NCBI RefSeq assembly: GCF_004364645.1
Contig: NZ_SOAW01000001.1
Coordinates: 992,001 to 1,056,000 of the forward strand
Origin: Naumannella halotolerans
Lineage (GTDB): Bacteria > Actinomycetota > Actinomycetes > Propionibacteriales > Propionibacteriaceae
DNA: 64,000 bases
Reading direction: 5' to 3'
Shown here: positions 1 to 64,000 of the stretch, piece after piece
Position numbering within the stretch: the first letter of the stretch is position 1
Layout: the number at the start of each line of letters is the position of its first letter
Notes under the pieces: generated by a model
Database searches by the model: none
What the model saw: only the letters and a program-made list of their open reading frames with translations
Told to the model about the DNA's origin: nothing
Position numbers and translations under genes: made by a program

Positions 1-2
1 GC

Positions 3-8
3 TAGCGT
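3..8 (+). promoter_or_regulatory. -10 hexamer of a leaderless promoter
   Basis: TAGCGT is followed by seven bases and then the ATG at 16. The same TANNNT-N(5-7)-start arrangement recurs at several other genes here. It fits a transcript that begins at the start codon. No -35 can be assessed because the window begins here. Confidence 0.45.
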
Positions 9-15
9 GAGTTCC

Positions 16-807
16 ATGACGGACACCGACTTCCTGGCCACCCTCGTCCGCGAGATCGCAACCGAGGCCGCCGGTGCTGCCCTGGCCGGTCGCGGCGACG
101 GCGTCGAGGTGGTCGCCAGCAAGTCGACCTCGGTCGATGTGGTGACCCAGGTCGATCGCGATGTGGAACAGCTGATCCGCAGCCGGATCGCCCAGGCCCG
201 CCCCGACGACGGCTTCTACGGGGAGGAGTCGGGAGCCGAGCCCGGGACGAGTGGCTACACCTGGCTGGTCGACCCGATCGACGGCACCGTGAACTTCCTC
301 TACGGGCTGCCGCACTGGTGCACCTCGGTGGCTGTGGTCGAGGGCCCACCGGAACCGGGCCGGTGGCGTGCGGTCGCCGGTTGCGTGGTCGCACCCGTGC
401 TGGGCGAGACCTTCTGGGCTGCGTCCGGCCGCGGGGCCCACCTCGGCCCGGAACGCCTGAGGATCACCGGCGTACCCGATCTCGAACACAGTCTGGTCGA
501 GACCGGTTTCGGGTACGCGGCGGCCGAGCGCGCCCGGCAGGGCAGGATCGTCGCCGAACTGCTGCCCCGGGTACGCGACATCCGGCGGATCGGCAGCGCA
601 GCACTTGCCCTGTGCGCCGTGGCCGCCGGACGGGTGGATGCCTACTTCGAGGCGAATCTGAATCCGTGGGACTTCGCCGCCGGTGCCCTGATCGCCGCCG
701 AGGCCGGGGCAAGGGTGACCGGGCTGCAGGGGGAGCCGCCGGGCGCGCGGATGGTGCTGGCGGCACCCCCGTCGTTGGCCACCGACCTGGAACCGCTGAT
801 CGGCTGA
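16..807 (+). CDS. inositol monophosphatase family protein
   Basis: Predicted Mg2+-dependent phosphomonoesterase of the IMPase/SuhB superfamily, 263 aa, the usual family length. The three metal-binding motifs are present: GEESG at about 69-73, DPIDGT at 86-91 and WDFAAG at 218-223. Family members hydrolyse inositol phosphate, histidinol phosphate, fructose-1,6-bisphosphate or PAP; the sequence alone does not say which. I chose the ATG at 16 over the in-frame GTG at 7 because TAGCGT lies exactly seven bases before it, as at other leaderless genes here. The gene converges on the PPK2 gene with a 37-bp gap. Family confidence is high and substrate confidence low. Confidence 0.9.
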   Translation: MTDTDFLATLVREIATEAAGAALAGRGDGVEVVASKSTSVDVVTQVDRDVEQLIRSRIAQARPDDGFYGEESGAEPGTSGYTWLVDPIDGTVNFLYGLPHWCTSVAVVEGPPEPGRWRAVAGCVVAPVLGETFWAASGRGAHLGPERLRITGVPDLEHSLVETGFGYAAAERARQGRIVAELLPRVRDIRRIGSAALALCAVAAGRVDAYFEANLNPWDFAAGALIAAEAGARVTGLQGEPPGARMVLAAPPSLATDLEPLIG

Positions 808-844
808 TCGCTGTACCCAAGCCTGGGAGGAAAGGACTCGCCGC

Positions 845-1795
845 TCAGTCGCGGGCGTCGTCGCGGAAGATCTCCGCGGCGGGCCCGACGATCAGATGGT
901 CCGGCGTACCGACGACCTCGGTGTCCTTGTTGTCGTAGTCATAAAGCGACAGGACGTGACGCATCGCCTCCAGGCGGGCGCGCTTCTTGTCGTTCGACTT
1001 CACCACCGTCCACGGGGCGTCGGGTTTGTCGGTCCGGGCGAACATGTTCTCCTTCGCCTCGGTGTAGGCATCCCATTTGTCGAGTGAGGCCAGATCGGTC
1101 GGCGAGAGTTTCCACTGCCGGACCGGGTCGACCTGGCGGATCGCGAACCTGGTCCGCTGCTCGGCCTGGGAGACCGAGAACCAGAACTTCACCAGATCGA
1201 TGTCGGAACGGGTCAGTAGGCGCTCGAACTCCGGGGCGTCGTCCATGAATCGCTCGTACTGCCGATCGGTGCAGAACCCCATCACCCGTTCGACCCCGGC
1301 GCGGTTGTACCAGGAACGGTCGAACATCACGATCTCGCCGGCTGCCGGCAGGTGGGAGACGTAGCGCTGGAAGTACCACTGGGTGAGTTCGCGTTCGGTG
1401 GGCTTCTCCAACGCCACCACCCGGGCCCCGCGGGGATTCAGGTGCTCGGTGAATCGCTTGATCGTGCCACCCTTGCCGGCGGCATCACGGCCTTCGAAGA
1501 TGATCACCAGTTCACGATCGGTGCGCTTGATCCACTTCTGCAGCTTCAGCAGTTCGATCTGCAGCAACCGCTTGTCCAGGTCGTAGACATCGCGGTCCAG
1601 CTTCTCCGGGTACGGGTACCCCTCGCGCCAGGTCTCGACCGGACGGCCCTGGGCATCGAGCAGGACCGGATCGTCGTCGTCGACGTCGATCACCCGGTAT
1701 CCCTCGAGCTTCGCCAGATCGATCGGCCACTGCTGCTGCGCGGTCGGGGTCTTCGTGGCGTCGTGGCCAGTGGGCGCAGAGGTGACTTCGGTCAT
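845..1795 (-). CDS. ppk2: polyphosphate kinase 2 (PPK2) family protein
   Basis: Predicted cytoplasmic enzyme transferring phosphate between inorganic polyphosphate and nucleoside (di)phosphates. The 316-aa protein has the PPK2 Walker A loop EGRDAAGKGG (101-110) and the Walker B/lid motif DRSWYNR (159-165). It is a single-domain protein, and its length and the long DxD-rich N-terminal extension resemble class I PPK2 enzymes that phosphorylate NDPs. The upstream 125 bp hold its promoter, with a candidate TACGCT -10 about 70 bp before the ATG. It is transcribed on its own, separated from the upstream TPR gene by a terminator hairpin. Nucleotide preference cannot be read from the sequence. Confidence 0.93.
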   Translation of the reverse strand: MTEVTSAPTGHDATKTPTAQQQWPIDLAKLEGYRVIDVDDDDPVLLDAQGRPVETWREGYPYPEKLDRDVYDLDKRLLQIELLKLQKWIKRTDRELVIIFEGRDAAGKGGTIKRFTEHLNPRGARVVALEKPTERELTQWYFQRYVSHLPAAGEIVMFDRSWYNRAGVERVMGFCTDRQYERFMDDAPEFERLLTRSDIDLVKFWFSVSQAEQRTRFAIRQVDPVRQWKLSPTDLASLDKWDAYTEAKENMFARTDKPDAPWTVVKSNDKKRARLEAMRHVLSLYDYDNKDTEVVGTPDHLIVGPAAEIFRDDARD

Positions 1796-1909
1796 CGCGT
1801 TCGCCTTTCGGTCGGGTGATCCTCACCGAGGCGCGGTACGCCTGCCGGTACTACTCAGCGTAGGGCCGGACAGCCGCCCGATGGGTATCAGGTCCGTCAC
1901 CTGAGCGGG

Positions 1910-1952
1910 GTGGAAAAGGCGAGGCCCCCGTCCCCATCGGGACGGGGGCCTC
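1910..1952 (-). terminator. Rho-independent terminator of the TPR gene
   Basis: A perfect 14-bp stem (1921-1934 with 1939-1952) closes a CATC loop. On the minus strand it is followed by GCCTTTTCC, a short T tract. It lies 42 bp past the stop codon of the TPR gene and upstream of the ppk2 promoter, so it insulates the two. Confidence 0.85.
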
Positions 1953-1994
1953 GGTGGCCGCGAACGCGACCGACGGGCGGCGTTCGGGGTGCGC

Positions 1995-2342
1995 TCACTG
2001 GCCGGGGCGGTGATGCTGCAGCAACGAGTCGTCACCGGTCAGTGCGGCCACCAGCTTGCGGTGCGGGGCGGCCTCCTCGTGCTTGGACTGCCGCTCCAGC
2101 GTGCGGGCCAGCAGCAACCGCGCGTAGGTCTCGGTCGGATCGGCCTCGACGATCACCCGGAGCTGATCCACGGCCGGCTGCAGCGAGGCGGAGTGGTAGT
2201 AGGAGCGGGCGAGCAGCAGCCGGGGCTCGATCGCATCGGGGTGCTCGGCGACGATCTCCTCGAGCAGACGGGCAGCGGTCCGGTAGTCCTTCAGCTCGAA
2301 GGCATCCAAGGCGCGGCGGTAGTTGAACCAGCGGAAATCCAT
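1995..2342 (-). CDS. small tetratricopeptide-repeat protein
   Basis: A 115-aa, probably cytoplasmic protein made almost wholly of TPR helices. Repeats begin near residues 7 (YRRALDAFELKDY), 40 (LLLARSYYHSASL) and 74 (ARLLLARTLERQSKHEEA), with the typical small-large residue pattern. TPR proteins are protein-interaction scaffolds, and no catalytic motif is visible. The ATG is preceded by AAGGAGG at a six-base distance. The gene is divergent from the zinc alcohol dehydrogenase gene and ends in a strong terminator, so it is probably monocistronic. Its partner is unknown. Confidence 0.8.
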   Translation of the reverse strand: MDFRWFNYRRALDAFELKDYRTAARLLEEIVAEHPDAIEPRLLLARSYYHSASLQPAVDQLRVIVEADPTETYARLLLARTLERQSKHEEAAPHRKLVAALTGDDSLLQHHRPGQ

Positions 2343-2460
2343 TGCGTGCCTCCTTCGACATCGGTGCCGTCGGCGACGGCTCCGATCACTCGAACGCCCA
2401 TCGGGTGCGGTCTATTCCGGACGGGCTCGGCAGCGGTCGTGGGCCCGTCGGCGACCCCGT

Positions 2461-2466
2461 TAGGCT
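2461..2466 (+). promoter_or_regulatory. -10 hexamer of a leaderless promoter
   Basis: TAGGCT is followed by seven bases (TCGGATC) and the ATG at 2474. There is no Shine-Dalgarno sequence at a usable distance, which supports leaderless initiation. Confidence 0.5.
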
Positions 2467-2473
2467 TCGGATC

Positions 2474-3526
2474 ATGAAGGCGACGATCATGAATCCCGGG
2501 GGTGCGGTCGAGCTGGCCGAGGTCCCCGACCCGACGATCCGGCGAGGAACCGATGTGATCGTGAGCGTGGTCAACGCCGCGGTCTGCGGTTCCGATCTGT
2601 GGCGCTACCGCGGCGAGACCGAGGTCACCGCTCCCACGCAGGTCGGCCATGAGTTCCTCGGCGTGATCACCGAGGTCGGCGACGACGTGCGCTCGTTGCG
2701 CAAGGGCGAACTCGTCATCTCTCCTTTCACCTGGTCGGACAACACCTGCCCGGAGTGCCGTTTCGGTGTCCAGTCCGCCTGCCGCAATGGCGGGCACTAC
2801 GGTGCACTCGATCGCGACGGTGAACCCGTCGACGGCGGACAGGGCGAAGCGGTACGCGTGCCGCTGGCCGAGGGAACCCTGGTGAAGGTCACCGAGTACG
2901 ACCCGGAGCATCTGCCGAGTCTGCTGACCCTGGCCGATGTGATGGGTACGGGCTGGCATGCGGCGATCAGCGCGAAGGTCGAGCCCGGCTCGGTCGTGGT
3001 AGTCGTCGGTGACGGGGCGGTAGGCCTGTGCGGGGTCCTGGCCGCGGCGTCGATGGGCGCCCACCGGATCATCGTGATGTCCCGCAACCCTGCCCGCCAG
3101 GAGCTGGCACGCCAGTTCGGTGCGACCGAGATCGTCGACCGGCGCGGTGCCGAGGGGGAGGCAGTGATCGCGGAACTGACCAACGGGGTCGGGGCGGATT
3201 CGGTGCTGGAATGCGTGGGCACCAAGCAGTCGATGGACACCGCCCTGGCGATTGTCCGGGCCGGTGGCGCGATCGGCTACGTCGGGGTTCCGCACGGCGT
3301 GGAGCTGCCCGTGCCGACGATGTTCGCCCGCAACATCCAGATCGCCGGGGGTGTCGCGCCGGCGCGGGCGTACCTGCCGCAACTGGTGGACAAGGTGGTC
3401 AATGACGTGATCGACCCCGGGCGGGTGTTCGACCTGCAGGTCCCGCTGAGCGAGGTGTCCGAGGCCTATCGGGCGATGGACGAGCGCCGGGCGGTGAAGA
3501 GCCTGCTGCAGGTCTCCGACCTCTGA
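2474..3526 (+). CDS. zinc-dependent alcohol dehydrogenase family protein
   Basis: Medium-chain dehydrogenase, 350 aa, with a GroES-like N-terminal half and a Rossmann C-terminal half. Catalytic zinc ligands are C38 (in VCGSD) and H59-E60. The structural zinc lobe has C92, C95 and C103, with Asp in the position of the first of the usual four Cys. This SDNTC-type lobe resembles the formaldehyde-dehydrogenase-like ADH subfamily. The nucleotide site is VGDGAVGL. The frame stays open upstream to 2342, but the ATG at 2474 gives the canonical N-terminus MKATIMN and sits seven bases after TAGGCT. Substrate is unknown; a role in aldehyde or alcohol turnover with the mycofactocin locus 20 kb away would be speculation. 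Confidence 0.88.
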   Translation: MKATIMNPGGAVELAEVPDPTIRRGTDVIVSVVNAAVCGSDLWRYRGETEVTAPTQVGHEFLGVITEVGDDVRSLRKGELVISPFTWSDNTCPECRFGVQSACRNGGHYGALDRDGEPVDGGQGEAVRVPLAEGTLVKVTEYDPEHLPSLLTLADVMGTGWHAAISAKVEPGSVVVVVGDGAVGLCGVLAAASMGAHRIIVMSRNPARQELARQFGATEIVDRRGAEGEAVIAELTNGVGADSVLECVGTKQSMDTALAIVRAGGAIGYVGVPHGVELPVPTMFARNIQIAGGVAPARAYLPQLVDKVVNDVIDPGRVFDLQVPLSEVSEAYRAMDERRAVKSLLQVSDL

Positions 3527-3646
3527 GCATCCCGAACGGGCGGGGGCCGGTTCGGTTCCACCGGTAGTGGGCATGTCTTTGCGGACCGCCCTCGGGGCAT
3601 ACTGCTGCCCGGTACATCTCTGAGCGTCAAGGGAAGGACATCGTCG

Positions 3647-4480
3647 ATGAGCCAGCCACCGAACGGGCCCAGCCCCGAGGACTCCAACCGCCCCGAGGGG
3701 CAGGAGCAGCCCGGGTACGGTCAGCAGCCCGGTTATGGTCAGCAGCCGGTTCCCGCGGTCGGCCAGCCGTACGCCAATGCTGCACCGGAGTTCACCCAGT
3801 CGCTGTCGGTGGCCTGGCAGCTGTTCAAACATCACTGGGGCGTCCTGGTCGGCGCCTTCGTCGTCTGGAGCCTGATCATCGGCGCCGTCAGCGTGCTCGC
3901 CTACCTCCCGCTGATCGGGTCCCTGGCCGTCGGCATCGACCCCAACACCGGCGAGATGTCCGGCGGCGGGATCGTCGCGATGCTGCTCTCGGTGGCCATC
4001 TTCGTGTTGGTCGTGGTGCTGGTCAGCGTCGTGATGCAGGGGGCGATCACCAAGGGCGTGCTGAAGCTGGTGGATCAGCAACCGGTCAGCTTCGGCGACT
4101 TCTTCAAACCGCACCAGCTCGGTCAACTGCTGATCCTCAGCCTGTTGCTGGCGGTGGCCATGGGGGTGCTGTACTTCACCGTCATCGGGCCGATCGTCCT
4201 CAGCTTCTTCCTCGCCTATGCCACCTACTTCGTCGTCGACCGCGATCTGGGCGCCATCGATGCGATCAAGGCCAGTGCGCAGCTGGCGATGCGCAATGTC
4301 GGGCAGACGATCATCATGCTGCTGCTGGGCGGGTTGATCGCCGCTGCCGGCAGCCTGCTGTGTGGCGTCGGCATGCTGGTCACGGCTCCCTTGTCCATGC
4401 TCGCCATGGGGCATTTCTACCGGCGTCTGACCGGGCCGAGCGCCTACAGTTCCGCTGCTCCTGCACCGTACCCGTACTGA
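3647..4480 (+). CDS. multi-pass membrane protein with Pro/Gln/Gly-rich N-terminus
   Basis: A 277-aa integral membrane protein. Residues 1-45 are hydrophilic and low in complexity, with GYGQQP repeated at about 23-34. Hydrophobic segments follow at about 66-95, 110-130, 160-200 and 220-250, consistent with five or six helices. Similar proteins with disordered tyrosine/proline-rich tails and a glycerophosphoryl-diester-phosphodiesterase-type membrane domain are common in actinobacteria, but I see no catalytic motif. The start is supported by GGGAAGGA about nine bases upstream. It stands alone between the alcohol dehydrogenase and asparagine-synthase-type genes. Function unknown. Confidence 0.8.
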   Translation: MSQPPNGPSPEDSNRPEGQEQPGYGQQPGYGQQPVPAVGQPYANAAPEFTQSLSVAWQLFKHHWGVLVGAFVVWSLIIGAVSVLAYLPLIGSLAVGIDPNTGEMSGGGIVAMLLSVAIFVLVVVLVSVVMQGAITKGVLKLVDQQPVSFGDFFKPHQLGQLLILSLLLAVAMGVLYFTVIGPIVLSFFLAYATYFVVDRDLGAIDAIKASAQLAMRNVGQTIIMLLLGGLIAAAGSLLCGVGMLVTAPLSMLAMGHFYRRLTGPSAYSSAAPAPYPY

Positions 4481-4541
4481 GCGGCCCGGGGTCGGGGTGA
4501 GTGATCATCCCGACTCGACCGCGTGGTCCGGAAGCGGGCAC

Positions 4542-4547
4542 TAGGGT
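4542..4547 (+). promoter_or_regulatory. candidate -10 hexamer for the amidotransferase operon
   Basis: TAGGGT lies 74 bp before the GTG at 4622. It would give a leader of about 70 nt, and a Shine-Dalgarno sequence (AAGGAG, 4605-4610) precedes the start. No convincing -35 was seen. Confidence 0.35.
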
Positions 4548-4621
4548 GGTTCAACGGACCGGCTGGCTTCGGGTCCGCGTCGAGGACCGACAGCTGTGCG
4601 GTCGAAGGAGTGGGTGGAACG

Positions 4622-6406
4622 GTGTGCGGGATCGCGGCTGAGATCAGGTTCGACGGGACGCAGGCAGATGTCGGCGCGCTCGCCGCGATGACCGCCTGTC
4701 AGGTCCACCGGGGGCCCGACGGCTCCGGGCTGTGGGTACGGGAGCGGGTCGGGCTGGGGCACCGGCGGCTGGCCATCATCGATCTCTCCACCGCCGGCGC
4801 CCAGCCGCTGGTCGAGCCCGCGCTGGGATTGAGCGTGGTCTTCAACGGCTGCATCTACAACCACCACGAGCTGCGGGACGAGCTGGGCAAGCTGGGCCAC
4901 AGCTTCTTCTCGATCTCCGACACCGAGGTGATCGCCAAGGCCTACAAGCAGTGGGGCACCGATTTTGTCGACCACCTGATCGGCATGTTCTCGCTGGTGA
5001 TCGTCGAGCTCGACAGCGGGCGCACGATCCTCGCCCGTGACCGGCTCGGTATCAAGCCGATGTACCTCGACGAGCGTCCGGGAATGCTCCGGGTCGCCTC
5101 GACCGTACCCGCGCTGCTGGCCGCCGGCGGTGTGGACACCACGATCGACCCGGTGGCGCTGTCGTACTACATGAGCTGGCATGCGGTGGTGCCCGCGCCG
5201 CGGACCATCCTGAAGGGCATCCGAAAGCTGCCTCCGGCGACCGTCCGGGTGATCGAGGCCGACGGCAGCTCTCGGGAGTGGGTCTACTGGGAGCCCCGGT
5301 TCGAGCGCGATGCCGAACTGGCGGGCTGGAGCCAGGCCGACTGGTCGGAGGCGCTGATCGACAAGCTGCGGACCGCGGTCAAGCGGCGGATGGTGGCCGA
5401 CGTGCCGGTCGGAGTGCTGCTCTCCGGCGGTGTCGACTCCAGCCTGATCGTCGGCCTGCTGGCCGAGGCGGGGCAATCGGGACTGGCGACCTACAGCATC
5501 GGCTTCGAATCCGCCGGTGGTGAGTCCGGCGACGAGTTCGAGTACTCCGGACTGGTCGCCGAGCATTTCGGCACCGACCACCATCGGATCCCGATCGAGT
5601 CCTCGCGGCTGCTGCCGGGAATCGATGCCGCGGTACGGGCGATGAGCGAGCCGATGGTCAGCCATGACTGCGTCGCCTTCCACCTGCTCAGCCAGGAGGT
5701 GTCGAAGACGATCAAGGTCGTCCAGTCCGGCCAGGGTGCCGATGAGGTCCTCGGCGGCTACTCCTGGTACCCGCCTCTGGCCGGCGTACCGCGATCCGAG
5801 GCCGCCGAGGTCTATGCCGATCACTTCTTCGACCGGCGATGGGATTCGCTGACCAAGATCGTCAATCGGCAGTGGCTTCCCGATCATGACGCTCCGATGG
5901 CCTTCACCGAGCAGCGTTTCGCCGTACCCGGGGCCGAGACCGCGGTCGATGCCGCATTGCGCAACGACACCACCGTGATGTTGGTCGACGACCCGGTCAA
6001 GCGGGTCGACACGATGACCATGGACTGGGGCCTGGAGGCACGGGTGCCGTTCCTCGACCACGAGTTCGTCGAGTTCTGCGGCAAGATCCCGCCGGAGTTG
6101 AAGCTCGCCGACGGTGGCAAGGGGGTGCTGAAGCGGGGCGCCCGCGGGCACATCCCGGATGCGGTGATCGATCGGACGAAGGGCTACTTCCCGGTGCCGG
6201 CGATCCGGCAGCTGTCGGGCCCGTACCTGGACCGAGTGAGTGACGCACTGAATGCCCAGGCCGCCCGGGACCGTGATCTGTTCGATCGCTCCGTGGTGGA
6301 TCAGTGGCTGGCAGCGCCCAATGATCATCGGACCGAACTGGACGGCAATGCCCTGTGGCAGTTGGCATTGTTGGAGATGTGGTTGCAGGAGCATTCGATT
6401 GGTTGA
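4622..6406 (+). CDS. asnO: N-acetylglutaminylglutamine amidotransferase (asparagine synthase family)
   Basis: Predicted glutamine-hydrolysing amidotransferase of 594 aa. The class II glutaminase domain starts with the nucleophile Cys2 (MCGIAAEIRFDG), and the ATP-pyrophosphatase loop SGGVDSS is at 268-274. Wording such as FNGCIYN (74-80), MSWHAVVPAPRTILKG and MSEPMVSHDCVAF matches, from memory, the subfamily that amidates N-acetyl-Gln-Gln to make the osmolyte NAGGN rather than AsnB. Cys2 must follow the initiator, so the start is the GTG at 4622, not the GTG 99 bp upstream; AAGGAG lies 11 bases before it. The downstream S9 peptidase gene overlaps it. The usual ATP-grasp/GNAT partner gene is not in the window. 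Confidence 0.85.
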   Translation: MCGIAAEIRFDGTQADVGALAAMTACQVHRGPDGSGLWVRERVGLGHRRLAIIDLSTAGAQPLVEPALGLSVVFNGCIYNHHELRDELGKLGHSFFSISDTEVIAKAYKQWGTDFVDHLIGMFSLVIVELDSGRTILARDRLGIKPMYLDERPGMLRVASTVPALLAAGGVDTTIDPVALSYYMSWHAVVPAPRTILKGIRKLPPATVRVIEADGSSREWVYWEPRFERDAELAGWSQADWSEALIDKLRTAVKRRMVADVPVGVLLSGGVDSSLIVGLLAEAGQSGLATYSIGFESAGGESGDEFEYSGLVAEHFGTDHHRIPIESSRLLPGIDAAVRAMSEPMVSHDCVAFHLLSQEVSKTIKVVQSGQGADEVLGGYSWYPPLAGVPRSEAAEVYADHFFDRRWDSLTKIVNRQWLPDHDAPMAFTEQRFAVPGAETAVDAALRNDTTVMLVDDPVKRVDTMTMDWGLEARVPFLDHEFVEFCGKIPPELKLADGGKGVLKRGARGHIPDAVIDRTKGYFPVPAIRQLSGPYLDRVSDALNAQAARDRDLFDRSVVDQWLAAPNDHRTELDGNALWQLALLEMWLQEHSIG

Positions 6407-8273
6407 GCTGAATCCCTTGATCGACACCCGCAGCGACGCGGACCTGGCACCGGATCCGGCCCTCGCCCTGGAGCAGGCGTGGGGGAGCTGGTGCCCGACG
6501 ATGACCCCGGACGCCTCCCGGGTCGCCTTCATCAGCGACCGGGACGGTTCCCCTGCCGTGTGGGTGCAGGATGTGGCCGGGGGAGCCGCGCAGCGGATCC
6601 ATCTGTCCGAGGATCCGGTGGTCGACGTCCAGTGGTCGGCCGACCGCTCCTGGCTGTCGGTGGCGGTGGCCACCGACGGCGGTGTACGTACACAGGTCTG
6701 GGTCGTCCGGCCGGACGGGAGTGACGCCCGTTGTGTCGCGGGCTCGCGGCAGGTGCACGCCGAGCTCGGCCCCTGGGCCCGCAGCGGACAACGGCTGGTG
6801 GTCACCATCCCCTCGGCCGAACCCGGCTGGCAGGGTCAGTCCTATCTGGTGAACCCGGTCGACGGTGAGCGCGAGCTGCTGGCCGGCGCCGACCTGATCC
6901 ATGTCCTCGACCTGTCGGTGGAGGAGCGTTTCGTGGTGATCCTCGACGGCCGGCGCGGTGAGCAGTACTGCGCCCTGGTCGATCGGATGGCCGACACCAC
7001 GATCCCGTTGCTGCCGCATCGGGAGGTGGGGAGCACCGAGAAGGCGATGATCCGTCCCTCGCCGCCGGATGAGGCGGGGCCGATGACGGTCTACCTGGTG
7101 ACCGACATGGGCGCGCCGCGGCGCCAGTTGGTGGCGATGGCGATCGGGCCCCACGGTTGGCGCAGCGCCGAGCGGGTGGTCGCGGCCCGTCCGGATGCCG
7201 AACTGGAGTCGGTCGACGCCGATGATCAAGGGCGGCTGCTGGTGCTGACCTGGAACCTCGACGGAGGCGACTCCGAGATCGAGTTGCTCGACTCCCACAC
7301 CGGCGAGCAGCTGATCGTGCCGGACGTACCGAGCAGTCCCGGCAGCCCGAGCATGGTGATCTCGGGGGTCGTGCTCAGCCGCGACGGCACCCGGATCCTG
7401 TGCTGTGTCGACGGTCCGACCGCGCCGAGGCGGATCTGGTGCTTCGACACCCGCGTACTGCGCTGGCAGCCGGTGACCGCGCTGACTCCGATGCCGGACA
7501 TCGAGTTGATCATCCCCACCCTCGAACAGTTCCCGGCCGAGGACGGGTTGATGCTCAGCGGCTGGCTCTACCGGGCACCGGGGGCGGACCGGAGCGCACC
7601 GGCGATGTTGTCGCTGCACGGTGGGCCCGAAGCCCAGGAACGTCCGGGATTCTCCCCGCAGCATCAGGCGCTGGCCAGCGCCGGAATCACGGTGTTCGCC
7701 CCGAACATCCGTGGCTCGTCCGGTTTCGGCCGGCACTTCGTCCATGCCGACGACAAGCAGAAGCGATTCGACGCCTTCGGTGACGTCCTGACCTGTCGCC
7801 AGTTCCTGGTCGACCAGGGCCTGGCCGCGCCCGAGCGGATTGCGGTCACCGGGCGGTCCTACGGCGGTTACCTCACCGCAGCGATGGTCGCGTTCCATCC
7901 CGACGCCTTCGCGGCCGGGGTGAACATCTGCGGGATGACCGACCTGCGTACCTTCTACCGCGACAGCGAGCCGTGGATCGCCGAGGCGGCGAAGTCGAAG
8001 TACGGCGATCCGGAGCTCGACGCCGACCTGCTTGCGCGGATCTCGCCGATGACCTCGATCGACCACGTCGTGGCGCCGGTGCTGGTCGTGCACGGCGAGC
8101 TGGACACCAATGTGCCGATCGGTGAGGCGATGCAGTTCGTGGATGCCCTGCGCGAGCGCGGTCGGGTCGTGGAATACCTCGAGCTGGCAGGGGAGGGGCA
8201 CAACTATCGCCGGATCTCGTCCCGGGTGCAGCTCACCCGGGCCATCCGCCGTTTCCTCACCGAGCATCTCTGA
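6399..8273 (+). CDS. S9 family peptidase (prolyl-oligopeptidase type)
   Basis: A 624-aa serine peptidase with an N-terminal beta-propeller (WD40/TolB-like repeats such as SRVAFISDRDG near 40-50) and a C-terminal alpha/beta-hydrolase domain. The catalytic triad is visible as S487 (GRSYGG), D569 (HGELDTN) and H601 (GEGHNY). No signal peptide, so it should be cytoplasmic. The best start is TTG at 6399: AGGAG lies seven bases before it, and it overlaps the last 8 bp of the amidotransferase gene, implying translational coupling. NAGGN systems normally carry a peptidase, usually of family M42; this S9 enzyme may play the equivalent dipeptide-turnover role. That role is inference. Confidence 0.87.
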   Translation: MVELNPLIDTRSDADLAPDPALALEQAWGSWCPTMTPDASRVAFISDRDGSPAVWVQDVAGGAAQRIHLSEDPVVDVQWSADRSWLSVAVATDGGVRTQVWVVRPDGSDARCVAGSRQVHAELGPWARSGQRLVVTIPSAEPGWQGQSYLVNPVDGERELLAGADLIHVLDLSVEERFVVILDGRRGEQYCALVDRMADTTIPLLPHREVGSTEKAMIRPSPPDEAGPMTVYLVTDMGAPRRQLVAMAIGPHGWRSAERVVAARPDAELESVDADDQGRLLVLTWNLDGGDSEIELLDSHTGEQLIVPDVPSSPGSPSMVISGVVLSRDGTRILCCVDGPTAPRRIWCFDTRVLRWQPVTALTPMPDIELIIPTLEQFPAEDGLMLSGWLYRAPGADRSAPAMLSLHGGPEAQERPGFSPQHQALASAGITVFAPNIRGSSGFGRHFVHADDKQKRFDAFGDVLTCRQFLVDQGLAAPERIAVTGRSYGGYLTAAMVAFHPDAFAAGVNICGMTDLRTFYRDSEPWIAEAAKSKYGDPELDADLLARISPMTSIDHVVAPVLVVHGELDTNVPIGEAMQFVDALRERGRVVEYLELAGEGHNYRRISSRVQLTRAIRRFLTEHL

Positions 8274-8346
8274 GCGCTGCCCGACGGCAGTGCCGAACTG
8301 GTGGAGTGCAGCGGTCGTCGGGTGGTGAATGTGGGAGAGTTCATCG

Positions 8347-9525
8347 ATGCAGCATTCGAGTCCGCAAGCCACAGTGTCGGGGTCGCTCGGCATCGGCATG
8401 GTCGGGTACGCCTTCATGGGCCGGGCCCACTCCCAGGGGTGGCTCGGGGCACGGGAGTTCTTCTCCCCTCCACTGTGGCCGCAGTTGCGTACTGTCGCCG
8501 GACGCAACCGTGCCGGTGCCCAGGAGCTGGCCGATCACTTCGGCTGGGGTGGGGTGACCACCGATTGGCAAGACCTGTTGTCCGACGACGGGATCGGTCT
8601 GGTCGACATCTGCACCCCGGGTGACACCCACGCCGAGATCGCCATCGCCGCACTCGAGGCAGGTCGGCATGTGCTGGTGGAGAAACCGATGGCGAACACC
8701 GTCGCCGAGGCCGAGCGGATGGCCGCCGCGGCCGAACGCGCCGCGGCACGCGGTCAGATCGCCATGGTCGGATTCACCTACCGTCGGGTGCCGGCGGTGC
8801 AGTTGGCCCGACAGATCGTCGCCGAGGGCAAGCTCGGCACGATCAGGTTGATCCGCGCGGAGTACCTGCAGGACTGGCTGGTGGATTCGGCCGCGCCGTT
8901 CACCTGGCGCTCGGACCGGGAACTGGCCGGTTCGGGTGCGCTGGGTGACATCGGGGCGCATGCGATCGACCTGGCGCAGTTCGTCAGTGGGGAGTTGATC
9001 ACCGAGGTCTCCGGGTTGCTGGACACCGCGGTGGCCACCCGTACCGATGCGGAGGGGGTGGCGCAGGAGGTGACCGTCGACGACACGGCGGCTTTCCTCA
9101 CCCGCTTCCAGGGCGGGGCAGTGGGCAACTTCACCGCCACCCGGATGGCGACCGGGCGGAAGAACTCACTCCGGCTGGAGATCAGCGGCGAACTGGGGGC
9201 GATCTCCTTCGACCTGGAGGACCTGAATGTGCTGCAACTGCAGGACACCTCCGAGGGTGACCGCGCGGGGTTCCGCCGGATCGATGTCACCGAACCCAGC
9301 CATCGGTACCTGTCGGGGTGGTGGCCGCCGGGACATGCGCTGGGTTATCAGCACGGTTTCACCCACCAGGCGCTGGACCTGTTGAACGGGATCGCGGCGG
9401 GTGAGAACCCTCGGCCCACCTTTGCCGATGCCCTCGGTGTGCAGCGGGTGCTGCAGTCGGTCGAGGACAGCGCCCGCGATCGCTCCTGGGTCGCGGTGGA
9501 CCAGCTGGCCAGGACAGACAACTGA
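8347..9525 (+). CDS. Gfo/Idh/MocA family oxidoreductase
   Basis: A 392-aa NAD(P)-dependent sugar or inositol dehydrogenase-like enzyme. The Rossmann fold starts GIGMVGYAFMGRAH (about 15-28), and the family EKP motif (VLVEKPMANT, near 117) carries the lysine that contacts substrate and cofactor. The C-terminal half has GDIGAHAIDLAQF, with the usual catalytic-region histidine. Start ATG at 8347 has GGGAG nine bases upstream. It lies 73 bp after the S9 peptidase gene on the same strand and may be co-transcribed. A 40-bp dyad lies just downstream. Substrate is unknown; the family covers myo-inositol, glucose-fructose and levoglucosan oxidation. Confidence 0.88.
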   Translation: MQHSSPQATVSGSLGIGMVGYAFMGRAHSQGWLGAREFFSPPLWPQLRTVAGRNRAGAQELADHFGWGGVTTDWQDLLSDDGIGLVDICTPGDTHAEIAIAALEAGRHVLVEKPMANTVAEAERMAAAAERAAARGQIAMVGFTYRRVPAVQLARQIVAEGKLGTIRLIRAEYLQDWLVDSAAPFTWRSDRELAGSGALGDIGAHAIDLAQFVSGELITEVSGLLDTAVATRTDAEGVAQEVTVDDTAAFLTRFQGGAVGNFTATRMATGRKNSLRLEISGELGAISFDLEDLNVLQLQDTSEGDRAGFRRIDVTEPSHRYLSGWWPPGHALGYQHGFTHQALDLLNGIAAGENPRPTFADALGVQRVLQSVEDSARDRSWVAVDQLARTDN

Positions 9526-9579
9526 CGGCAGCGCACGGACGGCCCACAGGCCGCGGTGGAATCGGCAGAAACATTCGTC

Positions 9580-9619
9580 ATTCGGTCACTGCTGCCACAT
9601 ACGGCAGCGATGGCCGAAT
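9580..9619. promoter_or_regulatory. 40-bp nested dyad (terminator or operator)
   Basis: ATTCGG (9580-9585) pairs with CCGAAT (9614-9619), and GCTGCC (9591-9596) pairs with GGCAGC (9603-9608). Both pairs share the same centre. It sits 55 bp after the Gfo/Idh stop and about 112 bp before the LOG promoter hexamer. No T tract follows, so a factor-binding site is as likely as a terminator. Confidence 0.4.
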
Positions 9620-9731
9620 AACGACCGCAAATGCCTGTGCCCCGACATGCACGCCCAAGTCGTGCCGGTCTTCGGCCGGCTGCCGGGTCACAAGTTGATT
9701 GCGACGACCACCGGCACCATCCGGCCGGGTC

Positions 9732-9737
9732 TAGGGT
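9732..9737 (+). promoter_or_regulatory. -10 hexamer of a leaderless promoter
   Basis: TAGGGT is followed by GCGGCC and the ATG at 9744, a six-base gap. No ribosome-binding site is present. Confidence 0.5.
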
Positions 9738-9743
9738 GCGGCC

Positions 9744-10310
9744 ATGTCGAACGCAGCTGGACAGGTCCGCAGGGCCGGCTCGATCACCGTCTTCGCCGGT
9801 GCCGCCGCCGGGATCGATGATCGTTGGGCGAAGACTGCCTACGAGCTGGGGCGGTTGATCGCCCAGGGGCCGGGGACGCTGGTCTTCGGGGCCGGCGGCA
9901 CCGGACTGATGGGTGCGGTCTCCGACGGCGCACTGGACCACGGCGGGCACGTCGTCGGTGTGATCCCGGAGTCCATGATCGAGAAGGAGTGGGCCCGGCC
10001 CGATCTGACCGAGCTGATCGTCACCGACGGGATGCACGAGCGGAAGAAGATCATGGCCTCGCGCGCCGACGGGTTCATCTGCCTGCCCGGTGGGGCAGGG
10101 ACCCTGGAGGAACTGGTCGAGATCTGGAGTTGGGTGAACCTCGGGTTCCTCGACAGCCGGATCGTGCTGCTCGACGACAACGGTTTCTGGCAGCCGCTGC
10201 TGGAGCTGGTGCAGCACTTCGAGCGTTCGGAGTTCCTCGGCGAACAGACCCGGCGACAGCTGCTGGTGGCCGAGGATCCGGCCGAGGCATTGGTCATGGC
10301 CCTGGGCTGA
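9744..10310 (+). CDS. LOG family / TIGR00730 Rossmann-fold protein
   Basis: A 188-aa protein of the lysine-decarboxylase-like fold, whose characterised members are nucleoside-5'-monophosphate phosphoribohydrolases (LOG, cytokinin-activating type). The defining motif PGGAGTLEE is at 115-123, and the MHERKK stretch (97-102) supplies the conserved arginine. The length is typical. Other signature residues are the early GAGGTGLMG (49-57) nucleotide-binding loop. It appears to be expressed from its own leaderless promoter and is convergent with fprA. In bacteria the role is probably purine-nucleotide salvage or housekeeping; cytokinin production should not be assumed. Confidence 0.9.
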   Translation: MSNAAGQVRRAGSITVFAGAAAGIDDRWAKTAYELGRLIAQGPGTLVFGAGGTGLMGAVSDGALDHGGHVVGVIPESMIEKEWARPDLTELIVTDGMHERKKIMASRADGFICLPGGAGTLEELVEIWSWVNLGFLDSRIVLLDDNGFWQPLLELVQHFERSEFLGEQTRRQLLVAEDPAEALVMALG

Positions 10311-10470
10311 GTTTCCGGGTCCACCCAGCGGGGCGGCTGCGGTGACATTCCGGATGGGATCGGTGGTGTGCGCTGGGGTGGGCCGGCCCGCGACCGGCGG
10401 ACCTGCCCGAGGGGAAAGCGGGCCACCTCGGCTGGCGTGCTCCGAGCTCTGGATGACCGGTAGGGACGGC

Positions 10471-10514
10471 GAAGGCCCCGCCCGGACCGGCGTACCGGAC
10501 TGGGCGGGGCCTTC
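10471..10514. terminator. long hairpin between convergent genes
   Basis: A 13-bp perfect stem (10471-10483 with 10502-10514) encloses an 18-nt loop containing a second small palindrome (CCGG-CGTA-CCGG). It sits between the 3' ends of the LOG gene and fprA. There is no T tract on either strand, so this would be a U-less actinobacterial-type terminator, able to act in both directions. Confidence 0.55.
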
Positions 10515-10530
10515 GGCTTCGATCCGCAGT

Positions 10531-10632
10531 GGGTCAGTGCACCTCATGGGTCAGTGCACCTCATGGGTCAGTGCACCTCGTGGGTCAGTGCACCTCGTGG
10601 GTCAGTGCACCTCGTGGGTCAGTGCACCTCGG
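10531..10632. repeat. six tandem copies of a 17-bp unit covering the fprA stop codon
   Basis: The unit GGGTCAGTGCACCTCRT occurs six times without spacers (10531, 10548, 10565, 10582, 10599, 10616). The two leftmost copies have A and the next three G at the variable position; the sixth runs into fprA. On the minus strand the unit contains the last codons of fprA (Glu-Val-His-stop), so the array looks like a repeated duplication of that gene end. Each copy carries the palindrome GTGCAC. Confidence 0.95.
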
Positions 10633-11977
10633 CGCGGATGGCGGAGATCTCGATCATCTCCTCGCGGGGGACGACCTTGATCCGCTCGCGGCCGTGCGGC
10701 TCGCCCAGCGCACGCTCGTGGGCGTCCAACTGCAGCCAGCCCTCGAGAGTCGTGTAGTTCACGCCCTTCTCGGACAGGAACTCCAGCACCGCATCCTCCG
10801 AGGGCTGCTCCGGGGCCGGCAGCGACTCGACATCCTCCAGCAGGTTCTTGATGGTCTCGGCGGCGTCGGACTTGGTGTGACCGATCAGGCCCACCGGACC
10901 ACGCTTGATCCAGCCGGTGGCATAGGCATGCGGCAACTGCTCGCCGTCCTCGCCGAGAACCCGTCCGCCCTCGTTCGGGATCACCCCGGCGACATGGTCG
11001 AAGGGCAGGCCCGGCAGCGGGGAGGAGAGGTAGCCGATCGCGCGGTAGACCGCATCCACGTCCCAGTCGGTGTACTCGCCGGTCCCGCGGACCGTTCCGT
11101 CGCCGACCAACTCGGTCCGCTCGGTGCGCAGACCGGTGACCTTGCCGTCCTCGCCGAGAACCTCCACCGGGCTGGCGCAGAAGTGGATGTGGATCCGGTG
11201 GGCGGCACCGGTCGGCTCGTTGTCCAGCCACTTGAGCAAGGTGTCGACGACCATCTTGGTCTGCTTGCTCTTCTGGATCGCCTGCTCGCTGCCCTCGTCG
11301 ATCTCGAAGCCCTCGGGGTGGACCAGCACGTCGACATTCGGCGAGTGGTTCAGCTCGCGGAGTTCCAGCGGGGTGAACTTGATCTGGGCCGGGCCGCGAC
11401 GGGCGAAGACGTGGACGTCGGAGGCCTGGTTCGCCTTCAGCCCCTGGTAGACGTTCTCCGGGATCTCGGTGACCAGCTGCTCATCGGCGGTCTTGGCCAG
11501 CACCCGGGCGATGTCCAGGGCGACGTTGCCGGCGCCGAGGACGGCGACCTTCTCGGCATGCAGCGGCCATTCGCGGCCGACATCGGGGTGACCGTCGTAC
11601 CAGGAGACGAAGTCGGCCGCGCCGTAGCTGCCGTCGAGCTCGATGCCCGGGATGTTCAGCGGCCGATCAGCCATGGCACCGGTGGCCACGATCACGGCGT
11701 CGTAGAACTTCAAAGCCTCGTCGAAGGTCAGATCGGTGCCGAACTCGACATTGCCCAGGAAACGGATTCCCGGCTTCGCCAGCACCCGGCCGAGGGCCTT
11801 GATGATCTCCTTGATCCGGGGGTGATCGGGGGCCACACCGTAGCGGACCAAGCCGTAGGGAGCGGGCAACCGTTCGAACAGGTCGACCGTGGCCCCCGGG
11901 TGGTTGTTGGTCAGGATGTCGGCGGCGTAGGTACCTGCCGGCCCGCCGCCGATGATCGCCACGCGAAGGTCGCGCAT
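10619..11977 (-). CDS. fprA: ferredoxin--NADP+ reductase, FprA/adrenodoxin-reductase type
   Basis: A 452-aa FAD flavoprotein predicted to pass electrons between NADPH and ferredoxin. The FAD-binding loop GGGPAGTYAAD lies near 10-20, the adrenodoxin-reductase signature PYGLVRYGVAPDHP near 40-53, and the NADP loop VLGAGNVALDIARVL near 145-160. Length matches mycobacterial FprA (about 456). The ATG is preceded by AGGAAGG at ten bases. A DtxR-box-like sequence lies about 50 bp upstream, which would suit an iron-linked redox enzyme. Its 3' end is embedded in a 17-bp tandem repeat that repeats the stop codon. It may serve cytochromes P450 or iron-sulphur ferredoxins; no such partner is adjacent. 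Confidence 0.93.
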   Translation of the reverse strand: MRDLRVAIIGGGPAGTYAADILTNNHPGATVDLFERLPAPYGLVRYGVAPDHPRIKEIIKALGRVLAKPGIRFLGNVEFGTDLTFDEALKFYDAVIVATGAMADRPLNIPGIELDGSYGAADFVSWYDGHPDVGREWPLHAEKVAVLGAGNVALDIARVLAKTADEQLVTEIPENVYQGLKANQASDVHVFARRGPAQIKFTPLELRELNHSPNVDVLVHPEGFEIDEGSEQAIQKSKQTKMVVDTLLKWLDNEPTGAAHRIHIHFCASPVEVLGEDGKVTGLRTERTELVGDGTVRGTGEYTDWDVDAVYRAIGYLSSPLPGLPFDHVAGVIPNEGGRVLGEDGEQLPHAYATGWIKRGPVGLIGHTKSDAAETIKNLLEDVESLPAPEQPSEDAVLEFLSEKGVNYTTLEGWLQLDAHERALGEPHGRERIKVVPREEMIEISAIRAEVH

Positions 11978-12025
11978 GTTGTGTGTGCCTTCCTCGATAC
12001 TTCAGGTCTCGTATTCAGACGTGCC

Positions 12026-12042
12026 TTAGGTGAGCCTACCTA
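12026..12042 (-). promoter_or_regulatory. DtxR/IdeR iron-box-like sequence upstream of fprA
   Basis: TTAGGTGAGCCTACCTA contains the arms TAGGT and ACCTA separated by six bases. The known 19-bp DtxR/IdeR consensus has seven, so this is one base short. It lies 49-65 bp upstream of the fprA start. It may be a degenerate operator or chance. Confidence 0.3.
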
Positions 12043-12213
12043 CCGCTGGTGACGGATCGGATGCGAGTTTGCTCACGTTGACGCCTGGCCCCAGCGTCTG
12101 GGGATGTCCACCGTTCCAGTGCACTCTAGGCGCCATCGGGCGTCGGACCTGGTACGTGCCGCCCACTGGACAGCGGTTGCGGACCGGCCGGTCTGTTGTA
12201 GAACCCGCGCCCT

Positions 12214-12219
12214 TAGGCT
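12214..12219 (+). promoter_or_regulatory. candidate -10 hexamer for the MmcQ/YjbR gene
   Basis: TAGGCT lies 35 bp before the ATG at 12255, which also has its own AGGAG Shine-Dalgarno sequence. This would give a short conventional leader. Confidence 0.35.
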
Positions 12220-12254
12220 GATCCGATCACCTCGTACCTCAGCAGGAGACGGCC

Positions 12255-12644
12255 ATGGCCCATGAACCGATGTTCGACCCCGATGATCCGCTGCTGGCCC
12301 GGCTCCGGGAGATCGCCCTGGCCCTGCCCGAGGCAGCGGAGAAGGTGTCCCACGGCCGGCCCGCCTTCCACACCGTGAAGGTCTTCGTCTACTTCGGAGG
12401 ATCGATCAAGGTCGACGGCTCCTGGGAGCAGCACCCACAGTCGGTGTTGCTGTACGCCGATCTGCTCGGGCAGACCCAGCTGCGCTCCCGTCCGGACAGC
12501 TTCATCCCCGGCTACCTCGGGGGCAGCGGCTGGACCGGTCTGGACCTGGGCCCGGCCACCGATTACAACGAGATCGCCGACCTGATCGAGGAGTCCTACC
12601 GGCTCACCGCGCCGAAACGGCTGCTGCGGGCCTTGGACGACTGA
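12255..12644 (+). CDS. MmcQ/YjbR family protein
   Basis: A 129-aa single-domain protein of the MmcQ/YjbR (DUF419) family, which has a CyaY-like alpha/beta fold often described as DNA-binding. Family features include the LPEAAEKVSHGRPAFHT segment (about 24-40) and the terminal SYRLTAPKRLLRAL. The ATG has AGGAG eight bases upstream, and a TAGGCT hexamer lies 35 bp upstream. It stands alone, convergent with the YeiH-family operon. The molecular role is not established for the family, so the call is to fold only. Confidence 0.85.
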   Translation: MAHEPMFDPDDPLLARLREIALALPEAAEKVSHGRPAFHTVKVFVYFGGSIKVDGSWEQHPQSVLLYADLLGQTQLRSRPDSFIPGYLGGSGWTGLDLGPATDYNEIADLIEESYRLTAPKRLLRALDD

Positions 12645-12735
12645 ACCGACGCTCGGCGGATGCGATGCGCCGGGGGTGACCACGGGCTCCGGCACCGTGG
12701 TGGTGCCGGCGCCCGTCGTCGCCCCGGACGAGCCG

Positions 12736-13932
12736 CTAGAAGGTGAACCAGCTGAACAACAGCACCGCCAGTCCCAGGCCGACGACCAGGTTCACCCCGG
12801 TGGCCGCGGCGAAGACCGCGATCGGTCGCCAACCCGCCTCCCGCAGTGACCTCGCCTTGAACTCCAGGCCGATGCTGACGAAGGCCAGGATCAGGAACCA
12901 GGTACGGAGGTCGTTGGCGACGTCGATCGCCGCCTCGGAGGTCTCCGGGGAGACCGAGGCCGCGTAGATGGTGGCGATCACCGAGGCGGCGATGAAGCCG
13001 AGCACGAACTTCGGGAAACGATCCCAGAACGCCCGAACGGTCGGTCGTCCCTCACCCGGTCGGCGCTCGATCTTGATCGCGAAGTAGGCCGTCAGCGCCA
13101 CCGCGGCCACGCCGAGCAACGCATTCTGGGTGGTCTTCACGATGGTCGCGATCTGCAGCGGTTCCTCGCCGGCGATCGCACCGGCCGCCGAGACTGCGGC
13201 AGTGGTGTCGATGTTGCCGCCGATCCAGGCACCGGTCACCGCTGGGCTGAGCCCCAGCAGCCCGGACAACCACGGCAGCAGGAAGATCGACGGCAGGGCG
13301 AAGAGGATCACCAGGCTCGCGGTGTAGGCGAGTTGCTCCCGTTTGGCCCGGACCGCTCCGGCAGCCGCAATGGCCGCGCTGACACCACAGATGGACACTG
13401 CCGCAGCCAGCAGTGCGCGCAGTTTGTCGTCCAGGCCGAGTTTCCCGCCGATCCACCAGGTGAACGCGAAGACGATCGAGATCAACAACATCGCCTGGGC
13501 GATCGCCGGGCCGAGCGCCTTGATGATCACGGCGAAGTTGATCGACGCGCCCAGCAGCACCAAACCGGTCTTGATGAAGAACTCGGTACGGAACGCCGCG
13601 GCAAGCCGTTCCTTGATCCGCAGGGCCGCCAGGACGGCATTGCCCAGCAGCCCCAGGGCGATCGCGTAGACCGGGAACTCGATCGCGTCCGCGACCCGGC
13701 CGAAGCCCGTGCCCTCGGTCCACTCCGGTACGCGGTCGGTCAGCACCCGGGTGAGATAGGCCAGGCCGATGACCACCACCAGCCCGGCGATCACCCCGAC
13801 CACCGTCACCGGAGGTCGCTGTTCGTCCTCATAGGCCTCCGGCGTGGTCTCCTCGGTGGGTGCTGGTGGCACCGGTGTGCCCTGCGCGTCGCTGCGGTGG
13901 TCATGGTGCAGATCGGGTCGGGAGTCACTCAC
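12736..13932 (-). CDS. YeiH family putative sulfate exporter
   Basis: A 398-aa integral membrane protein of the YeiH/UPF0324 family, annotated elsewhere as putative sulfate exporters. A 40-residue hydrophilic, acidic N-terminus precedes about ten hydrophobic helices. Conserved family stretches include KTGLVLLGASINF, ISICGVSAAIAAAGA-like (AVSICGVSAAIAAA) and GGNIDTTAAVSAAGA. The GTG start overlaps the stop of a 51-codon upstream gene in a GTGA tetranucleotide, so the two are translationally coupled. The transported substrate is not demonstrated for most members. Confidence 0.87.
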   Translation of the reverse strand: MSDSRPDLHHDHRSDAQGTPVPPAPTEETTPEAYEDEQRPPVTVVGVIAGLVVVIGLAYLTRVLTDRVPEWTEGTGFGRVADAIEFPVYAIALGLLGNAVLAALRIKERLAAAFRTEFFIKTGLVLLGASINFAVIIKALGPAIAQAMLLISIVFAFTWWIGGKLGLDDKLRALLAAAVSICGVSAAIAAAGAVRAKREQLAYTASLVILFALPSIFLLPWLSGLLGLSPAVTGAWIGGNIDTTAAVSAAGAIAGEEPLQIATIVKTTQNALLGVAAVALTAYFAIKIERRPGEGRPTVRAFWDRFPKFVLGFIAASVIATIYAASVSPETSEAAIDVANDLRTWFLILAFVSIGLEFKARSLREAGWRPIAVFAAATGVNLVVGLGLAVLLFSWFTF

Positions 13933-14084
13933 GGGATCACTCCGTCCGGGATCAGTCCGGTCAGCGCTGCGGCCAGCAGTGCCAGGCCGACGACCACGGC
14001 TGCCCAGTCCTCGCTGATGGAGAACTTGCCGTGTTCGCGGGGGTCGGGTTCGGCGGCGGCGCTGGGCTGGGGGTTGCTGCTCAT
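13929..14084 (-). CDS. 51-residue single-pass membrane protein coupled to the YeiH gene
   Basis: A small gene (ATG 14084, stop 13929) preceded by AGGAAGTGAGG. It encodes about 20 polar residues, then SISEDWAAVVVGLALLAAAL, one membrane helix, and a short tail. Its stop overlaps the start of the YeiH-family gene by four bases. The EDWxAV-helix pattern resembles, from memory, the N-terminal segment of longer YeiH-family proteins in other phyla, where it is fused to the transporter. I infer a separately encoded first helix or accessory subunit. Confidence 0.72.
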   Translation of the reverse strand: MSSNPQPSAAAEPDPREHGKFSISEDWAAVVVGLALLAAALTGLIPDGVIP

Positions 14085-14112
14085 GTCGTACCTCACTTCC
14101 TGTCAGGGCACG

Positions 14113-14118
14113 ACATTA
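14113..14118 (-). promoter_or_regulatory. candidate -10 hexamer of the small-protein/YeiH operon
   Basis: TAATGT on the minus strand lies 28 bp before the ATG at 14084, in the short gap after the oligopeptidase gene. It would allow expression independent of that gene. Confidence 0.35.
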
Positions 14119-14133
14119 AAGTGAACCAACTGG

Positions 14134-16224
14134 CTACAGATTGGTCTCAGCATCCGGTCGCGCTTGACGCGGTCCGGTCTGTTCCAGTCCGAGCCGCTCG
14201 GCGAGGAAGGTGTAGGCCAGTGCCTGCATGAACGCGCGCTGTTCATTGGTCGCCGCGCCACCGTGCCCGCCCTCGATGTTCTCGAAGTAGGTGACATCGG
14301 CACCGGACTCGAGCATCAGGGCGGCCATCTTCCGGGCATGTGCGGGATGCACCCGGTCGTCGCGGGTGGAGGTGGTGAACAGGATCGGCGGATAGGTCCG
14401 TTCGGGATCGAAGAGGTGGTACGGGGAGAAGGTCCGGATGAACTCCCACTCCTGCGCCAGGTCGGGGTCGCCGTACTCGGCCATCCAGGAGGCGCCGGCC
14501 AACAGGTGCCGGTAGCGCAGCATGTCCAGCAAGGGCACCTGGCAGACGATCGCCCCGAACAGCTCGGGGCTGCGTACCAGCAGGTTGCCGACCAGCAGTC
14601 CGCCGTTGGAACCGCCTTGCACCCCCAGGTGCGCGGGGCTGGTGATCCCGCGCGCGATCAGGTCGCGGGCGACCGCCTCGGCGTCCGCGTAGGCACGGTG
14701 ACGATGCTGCTTCAGCGCGGCCGTGTGCCAGCGGGGGCCGTACTCGCCGCCGCCGCGGATGTTCGCCACCGCATAGGCGCCGCCGCGTTCCAGCCAGCCG
14801 GCGCCGAGCGGACCGGAATAGGTCGGGGTCAACGAGATCTCGAATCCGCCGTATCCGTAGAGCAGGGTCGGGGTGCTTCCGTCCGGCTCGAGGTCGGCGC
14901 GGCGGACCAGGAACCAGGGCACCTGGGTACCGTCGGCCGAGGTGGCGAAGTGCTGTTCGGCAACCAGTCCGGAGGCGTCGAAGAACGCCGGTGTCGACTT
15001 CAGCGGCCGGCTGTCGACGAGCGCCCCGGAGCCGTCGAGTTCGACCAGCGAGAGACTGGTGGGCGAACAGAAGTCGGTCTCGTACCACCACAGGTCGTCA
15101 CTGCTGAGCGGATCCACCGCGGCGACGGCGATCGTCCCGACGGCGGGCACGCCTTCCACGGGGCGGGGGGAGAAGGCCCCCGATCCCGGGGTGAGCACCT
15201 CGACCCGGCTCTTGACGTCGTCGAGCAGGGTCAGCACCAGATGGTTCCGGGTCCAGGTCGAACCTGACAGCGACACCGACTCGGTGGGCGCGAACGCGGT
15301 ACGGAAGTCCCGGTCGCCGGCGAGGAAGGCCGTGAAGTCGATCAGCAGCAGTGAACCGGCGGCGTGGACGGTCTCGCCGAGCGTCCAGTCCTCACGCAGT
15401 TCGACGCTGAGCCACTCACGGTGCAGATCGATCTCGGCCGAGGCCGGGACGTCGATCGGGACCGGCCCGTCGTCGGTGAGCAGTTGCACCTGCGAGGTCC
15501 AGAAGGTCGGTCGCGTGATCAGCAGGGTCCGCTCGAATCCGGGCGTGTCGTCATGATGGGCGCCGACGTACATGTCCTCGGCCCGGCCGCTGATCAGCGT
15601 CTCGGCGACCTCCAACGGGGTGTCACGATGCCAGCGTCGGACGGTTCGCGGATAGCCCGAGTCGGTCATCGATCCGGGGCCGAAGTCACGGAAGACGAGC
15701 AGGGTGTCGGCGTTCTCCCAGACCGCACCGCCCTTGGACTCGGGCAGGCTGAAGCCGTCGTCGACGAACTCGTGGGTGTCGAGGTCGAACTCGCGGACGA
15801 CGTCGGCATCGGCGCCGCCCCGGGACAGGCTGACCAGTGCCCGCCGGTACGCGCCGTCCCCGCCACGCAGCACCTGCGCGCCGTGCCAGACCCAGTTCTC
15901 CGCCTCGGCATCACCCAGTGCGTCGAGGTCGAGCAGTACCTCCCACTCGGGATCGTCGTCGGCCCAGGACTCGGGGGAGGTACGTCGCCAGAGGCCACGC
16001 GGATGCTCGGCATCGGTCCAGAAGTTGTAGACGAGATCCCCGCGGCGTACCGGCGTCGGGATCCGGGCGTCGGAATCGAGGATCGCCCCGATCCGTGCGG
16101 CCAGGTCGGCGAACCCGTCGGTGGCCACCAGGTCGGCCGCGCGCTCACCGTTGCGGGCGCGTACCCATTCCAGGGAGGCCTCGCCCTCGACATCCTCCAG
16201 CCAGGCGTAGCGATCCTGCGTCAT
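14134..16224 (-). CDS. prolyl oligopeptidase family serine peptidase (S9A)
   Basis: A 696-aa cytoplasmic-type oligopeptidase: N-terminal segment YAWLEDVEGE, seven-bladed propeller, then a C-terminal alpha/beta-hydrolase. The catalytic serine is S539 in GGSNGG; the acid is in TSTRDDRVHP and the histidine in EGGHGGA near the C-terminus. The GYGGFEISLTP and NIRGGGEYG stretches are hallmarks of family S9A. No signal peptide. I prefer the ATG at 16224 (GAGAG eight bases upstream); a GTG at 16233 is also possible. It is unrelated in sequence detail to the S9 enzyme at 6.4-8.3 kb, which is a shorter S9C-like form. Confidence 0.93.
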   Translation of the reverse strand: MTQDRYAWLEDVEGEASLEWVRARNGERAADLVATDGFADLAARIGAILDSDARIPTPVRRGDLVYNFWTDAEHPRGLWRRTSPESWADDDPEWEVLLDLDALGDAEAENWVWHGAQVLRGGDGAYRRALVSLSRGGADADVVREFDLDTHEFVDDGFSLPESKGGAVWENADTLLVFRDFGPGSMTDSGYPRTVRRWHRDTPLEVAETLISGRAEDMYVGAHHDDTPGFERTLLITRPTFWTSQVQLLTDDGPVPIDVPASAEIDLHREWLSVELREDWTLGETVHAAGSLLLIDFTAFLAGDRDFRTAFAPTESVSLSGSTWTRNHLVLTLLDDVKSRVEVLTPGSGAFSPRPVEGVPAVGTIAVAAVDPLSSDDLWWYETDFCSPTSLSLVELDGSGALVDSRPLKSTPAFFDASGLVAEQHFATSADGTQVPWFLVRRADLEPDGSTPTLLYGYGGFEISLTPTYSGPLGAGWLERGGAYAVANIRGGGEYGPRWHTAALKQHRHRAYADAEAVARDLIARGITSPAHLGVQGGSNGGLLVGNLLVRSPELFGAIVCQVPLLDMLRYRHLLAGASWMAEYGDPDLAQEWEFIRTFSPYHLFDPERTYPPILFTTSTRDDRVHPAHARKMAALMLESGADVTYFENIEGGHGGAATNEQRAFMQALAYTFLAERLGLEQTGPRQARPDAETNL

Positions 16225-16422
16225 CGATCTCACTCTCGTCTCGAAGTCCGTCTGCCGTTCCCGCCCATGCGTACCACGGACTCCGGCGGGCAGAACTGTG
16301 GACGGGCTGCCCCTCCACGCATCTCATCGGGAGCTCTGGTGACCTGAACGGCCCGTGAGGTCGGCATAACTTCCGACAAGATGGGTGAGCGCGGGCTGGT
16401 AGGTGAACAGACACCCCGCCGG

Positions 16423-16428
16423 TACGGT
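16423..16428 (+). promoter_or_regulatory. -10 hexamer of a leaderless promoter
   Basis: TACGGT is followed by seven G/C bases and the ATG at 16436. No Shine-Dalgarno sequence is evident. Confidence 0.4.
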
Positions 16429-16435
16429 GGGGCGC

Positions 16436-17773
16436 ATGTGCCCCCGCCCCGCCTCCTTCGTCGCGGTGCTGGCGGCTCTGACCCTGGCGGTGAGCAGCAG
16501 CGGATGTTCACTGGTGGGCCGGACCATCGAACAGGGAAACGCCGTCGAACTGGAACTCGATGCGATCGCCGGGATCGGCGGCCGTGACCCCGAACCGGGA
16601 CTGGCGATGGCCGGACACCTGGCAGTCGCCGAGAACGGTCTGGCCGTGGTCGACGCGAGCACCGGCGAACCGAGCGCGGTCTACCCCGAATCGGCCGTCG
16701 TCGCCAGCCCGCAGGTGGTGCACATCGCCGAGGACGGCTCAGCCCTGGTCGCCGACGGCGAAACCGGCGAGGTGCCGCAGTTCTTCCGGATCCAGGGTGA
16801 CGAACTCGACCGGTTCCCGCTGCCCGACCTGACCGGCAGCGGCGACCGGCTGACCGAACTGAGCGTGATCGGCACCAGCACCGGCGCGATCACGATCAGC
16901 GCCTGCACCGAGTCCTCGGAGGTGAAGTACCTGGCCGGCCTCGACCCGGTCACCGGTGCGATCCTGTGGCGCGCGGAGTCCGACCGGGGCAGTGCCTGCC
17001 TGCCCGATGCGGTCGGTGAGTTGCACGAATCGACTGCGGTGGCGGTGGCGGTCGGTACGGCCGAGGAACCGACCCAGCGGGTCTTGGACCAGCGCACCGG
17101 GACCGTGCTGAACGACTGGAGCGAGGACCTGGTGGTCGGCAGTGCGTTCCTGCGCGGTGAGCAGGTGATCGCCTTCGACCTGCACGGGCAGGTTGCCTCC
17201 TGGCCGCTGGGCGACAACCGGGTTTCCTGGTCCACCCCCAGTTGTCTGCGGACCGATCGCGGGGCCGCCTGGCGGTGGGGCAGCGAGGTCGGGACGATGC
17301 CGATCGGTGCGACCTCGGTGCGGTATGCCACCTTGATCTGCGGTGAGGAGTCGATGCTGATCGATTTCAGCGCCGGCACGAGCATTCCGACCGAGACCGA
17401 CGCACCGGCGAGTGAGGAACGTCTGTCCACCGGCAGGTTCACTGTGTTGCTGAGCGACGGCACCCTGTCCGGCCGGGACGAACTCAGTGGCACCGAGGCC
17501 TGGTCCGAGTCCCTGGAACTGGAGCCCGGGGAGGCGGTGACCTTGGCAGCGACCACTGGTCAGGCCCAGCCCCTGGTGGCGCTGGAGATCACCCAGCCCA
17601 GTGAGGACGGCCGGCTGATCGAGTCCCAGCGGGTGCAGGTGATCGATCCCGAGACCGGGGAGGTCGTGGCACGATCCACCGACGGATTCGTCAGCGCCCG
17701 GGCGGGGTCGGCCATGTTGGTGGTCGACCAACGCCGTCAGCGGGTACTGCTGGTACCGAATCCGCAACGATGA
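16436..17773 (+). CDS. secreted lipoprotein with beta-propeller-like repeats
   Basis: A 445-aa predicted lipoprotein. A basic-hydrophobic signal (MCPRPASFVAVLAALTLAV) ends at the lipobox SSGC, giving lipidated C24 and a surface-anchored protein. The mature part repeats motifs of the type GLDPVTGAILWRAES and VIDPETGEVVARSTDG, typical of PQQ-like beta-propellers (YVTN/WD-like blades), without PQQ-dehydrogenase catalytic residues. The start at 16436 gives the best signal peptide and sits seven bases after TACGGT. Probable role: an extracytoplasmic binding or sensing scaffold. No neighbour suggests its partner. Confidence 0.75.
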   Translation: MCPRPASFVAVLAALTLAVSSSGCSLVGRTIEQGNAVELELDAIAGIGGRDPEPGLAMAGHLAVAENGLAVVDASTGEPSAVYPESAVVASPQVVHIAEDGSALVADGETGEVPQFFRIQGDELDRFPLPDLTGSGDRLTELSVIGTSTGAITISACTESSEVKYLAGLDPVTGAILWRAESDRGSACLPDAVGELHESTAVAVAVGTAEEPTQRVLDQRTGTVLNDWSEDLVVGSAFLRGEQVIAFDLHGQVASWPLGDNRVSWSTPSCLRTDRGAAWRWGSEVGTMPIGATSVRYATLICGEESMLIDFSAGTSIPTETDAPASEERLSTGRFTVLLSDGTLSGRDELSGTEAWSESLELEPGEAVTLAATTGQAQPLVALEITQPSEDGRLIESQRVQVIDPETGEVVARSTDGFVSARAGSAMLVVDQRRQRVLLVPNPQR

Positions 17774-17892
17774 GCTGCGGTTGGCACAGGTCGATGCGGC
17801 TGGCACAGGTCGAGGCGGCCGGCTCGGTGTCCGGCTGATTCCGGCTCGGCGGACCTGAGGTCCGGATCGGCCCCGGTGGCAGGCGGCTGCCC

Positions 17893-17898
17893 TAGGCT
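17893..17898 (+). promoter_or_regulatory. -10 hexamer of a leaderless promoter
   Basis: TAGGCT is followed by GTCGCCC and the GTG at 17906, the same seven-base gap as at 2461-2474. Confidence 0.5.
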
Positions 17899-17905
17899 GT
17901 CGCCC

Positions 17906-18901
17906 GTGGGAGAGACTGCCGGGCGCGACGACCGGATCACCTTGCGATTCATGACCACCCCGGCAGACACCGCGGCCGGTGGTCGGTCGGTGGCTGCGGG
18001 CAGCGTCATGGAGTGGATCGACAAGGCCGGGTACGCCTGCGCGGTCGGCTGGTCGGGTGCGTACTGTGTCACCGCCTATGTGGGCAATGTCCGCCACACC
18101 CGGCCGATTCCGCCGGGCAGTCTGGTCGAGGTGCAGGCGCGGATCATCCACACCGGCCGCAGCAGTATGCATGTGGCCGTCACTGTCTGTTCGGCCGATG
18201 TCAGCGACCACCGGTACTCGCCGGCGACCGCCTGCGTGTTGATCTTCGTCGCCAAGGACGCCGATGGCGCCAAGGCGACAGTGCCGGTGTGGGAACCGCT
18301 GACGGCTTCGGACCGCCAACTGGCCCGGATCGCCCTGGAACGCATCGAGCTGCGAACCGAGATCAAGACCCGGATGTTGGCCGAGGAGTTCACCGAGGCG
18401 ACTGCGGCGCCGCGGACGACGCTGCGATTCCTGGTCCCTCCGTCGGTGGTGAACTGGGGCGGGAAAGCCCACGGCGGGACCGTCATGCGCTGGATCGACG
18501 AGGCCGGGTATGCCTGCGCCACGGCATGGCTGGGCCAGGGCCCCGAGCCTGCGGCGGCCGACTCGGCGATCGCGGTCTACTCCGGAGGAATCCACTTCCT
18601 CAACCCGGTACGGATCGGCGATCTGGTCGAGTTGGAGGCCAGAGTGCTCCACACGACCGAGCGGAGTATGCACCTGAGTGTGCTGGTCTGGTCGGCCGAT
18701 CCGCGCCACCCCCGGGAGCGATCGCTGACCACCTTGTGCCAGACGATCTTCGTTGCTGCCGGTGATCATGGTGCGCTGCCGGTGCCGCAGTGGGATCCGG
18801 AACTGCCCGAGGATCGTCGCCACGCCGAGCACGTCACCGAGCTGATCGAACTGCGCAAACAGATTGCGCCGCTGCCGGTCGATCTCACCCTGCGGGCATG
18901 A
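17906..18901 (+). CDS. acyl-CoA thioesterase with two hotdog domains
   Basis: A 331-aa protein made of two tandem hotdog folds, as in the ACOT/BFIT group. Each repeat has the cue SVMEWIDKAGYACAV (about 32-46) or TVMRWIDEAGYACAT (about 190-204), with the following R(I/V)(I/L)HT...SM(H) strand. These enzymes hydrolyse acyl-CoA to free acid and CoA in the cytoplasm. The GTG at 17906 is chosen because of the upstream TAGGCT-N7 arrangement; a GTG at 17876 is an alternative. The stop codon directly abuts that of mftF on the opposite strand, with no intergenic base. Chain-length preference is unknown. Confidence 0.87.
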   Translation: MGETAGRDDRITLRFMTTPADTAAGGRSVAAGSVMEWIDKAGYACAVGWSGAYCVTAYVGNVRHTRPIPPGSLVEVQARIIHTGRSSMHVAVTVCSADVSDHRYSPATACVLIFVAKDADGAKATVPVWEPLTASDRQLARIALERIELRTEIKTRMLAEEFTEATAAPRTTLRFLVPPSVVNWGGKAHGGTVMRWIDEAGYACATAWLGQGPEPAAADSAIAVYSGGIHFLNPVRIGDLVELEARVLHTTERSMHLSVLVWSADPRHPRERSLTTLCQTIFVAAGDHGALPVPQWDPELPEDRRHAEHVTELIELRKQIAPLPVDLTLRA

Positions 18902-20440
18902 TCATCGGCTGAAGTATCTGCGCAACCTGGTCCGGCCGCCGGCCTTCGGTGTGGAGGACCCGGAGCCGAACCGGACCCTCGGCACCAGCGCAGCCAGCCG
19001 TCGGCTGCGGCAGACACCGAGCCACAGCCCGGCACCGTAGGCGAGGTCGTCCAACCGGCGAAGGATGCCGAAGCGCAGCAGGTCCAGTTCGGGTCGCTGC
19101 CGACGGTGGGCCGAGACGACATCGGTGAGGGCCGCGATCAGCAGCACGCGACGGGCGCGGACCGAGCACAGGGCGGCGAGCAGGGACAGCGGCCAGTAAT
19201 GGCGAACCACCGCCGAGGACAGATGCCGCACCGAGGAGACCGTTGCCCTGCCCACCAGGTCGGCGGCCAGGAGCTGCGGATGCCGGTAACCATCCAGGCG
19301 CCGGGACAACCGGGCCATGGTGATCAACAAGGTGAGGGCCATGACCGGTGGCGACCAGCGACGCTGGGCCACCGCGGCGATCACGACCAGCAGCAACCAT
19401 GGTGGCAGCTGTACCGGGCTGACCGCCTGGCGGTGACGCTGTGCCAACGGCGCCGCCGAGGTCCCGTAGAAGGCCTTCCGGGTCAGCCATTGCGCCATCC
19501 GTACCCGATGACCATGGTGCACCCGGGAGCGCGGCTCGTATCGCACCTGCCAGCCGGCCGACAGCACCCGCCAGACCAGATCGACGTCCTCGCCGCAACG
19601 CATGGACTCGTCGAAACCGTCGACCAGCAGCTCGCGCCGACCGAGCAGAGCGGCACTGGGCACATAGCTGATCAATCGGCCCGGGCCGACCGGCCCGGGG
19701 TCGGGACCCAGGTCCAATGACGATGCAGCGCGCTCGTAGGCGTGGAGAAGTCGATCAGCATCGGTGGCCGGCAGTCCGAGCACCCGGGGTGCGACCAGGC
19801 CGACCCCCGGATCGTCCAGATGTGCCCGCAACAACGCCAGCCAGCCCGGCTGCGGCACCACATCGGAGTCGACGAGGGCGACGAAGGCGGTGGTGCAATG
19901 GCGTACCCCCGTGTTGCGGGCCGCAGCAGGACCGCGATTGACCGGATGTCTCACCAGTTGTGCGCCGTGACGATGGCAGAGGACCGCGATCGGTTCGGGA
20001 TCCGCCGATCCGTCGTCGACCACGACCACCTCCACACCCGCCAGTGCGGGAAGTAGTCGGGCGAGCTGTTCGGGCCGGTCCTTGATCGGGATCACCACGG
20101 TGATGTCGCCGGTCTCACCGGGCACCTGGCCGATCTGCGGATCGGCGAAGCCACCGTCCAACAACAGGCGGACCAGCCTGGCCTCGACGCCCGGCCGGGA
20201 CCGCAGTCGCTGCTCGGCGGCCAACCGCAGCCCCGACCGCAGATGCATCACTCGGCCCGCGCTGCCCCCGACCAGGGTCCGGCCGTTGTCGAGCACCCGG
20301 GTGTGCCTGGACAACACGACCTCGAAGCCCGTCGGCGGTTGCCGCTCGCCGGGAGGAGCAGGCAGTGGCGGAGGGCCTTTGCTGCCGGATCCGGGAGCGT
20401 GGGCGGCGGTCGAACTCCGGTGAGTGCCGAGCAGGCTCAT
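18902..20440 (-). CDS. mftF: mycofactocin biosynthesis glycosyltransferase MftF
   Basis: A 512-aa GT2-family transferase; MftF builds the beta-1,4-glucan chain on premycofactocin. The N-terminal 110 residues include the family-typical GFEVVLSRHTRVLDNGRTLVGG (described here only by position, 38-59). The GT-A domain begins near 113 (TVVIPIKDRPEQL), with DDGS at 142-145 and the metal-binding DSD at 191-193. A C-terminal helical region with hydrophobic stretches suggests membrane association. It overlaps mftE by ATGA and ends flush against the convergent thioesterase gene. Somewhat longer than the roughly 470 aa I recall for mycobacterial MftF because of a Pro/Gly-rich N-terminus. Confidence 0.92.
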   Translation of the reverse strand: MSLLGTHRSSTAAHAPGSGSKGPPPLPAPPGERQPPTGFEVVLSRHTRVLDNGRTLVGGSAGRVMHLRSGLRLAAEQRLRSRPGVEARLVRLLLDGGFADPQIGQVPGETGDITVVIPIKDRPEQLARLLPALAGVEVVVVDDGSADPEPIAVLCHRHGAQLVRHPVNRGPAAARNTGVRHCTTAFVALVDSDVVPQPGWLALLRAHLDDPGVGLVAPRVLGLPATDADRLLHAYERAASSLDLGPDPGPVGPGRLISYVPSAALLGRRELLVDGFDESMRCGEDVDLVWRVLSAGWQVRYEPRSRVHHGHRVRMAQWLTRKAFYGTSAAPLAQRHRQAVSPVQLPPWLLLVVIAAVAQRRWSPPVMALTLLITMARLSRRLDGYRHPQLLAADLVGRATVSSVRHLSSAVVRHYWPLSLLAALCSVRARRVLLIAALTDVVSAHRRQRPELDLLRFGILRRLDDLAYGAGLWLGVCRSRRLAALVPRVRFGSGSSTPKAGGRTRLRRYFSR

Positions 20441-21174
20441 CGGCCGGCCACTTCGGCACCCAGCCGGCCGGCGGCCGAGGTCACCGGGGTGGTGATCGCC
20501 TCGACCAGCCGATCCACGATCCCGGCGAAGTGCTCGGCGCCGGCCTTCCCGGTGGCCCGGGTCGGATCGCCGAGGACGCCGCTGGCGCTGACCCCACGCA
20601 CCCCGTCCAGCAGCATCGAAGGCAGCAATGCCGAGAGCGGCTGCGTCACTCCCGGAGCCATCGCGGGAAGATCGACCAGCTCGGGCCGCAGGTGCAGCAC
20701 CAGCGAGGTCTCCCAGGCCCCGGCGTGGCTGTCACGGTCGTCGGCGGCCGACGCCGCTGGGGCGCAGGCGAACCAGGTCACGTCGCGGCCCTCGTACCGC
20801 AGCCGGGCCACCGCCTGGGTCAACGGCGCCAGATTCCCGCCATGGGCATTGACGATCACCAGACGAGAGGCCCACCGCAGGCACGACCGGCCATACTCCA
20901 ACAACAGCAGTTGCAGTGCGTGGGCACCCACCGAGACCGTGCCCGGGAACCCCTCATGTTCACCGCTGGCGCCGTAGCTGATGGCCGGTGCGACCAGGAT
21001 CCGGCCCTCGAGTTTCCCCGCCGCCGCCGCAGCCACCCGTTCGGCGATCAGGGTGTCGGTGATCAGTGGCAGGTGCGGACCGTGTTGTTCCACGGCGCCC
21101 AGCGGGAGCAGCACCAACGATTCCGGCGCGGCGGCCAGCTCGGGCCAGCACCGCTCGCCGAGCGGAGCCGTCAT
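20437..21174 (-). CDS. mftE: mycofactocin precursor peptide peptidase MftE (creatininase family)
   Basis: A 245-aa creatininase-fold metallopeptidase that releases the C-terminal Val-Tyr-derived dipeptide (AHDP) from the MftC-modified precursor. Metal-binding motifs are EQHGPHLPL (about 29-37), followed by an Asp in LITDT, and the second-shell YGASGEHEGFPGT (about 67-79) and NAHGGN (about 107-112). The ATG lies two bases after the mftC stop, and its 3' end overlaps mftF by four bases, so the genes form a tight operon. Product fully consistent with neighbours mftA, mftB and mftC. Confidence 0.94.
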   Translation of the reverse strand: MTAPLGERCWPELAAAPESLVLLPLGAVEQHGPHLPLITDTLIAERVAAAAAGKLEGRILVAPAISYGASGEHEGFPGTVSVGAHALQLLLLEYGRSCLRWASRLVIVNAHGGNLAPLTQAVARLRYEGRDVTWFACAPAASAADDRDSHAGAWETSLVLHLRPELVDLPAMAPGVTQPLSALLPSMLLDGVRGVSASGVLGDPTRATGKAGAEHFAGIVDRLVEAITTPVTSAAGRLGAEVAGR

Positions 21175-21176
21175 GA

Positions 21177-22433
21177 TCAGACCTTGGGCATGCTGCTCAT
21201 ACCGGCCAGCGGGCTCTCGTCACAGGCGCTCGCCGGACGTCGCGGCAGCAAGGTCAAGGGCACCGGTGCATTGCGTACCTTGCCCTTGTGCGAGTGGTCC
21301 TGCGAGGGCGAGGGCTTCGCGCTCCGGTCGGCTGCGAGGGTCTGTTCGGCATTGCCCTTCACACATTCGGGATCCGGTCCGTCCAGCGGCAGACCGGTGA
21401 AGAACTTCGCTGCCATGCACCCACCACGACAGGCATCGAAGGCCGAGCACGAGGTGCAGGCACCACCGGTCTGCGGGTTGCGCAGTTCGGCGAACAGCGG
21501 GGCGTCCTGCCAGACCGCGCGGAATCCGCCTTCCTGACCGACATTGCCGGCCTTGAAACGATCATGGATCGCGAACGGGCAGGCATAGACGTCACCGACC
21601 GGATCGACCAGGCAGACCACCCGGCCGGCACCGCACAGGTTCAGCCCGGGCAGCGCATCACCGAAGGCGGACAGGTGGAAGAAGGAGTCACCGGTCAGCA
21701 CCCGGTCGCCATTGGCGACCAGCCAGTCGTAGAGCTCACGTTGCTGTTCGGGCAGCGGATGCAGATCGTCCCAGACATCGGCGCCCCGTCCGGAAGGGCG
21801 CAGCCGGGTCAGCCGCAGTTGTGCACCATAGGTGTCGGCAATCGCCTTGAACTCGTCGAGCTGGCCGATGTTGTGCCGGGTGCAGACGACCGACATCTTG
21901 AAGTCCCGCATACCGGCGGCCTGCATGTTCGCCATCGCCCGCAGCGCTGCGTCATAGGTGCCGGCACCGCGGATCGGGTCGTTGACCTCGGCGGTCGCTC
22001 CGTCCAGGGAGATCTGCACGTCCACGTAGTCCGTGGCCGCCAGCTTCGCCGCCCGCTCGGGGGTGATCCGGAACCCGTTGGTGGAGAACTTCACCCCGAC
22101 GTGGTGCTCGACAGCGTAGTCCAGCAGTTCCCAGAAGTCCGGCCGGACCGTGGGTTCACCACCGCCGATGTTGACGTAGAAGATCTGCATCCGCTCGAAG
22201 GTGTCGATCAACTCCTTCGCCTCGGCGGTCGACAACTCGTTCGGATCACGTCGCCCGGACGAGGACAGGCAGTGGACGCAGGACAGATTGCAGGCATAGG
22301 TGAGTTCCCAGGTGAGGCAGATCGGTGCGTCGAGGCCGTACTCGAACTGTTCGACCAGGGTTCCGGGGCTGGGCGTGTTGGACCGCGACTCGTTTCGATC
22401 GATGCCGGCCGGGGCCTGGGGTGCGAGGGTCAT
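21177..22433 (-). CDS. mftC: mycofactocin radical SAM maturase MftC
   Basis: A 418-aa radical SAM/SPASM enzyme that decarboxylates and cross-links the C-terminal Val-Tyr of MftA. The SAM-cluster cysteines are C48, C52 and C55 (CNLSCVHC), and the SAM-binding GGGEP is at 90-94. The SPASM region carries many cysteines (LCGAGRVVC, VYACPF, ACTSCSAFDACRGGC) for two auxiliary clusters. A 60-residue polar C-terminal extension ends in PKV. The start overlaps the mftB stop in ATGA, and AGGAG is within the mftB end. All residues expected for activity are present. Confidence 0.95.
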   Translation of the reverse strand: MTLAPQAPAGIDRNESRSNTPSPGTLVEQFEYGLDAPICLTWELTYACNLSCVHCLSSSGRRDPNELSTAEAKELIDTFERMQIFYVNIGGGEPTVRPDFWELLDYAVEHHVGVKFSTNGFRITPERAAKLAATDYVDVQISLDGATAEVNDPIRGAGTYDAALRAMANMQAAGMRDFKMSVVCTRHNIGQLDEFKAIADTYGAQLRLTRLRPSGRGADVWDDLHPLPEQQRELYDWLVANGDRVLTGDSFFHLSAFGDALPGLNLCGAGRVVCLVDPVGDVYACPFAIHDRFKAGNVGQEGGFRAVWQDAPLFAELRNPQTGGACTSCSAFDACRGGCMAAKFFTGLPLDGPDPECVKGNAEQTLAADRSAKPSPSQDHSHKGKVRNAPVPLTLLPRRPASACDESPLAGMSSMPKV

Positions 22434-22711
22434 GCGGTGGTCTCCTGGAGGATTCCCTGACCGGCCAAGGAACGCAGCGCGATCAGATAGGCATCATGGT
22501 GGGCGGGGTCCACCCCGGCCCTGGCCAAGGCGTCACCGACCGTTCCCGCCGTGCCCAGGTCCTCGACCACGGCAGCCAACTGCGGCGTCTTCAGGAAGCT
22601 GAGCTGGCGGGTGTGGAAGTCGTAGGCCAGGGCGCCGAACGGCTCGGGGCGCAAGGAGACCGACGGGCTGAGCCGCCAGTTCCGGTCGGTCAGGGTCGGG
22701 GCGGCCGTCAT
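22430..22711 (-). CDS. mftB: mycofactocin precursor recognition chaperone MftB
   Basis: A 93-aa PqqD-like RiPP recognition element that binds MftA and presents it to MftC. It opens with TDRNWRLSPSVSLRPEPFGALAYD in the pattern expected for MftB (positions 8-31, winged beta-strands), continues with the TRQLSFLK strand, and ends in predicted helices. The ATG overlaps the mftA stop as TGATG, and its own stop overlaps the mftC start as ATGA. This continuous overlap indicates stoichiometric, coupled translation of mftA-B-C. Confidence 0.92.
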   Translation of the reverse strand: MTAAPTLTDRNWRLSPSVSLRPEPFGALAYDFHTRQLSFLKTPQLAAVVEDLGTAGTVGDALARAGVDPAHHDAYLIALRSLAGQGILQETTA

Positions 22712-22878
22712 CAGTACACGCCGCACATACCGTCGATGGAGACCTCCTCGACCAAGGACTCCTCGGCGACCACCGGATCCGGTGCCTGCGGCTGCTCGGG
22801 AACATCGCCCGAGCGGTCCTGGCCGGCAGAGGTGGTCTGGAGTTCCTCGGCGGCAGCTGCGTTGGGGGTGACGGGCAT
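22711..22878 (-). CDS. mftA: mycofactocin precursor peptide MftA
   Basis: A 55-aa peptide ending in the diagnostic core IDGMCGVY, whose last Val-Tyr pair becomes the mycofactocin redox centre. The leader contains an acidic recognition stretch (VVAEESLVEEVS, about 36-47). The ATG at 22878 is preceded by a perfect AGGAGG six bases upstream; an earlier in-frame start at 22899 lacks this. At 55 aa it is much longer than the roughly 30-aa mycobacterial peptides because of an extra Ala/Gln/Pro-rich N-terminal half. It leads the mftA-B-C-E-F operon and is divergent from the methanol dehydrogenase gene. Confidence 0.96.
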   Translation of the reverse strand: MPVTPNAAAAEELQTTSAGQDRSGDVPEQPQAPDPVVAEESLVEEVSIDGMCGVY

Positions 22879-22929
22879 CTTCGACCTCCTGATCATCACG
22901 GAGAGGGTGCTTCTCCGCTGCGTCTTGCC

Positions 22930-22935
22930 AACCTA
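22930..22935 (-). promoter_or_regulatory. candidate -10 hexamer of the mftA operon
   Basis: TAGGTT on the minus strand lies 51 bp before the mftA start and would give a leader of about 45 nt including the AGGAGG site. The hexamer is flanked by TGCC and GGCA, a small dyad (22926-22939). Confidence 0.4.
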
Positions 22936-22974
22936 GGCAGCGGTCGGGTCGGCGGATACTCCCGTGCAGGGCCG

Positions 22975-23005
22975 GGTCGGCCTGTCCGGTCGGGCAGGAC
23001 CGACC
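22975..23005. promoter_or_regulatory. 31-bp inverted repeat between mftA and mdo
   Basis: GGTCGG (22975-22980) pairs with CCGACC (23000-23005), and CCTGTCC (22981-22987) with GGGCAGG (22992-22998), around a GGTC centre; one base is extra and one pair is T-G. It lies between the two divergent candidate promoters. Its central TCCGGTCGG is shared with the paired elements near mftD. It is a plausible operator for a common regulator. Confidence 0.5.
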
Positions 23006-23059
23006 TCCCTTCGCCGCCCGTTTCGCAATCCTCGTCTGTTCGGCACCGGTCCTACGCCC

Positions 23060-23065
23060 TAGCGT
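23060..23065 (+). promoter_or_regulatory. candidate -10 hexamer of the methanol dehydrogenase operon
   Basis: TAGCGT lies 80 bp before the ATG at 23145 and would give a leader of about 72 nt ending in AAAGGAG. No clear -35 was found, which would fit activator-dependent transcription. Confidence 0.35.
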
Positions 23066-23144
23066 CGGCCGAAACCCGCCCCCGACACCGGTCGGTTCAT
23101 GATCGAGTCCTCGGGTCGGCGGCACCATCAAAGGAGATGTGCAG

Positions 23145-24437
23145 ATGCAAGTAGAAGAACTGCTGAAACCGTTCCCGATCAAGGAGTTCCACCCCTTCCC
23201 CCGGGCGCTCCTGGGACCCGGGTCGCACGAGATCATCGGTCCGGAGGCGAAGAAGCTGGGCTTCAAGAAGATCTTGGTGATGACCTCCGGGCTGCGCGGG
23301 ACCGGCATCGTGGAGAAGATCGTCGGTTCGTTGGAGTACCACGGCCTGGAGACCGTGCTGTACGACAAGGTCGAGTCCAATCCGAAGGACTACAACGCGA
23401 TGGACGGCGCCAAGCTGTACATGGAGAACGACTGCGATTCCTTCGTCTCCATCGGTGGCGGTTCCTCCCATGACGCCTGCAAGGGTGCGCGGATCGCGGT
23501 GGCCCACGACGGACGCAATGTGAACGAGTTCGAGGGATTCAACAAGAGCGAGAACCCGAAGAATCCGCCGCACATCGCCGTCTCCACCACCGCCGGCACC
23601 GGGTCGGAGACCTCCTGGGCCTATGTCATCACCGACACCACCACCGACCCGAGCAAACCGCACAAGTACGTGGCCTTCGACGACGCGGCGGTGGCGACCC
23701 TGGCGATCGACGACCCGGTGCTCTACTACGACTGTCCGCGGCATTTCACCGCCCAGTGCGGGTTCGATGTGCTGGCCCACGGCTCGGAGCCCTATGTGTC
23801 ACGGCTGAACTTCGAACCGTCGCTGGGCAATGCGATCCGGTCGATCGAGCTGACCTCCCAGAACCTGGTGAAGGCCACCTGGAACGGTTACGACCTGGCT
23901 GCGCGCGAGGGCATGATGTATGCCCAGTACATCGCGGCACAGGCGTTCAACTCCGGCGGTCTCGGGATCATCCACTCGATCAGTCACGCCACCAGCGCCT
24001 TCTTCGACACCCACCATGGTCTGAACAACGCGATCGCACTGCCGCGGGTCTGGGCATTCAACCTCTCCACCGAGTACCAGCGGTTCGCCAACATCGCCAA
24101 GGCGATGGGTGTCGACACCACTCACATGACGACCGTGCAGGCTGCCGACGCAGCGGTGGCGGCGGCGATCCGGCTGCTGCGCGACTGCGGCATCCCGGAG
24201 AAGATGACCGACATCACCAAGGAGACGCACGAGAAGAACCGCCTGGGTGAGGGCCCGACCGAGTACTACAAGGAACACCCCACGGTCAGCGGTGACCCGG
24301 AGACGATCGACAACGTGACCAACCACGTCCTCGGTGACTCCTGCACCGAGGCGAACCCGCGCGAGTGCACCTTCGAGACGGTACGCCCGGTCGTCGATCA
24401 CACCTACAACGGCGACCTCGACGATCTGCTGACCTGA
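23145..24437 (+). CDS. mdo: NDMA-dependent (mycofactocin-associated) methanol dehydrogenase
   Basis: A 430-aa type III iron-containing alcohol dehydrogenase closely matching the actinobacterial Mdo/Mno group, which oxidises methanol and other alcohols with tightly bound NAD(H) that is re-oxidised by mycofactocin (or the artificial acceptor NDMA). It starts QVEELLKPFPIKEFHPFPRA in the group's characteristic way, has the nucleotide loop GGGSSHDACKG (about 106-116), the STTAGTGSE stretch, and histidines of the metal site in the C-terminal half (IHSISHATSAFFDTHHG). The ATG at 23145 has AGGAG eight bases upstream; the GTG at 23139 is too close. It heads a four-gene operon and is divergent from mftA. 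Confidence 0.93.
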   Translation: MQVEELLKPFPIKEFHPFPRALLGPGSHEIIGPEAKKLGFKKILVMTSGLRGTGIVEKIVGSLEYHGLETVLYDKVESNPKDYNAMDGAKLYMENDCDSFVSIGGGSSHDACKGARIAVAHDGRNVNEFEGFNKSENPKNPPHIAVSTTAGTGSETSWAYVITDTTTDPSKPHKYVAFDDAAVATLAIDDPVLYYDCPRHFTAQCGFDVLAHGSEPYVSRLNFEPSLGNAIRSIELTSQNLVKATWNGYDLAAREGMMYAQYIAAQAFNSGGLGIIHSISHATSAFFDTHHGLNNAIALPRVWAFNLSTEYQRFANIAKAMGVDTTHMTTVQAADAAVAAAIRLLRDCGIPEKMTDITKETHEKNRLGEGPTEYYKEHPTVSGDPETIDNVTNHVLGDSCTEANPRECTFETVRPVVDHTYNGDLDDLLT

Positions 24438-24453
24438 TCAGCCGTGCCGGAGA

Positions 24454-24470
24454 CGGCGTCGCTGACGCCG
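24454..24470. terminator. hairpin just after the methanol dehydrogenase gene
   Basis: A seven-base perfect stem, CGGCGTC with GACGCCG, closes a GCT loop. It starts 17 bp past the mdo stop and has no T tract. It may attenuate transcription into moxR or stabilise the mdo mRNA end. Confidence 0.45.
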
Positions 24471-24495
24471 GCCCCGGACGAGGTGAACACCGGAC

Positions 24496-24511
24496 CGCCT
24501 GGATCCAGGCG
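24496..24511. promoter_or_regulatory. perfect 16-bp palindrome between mdo and moxR
   Basis: CGCCTGGATCCAGGCG is a perfect palindrome with no spacer. It lies in the 205-bp gap between mdo and moxR. It could be a protein-binding site for a separate moxR promoter. Confidence 0.4.
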
Positions 24512-24552
24512 ATCTTGATCCCGCATGTCGATTCAGGACGGGACGTGGGGGA

Positions 24553-24584
24553 GGGGTACGGCGACGAGCCGGCCTCCGTACCCC
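24553..24584. promoter_or_regulatory. leader hairpin upstream of moxR
   Basis: GGGGTACGG (24553-24561) pairs with CCGTACCCC (24576-24584) across a 14-nt loop that itself contains GCCGGC. It ends 58 bp before the moxR start. Function unknown; possibly an attenuator or a processing site. Confidence 0.4.
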
Positions 24585-24642
24585 CACGTACCCGTCATCG
24601 GTGCCCCCGGCACCCACCGCAGGACGCGACAAGGAAGTAGCC

Positions 24643-25902
24643 ATGGCACACACCGCCGATGACCGGCCCGAAACCGGTGCCGACCCACGATCCGCCCGAC
24701 CATCCACTGCGACGGCCGACGACCCGCCGGCCCAGCCGGACGGCTTCGCTTCGGTGGAGGACGTGGGACGCGCACTGGCCGCTGTCGGCTACGTCACCGA
24801 CGAGCGGATCTCCGCCACCGTCTACCTGGCATGGCGTCTCGGCCGGCCGCTGTTGTTGGAGGGACCGGCCGGGGTCGGGAAGACCGAGCTTGCCCGTAGC
24901 CTGGCCCAGGCCCTGGGTCGGGACCTGATCCGGTTGCAGTGCTACGAGAGCCAGGACGAGTCCAAGGCCTTGTACGAATGGGATTACGGCAAGCAGTTGC
25001 TCTACACCCAGATCCTGCGCGACAAGATCGCCGATGTCGTCGGTGAGGCACCCGACCTGGAGTCGGCGGTGGACCTGATCGCTGATCGCGACGAGGTGTT
25101 CTTCTCCCCGAGGTTCCTCTCCGAACGTCCGTTGCTGACCGCGATCCGCAGCCCCGAGCCCACGGTGCTCCTGATCGACGAGATCGACCGCTCCGACGAG
25201 GCGCTGGAGGCTGTGCTGCTGGAGACTCTGGCCGAGAATCAGATCTCGATTCCCGAGATCGGCACCATCGTGGCCACCCACCCGCCGCTGACCCTGTTGA
25301 CCTCCAACAACACCCGAGAGCTGTCGGCGGCGCTGAAGCGGCGCTGTCTGCACCTGTTCCTGGACTACCCCGATCACGACCGGGAGCTCGACATCGTCCG
25401 GTCCAAACAGACCGGGCTGGACGAGGCGGTCGCCGACGAACTGGTCGGCCTGGTACAGCAGTTGCGCGCACTGGACCTGCGGAAGGCGCCCTCCATCGCC
25501 GAGACGGTGGACTGGGCTCGGACGCTGGCCATCCTGGATGCCGATGCGCTGAGCGAGGAGCTGCTGACGACGACGGCGAATGTGGTGATGAAGCACGAGC
25601 GTGATCTGGGCCGTGCGGTCGCCCACATCCGGCACCGATTCGGCAACGGATCGCCCGGAGCGGAGGAACCATCGACTGCCGACGGTGGTGGTCGGCCGAC
25701 CCCGGTCGCCGGACGGGACCCGTCCCGCCGCGACGGTCCCGGATCGAAGGTCGGTGGTGACGTCGACGCCGAAGCGGCGCGGGCGATCCGCGACTCCAAG
25801 GAGGTGCCGCACCGACATGGTGCGGCTGCCTTCTTCGGTGCCCGCGGTTCCTCCGAGGCCGCCGGTGCCCCACGGCAGGGAAGTCGTCGGCGGCCGCTGT
25901 GA
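24643..25902 (+). CDS. MoxR-family AAA+ ATPase
   Basis: A 419-aa AAA+ ATPase of the MoxR class, which acts with von Willebrand factor A proteins as a chaperone pair that matures metalloenzymes. Walker A is GPAGVGKT (74-81), Walker B LLIDEIDR (176-183), with sensor 1 LLTSNNTRELSAALKRRC. A 60-residue low-complexity N-terminus and a Gly/Arg-rich C-terminal tail are unusual. The ATG at 24643 has AAGGA seven bases upstream. Its stop overlaps the next gene's GTG start in GTGA. Position between the methanol dehydrogenase and mftM suggests a client among the mycofactocin-dependent dehydrogenases; this is inference. Confidence 0.92.
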   Translation: MAHTADDRPETGADPRSARPSTATADDPPAQPDGFASVEDVGRALAAVGYVTDERISATVYLAWRLGRPLLLEGPAGVGKTELARSLAQALGRDLIRLQCYESQDESKALYEWDYGKQLLYTQILRDKIADVVGEAPDLESAVDLIADRDEVFFSPRFLSERPLLTAIRSPEPTVLLIDEIDRSDEALEAVLLETLAENQISIPEIGTIVATHPPLTLLTSNNTRELSAALKRRCLHLFLDYPDHDRELDIVRSKQTGLDEAVADELVGLVQQLRALDLRKAPSIAETVDWARTLAILDADALSEELLTTTANVVMKHERDLGRAVAHIRHRFGNGSPGAEEPSTADGGGRPTPVAGRDPSRRDGPGSKVGGDVDAEAARAIRDSKEVPHRHGAAAFFGARGSSEAAGAPRQGSRRRPL

Positions 25903-27500
25903 GGATCGCGGATGAGGGCCGGCGGGACACCGGGCCCGCCGGTGGGGTCGAGTCGGACACCGACGAGCACTCCGACGCCGATCCGCAGACGATGGAGGTC
26001 TGCCTGCTGGCATTCGCCGAGGCCCTGCGACGCAACGGCATCCGGGTCAGTACCGCCGAGATCGTCGACGCCGCCGTGGCAGCCCGACAGCCGGGAATGG
26101 TACGCAGCCGAGAACGGCTGTCGGCCGCACTGCGGTCCTGCATCGTGACCCGGCCCCGGGATCTGTCGACCTTCGACGCGGTGTTCGCCCTCTTCTTCGC
26201 GCTGCGGCCGGTGGATCTGCCAACCGCCTCCGCCGGACAGGACGCGGAGGGACTGCTCGGGCCCGAGGTGGGCTCGAACGCCGAGATCGGCGACATGGCC
26301 CTGGTCGACGCCACGAAGGACGTGGGCCAGATCGACAGCGGGTCCTCGGCGGAGGCGGACATGCGGGAGTTCTTCGACCCCGAGTCGCTGAAGCAGGGAC
26401 GCAACCTCGACGAGGACGCAGACCTGGCCGATCTGGCGTCGATGTCGGACGAGATCTCCTTCTCACCGTCGGGTGCCGGATCACGAGGCCAGGGGATGAA
26501 GGTGCAGCTCGACGTCTCCCGTACCCGAGGTGACGAACCGGCCGGTGCGCTCACCCCGGCCACCGGTCAGGCGATCGACCTCGACCTCAGCGGCGAGGAG
26601 GAGAATCAACTGCTGGCCTGGCTCGGCGCCGGTGGCACTCCAGCGGGCCCCGACGACACCGATCCGGACCTGCTGAGTGCCCTGCTGCAGCGATTGCCCG
26701 AGCAACTGGCTGCGCACCTGCAACGGCTGATGAACCTGCGCCGGACCGTACCCGAGCTGGACGAGCCGTCGGTGCTGGACCGGATCTCACCGGCCGAGGA
26801 ACAGGAACTGGAGAACTCGTTGCGGCAGCTGGCGCACAGCCTGCGCGGCGGACTCAGCCAGAAGCTGCGGCCACACCCACGCGGCCGGGTCGCACCGGCC
26901 GCGACCGCCCGGCGCAGTATGCGGTTCGACGGTGTCCCCTTCCGGCCCGTCACCGTCTCCCGGGTACGGGAGAAGCCGAAGGTCGTGGTCCTGGCCGATG
27001 TGTCCCTCTCGGTCCGTGCGACGGCCCGATTCACCCTGCATGTGGTGCACGGGATGCAGGCGCGGTGGGGCAGGGTCCGATCGTTCGTCTTCGTCGACGA
27101 GGTGGCCGAGGTGACCGAGTTGTTCGCCGCCCACCCGATCGAACATGCCCTGGGCCTCACTTTCGGCGGCGACGTCCTCGACACCGAGGCCAACACCGAC
27201 TACGGCGCGGTGTTCACCCAGTTCGCCGACGACCATGCCGGTGCGATCGACCACCGGACCTCCCTGCTGGTCCTGGGCGATGCCCGCAGCAACGGCAAGG
27301 ATCCCGCCGTCGACACCTTCGCCGAGCTCGCCCGCGCCGCCAGGACGACCATCTGGTTGACGCCGGAACCCAGCTACTCCTGGGGCCTGGGTGCCTGCGC
27401 CCTGGCCGAGTACGCCGAGCACTGTGATCGGGTGGAGGTCGTCCGCGACCTCCGTGCGCTGGAACGTACCGCCGAGTCGATGAGTGAGGTCCGACCATGA
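25899..27500 (+). CDS. VWA-domain (CoxE-like) protein
   Basis: A 533-aa protein with a C-terminal von Willebrand factor A-type domain like that of CoxE, the partner of MoxR-type ATPases. The MIDAS-like sequence DVSLS (367-371) follows KVVVLA, and a second conserved acidic stretch SFVFVDEVAEVTELF follows. The N-terminal 340 residues are acidic and rich in Glu, Asp and Ala with several helical segments. It overlaps moxR by four bases, so the ATPase and VWA protein are made together. No signal peptide or membrane helix. Likely role: adaptor linking the ATPase to a dehydrogenase client. Confidence 0.88.
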   Translation: MRIADEGRRDTGPAGGVESDTDEHSDADPQTMEVCLLAFAEALRRNGIRVSTAEIVDAAVAARQPGMVRSRERLSAALRSCIVTRPRDLSTFDAVFALFFALRPVDLPTASAGQDAEGLLGPEVGSNAEIGDMALVDATKDVGQIDSGSSAEADMREFFDPESLKQGRNLDEDADLADLASMSDEISFSPSGAGSRGQGMKVQLDVSRTRGDEPAGALTPATGQAIDLDLSGEEENQLLAWLGAGGTPAGPDDTDPDLLSALLQRLPEQLAAHLQRLMNLRRTVPELDEPSVLDRISPAEEQELENSLRQLAHSLRGGLSQKLRPHPRGRVAPAATARRSMRFDGVPFRPVTVSRVREKPKVVVLADVSLSVRATARFTLHVVHGMQARWGRVRSFVFVDEVAEVTELFAAHPIEHALGLTFGGDVLDTEANTDYGAVFTQFADDHAGAIDHRTSLLVLGDARSNGKDPAVDTFAELARAARTTIWLTPEPSYSWGLGACALAEYAEHCDRVEVVRDLRALERTAESMSEVRP

Positions 27501-27573
27501 TCATCGAGGCGGCCGGCCGAGTGCCGGCGCCCCCCTCGCCGGCCGCCCGCGTAACGGCGGACGGGAGATGATC

Positions 27574-28479
27574 ATGGGACTCGAGCGGCTGGACCTGGAC
27601 ACACCGATCGACGCCTTCGCGCCCCTGGTCGACGGGGCCTATGTCGATCCGGTCGTGACCGTCCGCCGGGTGGGCCGCCGGGACCGGCGTGGGCGGGGTA
27701 TCCACACCACCAGCTTCGACCTGCACAACCGCGACGCACGGCTGGAGGTACGGCACTGCCTGCCGCCCGAGGAGCTCAGCAACACGCTCTCGGTCCGTCT
27801 GGCGAGCGAGCTGTTCGAGACCGGCTGGTTGCGTGGCTCGACGCTCTTCGAACGGATCTTCACCGGGATCGTCCGCTCGTTCGCCGAGGATCCGCTGGAC
27901 TCCTGGGAGCTGTTCTACCGCAACACCATGGCCGGCCGGCCGACTCCGCCCCCCGGCGGGGGAGAGGATGCCACCCTCGGCCCGGTCCATGATCATCTCC
28001 ACGCGCTGCTGACCGAGGACACGATCGGGTCGGTGCTCGATCTCGCGAGCTGTTTCGGCTTCCTGCCGCTGGAGCTCTCCGCACGGGGTTTCGACGTCAC
28101 CGCGACCGATGCCGATGCCGACATCGTCGAGCTGCTCGCCGCCGTCGCCGGCAGACTGCGCAGTGAGCTGCGGGTGGATCGCGTCGACGCCCGCCGGCTC
28201 CCGTACCGCGACAACTCTTTCGACACGGTGCTGGCCCTGCATCTGTTGGAACATCTGCCACCCGAGGATGGTGAATCGGTGGTGGAGCAGGTGATTCGCG
28301 TGGCCACCCGGCGGGCGATCATCGCGGTGCCGTTCGAGGACGAACCGAACGAATCCTACGGCCACCTACGCACGATCGCTCTGTCCGATCTGCACCGGTG
28401 GGGCGAACGGAGCGGGCTGCCGTACCACGCCTACGAACACCACGGGGGATGGTTGATCATCGACTGCGGCCGCAGCTGA
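27574..28479 (+). CDS. mftM: SAM-dependent methyltransferase, probable mycofactocin glucan methyltransferase MftM
   Basis: A 301-aa class I methyltransferase. The SAM-binding glycine motif is in VLDLASCFGFLPLEL (Ala-Ser-Cys replaces the usual GxGxG start), motif II follows as DVTATDADADIV, and a later motif is FDTVLALHLLEHLPPEDG. In mycobacteria, MftM, which 2-O-methylates the second glucose of mycofactocin, is encoded beside the MadRS-type genes and the methanol dehydrogenase, and this gene has the same neighbourhood. The ATG at 27574 is preferred because GGGAG lies six bases before it. Its stop is nine bases from that of the convergent response-regulator gene. Confidence 0.8.
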   Translation: MGLERLDLDTPIDAFAPLVDGAYVDPVVTVRRVGRRDRRGRGIHTTSFDLHNRDARLEVRHCLPPEELSNTLSVRLASELFETGWLRGSTLFERIFTGIVRSFAEDPLDSWELFYRNTMAGRPTPPPGGGEDATLGPVHDHLHALLTEDTIGSVLDLASCFGFLPLELSARGFDVTATDADADIVELLAAVAGRLRSELRVDRVDARRLPYRDNSFDTVLALHLLEHLPPEDGESVVEQVIRVATRRAIIAVPFEDEPNESYGHLRTIALSDLHRWGERSGLPYHAYEHHGGWLIIDCGRS

Positions 28480-28488
28480 TCGCGTGGT

Positions 28489-29205
28489 TCAGAGCAGACC
28501 CGCCTTCGTCGCCTCGTAGACCGCTTCGGCCCGCCCGGAGGCGCCGAGCTTGCGCAGGATGTTGCCCACATGGAACTTCGCCGTGGTCTCGGAGATGAAC
28601 AGCTCGGCCCCGATCTCCTTGTTCGACATCCCGCCGGCGAGCAGCCGCAGCACCTCCTCCTCCCGCGAGGTCAACCGCTTGGTCTCCACCTCCGGAGCAG
28701 CGTTCAGACCCCGCACCATGGCCGCGGCCGAGCGGGCATCGAAGGCGCTGCCACCTCGCGCCACATCGCGGATGGCGCGGAGCAGACTCGTGGTGTCGAC
28801 ATCCTTCACCACATAACCCCGGGCACCGGCCCGGATGGCACGCAGGATCAGCGCCTCGTCCAGGAAAGTGGTCAACACCAGCACCGCGACCCCGGGATGC
28901 TGCGAGGTCAACTTCTCGCAGAGCTCCAGGCCCTCGGTGTCGGAGGAACTGGAGAGCTTCAGATCCAGCAGCACCACATCGGGGGCGGTCCGCTGCACCA
29001 TGATCATCGCCTCGTCGGCGGTCGACGCCTCGGCCACCACCGCGAAGTCCTGCTCCCGTTCGAGGATCGAACGCAGCCCCTGGCGGACGATGGCATGATC
29101 ATCGACCAACATGATCCCGACCGCCTCGGATTCGGCACGCACCTCCTTGCCGGCCGCCGACCGGTCGGCAGCACCCGTCCCTCGGGGAACCTCGTGAACG
29201 GTCAT
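28489..29205 (-). CDS. madR: NarL/FixJ-type response regulator, MadR-like
   Basis: A 238-aa response regulator: receiver domain about 30-150 with phosphoacceptor D81 (VVLLDLKL), acidic pair D35-D36 and K in VVKDVD, then a LuxR-type HTH in about 170-235 (LTSREEEVLRLLAGGMSNKEIG). The N-terminal 27 residues are polar and unstructured. It is encoded after, and overlaps by ATGA, the sensor kinase gene. The position beside iron alcohol dehydrogenase, methanol dehydrogenase and mftM matches the MadS/MadR pair that controls alcohol oxidation in mycobacteria. It is the best candidate to bind the paired elements near 33.0 and 34.3 kb. Confidence 0.85.
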   Translation of the reverse strand: MTVHEVPRGTGAADRSAAGKEVRAESEAVGIMLVDDHAIVRQGLRSILEREQDFAVVAEASTADEAMIMVQRTAPDVVLLDLKLSSSSDTEGLELCEKLTSQHPGVAVLVLTTFLDEALILRAIRAGARGYVVKDVDTTSLLRAIRDVARGGSAFDARSAAAMVRGLNAAPEVETKRLTSREEEVLRLLAGGMSNKEIGAELFISETTAKFHVGNILRKLGASGRAEAVYEATKAGLL

Positions 29206-30593
29206 GATCGACTCCTGTCTGCAGGCTGATGCGGACCGACGAGTCCGGAGATCACTCCGGGGCCGACCCGCAGGGGAAGGGGGAGATGCATCTCCAACCG
29301 AGGACCGCCGATCCTGGACTGGCTGAACCGGACCTCGCCGCCGAGTTCGGCCACCCGGCTCTCGATGTTCGCCAGACCGCGGTGTCGCCCGTCGACCACC
29401 GACTCCCGGGAGCGCGCGAGGGCCTCGGTCAGGTCGGCGGCCCTGCCCTTGCCGTCGTCGGCGACGGCGACCAACAGGTCCTGGGGTCCGTAGCGGAGTC
29501 GGATCACCGCCCGGGTCGCCTCGGCATGGGCGCTGACGTTGAACAGGGCCTCACCGACGGCCCTGGCCAGCTCGTGACTGGCATCGGCCGGGATCGGGCA
29601 GGGGGTGCCGACCATCCGGACCCGGACGTCCAGACCGGGTCGGTGATGGGCCGCCACCTCGTTCAGCAGATCCGGCAGAGAGGCGACGGTCTCGTGGTGG
29701 GGTTGATGCAGGGCATAGATGGCGCGTCGCAGCTGCTCGACCGCCTGTCCGCACAGCTGTTTGGCCGACTCCAGACTGCGGGCGGCCAGGCCGGGATCGA
29801 AATCGGGATCGCTCAGTGAGCCCCGGACCAGTTCCAGTGACATCCCTGCCGACAGCACGACCTGGGTCACGCTGTCGTGCAGTTCGCGGGCGATCCGGTG
29901 CCGCTCGGCGTCGAGCAACTCCCGCTGTTGGGCCAGCGTCAGCCGCTCCTGGGCCTGATTCAGCTCGGCGGTCCGTTCGGCCAGTTCGCGGGTCCGCAGA
30001 TCGGCCTGGGCATACAGCTCCCGTGCCTGCCGGTGCATCTGCTGACCGGCCTGATACTGCTGGGAGGTGTGCAGGCTGACCGCGGCGAGGTTGGCCAGGA
30101 TGCCGAGGACCGACAGATCAGCCGGTTCGGACAGGTCGGCCGGACTGGGCAGCGCCAGCAGATATCCCACCTCGGTGTTGCCCAGCGTCATCGGGGTGCC
30201 GATCCAGCCATCGGAGAGGTCGGGTCGGCCGCGGCGGAGGGTCGCGGCCAGCCGGTCGATCGGTACGGGCAGGCCCTCGGTGTCGGTACGTACCTGCAAC
30301 TCCGCGTCGATGATCATCATCCGCGGCAGCGCACCCGGCAGGGCACCGTCGACCAGACCGAGCAGCACCCAATCGGCCTGCAGGTGATGGGCCGCGGTAC
30401 GGGCGATCTCCTCCAGCACCCCACGGGGGCCCTCGACGGTCCGGACCAGCGCCCGGGAGATCGCGTCCATCGCCTCGACGGTGCGTTCCAGCCGTTCGTC
30501 GGAGCGGCGGTAGGCACGGTAGAAGGAGCGCTTGCCCGACCGCACACCGGTCAGTGCGGCCACATCGGGGCCGAGGGGTTCGGCAGTGGTCAT
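29202..30593 (-). CDS. madS: sensor histidine kinase, MadS-like
   Basis: A 463-aa soluble NarX/DesK-class kinase without transmembrane helices. An N-terminal GAF-like domain (about 45-180) is followed by a coiled coil (about 185-230), the HisKA_3 dimerisation helix with phospho-acceptor H239 (RHRIARELHDSVTQ), and a HATPase domain with VADDGKG. A cytoplasmic signal, perhaps an alcohol, aldehyde or redox state, is implied. I prefer the ATG at 30593; TTG at 30605 and a GTG are alternatives. It lies about 36-50 bp after the iron alcohol dehydrogenase gene and so ends the SDR-ADH-madS-madR operon together with madR. Confidence 0.85.
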   Translation of the reverse strand: MTTAEPLGPDVAALTGVRSGKRSFYRAYRRSDERLERTVEAMDAISRALVRTVEGPRGVLEEIARTAAHHLQADWVLLGLVDGALPGALPRMMIIDAELQVRTDTEGLPVPIDRLAATLRRGRPDLSDGWIGTPMTLGNTEVGYLLALPSPADLSEPADLSVLGILANLAAVSLHTSQQYQAGQQMHRQARELYAQADLRTRELAERTAELNQAQERLTLAQQRELLDAERHRIARELHDSVTQVVLSAGMSLELVRGSLSDPDFDPGLAARSLESAKQLCGQAVEQLRRAIYALHQPHHETVASLPDLLNEVAAHHRPGLDVRVRMVGTPCPIPADASHELARAVGEALFNVSAHAEATRAVIRLRYGPQDLLVAVADDGKGRAADLTEALARSRESVVDGRHRGLANIESRVAELGGEVRFSQSRIGGPRLEMHLPLPLRVGPGVISGLVGPHQPADRSRS

Positions 30594-30641
30594 CACCTCA
30601 CCCAATTCCCTGCCGGTGCGAGTGTCGGGTCAGGTCGGTGC

Positions 30642-31919
30642 TCACAGCGCCGCTCGGAACAGTGATTCGATCTCGGCAGCCGAGGAGGAACGGGGATTGG
30701 TGGTCAGGCAGGCATCGTCGAGGGTCCCTTGGGCCATCTCCGGCAGTTGCTCCTCGGTCACCCCGAGCGCGCGCAGTCCCTTCGGCACACCGACCTCGTC
30801 GGCCAGCGCGCGTACCCGTTCGGCCAGCAGTTCGGCTGCCTCCAGACCGGGCATGCCGTGGGCCGGGAGTCCGGCAGCCAGCGCCAGATCGACGAACCGC
30901 TCGGGGGCGGCGCGGGCATTGAAACGGATCACATGGGGCAGCAGCACCCCGTTGATCAGCCCGTGCGGGGCATCCAGCAGCCCACCCACCTGGTGCGACA
31001 TGGCATGGGTGGCGCCGAGAATCGCGTTGGTGAAGGCGAGTCCGGCGTTCAGGGAGGCCTGGGCCATCTGCTGCCGGGCCTGCTCGGCCTGTCGGCTCAC
31101 CATCTGTTGCAGGTTCCCGGTGACCAGCCGTACCGCGGCCAGGGCGTGCATATCGGTCAGCGGGTTGTGCGCCAGGGAGACGAAGGCCTCCACCCCGTGG
31201 GTGAGGGCATCCAGACCGGTCGAGGCTCCCAGGTCGTCGGGCATCGTGGACAACAGCCGCGGGTCGGTGATCGAGACGTCGGGTACCAGTGCCCGACCGA
31301 TCATGGTCACCTTCACCGAACGCGCGGTATCGGTGACGATGCAGAACTGGGACACATCGGCACCCGTCCCGGAGGTGGTGGGGATCATCACCGTGGGTGG
31401 GATCGGGTTGCGTACCTTGTCAAGTCCGGCGAAGGAGAGGATGTCGCCGTCGTTGCTGCTGAGGACGGCGACTCCCTTGGCTGCGTCGATGCAGGACCCG
31501 CCGCCCAGGGCGACGATCACATCCGATCCGGTCGCGCAGTAGTACTCGTGGGCGGCGCGAATCTCGTGGTCCTTGGGATTCGGGCTCACCTGCGACCAGA
31601 CACTCGGGCGCAGACCGGCCTCGCGCAGATGCATGATCAACTCGTCCAGCCAGCCGGCCTCGATGATCCCGGGATCGGTGACCACCAGCGGGCGCTGACC
31701 GCCCAGCCGGGCCGTGGCATGTCCGGCTTCGGCGAGCGAGTCGTGGCCGAACACGACCTCCGGGGCCTGGAACTTCAGCAGGCCGACCTCATCGCGTTCG
31801 GGGATCGGCGCACCGTGGGCGATCGGGGTCGTTCGTAGGGTCGCGGTCGGTACGGTCGGGTCGTCCGGGGATCGCCGGGCGGTCTCGACCGACCGGGCCT
31901 TCGTCATTGAAGCGCCCAT
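30642..31919 (-). CDS. iron-containing alcohol dehydrogenase (1,3-propanediol dehydrogenase-like)
   Basis: A 425-aa type III alcohol dehydrogenase distinct from Mdo. Cofactor-binding ALGGGSCIDAAKG and the TTSGTGADVSQF stretch precede the metal-site region TGLDALTHGVEAF and ATHAMSHQVGGLLDAPHG. The 40-residue N-terminal extension is polar. AGGAGG lies six bases before the ATG. It lies 68 bp downstream of the SDR gene and upstream of madS. A homologous dehydrogenase sits in the equivalent place beside the mycobacterial madRS genes. Substrate is probably a primary alcohol or diol; whether it too depends on mycofactocin is unknown. Confidence 0.9.
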   Translation of the reverse strand: MGASMTKARSVETARRSPDDPTVPTATLRTTPIAHGAPIPERDEVGLLKFQAPEVVFGHDSLAEAGHATARLGGQRPLVVTDPGIIEAGWLDELIMHLREAGLRPSVWSQVSPNPKDHEIRAAHEYYCATGSDVIVALGGGSCIDAAKGVAVLSSNDGDILSFAGLDKVRNPIPPTVMIPTTSGTGADVSQFCIVTDTARSVKVTMIGRALVPDVSITDPRLLSTMPDDLGASTGLDALTHGVEAFVSLAHNPLTDMHALAAVRLVTGNLQQMVSRQAEQARQQMAQASLNAGLAFTNAILGATHAMSHQVGGLLDAPHGLINGVLLPHVIRFNARAAPERFVDLALAAGLPAHGMPGLEAAELLAERVRALADEVGVPKGLRALGVTEEQLPEMAQGTLDDACLTTNPRSSSAAEIESLFRAAL

Positions 31920-31987
31920 GGGTCACCTCCTCGTGGGTGTCTACGCTACCTGCCGGGTCGTCGATGCGGAACTGCGCCGGTCGGTCG

Positions 31988-32794
31988 TCAGCTGAAACCA
32001 CCGTCGGCGTGGACGATTCCGCCGTTCAGTGCCCGGCCGGCCGGGGACACGGCCAACCCGATCACCGCAGCCAGGTCCTCGGGGGAGAGGGTCGTCCGGA
32101 TCAACTGGGACTGAGCCAGGTCGTCGATCCCGGTGCCGTAGATGTCGGCGGTGGCCGACAACATGTCGGTCCGGGTCGAACCGGGGGAGATCGCGGTGGC
32201 CGTCACTCCGGTGCCGACCAGATCGGCGGCCAGGGCACGGACGATTCCAACCACCGCATGTTTGGCCACCACATAGGCCGAGAGGCCGAACAGTCCCCGG
32301 TCGCCGGCGGCGGAGGCGATCGCGACGAACCTGGCGCCGGAGGGGTCCGGGCTGCGCAGCAGGTGCGGCACGGTCGCCACAGCGGTGTTCCACACACCAC
32401 CGGCGTCGATGTCGATGAGTGCCCGCGCCTCCTCGGCCGGGGTCTCCCACAGCGGTGAGCCACCGGAGATGACCGCTGCCGCGGCGACCACGGCATCCAG
32501 CCTTCCCCAGCGTTCCAGCGCGGTCCCGGCGGCGGCGCGGAGCGCATCGAGATCACGGACATCGGCCCGTACCGCGACCACGGCATCGGGGTACGGCGCG
32601 ACCACCGCCTCGAGTTGTTCGGCACCGGCCAGCGGGTGCGCCACCCCGGGCAGGTCATGTACGCCGCCGAGACAGGCGTCCACCGCGACCACCCGCAGGC
32701 CGTCGGCGACCAGGCGTCGCACCGCGGCCGCACCGATCCCGCGGGCGGCACCGGTCACCAGGGCCACCCGTGCCGGATCCGGTTGGCGGTTCAC
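31988..32794 (-). CDS. mycofactocin-coupled SDR family oxidoreductase
   Basis: A 268-aa short-chain dehydrogenase/reductase. The cofactor loop is TGAARGIG (14-21), and the active site has Ser (IASAAGDRG) with YVVAK. An insertion of about 35 residues between beta-2 and the acidic loop (ACLGGVHDLPGVAHPLAG onward, about 39-70) is the mark of SDRs that hold NAD(H) non-exchangeably and pass electrons to mycofactocin. GTG start at 32794. It is the first gene of a leftward operon with the iron ADH and MadS/MadR, and has a promoter element like that of mftD. Substrate unknown; relatives act on terpene or other secondary alcohols. Confidence 0.87.
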   Translation of the reverse strand: MNRQPDPARVALVTGAARGIGAAAVRRLVADGLRVVAVDACLGGVHDLPGVAHPLAGAEQLEAVVAPYPDAVVAVRADVRDLDALRAAAGTALERWGRLDAVVAAAAVISGGSPLWETPAEEARALIDIDAGGVWNTAVATVPHLLRSPDPSGARFVAIASAAGDRGLFGLSAYVVAKHAVVGIVRALAADLVGTGVTATAISPGSTRTDMLSATADIYGTGIDDLAQSQLIRTTLSPEDLAAVIGLAVSPAGRALNGGIVHADGGFS

Positions 32795-32982
32795 CGGTCT
32801 CCGTACCGACAGCGACGTCCGCTGGGGGAGACGACAGGGTCGGGCACGGTGGCGCCGATCAGGGGGAATGGCCGGGCCGGGATGGGCGCCGGGTCAACGA
32901 GGGGCGTGCCGGATTCGGTCCCTGCTCCGGGACCGGCCTGTGGGTACGCCACTGTGCGACCTCGCTTCCGTCGGTGATCCGA

Positions 32983-33030
32983 ACGTTAACCCGGGCCACC
33001 GTCACGGCGACCCCTCCGACCGGACGGTCT
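32983..33030 (-). promoter_or_regulatory. promoter of the SDR operon with palindromic activator-like element
   Basis: Reading leftward, an imperfect palindrome (33012-33027, CCCTCCGACCGGACGG on the plus strand) is followed, 22 bases beyond its extended edge at 33011, by a TAACGT -10 (32983-32988). The -35 region between them is poor. The arrangement is the same, to the base, as in front of mftD. It predicts a leader of about 180 nt to the SDR start. Confidence 0.6.
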
Positions 33031-33053
33031 TGGCCGTCGGCCCGTGCGGCGGT

Positions 33054-34250
33054 TCAGTCGGTCGCCAGTGCACGGCTGGGATGTGCGCCGAGGGTACGGG
33101 TGAAGTCCTCGGGAACGAGGATGTGCTCGCGGTTCAGTTCCTGTACCGAGCCGACGCCCAGGGCGAGCAGGGTCGAATCGATCCCGCCGCGGAGGATGTC
33201 GAGCACGTTCTCCACCCCGGCCTGACCGTTGGCGGCCAGGCCCCACAGATAGGCACGGCCGATCATCACCGCCTTGGCGCCCAGGGCGAGGGCCTTGACC
33301 ACGTCGTTGCCGCGGCGTACCCCGCCGTCCATCACGACCTCGATCTGCTCGCCGACCGCGTCGACGACCGGTCCGAGCATCCGGATCGCACCCGGCGTGC
33401 CGTCGAGATTGTTGCCACCGTGGTTGGACACCGAGAGGGCACTCACTCCGGCGTCGACGGCCCGCTGGGCGTCGTCGATCCGGGAGACTCCCTTCAACAT
33501 GAACGGTCCGCCCCATTCCCGGACCATCCAGGCGATGTCGTCCCAGGTCGGGGGAGGCGACTGCATCCATTCGAAGTAGGCACCGAAGAAGGTCGGCGCG
33601 GGACCGTCCTGGGTCAGGTTCGGTGTGGTCAGGTCCGGCAGGGACCGGGACCTGGCGAAGTTCAGCAACCAACGCGGTTTGGTGATCACCTCGGGTGCGA
33701 ACTGCGCCATCGCCTTCAGGTCCAGCTTCTCCGGGATCGCCGGACTGCCCCAGTCACGACCGTAGGAGAACGACCAGTCCAAGGTGGCGATCAGTCCGAC
33801 GGCGCCAGCCCGGCGGGCCCGTTCCATCCGCGCGGCCATCACGTCCCGGCCGCCCATCCAGTACATCTGGTAGAAGGTCTGCGGGTTGGCGGCGGTGACC
33901 TCCTCGACCGGTTTGGAGGCAAACGAGCTCAGGCCGATCGCCGTACCGCGGGCGGCTGCGGCCCGGGCGACGGCCACCTCACCGTCGGGGTGGACGGCCT
34001 GCACGCCGGTGGGGGAGATGAGCACCGGCAGCGCAATGTCCTGGCCCATCACCCGGGTACCGAGGTCACGTTCTGCGTGGTTGCCGGCGACATGCGGGGC
34101 GAACTGCAGTTCGGAGAAGGCGTTGATGTTGTCGGCATAGCTGAGGCCTTTCTCCGACCCGGCCAGCAGTGCGGAGTAGACCGATCCGGGGAGTCGCTTC
34201 TTCGCCCGCCGTTGGGCTTCTGCCACCGTCTCCATCCATGCGTTCGCCAC
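33054..34250 (-). CDS. mftD: pre-mycofactocin synthase MftD
   Basis: A 398-aa FMN-dependent alpha-hydroxy-acid-dehydrogenase-fold enzyme. In the pathway MftD oxidatively deaminates AHDP to give the alpha-keto amide of premycofactocin. The flavin barrel signature SNHGGNNLDG (275-284) contains catalytic H277, and K253 (MLKG) would contact flavin N1; the later MDGGVRRGNDVVKAL and VMIGRAYLWGL bind the FMN phosphate. The start is a GTG. It is detached from the mftA-F operon by 10 kb and instead has its own regulated promoter upstream of the SDR operon. Lactate-dehydrogenase function is the alternative reading, but length and context favour MftD. Confidence 0.9.
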   Translation of the reverse strand: MANAWMETVAEAQRRAKKRLPGSVYSALLAGSEKGLSYADNINAFSELQFAPHVAGNHAERDLGTRVMGQDIALPVLISPTGVQAVHPDGEVAVARAAAARGTAIGLSSFASKPVEEVTAANPQTFYQMYWMGGRDVMAARMERARRAGAVGLIATLDWSFSYGRDWGSPAIPEKLDLKAMAQFAPEVITKPRWLLNFARSRSLPDLTTPNLTQDGPAPTFFGAYFEWMQSPPPTWDDIAWMVREWGGPFMLKGVSRIDDAQRAVDAGVSALSVSNHGGNNLDGTPGAIRMLGPVVDAVGEQIEVVMDGGVRRGNDVVKALALGAKAVMIGRAYLWGLAANGQAGVENVLDILRGGIDSTLLALGVGSVQELNREHILVPEDFTRTLGAHPSRALATD

Positions 34251-34282
34251 GTCGCGACCTCATCTCCGTTGGTTGTGGCTCG

Positions 34283-34330
34283 AGACTAGGACCGCTGTCA
34301 CAGCGGCGGACCCCTCCGACCGGAGGGTCC
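34283..34330 (-). promoter_or_regulatory. promoter of mftD with palindromic activator-like element
   Basis: A palindrome, CCCTCCG-AC-CGGAGGG (34312-34327), is followed on the minus strand, 22 bases beyond its extended edge at 34311, by the -10 hexamer TAGTCT (34283-34288). The element sits at about -35 to -55, the usual place for an activator contacting RNA polymerase. A second copy with the same spacing lies in front of the SDR operon. Confidence 0.62.
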
Positions 34331-34448
34331 GATCCTGCCGGGTTCGGTGCGGTGGACCGTCGGGTGCGGTCGGTCGGCTGCGGTGGTACCGACGGTGATC
34401 GACGGCCCGCTCCCAGCAGGTCGAAACCCATTGGTCACGCAGAGGCGT

Positions 34449-34454
34449 TAGCGT
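34449..34454 (+). promoter_or_regulatory. -10 hexamer of a probably leaderless promoter
   Basis: TAGCGT is followed by GAAGT and the GTG at 34460, a five-base gap. A later ATG (34469) in frame is also possible. Confidence 0.4.
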
Positions 34455-34459
34455 GAAGT

Positions 34460-36160
34460 GTGAGCCCGATGATCCTTGCGATTGCCGCACTGGCGGCCAT
34501 TGTCATCGCGGCCCTGTTGTCGCGCCGGACCGGGGTCGCTGCACCATTGCTGTTGTTGGTGATCGGGATCGGGATCAGCCTGATCCCCAGCACCCCCAAT
34601 TTCGAGCTGGAACCGGAGTGGATCCTCGCCGGTGTCCTGCCGCCGCTGTTGTATGCCTCGGCGGTACGGGTGCCCGTGCGCGACCTGCGCCGGAACTTCC
34701 GGATGATCGGACTGCTGTCGGTCACCTTGGTGATCGTCTCGGCCTTCGTCATCGGTGGGGTGATCAGCTGGTTGATGCCGACGATCCCGTTCTGGGCCGC
34801 CGTGGCGCTGGGTGCGGTGGTCAGTCCCACCGATGCGGTGGCCGCGACCTCGATCGGCAAACGTCTCGGCCTGCCGCACCGGCTGATGACGGTGCTGGAG
34901 GGGGAGAGCCTGCTGAACGATGCCTCGGCGCTGGTGCTCCTGCGTACCGCCACCGTCGCCCTGGCCGGGTCGTTCAGCATCTGGTCGGCCAGCTGGGAGT
35001 TCCTGCGGGCGGTGGTGATCGCGGTCGTCGTGGGGCTGCTCGTCGGCTGGCTGACCGTACACCTGCGGGCCAGACTGGCCGACCCGGTGCTGACCACCGC
35101 GGTCAGCTTCATCGTCCCGTTCCTGGCCTACCTGCCGGCCGAGCAGGCCGAGGCCTCCGGGGTGGTGTCGGTGGTGGTTGCCGGGCTGGTGACGGGCAAC
35201 ATGAGTGTTCGCAAGTTGAGCGCCCGGGAGCGTTCGACGGAGCGGACCAACTGGAACACCTTGCAGTTCCTGATCGAGAACGGTGTGTTCTTGCTGATGG
35301 GCCTGGAGATCAGCACGCTGCTGGCCGACCTGCAGGACAACGGGCACACGGCCTGGACGGTGTTGGGGCTGGCGGGCCTGGTGATCGTGTTGTTGCTGGT
35401 GCTTCGGACAGCATTCATCGGTGTCGAGGTCCTAGGGCAGCGGCGGGTGGCAGCCCGGTTCCCGGCCGCCCGTGAACGGGTCAATCGGATCGGCGCCAAG
35501 TTGGATGCCTACGATCCCGAGGACGAGCGGATCCAGCAACGGATCGATCGCTACTCCCGCCGGCTGGCCAGGGGACGTGCGGATCTGGACTTCTACGAAC
35601 GCGAGCCGATCGGACTGCGTGGGGCAGTGGTGCTGTCCTGGGCCGGTATGCGCGGTGTGGTGACGCTGGCCGCCGCGCTCACGCTGCCGTTGAGCACCAC
35701 CGACCGATCCCTGCTGATCGGTGTCGCCTTCGCCGTCGCCGTGATCTCCCTGCTGTTGTACGGGGGCACGTTGCCGCTGGTGATCCGCTGGGCGAAGGTA
35801 CGTACCCCCGATGCCGACGAACAGCGAGACGAGGTGATCAGCCTGATGGAGAGTCTCGGCGAGACGGCCGAGAACAGCCTGGCGAGTCAGAAGGACGTGA
35901 CGATCGACGGCCACCACATCGATTCCGATGTCGTCGATTCGGTGTTGGATCGATTCCGCCAACTCCGGGACCGGCGCCGCCCGGCCGACGATCCGGATCA
36001 GCTGACCAAGCGGCAGCAACAGAAGATGGTCTCGCGGACCTATCTGGAGGCCATGCAGGAGGCATTGCACGAGGAGCGGGCGATCGGCGCCTACAGCACC
36101 TATGCGCTGCAGCGGGCGCAGTCGTTCCTCGATGCCGAGGAGTTGCGCCAGGACCGCTGA
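34460..36160 (+). CDS. CPA1-family Na+/H+ antiporter
   Basis: A 566-aa cation/proton antiporter. About twelve membrane helices fill residues 1-425, including the transport-site motifs GAVVSPTDAVA (about 115-125) and EGESLLNDA (about 151-159) and the late GMRGVVTLAAAL. The helices are interrupted by a hydrophilic insertion (about 335-380), and the protein ends in a 130-residue soluble tail, as in NhaP/YjcE-type proteins. It exchanges monovalent cations for protons and would serve pH and salt balance. It appears to be transcribed from its own promoter, divergent from mftD. Confidence 0.9.
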   Translation: MSPMILAIAALAAIVIAALLSRRTGVAAPLLLLVIGIGISLIPSTPNFELEPEWILAGVLPPLLYASAVRVPVRDLRRNFRMIGLLSVTLVIVSAFVIGGVISWLMPTIPFWAAVALGAVVSPTDAVAATSIGKRLGLPHRLMTVLEGESLLNDASALVLLRTATVALAGSFSIWSASWEFLRAVVIAVVVGLLVGWLTVHLRARLADPVLTTAVSFIVPFLAYLPAEQAEASGVVSVVVAGLVTGNMSVRKLSARERSTERTNWNTLQFLIENGVFLLMGLEISTLLADLQDNGHTAWTVLGLAGLVIVLLLVLRTAFIGVEVLGQRRVAARFPAARERVNRIGAKLDAYDPEDERIQQRIDRYSRRLARGRADLDFYEREPIGLRGAVVLSWAGMRGVVTLAAALTLPLSTTDRSLLIGVAFAVAVISLLLYGGTLPLVIRWAKVRTPDADEQRDEVISLMESLGETAENSLASQKDVTIDGHHIDSDVVDSVLDRFRQLRDRRRPADDPDQLTKRQQQKMVSRTYLEAMQEALHEERAIGAYSTYALQRAQSFLDAEELRQDR

Positions 36161-36196
36161 TCGACTGTTGTCCCTTGCCGTGGTTCGCTTTGCAGC

Positions 36197-36622
36197 ATGC
36201 ATGCCCCTGCGAGGTCCATACTGCTTGGCACAGCAGCCATCTTTGTGCTCTACGTGGGAATACCCATGATGGTGTGGCTGGTCCACCTTGGACGGCCACC
36301 ACTACGGCAAGCCGGGTTCATCGGCCACGCGGAGCTCTTGGCGCTGTGGGTCGGTGTTCCCGGTGTGGTCGGTGCGGGTGTCGCTGCGGCCGTGCATGCG
36401 CTCACTCGAAGGTCCCGGGCGGGATGGGTGGCTGGTTTGCTGGCGATGGTTTCTTCGTGCGCTGGTGCCGGATACATCCGTGGCTGGTCGCTCGACACGT
36501 TCTTCGACATCCGCAATACGCTCGAAGCGTTCGCGTTCGTGGGGTGGGTCCACGTCGTGGTGACTCTCTTCGCAGCGATCGTGTGGACTGCCGTGTCGAA
36601 CCACCGACCTTCGCGAGCTTGA
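36197..36622 (+). CDS. small four-helix membrane protein of unknown function
   Basis: A 141-aa hydrophobic protein with four probable transmembrane helices (about 7-29, 41-66, 72-90, 110-134) and a basic C-terminus. I do not recognise a family. It lies 36 bp after the antiporter gene on the same strand and may be co-transcribed. The start ATG lacks a clear Shine-Dalgarno sequence. Codon use is less G/C-biased at third positions than in the neighbours (for example GTG CTC TAC GTG GGA ATA CCC), as in the next 350 bp, hinting at a recently acquired or relaxed segment. Confidence 0.55.
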   Translation: MHAPARSILLGTAAIFVLYVGIPMMVWLVHLGRPPLRQAGFIGHAELLALWVGVPGVVGAGVAAAVHALTRRSRAGWVAGLLAMVSSCAGAGYIRGWSLDTFFDIRNTLEAFAFVGWVHVVVTLFAAIVWTAVSNHRPSRA

Positions 36623-36736
36623 CCACAAGCGTTGGCAGGGGGAGTCGCGTTTCCGGTCGGTACTCCGTGCCAATGCGCTGTTTTGTCATAATGTGGCTTA
36701 TCGGACTAGTCGCGGGCTGCCGTCGTTGGTACCGGT

Positions 36737-36976
36737 TCAGTGCGTCGGGTTGGAGTATTCGGAGGTGTAATAGCCCCCCGGCGCCTCGAAGTCCTCCGCA
36801 TCGCATTTCGGCGCCGGGTTCAGTGTCTGTTCATCACCGTTGACATCGGTGATCGTGAACCATGAGTCGGTGAGTTCCTTCGACGATTCGACCTTGGTCC
36901 AAACGGCATTGAACAGGTCCAGGCCGGCCAGACTGACCGAGACTGCGCCGGCATGCCGAACCGGTGAGGTTGATCT
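36737..36976 (-). pseudogene. C-terminal fragment of a decayed gene
   Basis: A 79-codon open stretch with no usable start codon. Its translation reads like real protein (for example SLAGLDLFNAVWTKVESSKE, then a Cys-containing acidic tail ending YTSEYSNPTH). In another frame directly upstream the sequence encodes SPASLKINLTGSA, so a frameshift seems to have split a longer gene, and stops block both frames further up. It lies 24 bp past the dicarboxylate transporter stop, in the same direction. Composition is less GC-rich than the surroundings. The original function is not recognisable. Confidence 0.45.
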
Positions 36977-36999
36977 TCAGCGATGCCGGCGATCAACGA

Positions 37000-38325
37000 T
37001 CATTCCTGATCCGCCTTCTCGAAGTCGTGGGCGTCCATGTCGATCTCCTCCGCGGTCACCGACTTCGTCCCGTTGTAGACCTCCCGGTCGATCTCCCCTG
37101 TGCCGTTGGCCACCAGCATCGCTACGAAGGTGTCCCCGTTGACGTTCAGGAAGGTACGCAACACCCCGGTGAACCAGTCGACGGCGATCAACAGGCCGAT
37201 TGCCTGGATGGGCAGGCCGAGGGAGGTTGCCAGGAACATCGCCACCACCGGGAACCCACCGGGCACGGTGATCGTGCCCATGTTCAACAGGATCGCCAGG
37301 GCCATGCCGAGCACGATCTGCCCTGCGCTCAAATCCACTCCCCCCGCCTGGGCGAGGAACAGGACGACGATCGTGTAGTTGAGCACCGCCCCGCAGGAAC
37401 CCATCGTCATGCCGATGGACAAGGTGAAGTTGGCGACCCGCTGGCTGATCCCGACCTTCTCCACGGCATTGCGCAGCGCGGTCGGGAAGGTGACCGCCGA
37501 ACTGGTCGTGGTCACCGCGATTGCGGTCTGCTCGGCCAGCTTCTGCGGCAGCAGCAGCGGATTCAGACGGGTCACCAGGGTGGTCACCACGACGAACATG
37601 ATCAAAATGATGATCACACCGAGAGCATTGGTTCCGAGGTACGCCAGCGCCGAAGTGATCACGGCGAAACCGACATCGCCTGCCACCACTGCCAGCAGGC
37701 AGAAGACGCCGATCGGCGCCAGGTACATGACGAGTTTGATCATGCCCAGGATGACCTGCTGTGCCTGGTCCAGCACCTTCAGCAGCACGGTGTTGCCGGT
37801 GCGTGCGATCAACTGGTTCATTGCCAGTCCGAAGAGCAGCGAGAAGACGATGATCGGCACCATGTCCCCCTCGGCCATGGCGCTGAGCACATTCGTGGAC
37901 ACGAAGTTCAACAACGTGTCCTGCCAGCCGGTGGGTTCACCGAGATCGGCAGGGTCCACCTCCAGTTCACCGGTGAACACCATGCCTGCGCCCGGACGCA
38001 ACAGCGTGGCCAATGCGACCGCGACCAGCGCCGACACCACGGCGAAGCCGAACATCCAGCTGAAGGTGCGGACGGCCAGGCCGCCCATCCCCTTGCCCGA
38101 CATCGACGCGGTGGCCACGATCACCGAGGTCATCACCAGCGGCACGATCGACATCTGGATCAGCCGGATGAACAGATCCCCGATGAACTCGAGGTTGGCC
38201 GCCCAGTCGCCGACCACCAGACCGAAGACGATCCCGAGGACCGCGGCCAGCCCGATCAGGATCGCCGGCGAGGTGAACGGACTCTTCTTCGGTGCTGTTG
38301 TCGTCGACGGTTGCGTGGTCGTCAT
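37000..38325 (-). CDS. dicarboxylate/amino acid:cation symporter (DAACS family)
   Basis: A 441-aa secondary transporter of the DctA/GltP fold, importing C4-dicarboxylates or acidic amino acids with H+ or Na+. About eight helices and two re-entrant hairpins are implied. Hallmarks are SIVPLVMTSVI (near 60), the serine-rich hairpin TAIAVTTTSSAVTFPTAL, the family motif NMGT (in LLNMGTITVPGG) and the late VDWFTGVLRTFLNVNGD. AAGGA lies close to the ATG. A TAGCGT hexamer lies 37 bp upstream. It is transcribed alone. Substrate specificity is not resolved. Confidence 0.92.
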   Translation of the reverse strand: MTTTQPSTTTAPKKSPFTSPAILIGLAAVLGIVFGLVVGDWAANLEFIGDLFIRLIQMSIVPLVMTSVIVATASMSGKGMGGLAVRTFSWMFGFAVVSALVAVALATLLRPGAGMVFTGELEVDPADLGEPTGWQDTLLNFVSTNVLSAMAEGDMVPIIVFSLLFGLAMNQLIARTGNTVLLKVLDQAQQVILGMIKLVMYLAPIGVFCLLAVVAGDVGFAVITSALAYLGTNALGVIIILIMFVVVTTLVTRLNPLLLPQKLAEQTAIAVTTTSSAVTFPTALRNAVEKVGISQRVANFTLSIGMTMGSCGAVLNYTIVVLFLAQAGGVDLSAGQIVLGMALAILLNMGTITVPGGFPVVAMFLATSLGLPIQAIGLLIAVDWFTGVLRTFLNVNGDTFVAMLVANGTGEIDREVYNGTKSVTAEEIDMDAHDFEKADQE

Positions 38326-38361
38326 CGGGTGGTCCTTCGTCGGTGGGGGTACGAGACACCG

Positions 38362-38367
38362 ACGCTA
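38362..38367 (-). promoter_or_regulatory. candidate -10 hexamer of the dicarboxylate symporter gene
   Basis: TAGCGT on the minus strand, 37-42 bp before the ATG at 38325, would give a leader of about 30 nt carrying AAGGA. Confidence 0.4.
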
Positions 38368-38539
38368 GGTCCGAGTGGTTACGGCCACGCGCGCGATTGT
38401 TACCGGTCTGTTGCGCCGCCGGTGGCGATGCGTGTCAGCTGTGTTCGAACGGTGGTTGTTCAGTTGGCATCGTTGAACACTCCCGACCGGGTTGCTCGCT
38501 CCCCTCGGTCTGTGTCGCTCACCCACTTCGGGTCCTGAC

Positions 38540-38824
38540 AGCCAACTCTTATCGACTCACATCGGGTGGACCTCAGGGCGCCGTTGCGCGGTCTCAGATC
38601 ATGGCGACGGGTCCGCGCGGGTCCGTTCCGGCGACTCGGATTGAATCCTGAGAATTTCTTTGTTTCAGTGGCGGACGCCGCCGCACGGTGGCAGACCGAA
38701 CGGAAACGAACGTCCCGAGTGGGGCACCTCCGGTCCCGGATCGCTGCAGGGGGAAGTCCTGCGATCCGGTTCCGGGGCCCCCTTCGACTCTGCGGCAGCA
38801 GACGGACGCCAACCAAGGAGACGC
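38540..38824 (+). promoter_or_regulatory. long structured leader upstream of the secreted hydrolase gene
   Basis: The 499-bp gap 38326-38824 holds no convincing gene. Its right part contains an AT-rich island (38640-38672), a purine-rich stretch near 38690-38720, and a hairpin in which GATCGC-TGCAGG pairs with CCTGC-GATC (about 38740-38766). Genes for lysozyme-like and Rpf-type secreted enzymes in actinobacteria are often led by a cyclic-di-AMP (ydaO) riboswitch; parts of this leader are reminiscent of one, but I could not match the conserved core. Treat it as an unassigned regulatory leader. Confidence 0.3.
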
Positions 38825-39394
38825 ATGATCAAGACCAACCGGTTCCCGGTTCACCGACTGGCGGCCGTGGTCGCCGGTGCCGCCCTGGCCATCGGCACGC
38901 CTGTTGCCGCTTCCGCAAGCGCCGGCACCGGCCACTTCTGGGGTGAACGTGGGTCATGGCAACAGCGGGACTCGAGCAGCAAGCAGTCCAGCGGGGGCGG
39001 CGAGTCCTGCACCATCCCGAGTGATGCCGATTCCGACGTCCTGAAGACGATCGAAGAGGTGCTCGACGAGCGCGACGCCAGCAGCAAGGTCCGCCTGTCC
39101 GCCTACGAGGCGGCCTGGGTCGAGTCGCATGCGAACAACCTCGACTGTGGCCACAGCGATTCCGTCGGTGTCTTCCAGCAGCGTCCGTCGGCGGGTTGGG
39201 GTTCGGTCGACGAGCTGACCGATGTCGAGTACGCCACCAATGCCTACCTGGACCAGGCGATCCCGGGTGAGAAGAACAACCCGGGTCGGAGCGCCGGCCA
39301 GTTGGCGCAGTCCGTCCAGCGCTCGGCCTACCCCGACCGGTACGACGAGGCTGAGGAGAAGGCGCGGGACCTGATGGAACGCGCCCAGGACTGA
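38825..39394 (+). CDS. secreted lysozyme-like (transglycosylase-type) protein
   Basis: A 189-aa exported protein. A signal peptide (about 1-33, ending AASASA) precedes a Ser/Gly-rich linker and a small lysozyme-fold domain. The probable catalytic acid is E100 (EAAWVESHANNL), followed by the family cue GVFQQRPSAGWG (115-126); C62 and C108 may form a disulphide. Domains like this cleave peptidoglycan glycan strands and are common in actinobacterial wall-remodelling enzymes. The ATG has AAGGAG four bases upstream and is the only start that gives an intact signal peptide. No LysM, NlpC or M23 domain is attached. Confidence 0.82.
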   Translation: MIKTNRFPVHRLAAVVAGAALAIGTPVAASASAGTGHFWGERGSWQQRDSSSKQSSGGGESCTIPSDADSDVLKTIEEVLDERDASSKVRLSAYEAAWVESHANNLDCGHSDSVGVFQQRPSAGWGSVDELTDVEYATNAYLDQAIPGEKNNPGRSAGQLAQSVQRSAYPDRYDEAEEKARDLMERAQD

Positions 39395-39438
39395 ACCCGG
39401 TGACCGGCATCGGCTGATCTCCCGACCGACGCTGCAGG

Positions 39439-39822
39439 TCAGAGGCGGCCGGCCGCCGGCCCCTGGATCGAGGGGTCCAGCGGCGGATCGGGCGCCAGGC
39501 TCCCGTCCGGGGCGATGTGTTCGAACATCTGCCGGACGACAGTGACGATGTGCGGGTCGTCCACCACATAGATCAGCCGGCGCCCCTGCCGTCGAGCGCT
39601 CACCAAACCGGCCAGCCTCATCTTGCTCAGGTGCTGACTGGCCGCGGTCAGGGTGACCCCGGCGGCTTGGGCCAGGGCGCTCACATCGCGTTCACCGTCG
39701 GCAGCCAGGGCCAGCAGATGGAGCCGGCTCGGGTTCCCCAGCAGATCGAAGATCCGGGCGACGACCTCCAACTGCTGTGGGGTCGGCTGCTCGGTCATTG
39801 CTCCATTCTGCCCCCTCGCCAC
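39439..39822 (-). CDS. ArsR/SmtB-family transcriptional regulator
   Basis: A winged-helix repressor of up to 127 aa. The helix-turn-helix is in DVSALAQAAGVTLTAASQHLSKMRLAGLV (about 46-74; recognition helix TLTAASQHLSKM), followed by the wing ARRQGRRLIYVVDD. There are no cysteines, and the usual alpha-3 or alpha-5 metal-site ligands are not obvious, so a non-metal signal is likely. Start is uncertain: GTG 39822 has AGGAG four bases upstream, and ATG 39798 gives the core domain directly. It is divergent from an MFS transporter gene and flanked by nested palindromes, the usual layout of a regulator and its target. Confidence 0.88.
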   Translation of the reverse strand: MARGQNGAMTEQPTPQQLEVVARIFDLLGNPSRLHLLALAADGERDVSALAQAAGVTLTAASQHLSKMRLAGLVSARRQGRRLIYVVDDPHIVTVVRQMFEHIAPDGSLAPDPPLDPSIQGPAAGRL

Positions 39823-39852
39823 CCCACTCCTGACTCAAGGGTGGGGTGAGTC
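39820..39852. promoter_or_regulatory. nested inverted repeats at the ArsR gene start (candidate operator)
   Basis: CACCCCAC (39820-39827) pairs with GTGGGGTG (39841-39848), and GACTCA (39832-39837) with TGAGTC (39847-39852). They cover the start of the ArsR gene and face the MFS promoter, as expected for an autoregulatory ArsR site. Confidence 0.5.
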
Positions 39853-39918
39853 CCCCGGAACCTCCTCGTGAAAGAAGCTTCCGCGGCGCCGGAGGTTGGG
39901 AATCATCGCTCCAAGGCA

Positions 39919-39924
39919 TAGACT
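39919..39924 (+). promoter_or_regulatory. candidate -10 hexamer of the MFS gene
   Basis: TAGACT lies 77 bp before the TTG at 40001. The leader also holds the inverted repeat GCGTACC/GGTACGC (39946-39952 with 39966-39972). Confidence 0.35.
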
Positions 39925-40000
39925 GCTCACAGCAAAGGGTTCATTGCGTACCGGATGGGTGGGACGGTACGCGCCGAAAGACGAACCCAGGAGCGTTTCC

Positions 40001-41479
40001 TTGTCCCAGCGCGTCACCACCGCGCCCCAGCCGAGCCTGATCGCGCGTTACCGGGAGCTGATCTCGATCGCCGGCCCCACCTTCGTCCTCACCGCCGCAC
40101 TCGCGCGACTGCCGTTGGCCATGTCCCAGCTGGGCACCCTGCTGCTGGTCTCCGGAGTCACCGGATCCTATGCCGCCGGTGGCATCAGCGCCGGTGCGTT
40201 GGCGGTGGCGAACGCGGTCGGGTCACCGACTGCCGGTTGGCTGACCGACCGGCTCGGGCAGCGATGGGTGCTGTTGATCTCCTCCCTGGTCGGTGGAACC
40301 GCCTTGATCGGCTTGGTCCTGGCCGCACGCTCCGGGTCGGATTGGCCAGTACTGGCAGCGATCGCCGGTCTCGCCGGCTTCTTCCTGCCGCAGATCGGTT
40401 CCCTGGCCCGCGTCCGCTGGCCGCTGCTGATCAGCGGTCGGGATTTCGAGCCTCTGCCCCGGCGGCGACGTGTCGAGACCGCCTTCTCCTATGAGGGGAC
40501 GGCCGACGAGGCATCGTTCATGATCGGCCCGGCCGCCGTGGGGTTGGCAGCAGCACTGCTCTCCCCTGCCGGTGCCCTGCTGCTCGCCGGCGTGATGATC
40601 ATGACCTTCGGCAGCTGGTTCGCCCTGCACCCCACGGCCGCGCTGACCAAGCCCGATCTGCGAGTGGACGCTCCGGCCCGTGGTCGCCTGCTGAGTGCGC
40701 CGCTGGGGATGTTGATCGTCGGTCTGCTCTTCATGGGCATGATCTTCGGGTCGGTGCAGACCGGCAGTACGGTGCTGGCCACCGCCGCCGGACAACCGGG
40801 CCTGACTGGGGGTCTGCATGCGCTGCTCGGCCTCGGCAGTGTCATCGCCGGACTGACCCTGCCGCTGTTGCCGGAGAAGTACGCACTGCCGAAGCGTTAC
40901 CGCGCATTCGCCCTGGCCATGGCATTGCTGTCGCTGCCGCTGCTGTGGGTCGACCGGATCAGCCAGTTGCCATTGCTGCTGATCGCCCTCGGCCTCTCCG
41001 TGGCGCCGTACATGATCACCATCTTCACGATCGCCGAACGGATCTCCGATCATCGTCGCCTCGGCATGGTGATGACGGTGCTGGCGGCGACGATCGGTGT
41101 CGGGTACGCCAGTGGCTCCTCGTTGGCCGGACGACTTGCCGACCTCGGAGGCCACCACCTGGCCTATGCGGTCACCGCCGGTGCTGCCGTGGCAGCCGCC
41201 GTCTTCAGCATCTTCGGTGAACGGCTGCTGACCCGGACGACCGGGCAGGCCCCGGTGTCCACGCCATCAGCCCCGGGTCCGTCGGACGCGGCGTCGGACA
41301 ACGTCGCGGCAGCCGATGACCCGATCCGACCGGGCGCTGCGCGGACCGCCGGGACTTCACGCCCTGCCGCGCGCGTGACCGCGACAGCCTCCAGCCCGCC
41401 TGTCGGCGTCAGCTCCGTCCGGAGCCGCGCTGCCACCCGTGGACGGTCGCTCTGCGGATGTGACTGGTGTCAGCTCTGA
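40001..41479 (+). CDS. MFS transporter
   Basis: A 492-aa major facilitator superfamily permease with about twelve helices between residues 25 and 410 and a 75-residue hydrophilic, Ser/Thr/Ala-rich C-terminal tail. The loop after helix 2 has the MFS signature-like GWLTDRLGQRWV (about 80-91), and the central loop carries RRRRVETAFSYEGTADEASF. The start TTG at 40001 is chosen because AGGAG lies seven bases upstream and it gives a normal N-terminus; the frame is open back to 39896. The divergent ArsR-family gene suggests ligand-induced expression. Substrate unknown. Confidence 0.85.
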   Translation: MSQRVTTAPQPSLIARYRELISIAGPTFVLTAALARLPLAMSQLGTLLLVSGVTGSYAAGGISAGALAVANAVGSPTAGWLTDRLGQRWVLLISSLVGGTALIGLVLAARSGSDWPVLAAIAGLAGFFLPQIGSLARVRWPLLISGRDFEPLPRRRRVETAFSYEGTADEASFMIGPAAVGLAAALLSPAGALLLAGVMIMTFGSWFALHPTAALTKPDLRVDAPARGRLLSAPLGMLIVGLLFMGMIFGSVQTGSTVLATAAGQPGLTGGLHALLGLGSVIAGLTLPLLPEKYALPKRYRAFALAMALLSLPLLWVDRISQLPLLLIALGLSVAPYMITIFTIAERISDHRRLGMVMTVLAATIGVGYASGSSLAGRLADLGGHHLAYAVTAGAAVAAAVFSIFGERLLTRTTGQAPVSTPSAPGPSDAASDNVAAADDPIRPGAARTAGTSRPAARVTATASSPPVGVSSVRSRAATRGRSLCGCDWCQL

Positions 41480-41596
41480 GAGCCCCTCGACGCACGACAG
41501 ATCGGTGAGCCGAGTGGTGCGGCAGCCTTCGGGCGCCTCACCGGACTCGACTGCCGCGACTGCGGGGCGTGAATCGAGTGACTCGGTCAGACCGGC

Positions 41597-41602
41597 TAAC
41601 AT
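41597..41602 (+). promoter_or_regulatory. candidate -10 hexamer of glfT2
   Basis: TAACAT lies 45 bp before the ATG at 41647 and would give a leader of about 38 nt that includes AGGAG (41630-41634). Confidence 0.35.
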
Positions 41603-41646
41603 CGGCGTGTTCTCTATCCCACCAGCCTCAGGAGTGCCCGGTACGT

Positions 41647-43554
41647 ATGGCCACCACGATCCAGCATGTTGTCTTCCCTCTGGACAACGATCCCGACATC
41701 CTGCCGCTGTACGCCGACCCGGAGACCTGGACCAAGGTCGGTCACGACACCGTCAGGGTGTCTGCGCTGGCCCACATGGACAATGTGCTCTCGCGCAGCA
41801 AGGCCCGGGTGCCGGGTGGACGCAGGGTTTCCTATGCTAGCTATTTCAACGCCTTCCCCGCCGCCTACTGGCAGCGCTGGACGACCGTCGACGAGGTGAC
41901 CCTCACCGTCACCACCACCGGTGCGGCCACCGTCATCGTCTACCGCTCCAATGCCGGCGGCGCGGCTCAGCGCATGGAGTCACGGCTCGTCTCGGGCACT
42001 GTGACCAGCGAGTTCGTGCTGCCGGTGAAGAACTTCGGTGACGGCGGGTGGTACTGGTTCGACATCGTCGCCGACGATGGTGACGTCGTGCTGGAGGGCG
42101 GGTCCTGGTCCACCGACCGCGAGCCCCGTACCCAGGGCAATGTCTCCCTGGCGATGACCACCTTCAACAAGCCCGGTTACTGCGTCGAGACTCTGCAGAC
42201 CCTGGCCGCCGAGACCGATCTGCGGACCGAGATCGACAAGGTCTATGTGATCGACCAGGGCACCGAGAAGGTCTCCGACGCCGAGGGTTTCACCGAGGTT
42301 GCCGAGGAGCTCGGGGATCAGCTGCAGATCGTCCGCCAGGACAACCTCGGAGGCTCCGGTGGCTTCTCCCGCGGTATGGCCGAGACGGTCCGTGCCGGCA
42401 AGAGCGAGTTCGTCCTGTTGCTCGACGACGATGTGCAGATCGAGCCCGAGGGCATCTTCCGCGCGCTGCAGTTCTCCCGCTTCGCCCGCAACCCGATGCT
42501 GGTCGGCGGCCACATGTTCGATCTGTTGGACAAGCCGATCCTGCATGCCTTCGCCGAAGTGATCGACATGCGCTACTTCTTCTGGCGCTCGATGTTCGAC
42601 GAGCAGATCCGTCACGACTTCCGGCGTACCAATCTGCGGCAGACTCCGTGGATGCATGCCCGGATGGATGCCGACTACAACGGCTGGTGGATGTGCATGA
42701 TCCCGGTCGAAGTGATCAAGGAGATCGGTCTGTCCGTACCGGTCTTCATCAAGTGGGACGACTCGGAGTACGGTCTGCGGGCCCGCGAGGCCGGCTACCC
42801 CACGGTCTCCCTTCCCGGTGCGGCCCTGTGGCACGTCTCCTGGGTCGACAAGGACGATGCCTACGACTGGAACGCCTACTTCCATGCCCGCAACCGGATC
42901 CTGGCCGCGCTGCTGCACTCCACCCACCACCGCGGCGGCCGGTTGATGTCGAACAGTCGGCGGATCGACCTGAAGCACCTGCTGTGCATGCAGTACTACG
43001 CAGTCGACGCCCGGCACCAGGCGATCCGCGACCTGCTCAGCGGCCCGGACCATCTGTACCCCACGATGCGGTCGCGGCTGCCCGAGTTGCGGGCGCGGGC
43101 GGCGAAGTATCCGGAGATGCGGGTGATCCGGGGCAACGAGGAGGAGATGCCCAACACCAATGAGGGCAAGCGGATCTATCCTCCCTACCCCGAGCAGCCG
43201 CCGATGGGGTCACGGCTGGTGGCCTTCGGCGCCATCAGCGCAGCCCGGCACTTCTTCACCAAGCCGAAACCGAAGAACATCGACCATCCCCAGGCCGAGC
43301 TGGCGAAGAAGGACGCCGCCTGGTGGCGGGTCCCCTTCCTCGACAGCGCCCTGATCTCCACCGCCGACGGCAGCGGCAAGTCGGTCTACCGGCGCGATCA
43401 GCGCAAGTTCCGCCGGATGTGGCGCGAGGGCCTGGAACTGCACCGGCAGCTGGAGTTGCGCTGGGACGACCTGGCCAAGGAGTACCGCCGACGGATGCCG
43501 GAGCTGACGTCGCTGGAGACCTGGGAGAAGCATTTCGGCACCCGCGAGGACTGA
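41647..43554 (+). CDS. glfT2: galactofuranosyltransferase GlfT2-like
   Basis: A 635-aa GT2 enzyme; GlfT2 polymerises UDP-galactofuranose into alternating beta-1,5/1,6 galactan. A jelly-roll-type beta domain (about 1-160) precedes the GT-A fold (AMTTFNKPGYC at about 169). The metal-binding DDD is at 260-262, the acceptor-site acidic pair is in WDDSE (370-374), and H396 lies in LWHVSW. Spacing and length match mycobacterial GlfT2 (637 aa, catalytic D371/D372, H396 as I recall). It heads the polysaccharide locus, separated from the convergent PLP gene by three bases. Acceptor and linkage pattern in this organism are unknown. Confidence 0.88.
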   Translation: MATTIQHVVFPLDNDPDILPLYADPETWTKVGHDTVRVSALAHMDNVLSRSKARVPGGRRVSYASYFNAFPAAYWQRWTTVDEVTLTVTTTGAATVIVYRSNAGGAAQRMESRLVSGTVTSEFVLPVKNFGDGGWYWFDIVADDGDVVLEGGSWSTDREPRTQGNVSLAMTTFNKPGYCVETLQTLAAETDLRTEIDKVYVIDQGTEKVSDAEGFTEVAEELGDQLQIVRQDNLGGSGGFSRGMAETVRAGKSEFVLLLDDDVQIEPEGIFRALQFSRFARNPMLVGGHMFDLLDKPILHAFAEVIDMRYFFWRSMFDEQIRHDFRRTNLRQTPWMHARMDADYNGWWMCMIPVEVIKEIGLSVPVFIKWDDSEYGLRAREAGYPTVSLPGAALWHVSWVDKDDAYDWNAYFHARNRILAALLHSTHHRGGRLMSNSRRIDLKHLLCMQYYAVDARHQAIRDLLSGPDHLYPTMRSRLPELRARAAKYPEMRVIRGNEEEMPNTNEGKRIYPPYPEQPPMGSRLVAFGAISAARHFFTKPKPKNIDHPQAELAKKDAAWWRVPFLDSALISTADGSGKSVYRRDQRKFRRMWREGLELHRQLELRWDDLAKEYRRRMPELTSLETWEKHFGTRED

Positions 43555-43557
43555 GGT

Positions 43558-45845
<2,288 letters not shown>

Positions 45846-45921
45846 TCAGGCACTCCTGTCGTTGATTCGCGTCTGTTCCGGTACCCGAGGCCGGCCGGCC
45901 GTGGCACCGTGCACCCGTGCG

Positions 45922-45927
45922 AGTGTA
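45922..45927 (-). promoter_or_regulatory. candidate -10 hexamer of glf
   Basis: TACACT on the minus strand lies 80 bp before the glf start. Weak call; no -35 recognised. Confidence 0.25.
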
Positions 45928-45972
45928 GCCGCAGGAGGCGGCGGCAATTCGCCGTCGATCGGGTGTGTTCCG

Positions 45973-45978
45973 TATGGT
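45973..45978 (+). promoter_or_regulatory. candidate -10 hexamer of the UDP-glucose dehydrogenase gene
   Basis: TATGGT lies 78 bp before the GTG at 46056, which has GGAAGG about nine bases upstream. Confidence 0.3.
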
Positions 45979-46055
45979 GTTCACGCTTCGAACCGTCACG
46001 ACCAACATCTGAGCTCACGAAATGGATCGGGTGCTCCAACGGAAGGGTGAACAAC

Positions 46056-47351
46056 GTGAAGTTGTCCGTCATCGGCTGCGGTTATCTCGGCGCAGTCCAC
46101 GCAGCGGCGATGGCCTCTCTGGGGCACGAGGTGGTCGGCATCGACGTCGACCAGGCGAAGATCGATGCCCTGGCCGAGGGGCGCGCCCCGTTCTTCGAAC
46201 CCGGCCTGCCCGAACTCCTCACAGAGACCCATGGCAGCGGGCAGCTGGTGTTCAGCACCGATGTGGCAGCCGCCGCCGACTGCCAGGTCCATTTCATCGC
46301 CGTCGGCACTCCGCAGCAGGTCGACGGGCCCGGCGCGGACCTGCGGTTCGTCAATGCCGCGGTCGACTCCCTGCTCCCCCACCTGAAGCCCGGTGACCTG
46401 GTCGTCGGCAAGTCGACCGTCCCGGTGGGTACCGCCGATTCGTTGGCACCCCGGATCGAGGCCACCGGTGCCGAACTGGCCTGGAATCCGGAGTTCCTCC
46501 GGGAGGGGTTCGCGGTGAAGGACACCATCGAACCCGACCGGCTGGTCTACGGGGTACGCAGTGAGCGCGCCCGTAACCTGCTCGATCAGGTGTACAGCAC
46601 CGCCGTTGCCGCCGGTACGCCGCTGGTCGTCACCGACTACCCGACCGCCGAGCTGGTGAAGACAGCCGCCAACGCCTTCTTGGCCACCAAGATCTCGTTC
46701 ATCAATGCAATGGCCGAACTCGCCGAGACCACCGGTGCCGATGTCACCCAGCTGGCCGACGCGATCGGTTACGACAAGCGCATCGGGCGCAAGTTCCTCA
46801 ATGCCGGCGTCGGCTTCGGCGGCGGCTGCCTGCCGAAGGACATCCGCGCCTTCCGTGCCCGCGCCGAGGAACTCGGACGGGGTGAATCGCTGGCCTTCCT
46901 GCGGGAGATCGACGAGATCAACCTGCGCCGCCGGCAGCGTGTGATCACCCTGGCCACCGAACTGCTCGGCGGATCGGTCTACCAGCGACGGATCGCCGTC
47001 CTCGGCCTGGCATTCAAGCCGAACAGCGACGACATCCGTGACTCACCGGCCGCCGATGTCGCCGTGGGCCTGAACGGCTTGGGCGCCGAGGTGGTGGCCT
47101 ACGATCCGGAGGCGATCGAGAACGCCCGCCGGACACACCCGCAGCTGACCTACGCGGCCAGCACGAAGGAGGCCCTGGCCGATGCCGAGGCAGTCGTGCT
47201 GGTGACCGAGTGGGACGAGTTCAAGCAACTCGACCCGACGGTGGTGGCCGATCAGGTCAGCCAGCGGGTGATCATCGACGGCCGCAATGTGCTGGACCGG
47301 GAGGCCTGGCGCGCAGCCGGCTGGCGCTACGCCGGGCTCGGCCGCAGCTGA
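46056..47351 (+). CDS. ugd: UDP-glucose 6-dehydrogenase
   Basis: A 431-aa NAD-dependent nucleotide-sugar dehydrogenase that oxidises UDP-glucose to UDP-glucuronate in two steps. The Rossmann loop is GCGYLGAVHAA (about 7-17), the substrate loop WNPEFLREG (143-151), and the catalytic cysteine C258 is in GFGGGCLPKD; the C-terminal domain has LGLAFKPNSDDIRDSPA. The GTG at 46056 starts the canonical KLSVIGCGYLG N-terminus. UDP-glucuronate could feed uronic-acid-containing surface glycans made by the adjacent transferases. GDP-mannose dehydrogenase is less likely from the motif details. Confidence 0.92.
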   Translation: MKLSVIGCGYLGAVHAAAMASLGHEVVGIDVDQAKIDALAEGRAPFFEPGLPELLTETHGSGQLVFSTDVAAAADCQVHFIAVGTPQQVDGPGADLRFVNAAVDSLLPHLKPGDLVVGKSTVPVGTADSLAPRIEATGAELAWNPEFLREGFAVKDTIEPDRLVYGVRSERARNLLDQVYSTAVAAGTPLVVTDYPTAELVKTAANAFLATKISFINAMAELAETTGADVTQLADAIGYDKRIGRKFLNAGVGFGGGCLPKDIRAFRARAEELGRGESLAFLREIDEINLRRRQRVITLATELLGGSVYQRRIAVLGLAFKPNSDDIRDSPAADVAVGLNGLGAEVVAYDPEAIENARRTHPQLTYAASTKEALADAEAVVLVTEWDEFKQLDPTVVADQVSQRVIIDGRNVLDREAWRAAGWRYAGLGRS

Positions 47352-47374
47352 GCCGCCCGGTGTGGCCCGGGCCG

Positions 47375-48523
47375 TCAGCCCCGATCGCCGGCTCGGCCGG
47401 TGAAGGTGGTGACGCCGGTGAAGGTGGTGACGATGGCCCGGGCCATGGCCGGCCAGCTGTTCTCGGTGACGAAATCGGCCGCAGCTGCGCCCTTGACCCG
47501 GCACTGCTCGGCGTCGATCCCGTCGATCACGGCGGCCAGCGCCGCTGAGTCGTCGACCGGGAACAGCCAGCCGGTACGGTCGTCGACCACGTCGTCGAGC
47601 CCCGGCACATCGGAGGCGATCACCGGTTTGCCGTGATGGTAGGCCGAGGCGACGATGCCGCTGCCGGTCGCTGAGCGGTACGGCAGCACGACCGCATCGG
47701 CCCGTTCGAAGAACTGGGCGGCCTCCCCGTTGCTGACATAGCGCAGGACGAGTTCGACATCCAGATCGGCCGCGGACGCGATCAGGTCCGCCGGGTCGTC
47801 CCAGGACTCCCCCACCACCGACACCGCGATCGCCGAGGGATCCTGCACCTGCCGCAGCGCGTCGAGGAAGACGTCCAGGCCCTTGTAGGGACGGATGAAG
47901 CCGAAGAAGAGCAACTCCAGCCGACGCCGCCGAGGCAGCGGATCGGTGACCGCCGGGTAGTAGTCGTAGACCGGATGCGGCCGCTGCAGCACCGGGGTAC
48001 CGGGGCTCAGTTCGGCCAGGATCTCGCGTTGCCGGGCGCCGTGCACGACGTACCCGTCGGCGCAGGTCAGCAGCTTGTGGCTCACACGGGTCTGGATTCC
48101 CGGGGCGTCATGATCGGCCAGATTGTGCACCAGGTAGACGACCTTGATTCCTCGCGCCCGCAGGTACCGTGCGATCACGAACCAGGCCGGTTGCCAGTAG
48201 ACGGTCCACCAGTTGATCAGTACCAGGTCGGGCTTCGTGCGAGCGACGGCGGCAGCGGTACGCAACCAGCTGATCGGGTTCAGGGCATGCAGGCTGTAAT
48301 GCGCATCGTCTCGGCGGGCGGCGCCCTCCTCCACGTCACTGGCCCCGGGATAGAGCCGCTCGGGGTAGAGCTTGTCGAACGACCAGACGGTGAGGTCGCT
48401 GACCGCCGACAGGCCATCGGCCAGACTGGTCGTGTACTGGGCGATGCCGCCGCGGTACGGACGCACCGGGCCGATCAGGCTGATTCGCGGCGTGCGGGTT
48501 CCTGGCGTGGTCGCGGATTGCAT
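47375..48523 (-). CDS. GT4-family glycosyltransferase
   Basis: A 382-aa GT-B glycosyltransferase. The N-terminal glycine-rich acceptor region is RPYRGGIAQYTTSLADGL (about 18-35), the second domain has LLFFGFIRPYKGLDVFLDAL, and the nucleotide-sugar-binding Glu-x7-Glu region appears as VVLPYRSATGSGIVASAYHHGKPVI with SDVPGLDD. AGGAGC precedes the ATG at 48523. The C-terminus repeats VTTFTG twice through an 18-bp tandem duplication. It is the last gene of a leftward set with the UPF0104 flippase-like and GT2 genes. Sugar donor unknown. Confidence 0.87.
   Translation of the reverse strand: MQSATTPGTRTPRISLIGPVRPYRGGIAQYTTSLADGLSAVSDLTVWSFDKLYPERLYPGASDVEEGAARRDDAHYSLHALNPISWLRTAAAVARTKPDLVLINWWTVYWQPAWFVIARYLRARGIKVVYLVHNLADHDAPGIQTRVSHKLLTCADGYVVHGARQREILAELSPGTPVLQRPHPVYDYYPAVTDPLPRRRRLELLFFGFIRPYKGLDVFLDALRQVQDPSAIAVSVVGESWDDPADLIASAADLDVELVLRYVSNGEAAQFFERADAVVLPYRSATGSGIVASAYHHGKPVIASDVPGLDDVVDDRTGWLFPVDDSAALAAVIDGIDAEQCRVKGAAAADFVTENSWPAMARAIVTTFTGVTTFTGRAGDRG
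47397..47432. repeat. 18-bp tandem duplication in the GT4 gene
   Basis: CCGGTGAAGGTGGTGACG occurs twice in direct succession, in frame, adding one VTTFTG hexapeptide near the C-terminus. Confidence 0.9.
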
Positions 48524-48584
48524 CAGCTGCTCCTGGCTGGATCGGTTCGCCGGTCGTCGACCGTCGACGGGGTGGACGTGGGGA

Positions 48585-49544
48585 TCACGAGATGGTCGGC
48601 GCGGCCGGCTCGGTCCGCCGCCGGTGCCGCCGCTGCCAGCGGTCGATGCCGAACCCGAGGGCGGCGAAGCCGAGATCGGCCAGGACGAACAGCACCCGGG
48701 TGAGCAGCCACAGTGCACCGAGCGCGCCGGGGGCGAGTGCGCCGGTCAGGGCGATCTCGATCACACCTTCGCGGATACCGGCGCCGGCCGGTGCGGGTAT
48801 GAACAACAGGCCGGCTGCCCAGGCCAAGGCCCCGACACCGATGGTCGTGATCACCGATTGCAGGTCGAGGCCGATCCCCAGGCCGACCCCGACGACGAAC
48901 AGTTGCAGACCGCAGGCCACCCAGCCGGCCAGGCTCAGCAAGGTGGCGAGCCCCAACTTGCCCCAGCTGATCGGTTGCGGCGGTTCCATCCGGGCCAGCC
49001 GGAAGGCGAAACGGAGCAGCCAGTTGAACACCGGGGGCAGGAGGCAGATCGAGAAGGGAATGATGAACCAGGCGACCCAGCCCCAGTCCTGCAACAGCTC
49101 GGAGGGGGCGAAGATGAAGGTGAGGCAGCCGACCGCCAGTGCCGTCACCAGGCTCATCACCGTGGCAGTCGCCATCGCCGCCGCGGAGGTCCGGCGCGGG
49201 ATCTGCCGATCCGCGCCCAGTTCGGCGGCGGCCAGGATGTTCCAGACTCCCCCGGGCAGGTACTTCCCGAGCTGACCGATGCCGTAGATCACCGTGATGT
49301 CGGCCAGTCGGGTCGGTGCCCCCATACCGGCCAGGAGCACCCGCCAGGCACACATCATGCAGAAGACGTAGACGAAGGTCAGGACCAGGGCACCGACGAC
49401 CAGCGACGGCGGCAACTGGACGACAGCGGCGGTGAACTGCTCCCACCGGGTGGCCAGCGCCCAGCCGGCCAGTCCGAGGACCAGCAGCAGGAACGCGGCG
49501 CGTACCCAGGGAGAGCGGAGGAACGCCAGTACGCGATTCAGCAA
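48585..49544 (-). CDS. UPF0104/lysylphosphatidylglycerol-synthase-TM family membrane protein
   Basis: A 319-aa polytopic protein (about eight helices) of the AglD/MprF flippase-domain superfamily. Family cues are GIGQLGKYLPGGVWNIL (near 90-106), with the conserved K-Y-x-PG, and FIPAPAGAGIREG (near 250). Such proteins help move lipid-linked sugars or aminoacylated lipids across the membrane. Start: TTG at 49544 preceded by GAGGA seven bases away, just after the GT2 stop (49555); upstream codons overlap that gene. The GT2-UPF0104-GT4 trio on one strand suggests a lipid-linked glycan modification unit. Confidence 0.82.
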   Translation of the reverse strand: MLNRVLAFLRSPWVRAAFLLLVLGLAGWALATRWEQFTAAVVQLPPSLVVGALVLTFVYVFCMMCAWRVLLAGMGAPTRLADITVIYGIGQLGKYLPGGVWNILAAAELGADRQIPRRTSAAAMATATVMSLVTALAVGCLTFIFAPSELLQDWGWVAWFIIPFSICLLPPVFNWLLRFAFRLARMEPPQPISWGKLGLATLLSLAGWVACGLQLFVVGVGLGIGLDLQSVITTIGVGALAWAAGLLFIPAPAGAGIREGVIEIALTGALAPGALGALWLLTRVLFVLADLGFAALGFGIDRWQRRHRRRTEPAAPTIS

Positions 49545-49554
49545 CGAACGGTCC

Positions 49555-50667
49555 TCACTTGACCCTTCCGTCGGAGACGAGGTCGTCGGCCGCCTCGAGG
49601 GTCTGATAGCCCTTCGGCGGTTGGTCGGCACCGCCTGGCTGAAGCTCCACGGTCGGCTCGGCATCAACCGGGTCGAGGGCCGGCCGGACCTCGCTCCAGG
49701 CCGGACCGGCAGGTGGGATCACCCGTTCGGGGTCGTACTGGATCTCCTTCAACCGCTCCAAGGTGTCCTCCAGCAGGGTGCGGTTGGTACGCAACATGTC
49801 CGAGATCACGAGCAGGGCGACCGAGATCAGGGCGCCGGTCAGCATCGTCGAGCCGAAGATGAGCGACTGGATGTAGTTCCCGTCGTACCCCATCAGTCGC
49901 AGCACCAGGAAGCGCACGAACGGGATCGCGGCGCCGAGGCCGAACAACGCCGCCAGGGTCAGGAACACCGCATGCGGCTTGAACATCACGTAGCTGCGCA
50001 TGATCGCCTGCCCGGAGCGCGACATGTGCTGGAAGATGTTGTCGAACAGGCGTGATTCGCGGGTCTTGGCATTGGTGGTCACCGGAATGCTGGCGATCCG
50101 CAATCGCTTGTTGCCGGCCTGGATGATCGTCTCCATGCAGTAGGAGAACTGGGTGACCACATTGAGCCGGATCAGCGCCTCCGCGGAGTAGGCGCGGAAA
50201 CCGCTGGCGGCGTCGGGAAGGTCAGTGGTGGCGGCGAAGTTGACCACCTGGCTGCCGAAGGACTGCATCGCCTTCTTGAACGGGGAGAAGTGCTTGATGG
50301 TCTTCGTCTGCCGGTCGGCGATGGCGATGTCGGCCTCGCCGCGGATCAGCGGCTGCACCAGGTCGGCGATCCGATCCTGCGGGTACTGGTTGTCGCCATC
50401 GGTGTTGACCACGATGTCGGCCCCGTGCGCCATCGCGTAGTCGACACCGTCACGGAAGGACCGGGCCAGCCCCATGTTGCGCGCATGCCGGACGAAATGC
50501 ACCACACCGAAGGACCTGGCGACCTCGATCGTCCGATCGGTCGAACCGTCGTCGACGACCAGGACGTGGATCTCGTCGATGCCGTCGATCTGCTTCGGGA
50601 TGGACGACAGCACCAGAGGTAGCGTCCCCTCCTCGTTGAGGCAAGGAATCTGCACAAACAGGCGCAT
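49555..50667 (-). CDS. GT2-family glycosyltransferase (DPM1/GtrB-like) with two membrane helices
   Basis: A 370-aa polyprenyl-phosphate glycosyltransferase type. The GT-A domain starts VQIPCLNEEGTLPLVL (about 5-20), with the acidic motifs VVDDGS (about 37-42) and NTDGDNQYP (near 88-96). Two transmembrane helices follow at about 232-255 and 270-292. The last 65 residues are polar and Pro/Glu-rich. These enzymes make polyprenyl-phosphate-linked sugars used as donors by GT-C transferases; a GT-C-like gene lies directly divergent. AGGAAG precedes the ATG. Confidence 0.87.
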   Translation of the reverse strand: MRLFVQIPCLNEEGTLPLVLSSIPKQIDGIDEIHVLVVDDGSTDRTIEVARSFGVVHFVRHARNMGLARSFRDGVDYAMAHGADIVVNTDGDNQYPQDRIADLVQPLIRGEADIAIADRQTKTIKHFSPFKKAMQSFGSQVVNFAATTDLPDAASGFRAYSAEALIRLNVVTQFSYCMETIIQAGNKRLRIASIPVTTNAKTRESRLFDNIFQHMSRSGQAIMRSYVMFKPHAVFLTLAALFGLGAAIPFVRFLVLRLMGYDGNYIQSLIFGSTMLTGALISVALLVISDMLRTNRTLLEDTLERLKEIQYDPERVIPPAGPAWSEVRPALDPVDAEPTVELQPGGADQPPKGYQTLEAADDLVSDGRVK

Positions 50668-50874
50668 CGGGTCTTCCTACTTCCTTCCGTCGTCGCATCT
50701 CGCAGCGAAGTCTGCTGCCGTCTCCGCGGATTCGCCAAACTTCGCGGGCGGCTGCTCACCGTGGTACCCCACGATATGCCGATCAGGCGGACGGAGGCGA
50801 ACAGTGGGCGCGTGTCGGGTGACGCCGCGTCGGTGGCGTCATGACCCAACCATGATGGGTAGTATCGGTGAACC

Positions 50875-52767
50875 GTGACGACGCCAGCCCAGACCTCAGC
50901 GCCTTCCGACCACCCTGCCGGTCGGAAGGCCCGCCCGATGAACTCGACGGCGGCCCCCCTGGCTGTGGCTCCGGCCGACGACCTGCCGGGAGGACAGGCC
51001 GCCGCCGGCGGTCGGATCTGGCAGGTCGTGGCCGCTGGCGCGGTTCTGGTCGCCCTGCTGGTGAACCTGATCGTCGCCTGGAGCGCCGAAGCGCCATCCT
51101 TCCCCTTCGACGAGATCAGCCAGCTGCAGATGAGCCGGATGCTGGCGGGTCTGGACACACCGGCCATGCGTGGCGCCGGTTACTACCCCGGCTGGTCGGT
51201 GCTGCTCACACCGCTGTGGTGGATCACCGACGACCCTGGCTTCGTCTACCGCGCATCAATCTTCATCGGAGTCGGTGTAGCGATGCTGACGATCTGGCCG
51301 CTCAGCCGGCTGGTGGCCATGCTCGGACTGGGCACGGCACAGGCGGTGACGGTGGCGGCCATCGTGATGACGATGCCGAGCCGTGCCTTGCAATCCGACT
51401 ACGCGATGAGCGAGAAGCTGCTGTTTCTCCTGGTGGTCTGCACCTTTCTGATCTCCTGGCGGCTCTGGCTCCGTCCACGGTGGCAGACTGCCGTGCTGTT
51501 GTCGCTCACCGTCGCCGCCGTCCTCTTCACCCACGCCCGAATGCTTCCCTTGGTGGGTGCTGCAGTCATCTGGATGCTCCTGTTCGTCCGCCGCAACTGG
51601 AAGATCGCCCTGGTCGGACTGCTGACGCTCGTTCCCCTCGCCTATCTGGCGCAGTTGGGCGGTTCCGAGCTCAACGAGGAACTGATCGGTTCCTTCACCC
51701 AGGGAGAGGGAGCCCTGCAGGAGCTCAGAGACAGCCGCCCCTCGCTGTTCGTCCGGGTGGCGCTGGGACAGGCGTGGATCCAGGTGGTCGGATCTCTGGG
51801 CCTGATCCTGGTCGGCTTCGTCGGACTTGCGGTGATGCTGTGGAAGGAGCTTCGACGATTCACCGTCGGCCCGGGTGGCTGGCTGATCGCCGGGACGGTC
51901 GCCACCTGGTTGGTGTCGTTGATGTCATGGGCCAAGGACGACTCACTGTTCTCCCCTTACTGGCCGCGGCTCGACGCCTGGATCTATGGGCGCTACGTCG
52001 ATCCCGTGACTGCGGTCGTGGTGGCGGTCGGATTGGCGATGGTGGTCCGCGGGCTCACCAATGCCGGGCCGATCCTCGCCTCGCTGATCGCTGCGCTGAC
52101 ACTGTTCGTCCCCGTCTACTTCTGGCTGGCCCCGCAGGCCTATACGTGGGGCTATGTGACACCGGCACACATCCCCGGCGCGATGCCCTGGTACTGGGCG
52201 TTGCCGACTGAAAGATTCCCGGAGGGCAGCTGGATCCTGCCGACGCTGACGAACGAGAATCGCTTCTGGCTGATACCGATGCTGTGCACCCTGCTCGTGC
52301 TGGTGGTGATCATGGTCTTTCGGCGGTGGACCAAAGCGATGGCGGTTGGGCTGTCGGTTACCTTCGCTGCTGCCTCACTGGTGGCCAACCAAGCGAGCGA
52401 TCATTTCCAACAGGTCGAGGGTGATCCGGGTCAGGTGGTGGCGGCTGTGGACGAGATCGAGGCCGAGTACGGTCCGGTCAGCATCGGCTATGACCGCGGT
52501 TGCCCTCGGGAGGGCTTCTACGGCGGAGTCGGCCAGATGGTGAACTCGTACTGGGTTCTGCCGACCGTCGTGACCGAGGTGGACCGGGAGCAACAGACGG
52601 TGGCAGAGATGGACGTCGACCTGGTGCTGAGCTGTGATGACGGCTGGCCCGAGGGACGGGCCGAGGGGGCGCTTCGTTACAAGGACGCCACCGACCGCTA
52701 CAGCGTCATCTGGGTGCTTCCCGGTGCAGTGCAGGACGGACTGCTGGCCGAGGGTCGAGTGGACTGA
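50875..52767 (+). CDS. multi-spanning membrane protein, probable GT-C glycosyltransferase
   Basis: A 630-aa protein with a 45-residue cytoplasmic N-terminus, about eleven to twelve helices and a roughly 110-residue extracytoplasmic C-terminal domain with two Cys in (G)CPREGF and LSCDDGW. The first external loop has the acidic FPFDEISQ (about 75-82), where GT-C enzymes place catalytic acids. No closer family was recognised. It is divergent from the GT2 gene that would make a polyprenyl-phosphate sugar. A TAGTAT hexamer at 50860-50865 lies nine bases before the GTG, a possible leaderless promoter. Confidence 0.7.
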   Translation: MTTPAQTSAPSDHPAGRKARPMNSTAAPLAVAPADDLPGGQAAAGGRIWQVVAAGAVLVALLVNLIVAWSAEAPSFPFDEISQLQMSRMLAGLDTPAMRGAGYYPGWSVLLTPLWWITDDPGFVYRASIFIGVGVAMLTIWPLSRLVAMLGLGTAQAVTVAAIVMTMPSRALQSDYAMSEKLLFLLVVCTFLISWRLWLRPRWQTAVLLSLTVAAVLFTHARMLPLVGAAVIWMLLFVRRNWKIALVGLLTLVPLAYLAQLGGSELNEELIGSFTQGEGALQELRDSRPSLFVRVALGQAWIQVVGSLGLILVGFVGLAVMLWKELRRFTVGPGGWLIAGTVATWLVSLMSWAKDDSLFSPYWPRLDAWIYGRYVDPVTAVVVAVGLAMVVRGLTNAGPILASLIAALTLFVPVYFWLAPQAYTWGYVTPAHIPGAMPWYWALPTERFPEGSWILPTLTNENRFWLIPMLCTLLVLVVIMVFRRWTKAMAVGLSVTFAAASLVANQASDHFQQVEGDPGQVVAAVDEIEAEYGPVSIGYDRGCPREGFYGGVGQMVNSYWVLPTVVTEVDREQQTVAEMDVDLVLSCDDGWPEGRAEGALRYKDATDRYSVIWVLPGAVQDGLLAEGRVD

Positions 52768-52840
52768 CGAGCCGTCCTGCGTCGGGGAGCGACGGGACTG
52801 ACCTCAGCCAGCCCCGGACTCGTCACGGGGGGGGGTCGGC

Positions 52841-53608
52841 TCAGCCGGCCAGCATCGCGTCGATGGCCTGCTCGGTCGGCCCGTCGAAGACCTTCTTCCC
52901 CTGCCGGATCACGATCCCCCGGTGGGTGAGCTCGCGGACCAGGTCCTGGTCGTGGCTGACGATCACCATCGTCTTCCCGGCCGCCGAAAGCTCCTTGATC
53001 TTGGCCTGGCACTTCTCCTGGAAGGGGCCGTCGCCGACCGACAGGATCTCGTCGATCAGCAGGACGTCGAGCTCGGTGTGGATCGCCACCGCGAAGGCCA
53101 ACCGCATGAACATACCCGAGGAGTAGTGCTTGACCTCCTGGTCGATGAACTCCTCGATCTCGCTGAAGGCGACGATGTCGTCGAACCGGGCGTCGATCTC
53201 GTCCTTCTGCATCCCCAGGATGGCGGCATTGAGATACACGTTCTCCCGGCCCGACATATCGGGATGGAACCCGGCACCGACCTCGATCAGGCCGGCCAGG
53301 CGACCCCGGATCAGCACCTGTCCGGTGTCCGGTTCGAGGACCCCGGACATCAGCTTCAGCATCGTCGACTTGCCCGAGCCGTTGAAGCCCAGCAGGGCCA
53401 CCGACTCCCCCTCGTTCACCGTGAACGAGACATCGTCCAGGGCCCGGAAATGGTTGGGCCGCACATCGCGTCCCTTCAACCACTCGACGAAGGTCTCCTT
53501 GAACGAATGGGTACGTCGGATCCGGAACTCCTTGGAGACGTCCTCGACGATGATCGATGCCTTGGCCACCTCCGCGGCGGGCAGACTGGTGTCATCAGCG
53601 GTCGGCAC
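52841..53608 (-). CDS. wzt: ABC transporter ATP-binding protein (Wzt/TagH/RfbE-like)
   Basis: A 255-aa nucleotide-binding subunit of a polysaccharide exporter. Walker A is GFNGSGKS (74-81), the family-typical signature YSSGMFMRLAFA replaces LSGGQ, and Walker B is VLLIDEILSVGD. It lacks the C-terminal carbohydrate-binding domain found in some Wzt proteins, as in the mycobacterial galactan exporter subunit. The start is best as GTG at 53608, just after the permease stop; AGGAG lies 12 bases upstream inside the permease gene. It pairs with the adjacent ABC-2 permease. A run of nine G lies just beyond its stop. Confidence 0.92.
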   Translation of the reverse strand: MPTADDTSLPAAEVAKASIIVEDVSKEFRIRRTHSFKETFVEWLKGRDVRPNHFRALDDVSFTVNEGESVALLGFNGSGKSTMLKLMSGVLEPDTGQVLIRGRLAGLIEVGAGFHPDMSGRENVYLNAAILGMQKDEIDARFDDIVAFSEIEEFIDQEVKHYSSGMFMRLAFAVAIHTELDVLLIDEILSVGDGPFQEKCQAKIKELSAAGKTMVIVSHDQDLVRELTHRGIVIRQGKKVFDGPTEQAIDAMLAG

Positions 53609-53613
53609 GGTAC

Positions 53614-54474
53614 TCAGAGCTCCTGGGCGAACTGGCGTTCGCAGCGACGGAAGACCCACTGCCCGACCAGCAGGCACACCAAGGCCACGCCGAGCGAGAT
53701 CAGCGAGTGCAGCCAGAGGTCGGGAATCAGGGGCAGGGACCGGTCCGAGGTCAGGAACCAGGTGCCCTTGTGGAACAGTTCGACCGCCATGGTCAACGGA
53801 TTCAGCTGGTAGATGGTGAACATCCACGACGGTACGGTCTCCTGGACCAGGGTCCAGGAGTAGAGCACCGGTGCCGACCAGGTGGCGAACATCAAGATGA
53901 TCTCGACGAAGTTGGACGCATCGCGGTAGGCGACGTTCAGCGCCCCGAAGAACAGCCCCATCCCCAGCGCGAGGATGCCGACGATCACCAGCGCGAGCAC
54001 GATGGCGACCAGATTGCCCAGAGTGGGTATCCAGCCCATGAGCACGCAGACCACCATCAAGATCACGAACTGTGGCAGGAAGTGGGTCAGGGCCACCAGC
54101 ACCGCCGCGATCGGGAACAGCTCGCGGGGCAGGTAGATCTTCTTCACCAGGGCCCCGTTGTCCACGATCGAGTTGGTGGCGTTGCCGAATGCCTCGGTGA
54201 AGAAGTTGATCACCACGATCCCGGAGAACAGGTAGACCGCGAAGTTGTCGATGGTCCGGCTCAGGTTCAGGAACTGGCCCATGACGATGTAGAAGACGGC
54301 GAACTGGGCCGCCGGCTTCACATACGACCAGACCCAGCCGAGGATCGAATTGCGGTAGCGGGTCTGCGTTCCCTTGCGTACCAGCAAGCGGAGCAGATAA
54401 CGCCAGTGGAAGACATCCAGCAGACCGCGGCCACGTCCGGGCAGGTGGAACTCGCTCAGATCGGGTGTGGTCAC
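53614..54474 (-). CDS. wzm: ABC-2 type polysaccharide export permease (Wzm/RfbD-like)
   Basis: A 286-aa permease with six membrane helices, of the Wzm/TagG family. The amphipathic N-terminus (HWRYLLRLLVRKGTQTRYRNS, about 23-43) and helix 1 GWVWSYVKPAAQFAVFY are typical, as is YQLNPLTMAVELF in the late loop. It exports a lipid-linked polymer assembled in the cytoplasm. With the ATPase and the GlfT1-like transferase this arrangement resembles the mycobacterial Rv3781-Rv3783 galactan export genes. GTG start preceded by GGAGG. A TATGAT -10 lies upstream. Confidence 0.93.
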   Translation of the reverse strand: MTTPDLSEFHLPGRGRGLLDVFHWRYLLRLLVRKGTQTRYRNSILGWVWSYVKPAAQFAVFYIVMGQFLNLSRTIDNFAVYLFSGIVVINFFTEAFGNATNSIVDNGALVKKIYLPRELFPIAAVLVALTHFLPQFVILMVVCVLMGWIPTLGNLVAIVLALVIVGILALGMGLFFGALNVAYRDASNFVEIILMFATWSAPVLYSWTLVQETVPSWMFTIYQLNPLTMAVELFHKGTWFLTSDRSLPLIPDLWLHSLISLGVALVCLLVGQWVFRRCERQFAQEL

Positions 54475-54536
54475 AGTCCTCCATATCCTGTACCGGCGGT
54501 TCGTCTGTGCGAACCTTGCGTTCTCGACACCCAGAC

Positions 54537-54542
54537 ATCATA
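54537..54542 (-). promoter_or_regulatory. -10 hexamer of the wzm-wzt operon
   Basis: TATGAT on the minus strand lies 63 bp before the GTG of the permease gene, in the 114-bp gap after the upstream GT2 gene. It gives the exporter its own promoter. Confidence 0.45.
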
Positions 54543-54588
54543 GGAGCGTTGCCCGAGCTCGACCGCAAACCCTACCTCAGCGGCGCGT

Positions 54589-55422
54589 TCAGACATCGAG
54601 GGACGCAGGACGGGAGAAGCGGCGTTGGTAGAGCGCCCGGCGGATCCGTACCGGTACGAAGCGGTAGCCACCGCGGATCAGCAGATTGCGAAGGAACTGG
54701 AACCTGTTGGTGAAGCCCGAGCGGAGGAACTCACGCTGGATCGCCCACTCGCTGCGGAACAACCGCCAGCCGCCGCGACGGTCGTAGGAACCGGAGTCCA
54801 CGCGGTACATGACAAGTGGATCGGGCAGGTTGGCCACCTTGGCGCCGCGCTGGATCATCCGCGCGAACAACCAGTAGTCCTCCATCAGGTCGAGCTCCCG
54901 GTAGCCACCTGCGGCACGGACCGCCGAGCGGCGATAGACCACGGTCGGGTGGTTGAAGGGATCGTGGAAGGTGGCGAAGGCGGCGATCTCCGCCGACCCC
55001 ACCGGTGGCGTCCGCCGGGCGGTGATGGTCTCCTCGTCGGTGAACTCGTACATCCCGCTGCCCACCAGTTCCGCGCCCGCCTCGATCACCGGCAGCTGCG
55101 CCGCGAAGCGTCCGGGCAAGGAGATGTCGTCGGCATCCATCCGGGCCACCACGTCGTGCCGACAGACCTCCAACCCGATGCTCAGGGCATGACTGAGCCC
55201 GGCATTGACGGGCACCCGGTGGTGCACCAGGCGCACCGGTGACTCGCGGCGGAGACGCTCCAGCATCGACGACAGTGCACCGGGTACCGGACCGTCCTGG
55301 ATCACCACCAGTTCGTCGGGTCGGCGACTCTGCTCGGTGGTGACGCTGTGCACGGCCCGGCGGAAATGGTCGGGGTCGTCGCCGGCGTAGACCGGCAGCA
55401 GCACCGAGAACGGTTCAGCCAC
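54589..55422 (-). CDS. GT2-family glycosyltransferase (amylovoran-type)
   Basis: A 277-aa single-domain GT-A transferase. It opens FSVLLPVYAGDDPDHFRRA, then LVVIQDGP (the DDGS position is QDGP), the metal motif MDADDIS (about 95-101), and the acceptor ED motif in LDLMEDYWLFARM. The sequence GDDPDHF-(A)VHSV resembles amylovoran/capsular transferases. Start GTG at 55422 overlaps the end of the preceding GT2 gene by eight bases, so they form one operon. No transmembrane helix. Sugar specificity unknown. Confidence 0.87.
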   Translation of the reverse strand: MAEPFSVLLPVYAGDDPDHFRRAVHSVTTEQSRRPDELVVIQDGPVPGALSSMLERLRRESPVRLVHHRVPVNAGLSHALSIGLEVCRHDVVARMDADDISLPGRFAAQLPVIEAGAELVGSGMYEFTDEETITARRTPPVGSAEIAAFATFHDPFNHPTVVYRRSAVRAAGGYRELDLMEDYWLFARMIQRGAKVANLPDPLVMYRVDSGSYDRRGGWRLFRSEWAIQREFLRSGFTNRFQFLRNLLIRGGYRFVPVRIRRALYQRRFSRPASLDV

Positions 55423-56398
55423 GACGCCCCCGTCCGGCGGCCGGGGCGCGGTCGGGCCGGTCCACCGCCTCGGCGACCTCGCGTTGGCCCCGCACCAGCT
55501 CGGTGTCGAGATCGGCCAGGACCTCGGCATTCGGCCGCGGCCGGCCGGTGATGCCGTCGCGCAGCCCGCGCCGCAGACCGTCGGCCAACAGCCCCCGATT
55601 CTTCGAACGGGCGAAGGTCCGGGCCCAGCGACGCAAGGTGGAACCGCCGTACAGCAGCCGCTCCAGCGGGCCCAGCGAGTTCGATCGGGTCAGTAGCCAG
55701 ACCTTGTTGCGTACCTCGAGGTAGAACCGTGCACCCGGATCGGCGTCGGTGCCGCCGAAGGTGGTTGTCCGGTGCTCGACCACGCTGTTCGTGACCAGGA
55801 ATCCCTGCCGTCGGCGCAGCACCCGGGTGCTGAACTCGAAATCGTCGTTCCACAAGAAGTAGTCGGCGATCGGCAGTCCGGAGCGGCGGATCGCGCCGGT
55901 GCGGAACATGGCCGAGACGAACGAGATCGACCTGATGGGGTACCCGCCGGCGGCAGCCGCGGCCGCACTGACCCGGGTGAACGGACGGCGCCGCGGCATG
56001 TTCATCGGATGTTCGCGGCCGTCGGTCCACAGCACCCGGGAGGCGAGCACCGTGGCCTCGGGCAGCTTCGTGCTGAACTCCAGCATCGCCGACAGCGCTT
56101 CCGGCAGCGGTACGGTGTCGTCATCCATCACCCAGACCCACTGCGGGTCGAATTGCAGGGCCCGTTCGATGCCCACCGCGAAGCCGCCGGCGCCGCCGGT
56201 GTTCCGCTCCAGGGTGACCAGCTCCACCTCGTCGAAATCGGCGCCGACCATGGCCGTGGTGCCGTCGGTGGAGGCGTTGTCGACGACCACGATCCGGACC
56301 GGCGCAACGGTCTGGGCGCGAAGTCCCCGCAGGGTCTCGGCGAGCAGCTCTCGCCGGTTGTAGGCCACGACGACGGCGACCACGGACGCTGCAGGCAT
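55415..56398 (-). CDS. GT2-family glycosyltransferase, GlfT1-like
   Basis: A 327-aa rhamnosyl/galactofuranosyltransferase-type GT2. Features are AVVVAYNRRELLAETLRGL (about 8-26), the donor-site VVDNAST, the hallmark NTGGAGGFAVGIERAL, and MDDDTVP; a late LWNDDFEFSTR holds the acidic acceptor-site pair. Mycobacterial GlfT1, which adds the first galactofuranoses to the lipid carrier, has a matching NLGGAGGF and sits beside the same Wzm/Wzt exporter genes, so a GlfT1 role is a reasonable inference. GAGGAG precedes the ATG at 56398. It overlaps the next GT2 gene. Confidence 0.8.
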   Translation of the reverse strand: MPAASVVAVVVAYNRRELLAETLRGLRAQTVAPVRIVVVDNASTDGTTAMVGADFDEVELVTLERNTGGAGGFAVGIERALQFDPQWVWVMDDDTVPLPEALSAMLEFSTKLPEATVLASRVLWTDGREHPMNMPRRRPFTRVSAAAAAAGGYPIRSISFVSAMFRTGAIRRSGLPIADYFLWNDDFEFSTRVLRRRQGFLVTNSVVEHRTTTFGGTDADPGARFYLEVRNKVWLLTRSNSLGPLERLLYGGSTLRRWARTFARSKNRGLLADGLRRGLRDGITGRPRPNAEVLADLDTELVRGQREVAEAVDRPDRAPAAGRGRRG

Positions 56399-56465
56399 CG
56401 AACTCCTCACCGGATTGCAGGAATGCGGCCGATCCCGCCGCACCGGCGAGCGTACCGGGTCGGGC

Positions 56466-56897
56466 CTACCGCCGTCCCTGCCAGAGTTGCCGGATCCGGC
56501 CGATCATCGGCCGGTCGGCCGGCAGCCAGTCCAGCGACGGCAGGTCGTCGGGCTCGACCCAGCTCAGGCGGTCATGGCTCCCCAGCGGCCGCGGCGCCTC
56601 GTCGGAGGCCAGCCGGGCCCACCACAGACGCAGTTCGAGGCGTTCGTCGATCGGCCACGGCCCACCCGCCGGTGCAGTGATCTCGGTGCCGAGTTCGACC
56701 TCGACGGCGAGTTCCTCGGCCAGCTCCCTGACCAGTGCCTGCTCAGGTCCCTCCCCCGGTTCGGCCTTGCCGCCCGGGAACTCCCACTTCCCGGCCAATG
56801 ACGGCGGATAGCTGCGTCGGGCGGCCAGCACTGCGGTGTCGCTGGTGATCACGGCCGCGACGACGAGCTGCCGGCCGGGTCCGGTACCGGTGCTCAC
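56466..56897 (-). CDS. Nudix hydrolase, MutT-like
   Basis: A 143-aa (d)NTP pyrophosphohydrolase candidate. The Nudix box is present as GGKAEPGE...REL.EEL (about 42-65), with the flanking WEFPGGK typical of MutT enzymes that clean 8-oxo-dGTP. The GTG at 56897 overlaps the DUF1206 gene stop in GTGA, indicating coupled translation. The reading frame stays open far upstream, but this start gives the canonical VVAAVITSD N-terminus. Substrate is inferred from family. Confidence 0.88.
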   Translation of the reverse strand: MSTGTGPGRQLVVAAVITSDTAVLAARRSYPPSLAGKWEFPGGKAEPGEGPEQALVRELAEELAVEVELGTEITAPAGGPWPIDERLELRLWWARLASDEAPRPLGSHDRLSWVEPDDLPSLDWLPADRPMIGRIRQLWQGRR

Positions 56898-57799
56898 GCC
56901 TTCTCGTGCTTGGCGTTGCGGGACCAGACGAAGCAGAACAGGCCGAAACAGATCAATCCCAGCGCCAGCAGCGTCAGCAGGTACGGACCGAAGGGCTGTT
57001 CGAGGATCATCCGCAGGGCCTGATCGGTGCCACTGGCCTGCTCGGGATCGGCGCTCAGCCCGGCGAAGCCGAAGAGGGCCCCGACGATCAGCAGGGCGAT
57101 GCCCTTGGCGACGTAACCGGCGGTCCCGAGCCGGATCGCGGTCCGCGACGCACCGCCGGCCAGATCCTCGGTGAACTTCTGCCGGACACCCTTCACGATC
57201 TGCGAGACGGCGATGGCCAGGATGACCAGACCGGCGATCACCACCAGTGCCCGGCCGAACGGCATGGCCAGCAACTGCGCCGAGGCCGACTCCTGGGAGG
57301 AGTTGGAGTCGCCCTGGCCACCACCGGCGGCGATCCGGGCCGCGCTGAACCCCAGGGCGGCATAGACGACCGCCTTGCCCAGCGAGGCGATCCGCTTGCC
57401 GTACCGCTTCGGGGTCGGTACGTGGGAGTGGCCGATCACGGCCTCGATCAGCTGCCACACGGTGAGCGCGAAGAGACCGACGGCGACGATGATCAGCATC
57501 ACCATGCCGAACGGCTGACCGGCGAGCTGCTGCAGGGCGCCGGTGGTGGAGGCGTCGCCACCACCCAGTCCCCAGGCGAGCTGGATCGCGATCCAGGCCA
57601 TCAGCAGGTGCACCACTCCGTAACAGATCAGGCCCAGCGTCACCAGCAGTTGGTACGGCTTCGACTGCTGGACGACCTCACCGGCCTTCTCCCCGTGTTC
57701 GGCGGCGTTGTCGGCCGCCCGATCGGCTGCATCCTTGCCCTGCCTGGCCTTCTGCTTGCCTGCCTCGACGGCTCCGCCCCCGGTGGAACTGTGCGCCAT
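56894..57799 (-). CDS. DUF1206 membrane protein
   Basis: A 301-aa membrane protein with three repeats of two helices each, starting near residues 50 (LLVTLGLICYGVVHLLMAWIA), 135 (GKAVVYAALGFSAARI) and 225 (GYVAKGIALLIVGALFGF). Each repeat begins with the glycine/tyrosine pattern characteristic of DUF1206. The 45-residue N-terminus is charged and helical. Function is unknown. It lies between the HhH-GPD gene (9 bp upstream) and the Nudix gene (4-bp overlap), so it belongs to a short operon with two nucleic-acid or nucleotide maintenance genes. Confidence 0.87.
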   Translation of the reverse strand: MAHSSTGGGAVEAGKQKARQGKDAADRAADNAAEHGEKAGEVVQQSKPYQLLVTLGLICYGVVHLLMAWIAIQLAWGLGGGDASTTGALQQLAGQPFGMVMLIIVAVGLFALTVWQLIEAVIGHSHVPTPKRYGKRIASLGKAVVYAALGFSAARIAAGGGQGDSNSSQESASAQLLAMPFGRALVVIAGLVILAIAVSQIVKGVRQKFTEDLAGGASRTAIRLGTAGYVAKGIALLIVGALFGFAGLSADPEQASGTDQALRMILEQPFGPYLLTLLALGLICFGLFCFVWSRNAKHEKA

Positions 57800-57808
57800 T
57801 GCCCCTCC

Positions 57809-58378
57809 TCAGTCGGACGCGGCCGCCTTGGCGGCCCGCTTCTGCTCCTTCTTGTGTGCCCGTACCTGCTGCAGTGACGCCTCGTCGGTGACATCGGCCA
57901 CCGACCGATGACCGGCCTTGCCGTAGTCACCGGCCGCGGCCTGCCACCCGGAGGGTCGGACATCGCGCTGTTTGCCCAGCAGGGCGAGGAAGATCTTCGC
58001 CTTCTGCTCCCCCAGCCCGGGCAGGTTCCGCAACCGTTCCAGCACGGTCGCGGCGTCGTCGACTCCCCGCCAGATGTTCCCGGCATCGCCGTCGTAGTCC
58101 TCGACCAGGGCCTGGGCCACCTGGTGCACCCGCTTGCCCATGGAACCGGGGAACCGGTGGATGGCCGGTTTGCGCGAGCACAGTTCGACGAAGTCGTCGA
58201 CCTCGGTGTCGGCGATCGCTGCCACATCGAAGCGACCGCCCATCCGTTCGGCGATCACCGCCGGACCGCTGAACGCCTTCTCCATCGGGATCTGCTGGTC
58301 CAGGACCATCCCGATCAGCAGCGCGTTGTCGCTGTCGGCCAACAACTCATCGGCCTCCGGCCGACCCGTCAGCCACAT
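57809..58378 (-). CDS. HhH-GPD-type base excision DNA repair family protein
   Basis: A 189-aa protein with a helix-hairpin-helix motif in LRNLPGLGEQKAKIFLALLGK (about 116-136) and an upstream helical DQQIPMEKAF segment, as in the HhH-GPD glycosylase superfamily. The catalytic Asp of classical members follows the HhH; here the following sequence QRDVRPSGWQAAAGDYG offers D residues but not the usual VDTH pattern, so glycosylase activity is uncertain. The Lys/Ala-rich tail may bind DNA. It is the first gene of a set with DUF1206 and Nudix. Confidence 0.8.
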   Translation of the reverse strand: MWLTGRPEADELLADSDNALLIGMVLDQQIPMEKAFSGPAVIAERMGGRFDVAAIADTEVDDFVELCSRKPAIHRFPGSMGKRVHQVAQALVEDYDGDAGNIWRGVDDAATVLERLRNLPGLGEQKAKIFLALLGKQRDVRPSGWQAAAGDYGKAGHRSVADVTDEASLQQVRAHKKEQKRAAKAAASD

Positions 58379-58405
58379 GTCCTACCTCCGGCTCGTGACG
58401 GCTGG

Positions 58406-59806
58406 TCAGAGGTTGATCATGTGTCCGGCGATACCCTCCACCGTCTCCTTCAGCGCCTCGCTGAGGGTCGGGTGGGCGTGGATGTTGCGGGCCACCTCGT
58501 CGGCGGTCAGATCCCACAGCTGGGCCAGGGTCAGCTCCGGCAGCAACTCGGTCACCTCGGGGCCGATCATGTGCGCACCGAGCAGTTCGTTGTGGGTGGC
58601 GTCGGCCACCACCTTGACGAAGCCGACCGGTTCGCCCAGGCCGTGGGCCTTGCCGTTGGCCGTGAACGGGAACTTGGCGACCTTGACGTCGTAGCCCTTG
58701 TCCTTGGCCTGTTCCTCGGTGTAGCCGAAGGAGGCGACCTGCGGCTGGCAGTAGGTCGCCCGGGGGATCATGTCGTAGTTGATCGGCATGGTCTCGGCAC
58801 CGGCGATGGTCTCGGCGGCGACGACTCCCTGTGCCTCGGCGGTGTGGGCGAGCAACAGCTTGCCGGTCACGTCACCGATCGCGTAGACGCCGTCTACATT
58901 GGTCCGCATGTGGTCGTCGATGGCGATCGCGCCGCGCTCGGTGGTCTGCACACCGGTCGCGTCGAGACCGTAGCCGTCCAACCGGGGTGCGAAACCGATC
59001 GCCGACAGCACCTTGTCGGCCTTCAACTCCTGGGAGTCCGAGCCGTCGGCCTTGCTGACGGTGACGGTCACACCGTCACCGGATTCGTCGATGCTGTCGA
59101 CCTTGGTCGAGGTCAGGATCTTCACACCGAGCTTCTTGTAGGCCTTGGTGAGTTCCTTGGAGATCTCCGGGTCCTCCAGCGGCACGATCCGGTCGAGGAA
59201 CTCGACGATGGTGACGTCGACGCCGTAGTTGGCCAGTACGTAGGCGAACTCGATGCCGATCGCGCCGGCACCGGCGATGATGATCGAGTCGGGCACCTCG
59301 GACTCGAGGATCTGCTCCTCATAGGTGACGACCTTGTCGGACTTGGACACACCCGGGAGCAGCTTGGTGGTCGCACCGGCGGCGATGATCACATTGTCGG
59401 CGGTGAGCGTCTCGCTGCTGCCGTCGTTCAGCTCGACAGCGATGGTCTTCGCGTCGGTGAAGGTGCCCCAGCCGTCGTACTCGGTGATCTTGTTCTTCTT
59501 CATCAGGAAGTGAACGCCCTTGATCATCTGCTCCGAGACCTTGCGGCTGCGGCTGTGCGCTGCGCCGTAGTCGAAGCTGACCTCACCGCTGATGCCGAAG
59601 TCCTTGGCCCGGTGGTTGAAGATGTGTGCCAGTTCGGCATTGCGCAGCAGCGCCTTGGAGGGGATGCAACCGACGTTGAGGCACACACCACCCCAGTACT
59701 TCTTCTCCACGATGGCGGTTTTCAGACCCAGCTGGGCTGCTCGAATGGCGGCCACATATCCGCCCGGTCCGGCTCCCAGCACGACGACGTCGAAGTGTGC
59801 ACTCAT
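58406..59806 (-). CDS. lpdA: dihydrolipoyl dehydrogenase
   Basis: A 466-aa pyridine nucleotide-disulphide oxidoreductase, the E3 component of 2-oxoacid dehydrogenase complexes. The FAD loop is [10 protein letters not shown] (11-20), the redox-active disulphide C42-C47 is in [12 protein letters not shown], the NAD loop is [10 protein letters not shown], and the catalytic HAHPTLSE is near the C-terminus. The ATG at 59806 sits seven bases after TAGAGT and starts the canonical N-terminus, so the mRNA is probably leaderless. It is divergent from the MurA-fusion gene. No E1 or E2 gene is nearby. Confidence 0.97.
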
Positions 59807-59813
59807 GGGCCCA

Positions 59814-59819
59814 ACTCTA
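59814..59819 (-). promoter_or_regulatory. -10 hexamer of a leaderless promoter (lpdA)
   Basis: TAGAGT on the minus strand is followed by TGGGCCC and the ATG at 59806. There is no Shine-Dalgarno sequence. Confidence 0.55.
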
Positions 59820-59998
59820 GGGCCAAACCGACCTCGGCATGCCACCGGGCCACAGGTGTCGATTGTCTGTGGCGAGCGGGCGGGTATCGTCAATGCTGGT
59901 GGCACCGTCAGGGCGCCGAGGCCGACAGCCTCGTACGCGCCGAGCACTCCCCCTCACTCCGGTGCCGCGACCCGCCCGAATCCCCGCCGAGTTCGATT

Positions 59999-60020
59999 TA
60001 TCTCGTATATGAGTTATCGT
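59999..60020 (+). promoter_or_regulatory. promoter with overlapping dyad upstream of the XRE-MurA fusion
   Basis: An 18-bp imperfect dyad, TATCTCGTATATGAGTTA (59999-60016), runs into the -10 hexamer TATCGT (60015-60020). Seven bases later comes the GTG at 60028. A dyad overlapping the -10 of a gene that encodes an XRE-type HTH suggests autorepression. Confidence 0.45.
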
Positions 60021-60027
60021 GGTGGGC

Positions 60028-61563
60028 GTGACCATGACCGACACCTCCTTGGACCGAATCGGCTCCCTCATCCGGGACGCGCGAAAGCATCGTGGACTGA
60101 CCCAGCACCAGCTGGCCGAAGTGCTCGGCACCAGCCAGAGCGCGATCCACCGGATCGAGGCGGGCAACCAGAACCTCAGTCTGGACATGGTCGGGCGGAT
60201 CGCCCGGGCGCTGGACAGCGAGCTGATCACCGTCGGCCGCAAGGGCCCGGAGCACCTGCGGGTGCACGGTGGCCGCCCGCTCTCGGGCAGCATCTCCGTC
60301 CTCACCTCGAAGAACGCCGCAGTGGCGCTGCTGTGTGCCTCGCTGATCAACCGGGGCACCACGACGGTCCGCAACATCGCCCGGATCGAGGAGGTGAACC
60401 GGATCCTCGAGGTGCTGACCAGCATCGGGGTGAAGGCGACCTGGCTGCCCGGGACGAGTGACCTGGTGCTGGAGCGACCGGACCGGCTGGACCTGGAGGC
60501 GATGGATGTCGAGGCCGCCCGGCGTACCCGCTCGATCATCATGTTCCTCGGCCCGCTGCTGCACTACTACCCCGAATTCCTGCTGCCCTATGCCGGCGGC
60601 TGTGATCTGGGAGCACGGACCATCGAGCCGCATCTGCAGGTGCTCCGTCGGTTCGGGCTGACCGTCGAGGCCACCGAGGGCTACTACCACTGCAGGGTCG
60701 ACCGGGACTCGGTCGAGGGGAATCGGACCATCGTGCTCACCGAACGTGGTGACACCGTCACCGAGAACGCACTGATGGCGGCCGCGATGACCCCCGGTGA
60801 GACCACCCTGCGCAATGCCTCGTCCAACTACATGGTCCAGGACCTGTGCTTCTTCCTGCAGGCACTCGGGGTGACGATCGAGGGCGTCGGTACCACCACC
60901 CTCAAGATCTACGGTGTGGAGAGCATCAACCGCGATGTCGAGTACTTCCCGAGTGAGGACCCGATCGAGGCGATGAGCCTGCTGACCGCGGCGATCGTCA
61001 CCAATTCGGAGCTGACCGTCGAGCGTGCACCGATCGAGTTCCTCGAGATCGAGCTGGCGATCCTGACCGAGATGGGCCTGAAGTTCGATGTCAGCGAGGA
61101 GTACGTTGCGCGCAACGGCAAGACCCGGCTGGTGGACCTGACGATCCATCCCTCGCAGCTGAAGGCACCGATCGACAAACTTCACCCGATGCCCTTCCCC
61201 GGGCTGAACATCGACAATCTGCCGTTCTTCGGCGTGATCGCCGCCTCCGCCCAGGGACAGACGCTGATCAACGACTGGGTCTATGAGAACCGGGCGATCC
61301 GGATGACCGATCTGAACCGCCTCGGCGCCCAGGTCACCTTGCTGGACCCGCACCGGGTGCAGGTCACCGGCCCCACCAAGTGGCGCGGCCAGGAGGTCGT
61401 CTGCCCGCCGGCGCTGCGTCCGGCGGTCTGTCTGCTGCTCGGCATGCTGGCTGCCAAGGGCACCTCGATCCTGCGCGATGTCTACGTGATCAACCGCGGG
61501 TACGAGGATCTGGCCAACCGGCTGAACTCCGTCGGCGCCTCGATCGAGCGCTTCTCCGACTGA
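60028..61563 (+). CDS. XRE-type HTH fused to UDP-N-acetylglucosamine 1-carboxyvinyltransferase (MurA-like)
   Basis: A 511-aa fusion. Residues 10-67 form an XRE helix-turn-helix (LTQHQLAEVLGTSQSAIHRIE). Residues 77-511 are an EPT/MurA fold, which normally transfers enolpyruvate to UDP-GlcNAc. Key MurA residues appear kept: K95 (SKNAAV), C192 and R197 (GGCDLGAR), the Asp in PGLNIDNLPF, and the late Arg in ALRPAVCLLLGML. Start GTG at 60028 follows TATCGT by seven bases; a GTG at 60019 is the longest alternative. It may be an enzyme-linked regulator of wall precursor synthesis rather than the housekeeping MurA. Divergent from lpdA. Confidence 0.88.
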   Translation: MTMTDTSLDRIGSLIRDARKHRGLTQHQLAEVLGTSQSAIHRIEAGNQNLSLDMVGRIARALDSELITVGRKGPEHLRVHGGRPLSGSISVLTSKNAAVALLCASLINRGTTTVRNIARIEEVNRILEVLTSIGVKATWLPGTSDLVLERPDRLDLEAMDVEAARRTRSIIMFLGPLLHYYPEFLLPYAGGCDLGARTIEPHLQVLRRFGLTVEATEGYYHCRVDRDSVEGNRTIVLTERGDTVTENALMAAAMTPGETTLRNASSNYMVQDLCFFLQALGVTIEGVGTTTLKIYGVESINRDVEYFPSEDPIEAMSLLTAAIVTNSELTVERAPIEFLEIELAILTEMGLKFDVSEEYVARNGKTRLVDLTIHPSQLKAPIDKLHPMPFPGLNIDNLPFFGVIAASAQGQTLINDWVYENRAIRMTDLNRLGAQVTLLDPHRVQVTGPTKWRGQEVVCPPALRPAVCLLLGMLAAKGTSILRDVYVINRGYEDLANRLNSVGASIERFSD

Positions 61564-61568
61564 GCCGC

Positions 61569-62984
61569 TCAGGACCCGCTCGCGTCCCATTCGCCGAGTT
61601 CGGCCAGGCTGACCGGGCCGGCCAGCGGGCGCCGGCCGACCTGAGCCAGGGATCGCGCGCTCGGGGTGGGCGTGCGTTCGGTCAGACAGGCTGCGGCGAA
61701 GCCGCAGATCCGTCCCTGGCACCAGCCCATACCGGCCCGGGACAAACCCTTGGCGGTCCTGCCGTCGCCGGCGGCGAGATCGTCGCGGACACCCACCAGC
61801 TCGGCGACGGTGATCTCCTCGCAACGGCAGACGGTGGTGTCGGGCCGCAACCACTGGTCCCAGCGGGCGGGGACCGGTGATGCCTGGTGCAGGGTACGGG
61901 CGAAGCCTCGCTGCCGGGCCAGCTTCGCCGGCGGTCGACGCGGCGTACCCGCTGCTGCCGCGCCGGCGAGCCCGCCCTCGGTCAGTGCCAGGTCCACCCC
62001 GCCGACCCCGGTCGACTCCCCCGCCGCCCAGATCTGCGGATGTGAGGTGTGCTGCTGGTCGTCGACGACCAGCACCAGCGACCCGTCGGTGTCGGTACGG
62101 GTCTGCAGGCCCAGGGACAGGCCCAACTCCAACTGCGGGGTGAACCCCCAGCCCAGGGCGACCGTGTCGGTCTCGATCCGGCGCTGCGATCCGGGGACCG
62201 CCGAGCCGTCGGCCCGCAGCTTCGAGGTCACCACTGCCTCCACCCGGTCCGTGCCGAGAATCTCGGTGATCGCGGTCGAGGTGCGGTAGGGGATCCGGTG
62301 CCGCAGCAGCGCCAGCGCGTACCCCGCACCCTCGACCGCCTTCGAGACGAGCGTCGCCCGATGCAACCCGGGCAGCCAGCGGCGGATCGGATTGGCCTCG
62401 CAGACAGCCTCCACCCGGACCCCGGCGGCTGCGGCCTGGACGGCCACCGGCAGCAGGAACACCCCGGTGCCGGCGATCACCAGCCTCCGCCCGGGCGCGG
62501 TGCCGGAGCCCTTCAACAGGGCCTGCACCCCGCCGGCGGAGAAGACACCGGGCAGGTCCCAGCCGGGGATCGGCAGTTGGCGGTCGTAGGCACCGGTGGC
62601 CAACACCAGCCGATCCGCGGTGAGATCCGGGCGCGGCCCGGCATCCCTGGGCGAGTGGGTGTGCAGCAGCAGGCCGGTTCCGGTCTCCCGGATCGCGGCG
62701 ACCTGGGTGTCGGTGTGCACCACGACCCGGCCGGCGGCCCGCAACTCGGCCAGTCGGCGGCGCAACCGCAGATGTTCGGCCCAGTGGTGGGCGCCGCTGT
62801 TCACCGGCTCACCCTCGTCGCCGTGCCGGACGCGTTCGCTCGGGTGCCGCCAGAACTGTCCGCCCGGCTGGTCACCGGCATCGACCAGGATCACCCGGGC
62901 CCCGTGCTCGACCGCCGCCACGGCGGCGGTCAGCCCGGCCGGCCCGGCCCCGACGACGGCCACCTGCAGCGACTCCTCGGTCAC
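61569..62984 (-). CDS. FAD-dependent oxidoreductase, D-hydroxyproline dehydrogenase alpha-like subunit
   Basis: A 471-aa flavoprotein with a two-dinucleotide-binding-domain fold. It begins VAVVGAGPAGLTAAVAAVEHG (FAD) and has IAGTGVFLLPVA in the second domain. The C-terminus carries a BFD-like [2Fe-2S] motif: CRCEE followed by GWCQGRICG. This architecture, with the next two genes, is that of heterotrimeric D-hydroxyproline/opine/amino-acid dehydrogenases (HcnB/OoxA type). GTG start overlaps the ferredoxin-like gene in GTGA. Substrate probably a cyclic or N-alkylated amino acid; not determined. Convergent with the MurA fusion gene, 5 bp apart. Confidence 0.87.
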   Translation of the reverse strand: MTEESLQVAVVGAGPAGLTAAVAAVEHGARVILVDAGDQPGGQFWRHPSERVRHGDEGEPVNSGAHHWAEHLRLRRRLAELRAAGRVVVHTDTQVAAIRETGTGLLLHTHSPRDAGPRPDLTADRLVLATGAYDRQLPIPGWDLPGVFSAGGVQALLKGSGTAPGRRLVIAGTGVFLLPVAVQAAAAGVRVEAVCEANPIRRWLPGLHRATLVSKAVEGAGYALALLRHRIPYRTSTAITEILGTDRVEAVVTSKLRADGSAVPGSQRRIETDTVALGWGFTPQLELGLSLGLQTRTDTDGSLVLVVDDQQHTSHPQIWAAGESTGVGGVDLALTEGGLAGAAAAGTPRRPPAKLARQRGFARTLHQASPVPARWDQWLRPDTTVCRCEEITVAELVGVRDDLAAGDGRTAKGLSRAGMGWCQGRICGFAAACLTERTPTPSARSLAQVGRRPLAGPVSLAELGEWDASGS

Positions 62985-63247
62985 CGTTCGACCTCCCCGT
63001 CGAGTTGCACCCGCATCCCTTCGGCGACCTCCACCAGACAGGTACGCCGCGCCGCCACGTCGTCGATCGTCGCCAGACAGTCGAAACAGACCCCGATACC
63101 GCAGAAGGCACCGCGTGGCCGGCCACCGTGGCGGGTCCGCCGCCAGGCCACGTACCCGGCCTCCAGCAACGCCGCCGCGACGCTCTGCCCGGCCCGGGCC
63201 GGGGTGGGCTCCTGGTTCACGATCAGCTGGATCCGGTCGCCACTCAT
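62981..63247 (-). CDS. (2Fe-2S)-binding small subunit
   Basis: An 88-aa plant-type ferredoxin-like subunit (HcnA/OoxC type). The cluster cysteines lie in FCGIGVCFDC (about 48-57) and a fourth in RRTCLVEV (about 70). It would relay electrons between the two flavin subunits of the dehydrogenase. It overlaps the preceding and following genes by four bases each, so the trio is translated as a coupled unit. Confidence 0.9.
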   Translation of the reverse strand: MSGDRIQLIVNQEPTPARAGQSVAAALLEAGYVAWRRTRHGGRPRGAFCGIGVCFDCLATIDDVAARRTCLVEVAEGMRVQLDGEVER

Positions 63248-64000
63248 GCTGCCCCCGCGCTCGCCCGGTCGAAGCGGGCCGGATCGAACGGCAGCAAGGA
63301 CAGGTCGGGTTCGGCACCGGTGATCGCCTGTGCGAGCAGCTTGCCGGTGCCCACCGACAGGCCGATCCCCGCACCCTCGTGGCCGCCGGCATGCCACAGA
63401 CCTGGCAGTCGTGCATCGGCACCGATCGCCGGCAGATGGTCGGGCAGATAGGGCCGGAAACCGTGATAGTGGCGGATCGCCCGGACCCGGGCCAGGAACG
63501 GGAACAACTGGGTGGCATTGCGGGCCAGGGCGGCCAGGGCCTGATCACTGGGCCGGTCGTCGAACCCGACCCGTTCGCGGCTGGAGCCGATCAGCACCGT
63601 ACCGGCCGGGGTGCCCTCGATCACCGGTGAGGACTGCAGTGCGCCGTCGCCGCTGCCGACGTCGCCGACATACTCGGCGGCATAGACCTTGTGCCGGATC
63701 ATCGGCGGCAGCGGTTCGGTCACCAGTACGTACCCGCGGCGCGGCGCGACCGGCAGGCTCACCCCGGCCAGGGCGGCCACCGTGGCGGCCCAGGGTCCGG
63801 CCGCGTTGACCACCGCACCGGCATGGACCGGCCCGGCCTCGGTGCGTACCCCCAGCAGCCGGTCGCGGTCGACGATCAGCTCCCGTACCTCGGTCCGGGT
63901 GCTCAACTGTGCACCGGCGTCGCGGGCGAGCCGGAGCAGTGCGGCGGTGGCCAGGATCGGCTGCACCTGACAGTCGTCGGGGTAGAACGCACCACCGGCC
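63244..64000 (-). CDS. FAD-dependent D-amino-acid-dehydrogenase-like subunit (partial)
   Basis: The C-terminal 252 or so residues of a DadA/glycine-oxidase-fold flavoprotein; the start lies beyond the right edge. The visible part begins with AFYPDDCQVQPI and includes VVNAAGPWA (FAD domain), a substrate-domain stretch GYVLVTEPLPP, and the closing GLWHAGGHEGAGIGLSVGTGKLLA, typical of the beta (OoxB/HcnC) subunit. It is the first gene in this window of the three-subunit dehydrogenase operon. Relatives oxidise D-hydroxyproline, proline, sarcosine or opines; this one is unassigned. Confidence 0.88.
   Translation of the reverse strand, partial: AGGAFYPDDCQVQPILATAALLRLARDAGAQLSTRTEVRELIVDRDRLLGVRTEAGPVHAGAVVNAAGPWAATVAALAGVSLPVAPRRGYVLVTEPLPPMIRHKVYAAEYVGDVGSGDGALQSSPVIEGTPAGTVLIGSSRERVGFDDRPSDQALAALARNATQLFPFLARVRAIRHYHGFRPYLPDHLPAIGADARLPGLWHAGGHEGAGIGLSVGTGKLLAQAITGAEPDLSLLPFDPARFDRASAGAA

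Follow-up and report, generated by a model that had tools for sequence, protein, structure and literature searches.

Putative MadR boxes at mycofactocin promoters of Naumannella halotolerans and its relatives

Two palindromes upstream of mycofactocin genes in the window (the whole stretch of 64,000 nucleotides analysed here) are, judging from sequence comparison, very probably boxes of MadR, the MnoR-type response regulator of the same cluster, and would serve as activating elements centred near -43.5. A third and stronger copy lies between mftA and mdo. For this organism we infer the binding, the phosphorylation, the activation and the alcohol signal. The arrangement is most likely a switch of a kind already described, with more target genes in this case. 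Literature searches, with coverage mostly outside subscription journals, turned up no title on MadR boxes at mftD or other mft promoters.

Gene names in the cluster derive from NCBIfam models, with mftD, the mycofactocin-coupled SDR, MadR and mdo passing their cut-offs and MadS and FeADH falling below theirs. The genes are the following.

22711-22878, minus strand: mftA precursor peptide, 55 amino acids, ending in IDGMCGVY, which we take to be the MftA C-terminus
23139-24437, plus strand: mdo, NDMA-dependent methanol dehydrogenase (TIGR04266, over cut-off)
28489-29205, minus strand: MadR response regulator, receiver and LuxR/GerE HTH domains by Pfam (NF047785, 339 bits, cut-off 300)
29202-30605, minus strand: MadS-like sensor histidine kinase, HisKA_3 and HATPase_c domains (NF047786, 477 bits, cut-off 500)
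30642-31919, minus strand: FeADH, iron-containing alcohol dehydrogenase homologue (best match ErcA-like, 465 bits, cut-off 550)
31988-32794, minus strand: mycofactocin-coupled SDR oxidoreductase (NF040491 and TIGR04504, both over cut-off)
33054-34250, minus strand: mftD, pre-mycofactocin synthase, apart from mftABC (TIGR03966, 678.7 bits, cut-off 470.85)

A regulator of the family proposed to read the box is therefore encoded in the cluster itself (MadR, with NF047785 over the cut-off), and the MadR HTH is nearly invariant among 16 aligned proteins. The ATG at 23145 is a possible alternative start of mdo. A methyltransferase-domain protein at 27484-28479 is matched in 72 of the 80 MadR loci from relatives that are described below.

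The promoters of mftD and of the SDR genes share the same set of elements, all on the minus strand.

34311-34328, minus strand: putative MadR box before mftD, ACCCTCCGGTCGGAGGGG, with its core at 34315-34324
34283-34288, minus strand: -10-like hexamer TAGTCT of mftD, in register with the TAGCGTCG of relatives
33011-33028, minus strand: putative MadR box before the SDR-FeADH-madS-madR genes, ACCGTCCGGTCGGAGGGG
32983-32988, minus strand: -10-like hexamer TAACGT of the SDR genes

In each promoter 22 nucleotides separate the palindrome from the hexamer (34310-34289 for mftD, 33010-32989 for the SDR), and the core YCCGNNCGGR stands 26 nucleotides from the -10-like hexamer. The first-pass annotation had described both palindromes, the single mismatch between them, the 22-base gaps and the hexamers TAGTCT and TAACGT, and all of these are where it placed them. 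It had also called the -35 boxes poor, and the positions at a 17-nucleotide spacing indeed read GTCCGC and GTCGCC, poor against the reference hexamer TTGACA. The centre of the box falls 31.5 nucleotides upstream of the first base of the -10, at about -43.5, and thus over the poor -35. A palindrome centred over a poor -35 is the layout of class II activation. The earlier description of the pair was right about positions; it overlooked the strongest copy, at 22981-22998, and its two promoters are probably not independent.

On its own sequence alone the mftD/SDR pair is weak, and it is comparison with relatives that rescues the claim. The 16-mer with up to three mismatches occurs five times in the window against 4.23 expected, and with up to two mismatches ten times in the 3.47-Mb genome against seven for the reversed control; since these counts sit at chance level, the loose matches carry no meaning and such matching was dropped. 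The exact and one-mismatch copies account for two of the three genome sites with at most one mismatch, lie 1300 bp apart and precede two genes of one pathway. Spacing is more selective. A TANNNT exactly 26 nucleotides downstream follows only two of the 72 oriented YCCGNNCGGR cores in the window, both of them the present elements, where the mean per spacing is 0.08. Across the genome CCNYCCGNNCGGRNRG has 26 oriented matches (17 sites), and these two alone have TANNNT at 26 nucleotides. One further genome site, C1:2081015, has TANNNT at 25 nucleotides and was set aside; it lies between genes that, from their translations, we take to be secY-like and adk-like.

The mftD and SDR promoter regions align over ~160 nucleotides with a score of 39.5, above both the 99th percentile (23.5) and the maximum (34) of about 600 random 200-nucleotide pairs drawn from the window. 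Restricted to the sequence downstream of the box, the alignment scores 18.0, a value reached by 3 of 1974 random pairs. From this likeness the two are probably one duplicated promoter, derived from that of mftD, and the independent evidence that they provide is therefore halved. An additional reading frame falls between the SDR promoter and the SDR gene.

32791-32952, minus strand: 53-codon ORF without a Pfam match

It starts where the mftD start appears to have been duplicated, shares 4 nucleotides with the start of the SDR gene, and may be either a by-product of the promoter duplication or a leader peptide.

The strongest candidate box occupies the region between mftA on the minus strand and mdo on the plus strand.

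22981-22998, no strand assigned: strongest putative MadR box, CCTGTCCGGTCGGGCAGG, between mftA and mdo
23060-23065, plus strand: -10-like hexamer TAGCGT of mdo, 65 nucleotides from the box core
22930-22935, minus strand: -10-like hexamer TAGGTT of the mft operon, 49 nucleotides from the box core

This is the sole perfect match in the 3.47-Mb genome to CCTNYCCGNNCGGRNAGG, the consensus of the FeADH and mdo boxes of relatives. With a weight matrix trained on 23 distinct FeADH sites (threshold score 10) it scores 24.5, against a maximum of 18.8 in 200 shuffles. The boxes at 34311-34328 and 33011-33028 match CCTNYCCGNNCGGRNAGG in the core and differ in the outer arms, and on the same FeADH-trained matrix the two score 5.2 and 7.3, within the range of shuffled sequence. 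The weaker form found at mftD-type promoters is CCCNTCCGNNCGGRNRG(T/G). Another window match, at 10082-10099 (score 17.9), was taken as chance; it lies in sequence that, as we read it, encodes a PGGxGTxEE motif, presumably that of the LOG family.

An alignment of 16 MadR proteins was used to scan for relatives, and the best 80 of 378 loci (L030-L109) were taken. In these 80, 42 of 43 mdo genes have a match scoring at least 10 upstream, where mdo comprises matches with at least 74% identity, SDR those with at least 45%, and split or second matches per locus are counted apart. The same score is reached upstream of 51 of 81 FeADH genes, a count that is not independent of the training of the matrix and that may be low because the ORF used for projection has ~46 extra N-terminal residues (in the window FeADH ORF the family match begins at residue 47). 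No match at this threshold was found upstream of madS (0/84), madR (0/82), mftC (0/53), the SDR (0/18) or mftD directly behind mftC (0/33), and control genes reach it rarely: AAA 2/71, madC 1/66, the methyltransferase 3/72, mftE 1/29 and mftF 2/24. At a score of at least 15 there are 120 matches in the 1,545 kb of the 80 loci, and the ~60 kb that precede FeADH, mdo or mftD contain 95 of them.

The distance from box to -10-like hexamer in relatives is not uniform. Values cluster near 26-27, 42-50, 61-67 and 88-90 nucleotides, and isolated values, one or two each, occur at 19, 74, 77 and 84. FeADH and mdo boxes mostly have distances other than 26 or no clear -10, and many FeADH boxes have none; among 22 listed boxes, six show a distance of 65-67 nucleotides for mdo. 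At the FeADH and mdo promoters a weaker second site possibly lies between the far box and the -10.

At mftD the spacing is rigid. In 12 of these 80 loci (the best of 378) the gene directly behind mftD encodes an SDR or FeADH, and ten of the 12 carry a box before mftD (L031, L032, L035, L037, L038, L045, L049, L054, L057 and L066). The core lies 26 nucleotides from TANNNT in 9 of the 12 and 27 nucleotides from it in L057; both window promoters hold to the same fixed distance of 26. Eight of the ten boxes have a perfect core and were found before spacing was considered; those of L045 and L049 have one core mismatch and were seen by eye, then recovered by a search that required the spacing. In an alignment of 11 rows of equal length, including the two from the window, the box averages 74% pairwise identity and the spacer 39%, and the -10 and its flank are also conserved. 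This retention of the 26-nucleotide distance in 9 of 12 relatives while the spacer sequence changes supports the earlier proposal of an activator-bound promoter layout. The two remaining mftD-headed loci, L076 and L081 from Flexivirga, have no box before mftD even with two core mismatches allowed. By another rule (no mftC nearby) 14 mftD genes stand alone, of which four reach a matrix score of 10 and five more score 7-10. The mftD genes of three genomes with other surroundings (G001, G009 and G067) give best scores of 3.8, 6.7 and 3.5 in stretches of ~4 kb. In Mycolicibacterium litorale (L106) a perfect box, CCTACCCGATCGGGTAGG, lies ~315 nucleotides upstream of mftD and is also listed upstream of mdo; it is probably one site between divergent genes.

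The box also follows the distribution of its proposed regulator. For 293 genomes of the order, the MadR set and the box set were taken as the same genomes (the handles agree where listed). MadR is present in 17 and a perfect box in 94, with the box in 16 of the 17 genomes that have MadR and in 78 of the 276 that lack it (Fisher 6e-8, kinship ignored). The reversed control matches 2 of 17 and about 43 of 276, respectively. The single genome of the order with MadR and without a perfect box is G172. Where box places are listed, all 11 MadR genomes have a box at most 8 kb from madR, and 12 of their 21 boxes fall within this distance. In a genome of the same genus as the window (G001), mftD is present and neither MadR nor a perfect box was found. 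Because 78 genomes without MadR hold a perfect match, the motif alone is not diagnostic. The naming of MadR as the candidate binder nevertheless gains from these comparisons, since the box tracks MadR across genomes and precedes mdo, FeADH and mftD, and rarely other cluster genes.

The closest described system is MnoSR of Mycolicibacterium smegmatis (MSMEG_6236/6238; Dubey and Jain 2019 via PMC11303327), likewise an alcohol-linked two-component system. According to the available text of PMC11303327, MnoR binds, in EMSA and MST, a palindrome that is present in a single copy 137 bp upstream of mno (MSMEG_6242), MnoSR acts positively on Mno and also regulates MSMEG_6239 (1,3-propanediol dehydrogenase), and M. 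smegmatis oligonucleotides with 2-4 mismatches show weak or no MnoR binding. As far as that text describes the system, it resembles the window in combining, in one stretch, a methanol dehydrogenase gene with one for a 1,3-propanediol dehydrogenase, and in having one perfect palindrome ahead of the former. We take MadSR and MnoSR to be one system on account of their gene order and target, with MadR probably the counterpart of MnoR; the comparison of the box with the published palindrome covered where it lies (137 bp upstream of mno), how many copies there are and the order of the genes. Both the activator reading and the MadR reading of the first-pass annotation are in keeping with this resemblance of cluster layout and box to the MnoSR system, as far as the available text of PMC11303327 goes. 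The window differs in having additional, weaker boxes, at 26 nucleotides, ahead of the separate mftD and of the SDR-madSR genes, and in the place of its main box, which separates mdo from the mft biosynthetic operon, whereas in M. smegmatis a single operon is directly regulated according to the authors in the same available text.

Loci from a second genus complete the comparison. MadR occurs in 46 of 297 genomes of the genus reached through G532, which appears to be Mycobacterium on the basis of 82-83% MadR identity to Mycolicibacterium sphagni. Each of 20 such loci examined (of 46) contains exactly one box in ~11 kb, upstream of FeADH in 17 and of mdo in 3. An mdo homologue (65-76% identity) is present in 17 of the 20, in the order mdo-AAA-VWA-FeADH-madS-madR, and in L218 the box begins ~140 nucleotides before mdo.

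MadR might instead bind and repress, or the boxes might be low-affinity relics of the promoter duplication with little effect. The weak matrix scores of the mftD and SDR boxes would agree with this, the duplication itself fits relics, and repressor sites too can overlap a -35. It is nonetheless unlikely: weak -35 boxes together with a centre near -43.5 are as expected of an activator, the mftD boxes of different genera agree in sequence and spacing despite diverged spacers, and MnoSR acts positively on mno in the available text of PMC11303327. A different regulator encoded outside the cluster could also read the same palindrome, and the excess of perfect motifs in MadR-less genomes over the reversed control (78 against about 43 of 276) means that not all of these matches need be chance. 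This alternative is very improbable given that all 11 MadR genomes with listed places have a box no more than 8 kb from madR and that strong matches in the 80 MadR loci concentrate upstream of mdo, FeADH and mftD.

A final alternative is that the palindrome serves as operator for MftR, a repressor of the TetR type that acts on mycofactocin genes. The available text of PMC8728441 reports a 27-bp palindrome of the form T-N2-GGCA-N5-TGCC-N2-A, located 5' of mftA in M. smegmatis, as the binding site of MftR. That operator is thus also a palindrome controlling mycofactocin biosynthesis genes, but per the same text it has another sequence, unlike the box, and belongs to another protein family (a TetR repressor) than the MadR box. 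An MftR gene does stand divergent beside mftD in the two Flexivirga loci, with scores of 247.9 (L076) and 252.2 bits (L081) against the family cut-off of 224.9.

L076:764-1366: MftR gene beside mftD, Flexivirga
L081:5416-6018: MftR gene beside mftD, Flexivirga

These are the very two mftD-headed loci without a box. An MftR operator requires an encoded MftR, and the present genome has no protein over the cut-off (best 46 bits against 224.9; none at E <= 1e-20); tblastn likewise finds none in the window or in the ten box loci, with some loci of the set of 80 truncated at contig ends. With its protein missing, this explanation is largely refuted and its probability is close to negligible. The reading as boxes of the activator MadR is the one followed below.

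The distribution of MftR bears on how control of the pathway has changed. By tblastn an MftR match is present in 24 of the 80 loci (some ending at contig ends). The 12 mftD-headed loci divide cleanly, ten having the box and no MftR in the available stretch and two having MftR divergent from mftD and no box. Among 27 MadR genomes tested, 18 contain MftR over the cut-off, comprising 10 of 10 Mycobacterium-like genomes and 8 of 17 from the order; it is missing in the other 9 of these 17, all of which have mftC (17/17). Those 17 genomes contain 19 copies of mftC. Eleven have no MftR within 3 kb, and nine of these have MadR within 10 kb, against three of the eight copies with MftR (Fisher 0.07, a trend only). 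Clusters of mft genes near madSR are often without MftR. The split of the mftD-headed loci and the mftC trend hint at a regulator swap without proving it, the loci being mutually related. In this lineage and several Nocardioidaceae, we slightly favour the view that mycofactocin biosynthesis has passed, via one box family, from the acyl-CoA-responsive repressor MftR to the alcohol-linked activator MadSR.

In the proposed mechanism, MadS would sense an alcohol-linked signal and phosphorylate MadR, and a MadR dimer would bind the palindrome at about -43.5, over the poor -35. Bound MadR would then recruit RNA polymerase to the TAGNNT -10 by class II activation, and the stronger box in the mftA-mdo interval would act in both directions from a more distant upstream position. 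Binding at the mftD and SDR boxes may be weak or need cooperation, given their scores of 5.2 and 7.3. The result would be co-induction of cofactor making (the mftA operon and mftD), of the enzymes that use the cofactor (mdo, SDR and FeADH) and of madSR itself. NarL/LuxR-type response regulators act at class II activator promoters, where a GerE-type HTH regulator likewise meets a palindrome beside or over the -35; the MadR box differs from these in its own consensus and in the actinobacterial TANNNT -10.

For the MadR/MnoR family across Actinomycetes, these observations define a binding motif and a promoter geometry that is rigid, and the regulon of mycofactocin-dependent alcohol oxidation therefore becomes readable from genomes. 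If the swap is true, MadSR would command the supply of the cofactor, the dehydrogenases that use it and its own synthesis. This suggests that cofactor synthesis has passed from the control of one regulator to that of another, unrelated one, a shift relevant to when mycofactocin is made by bacteria.
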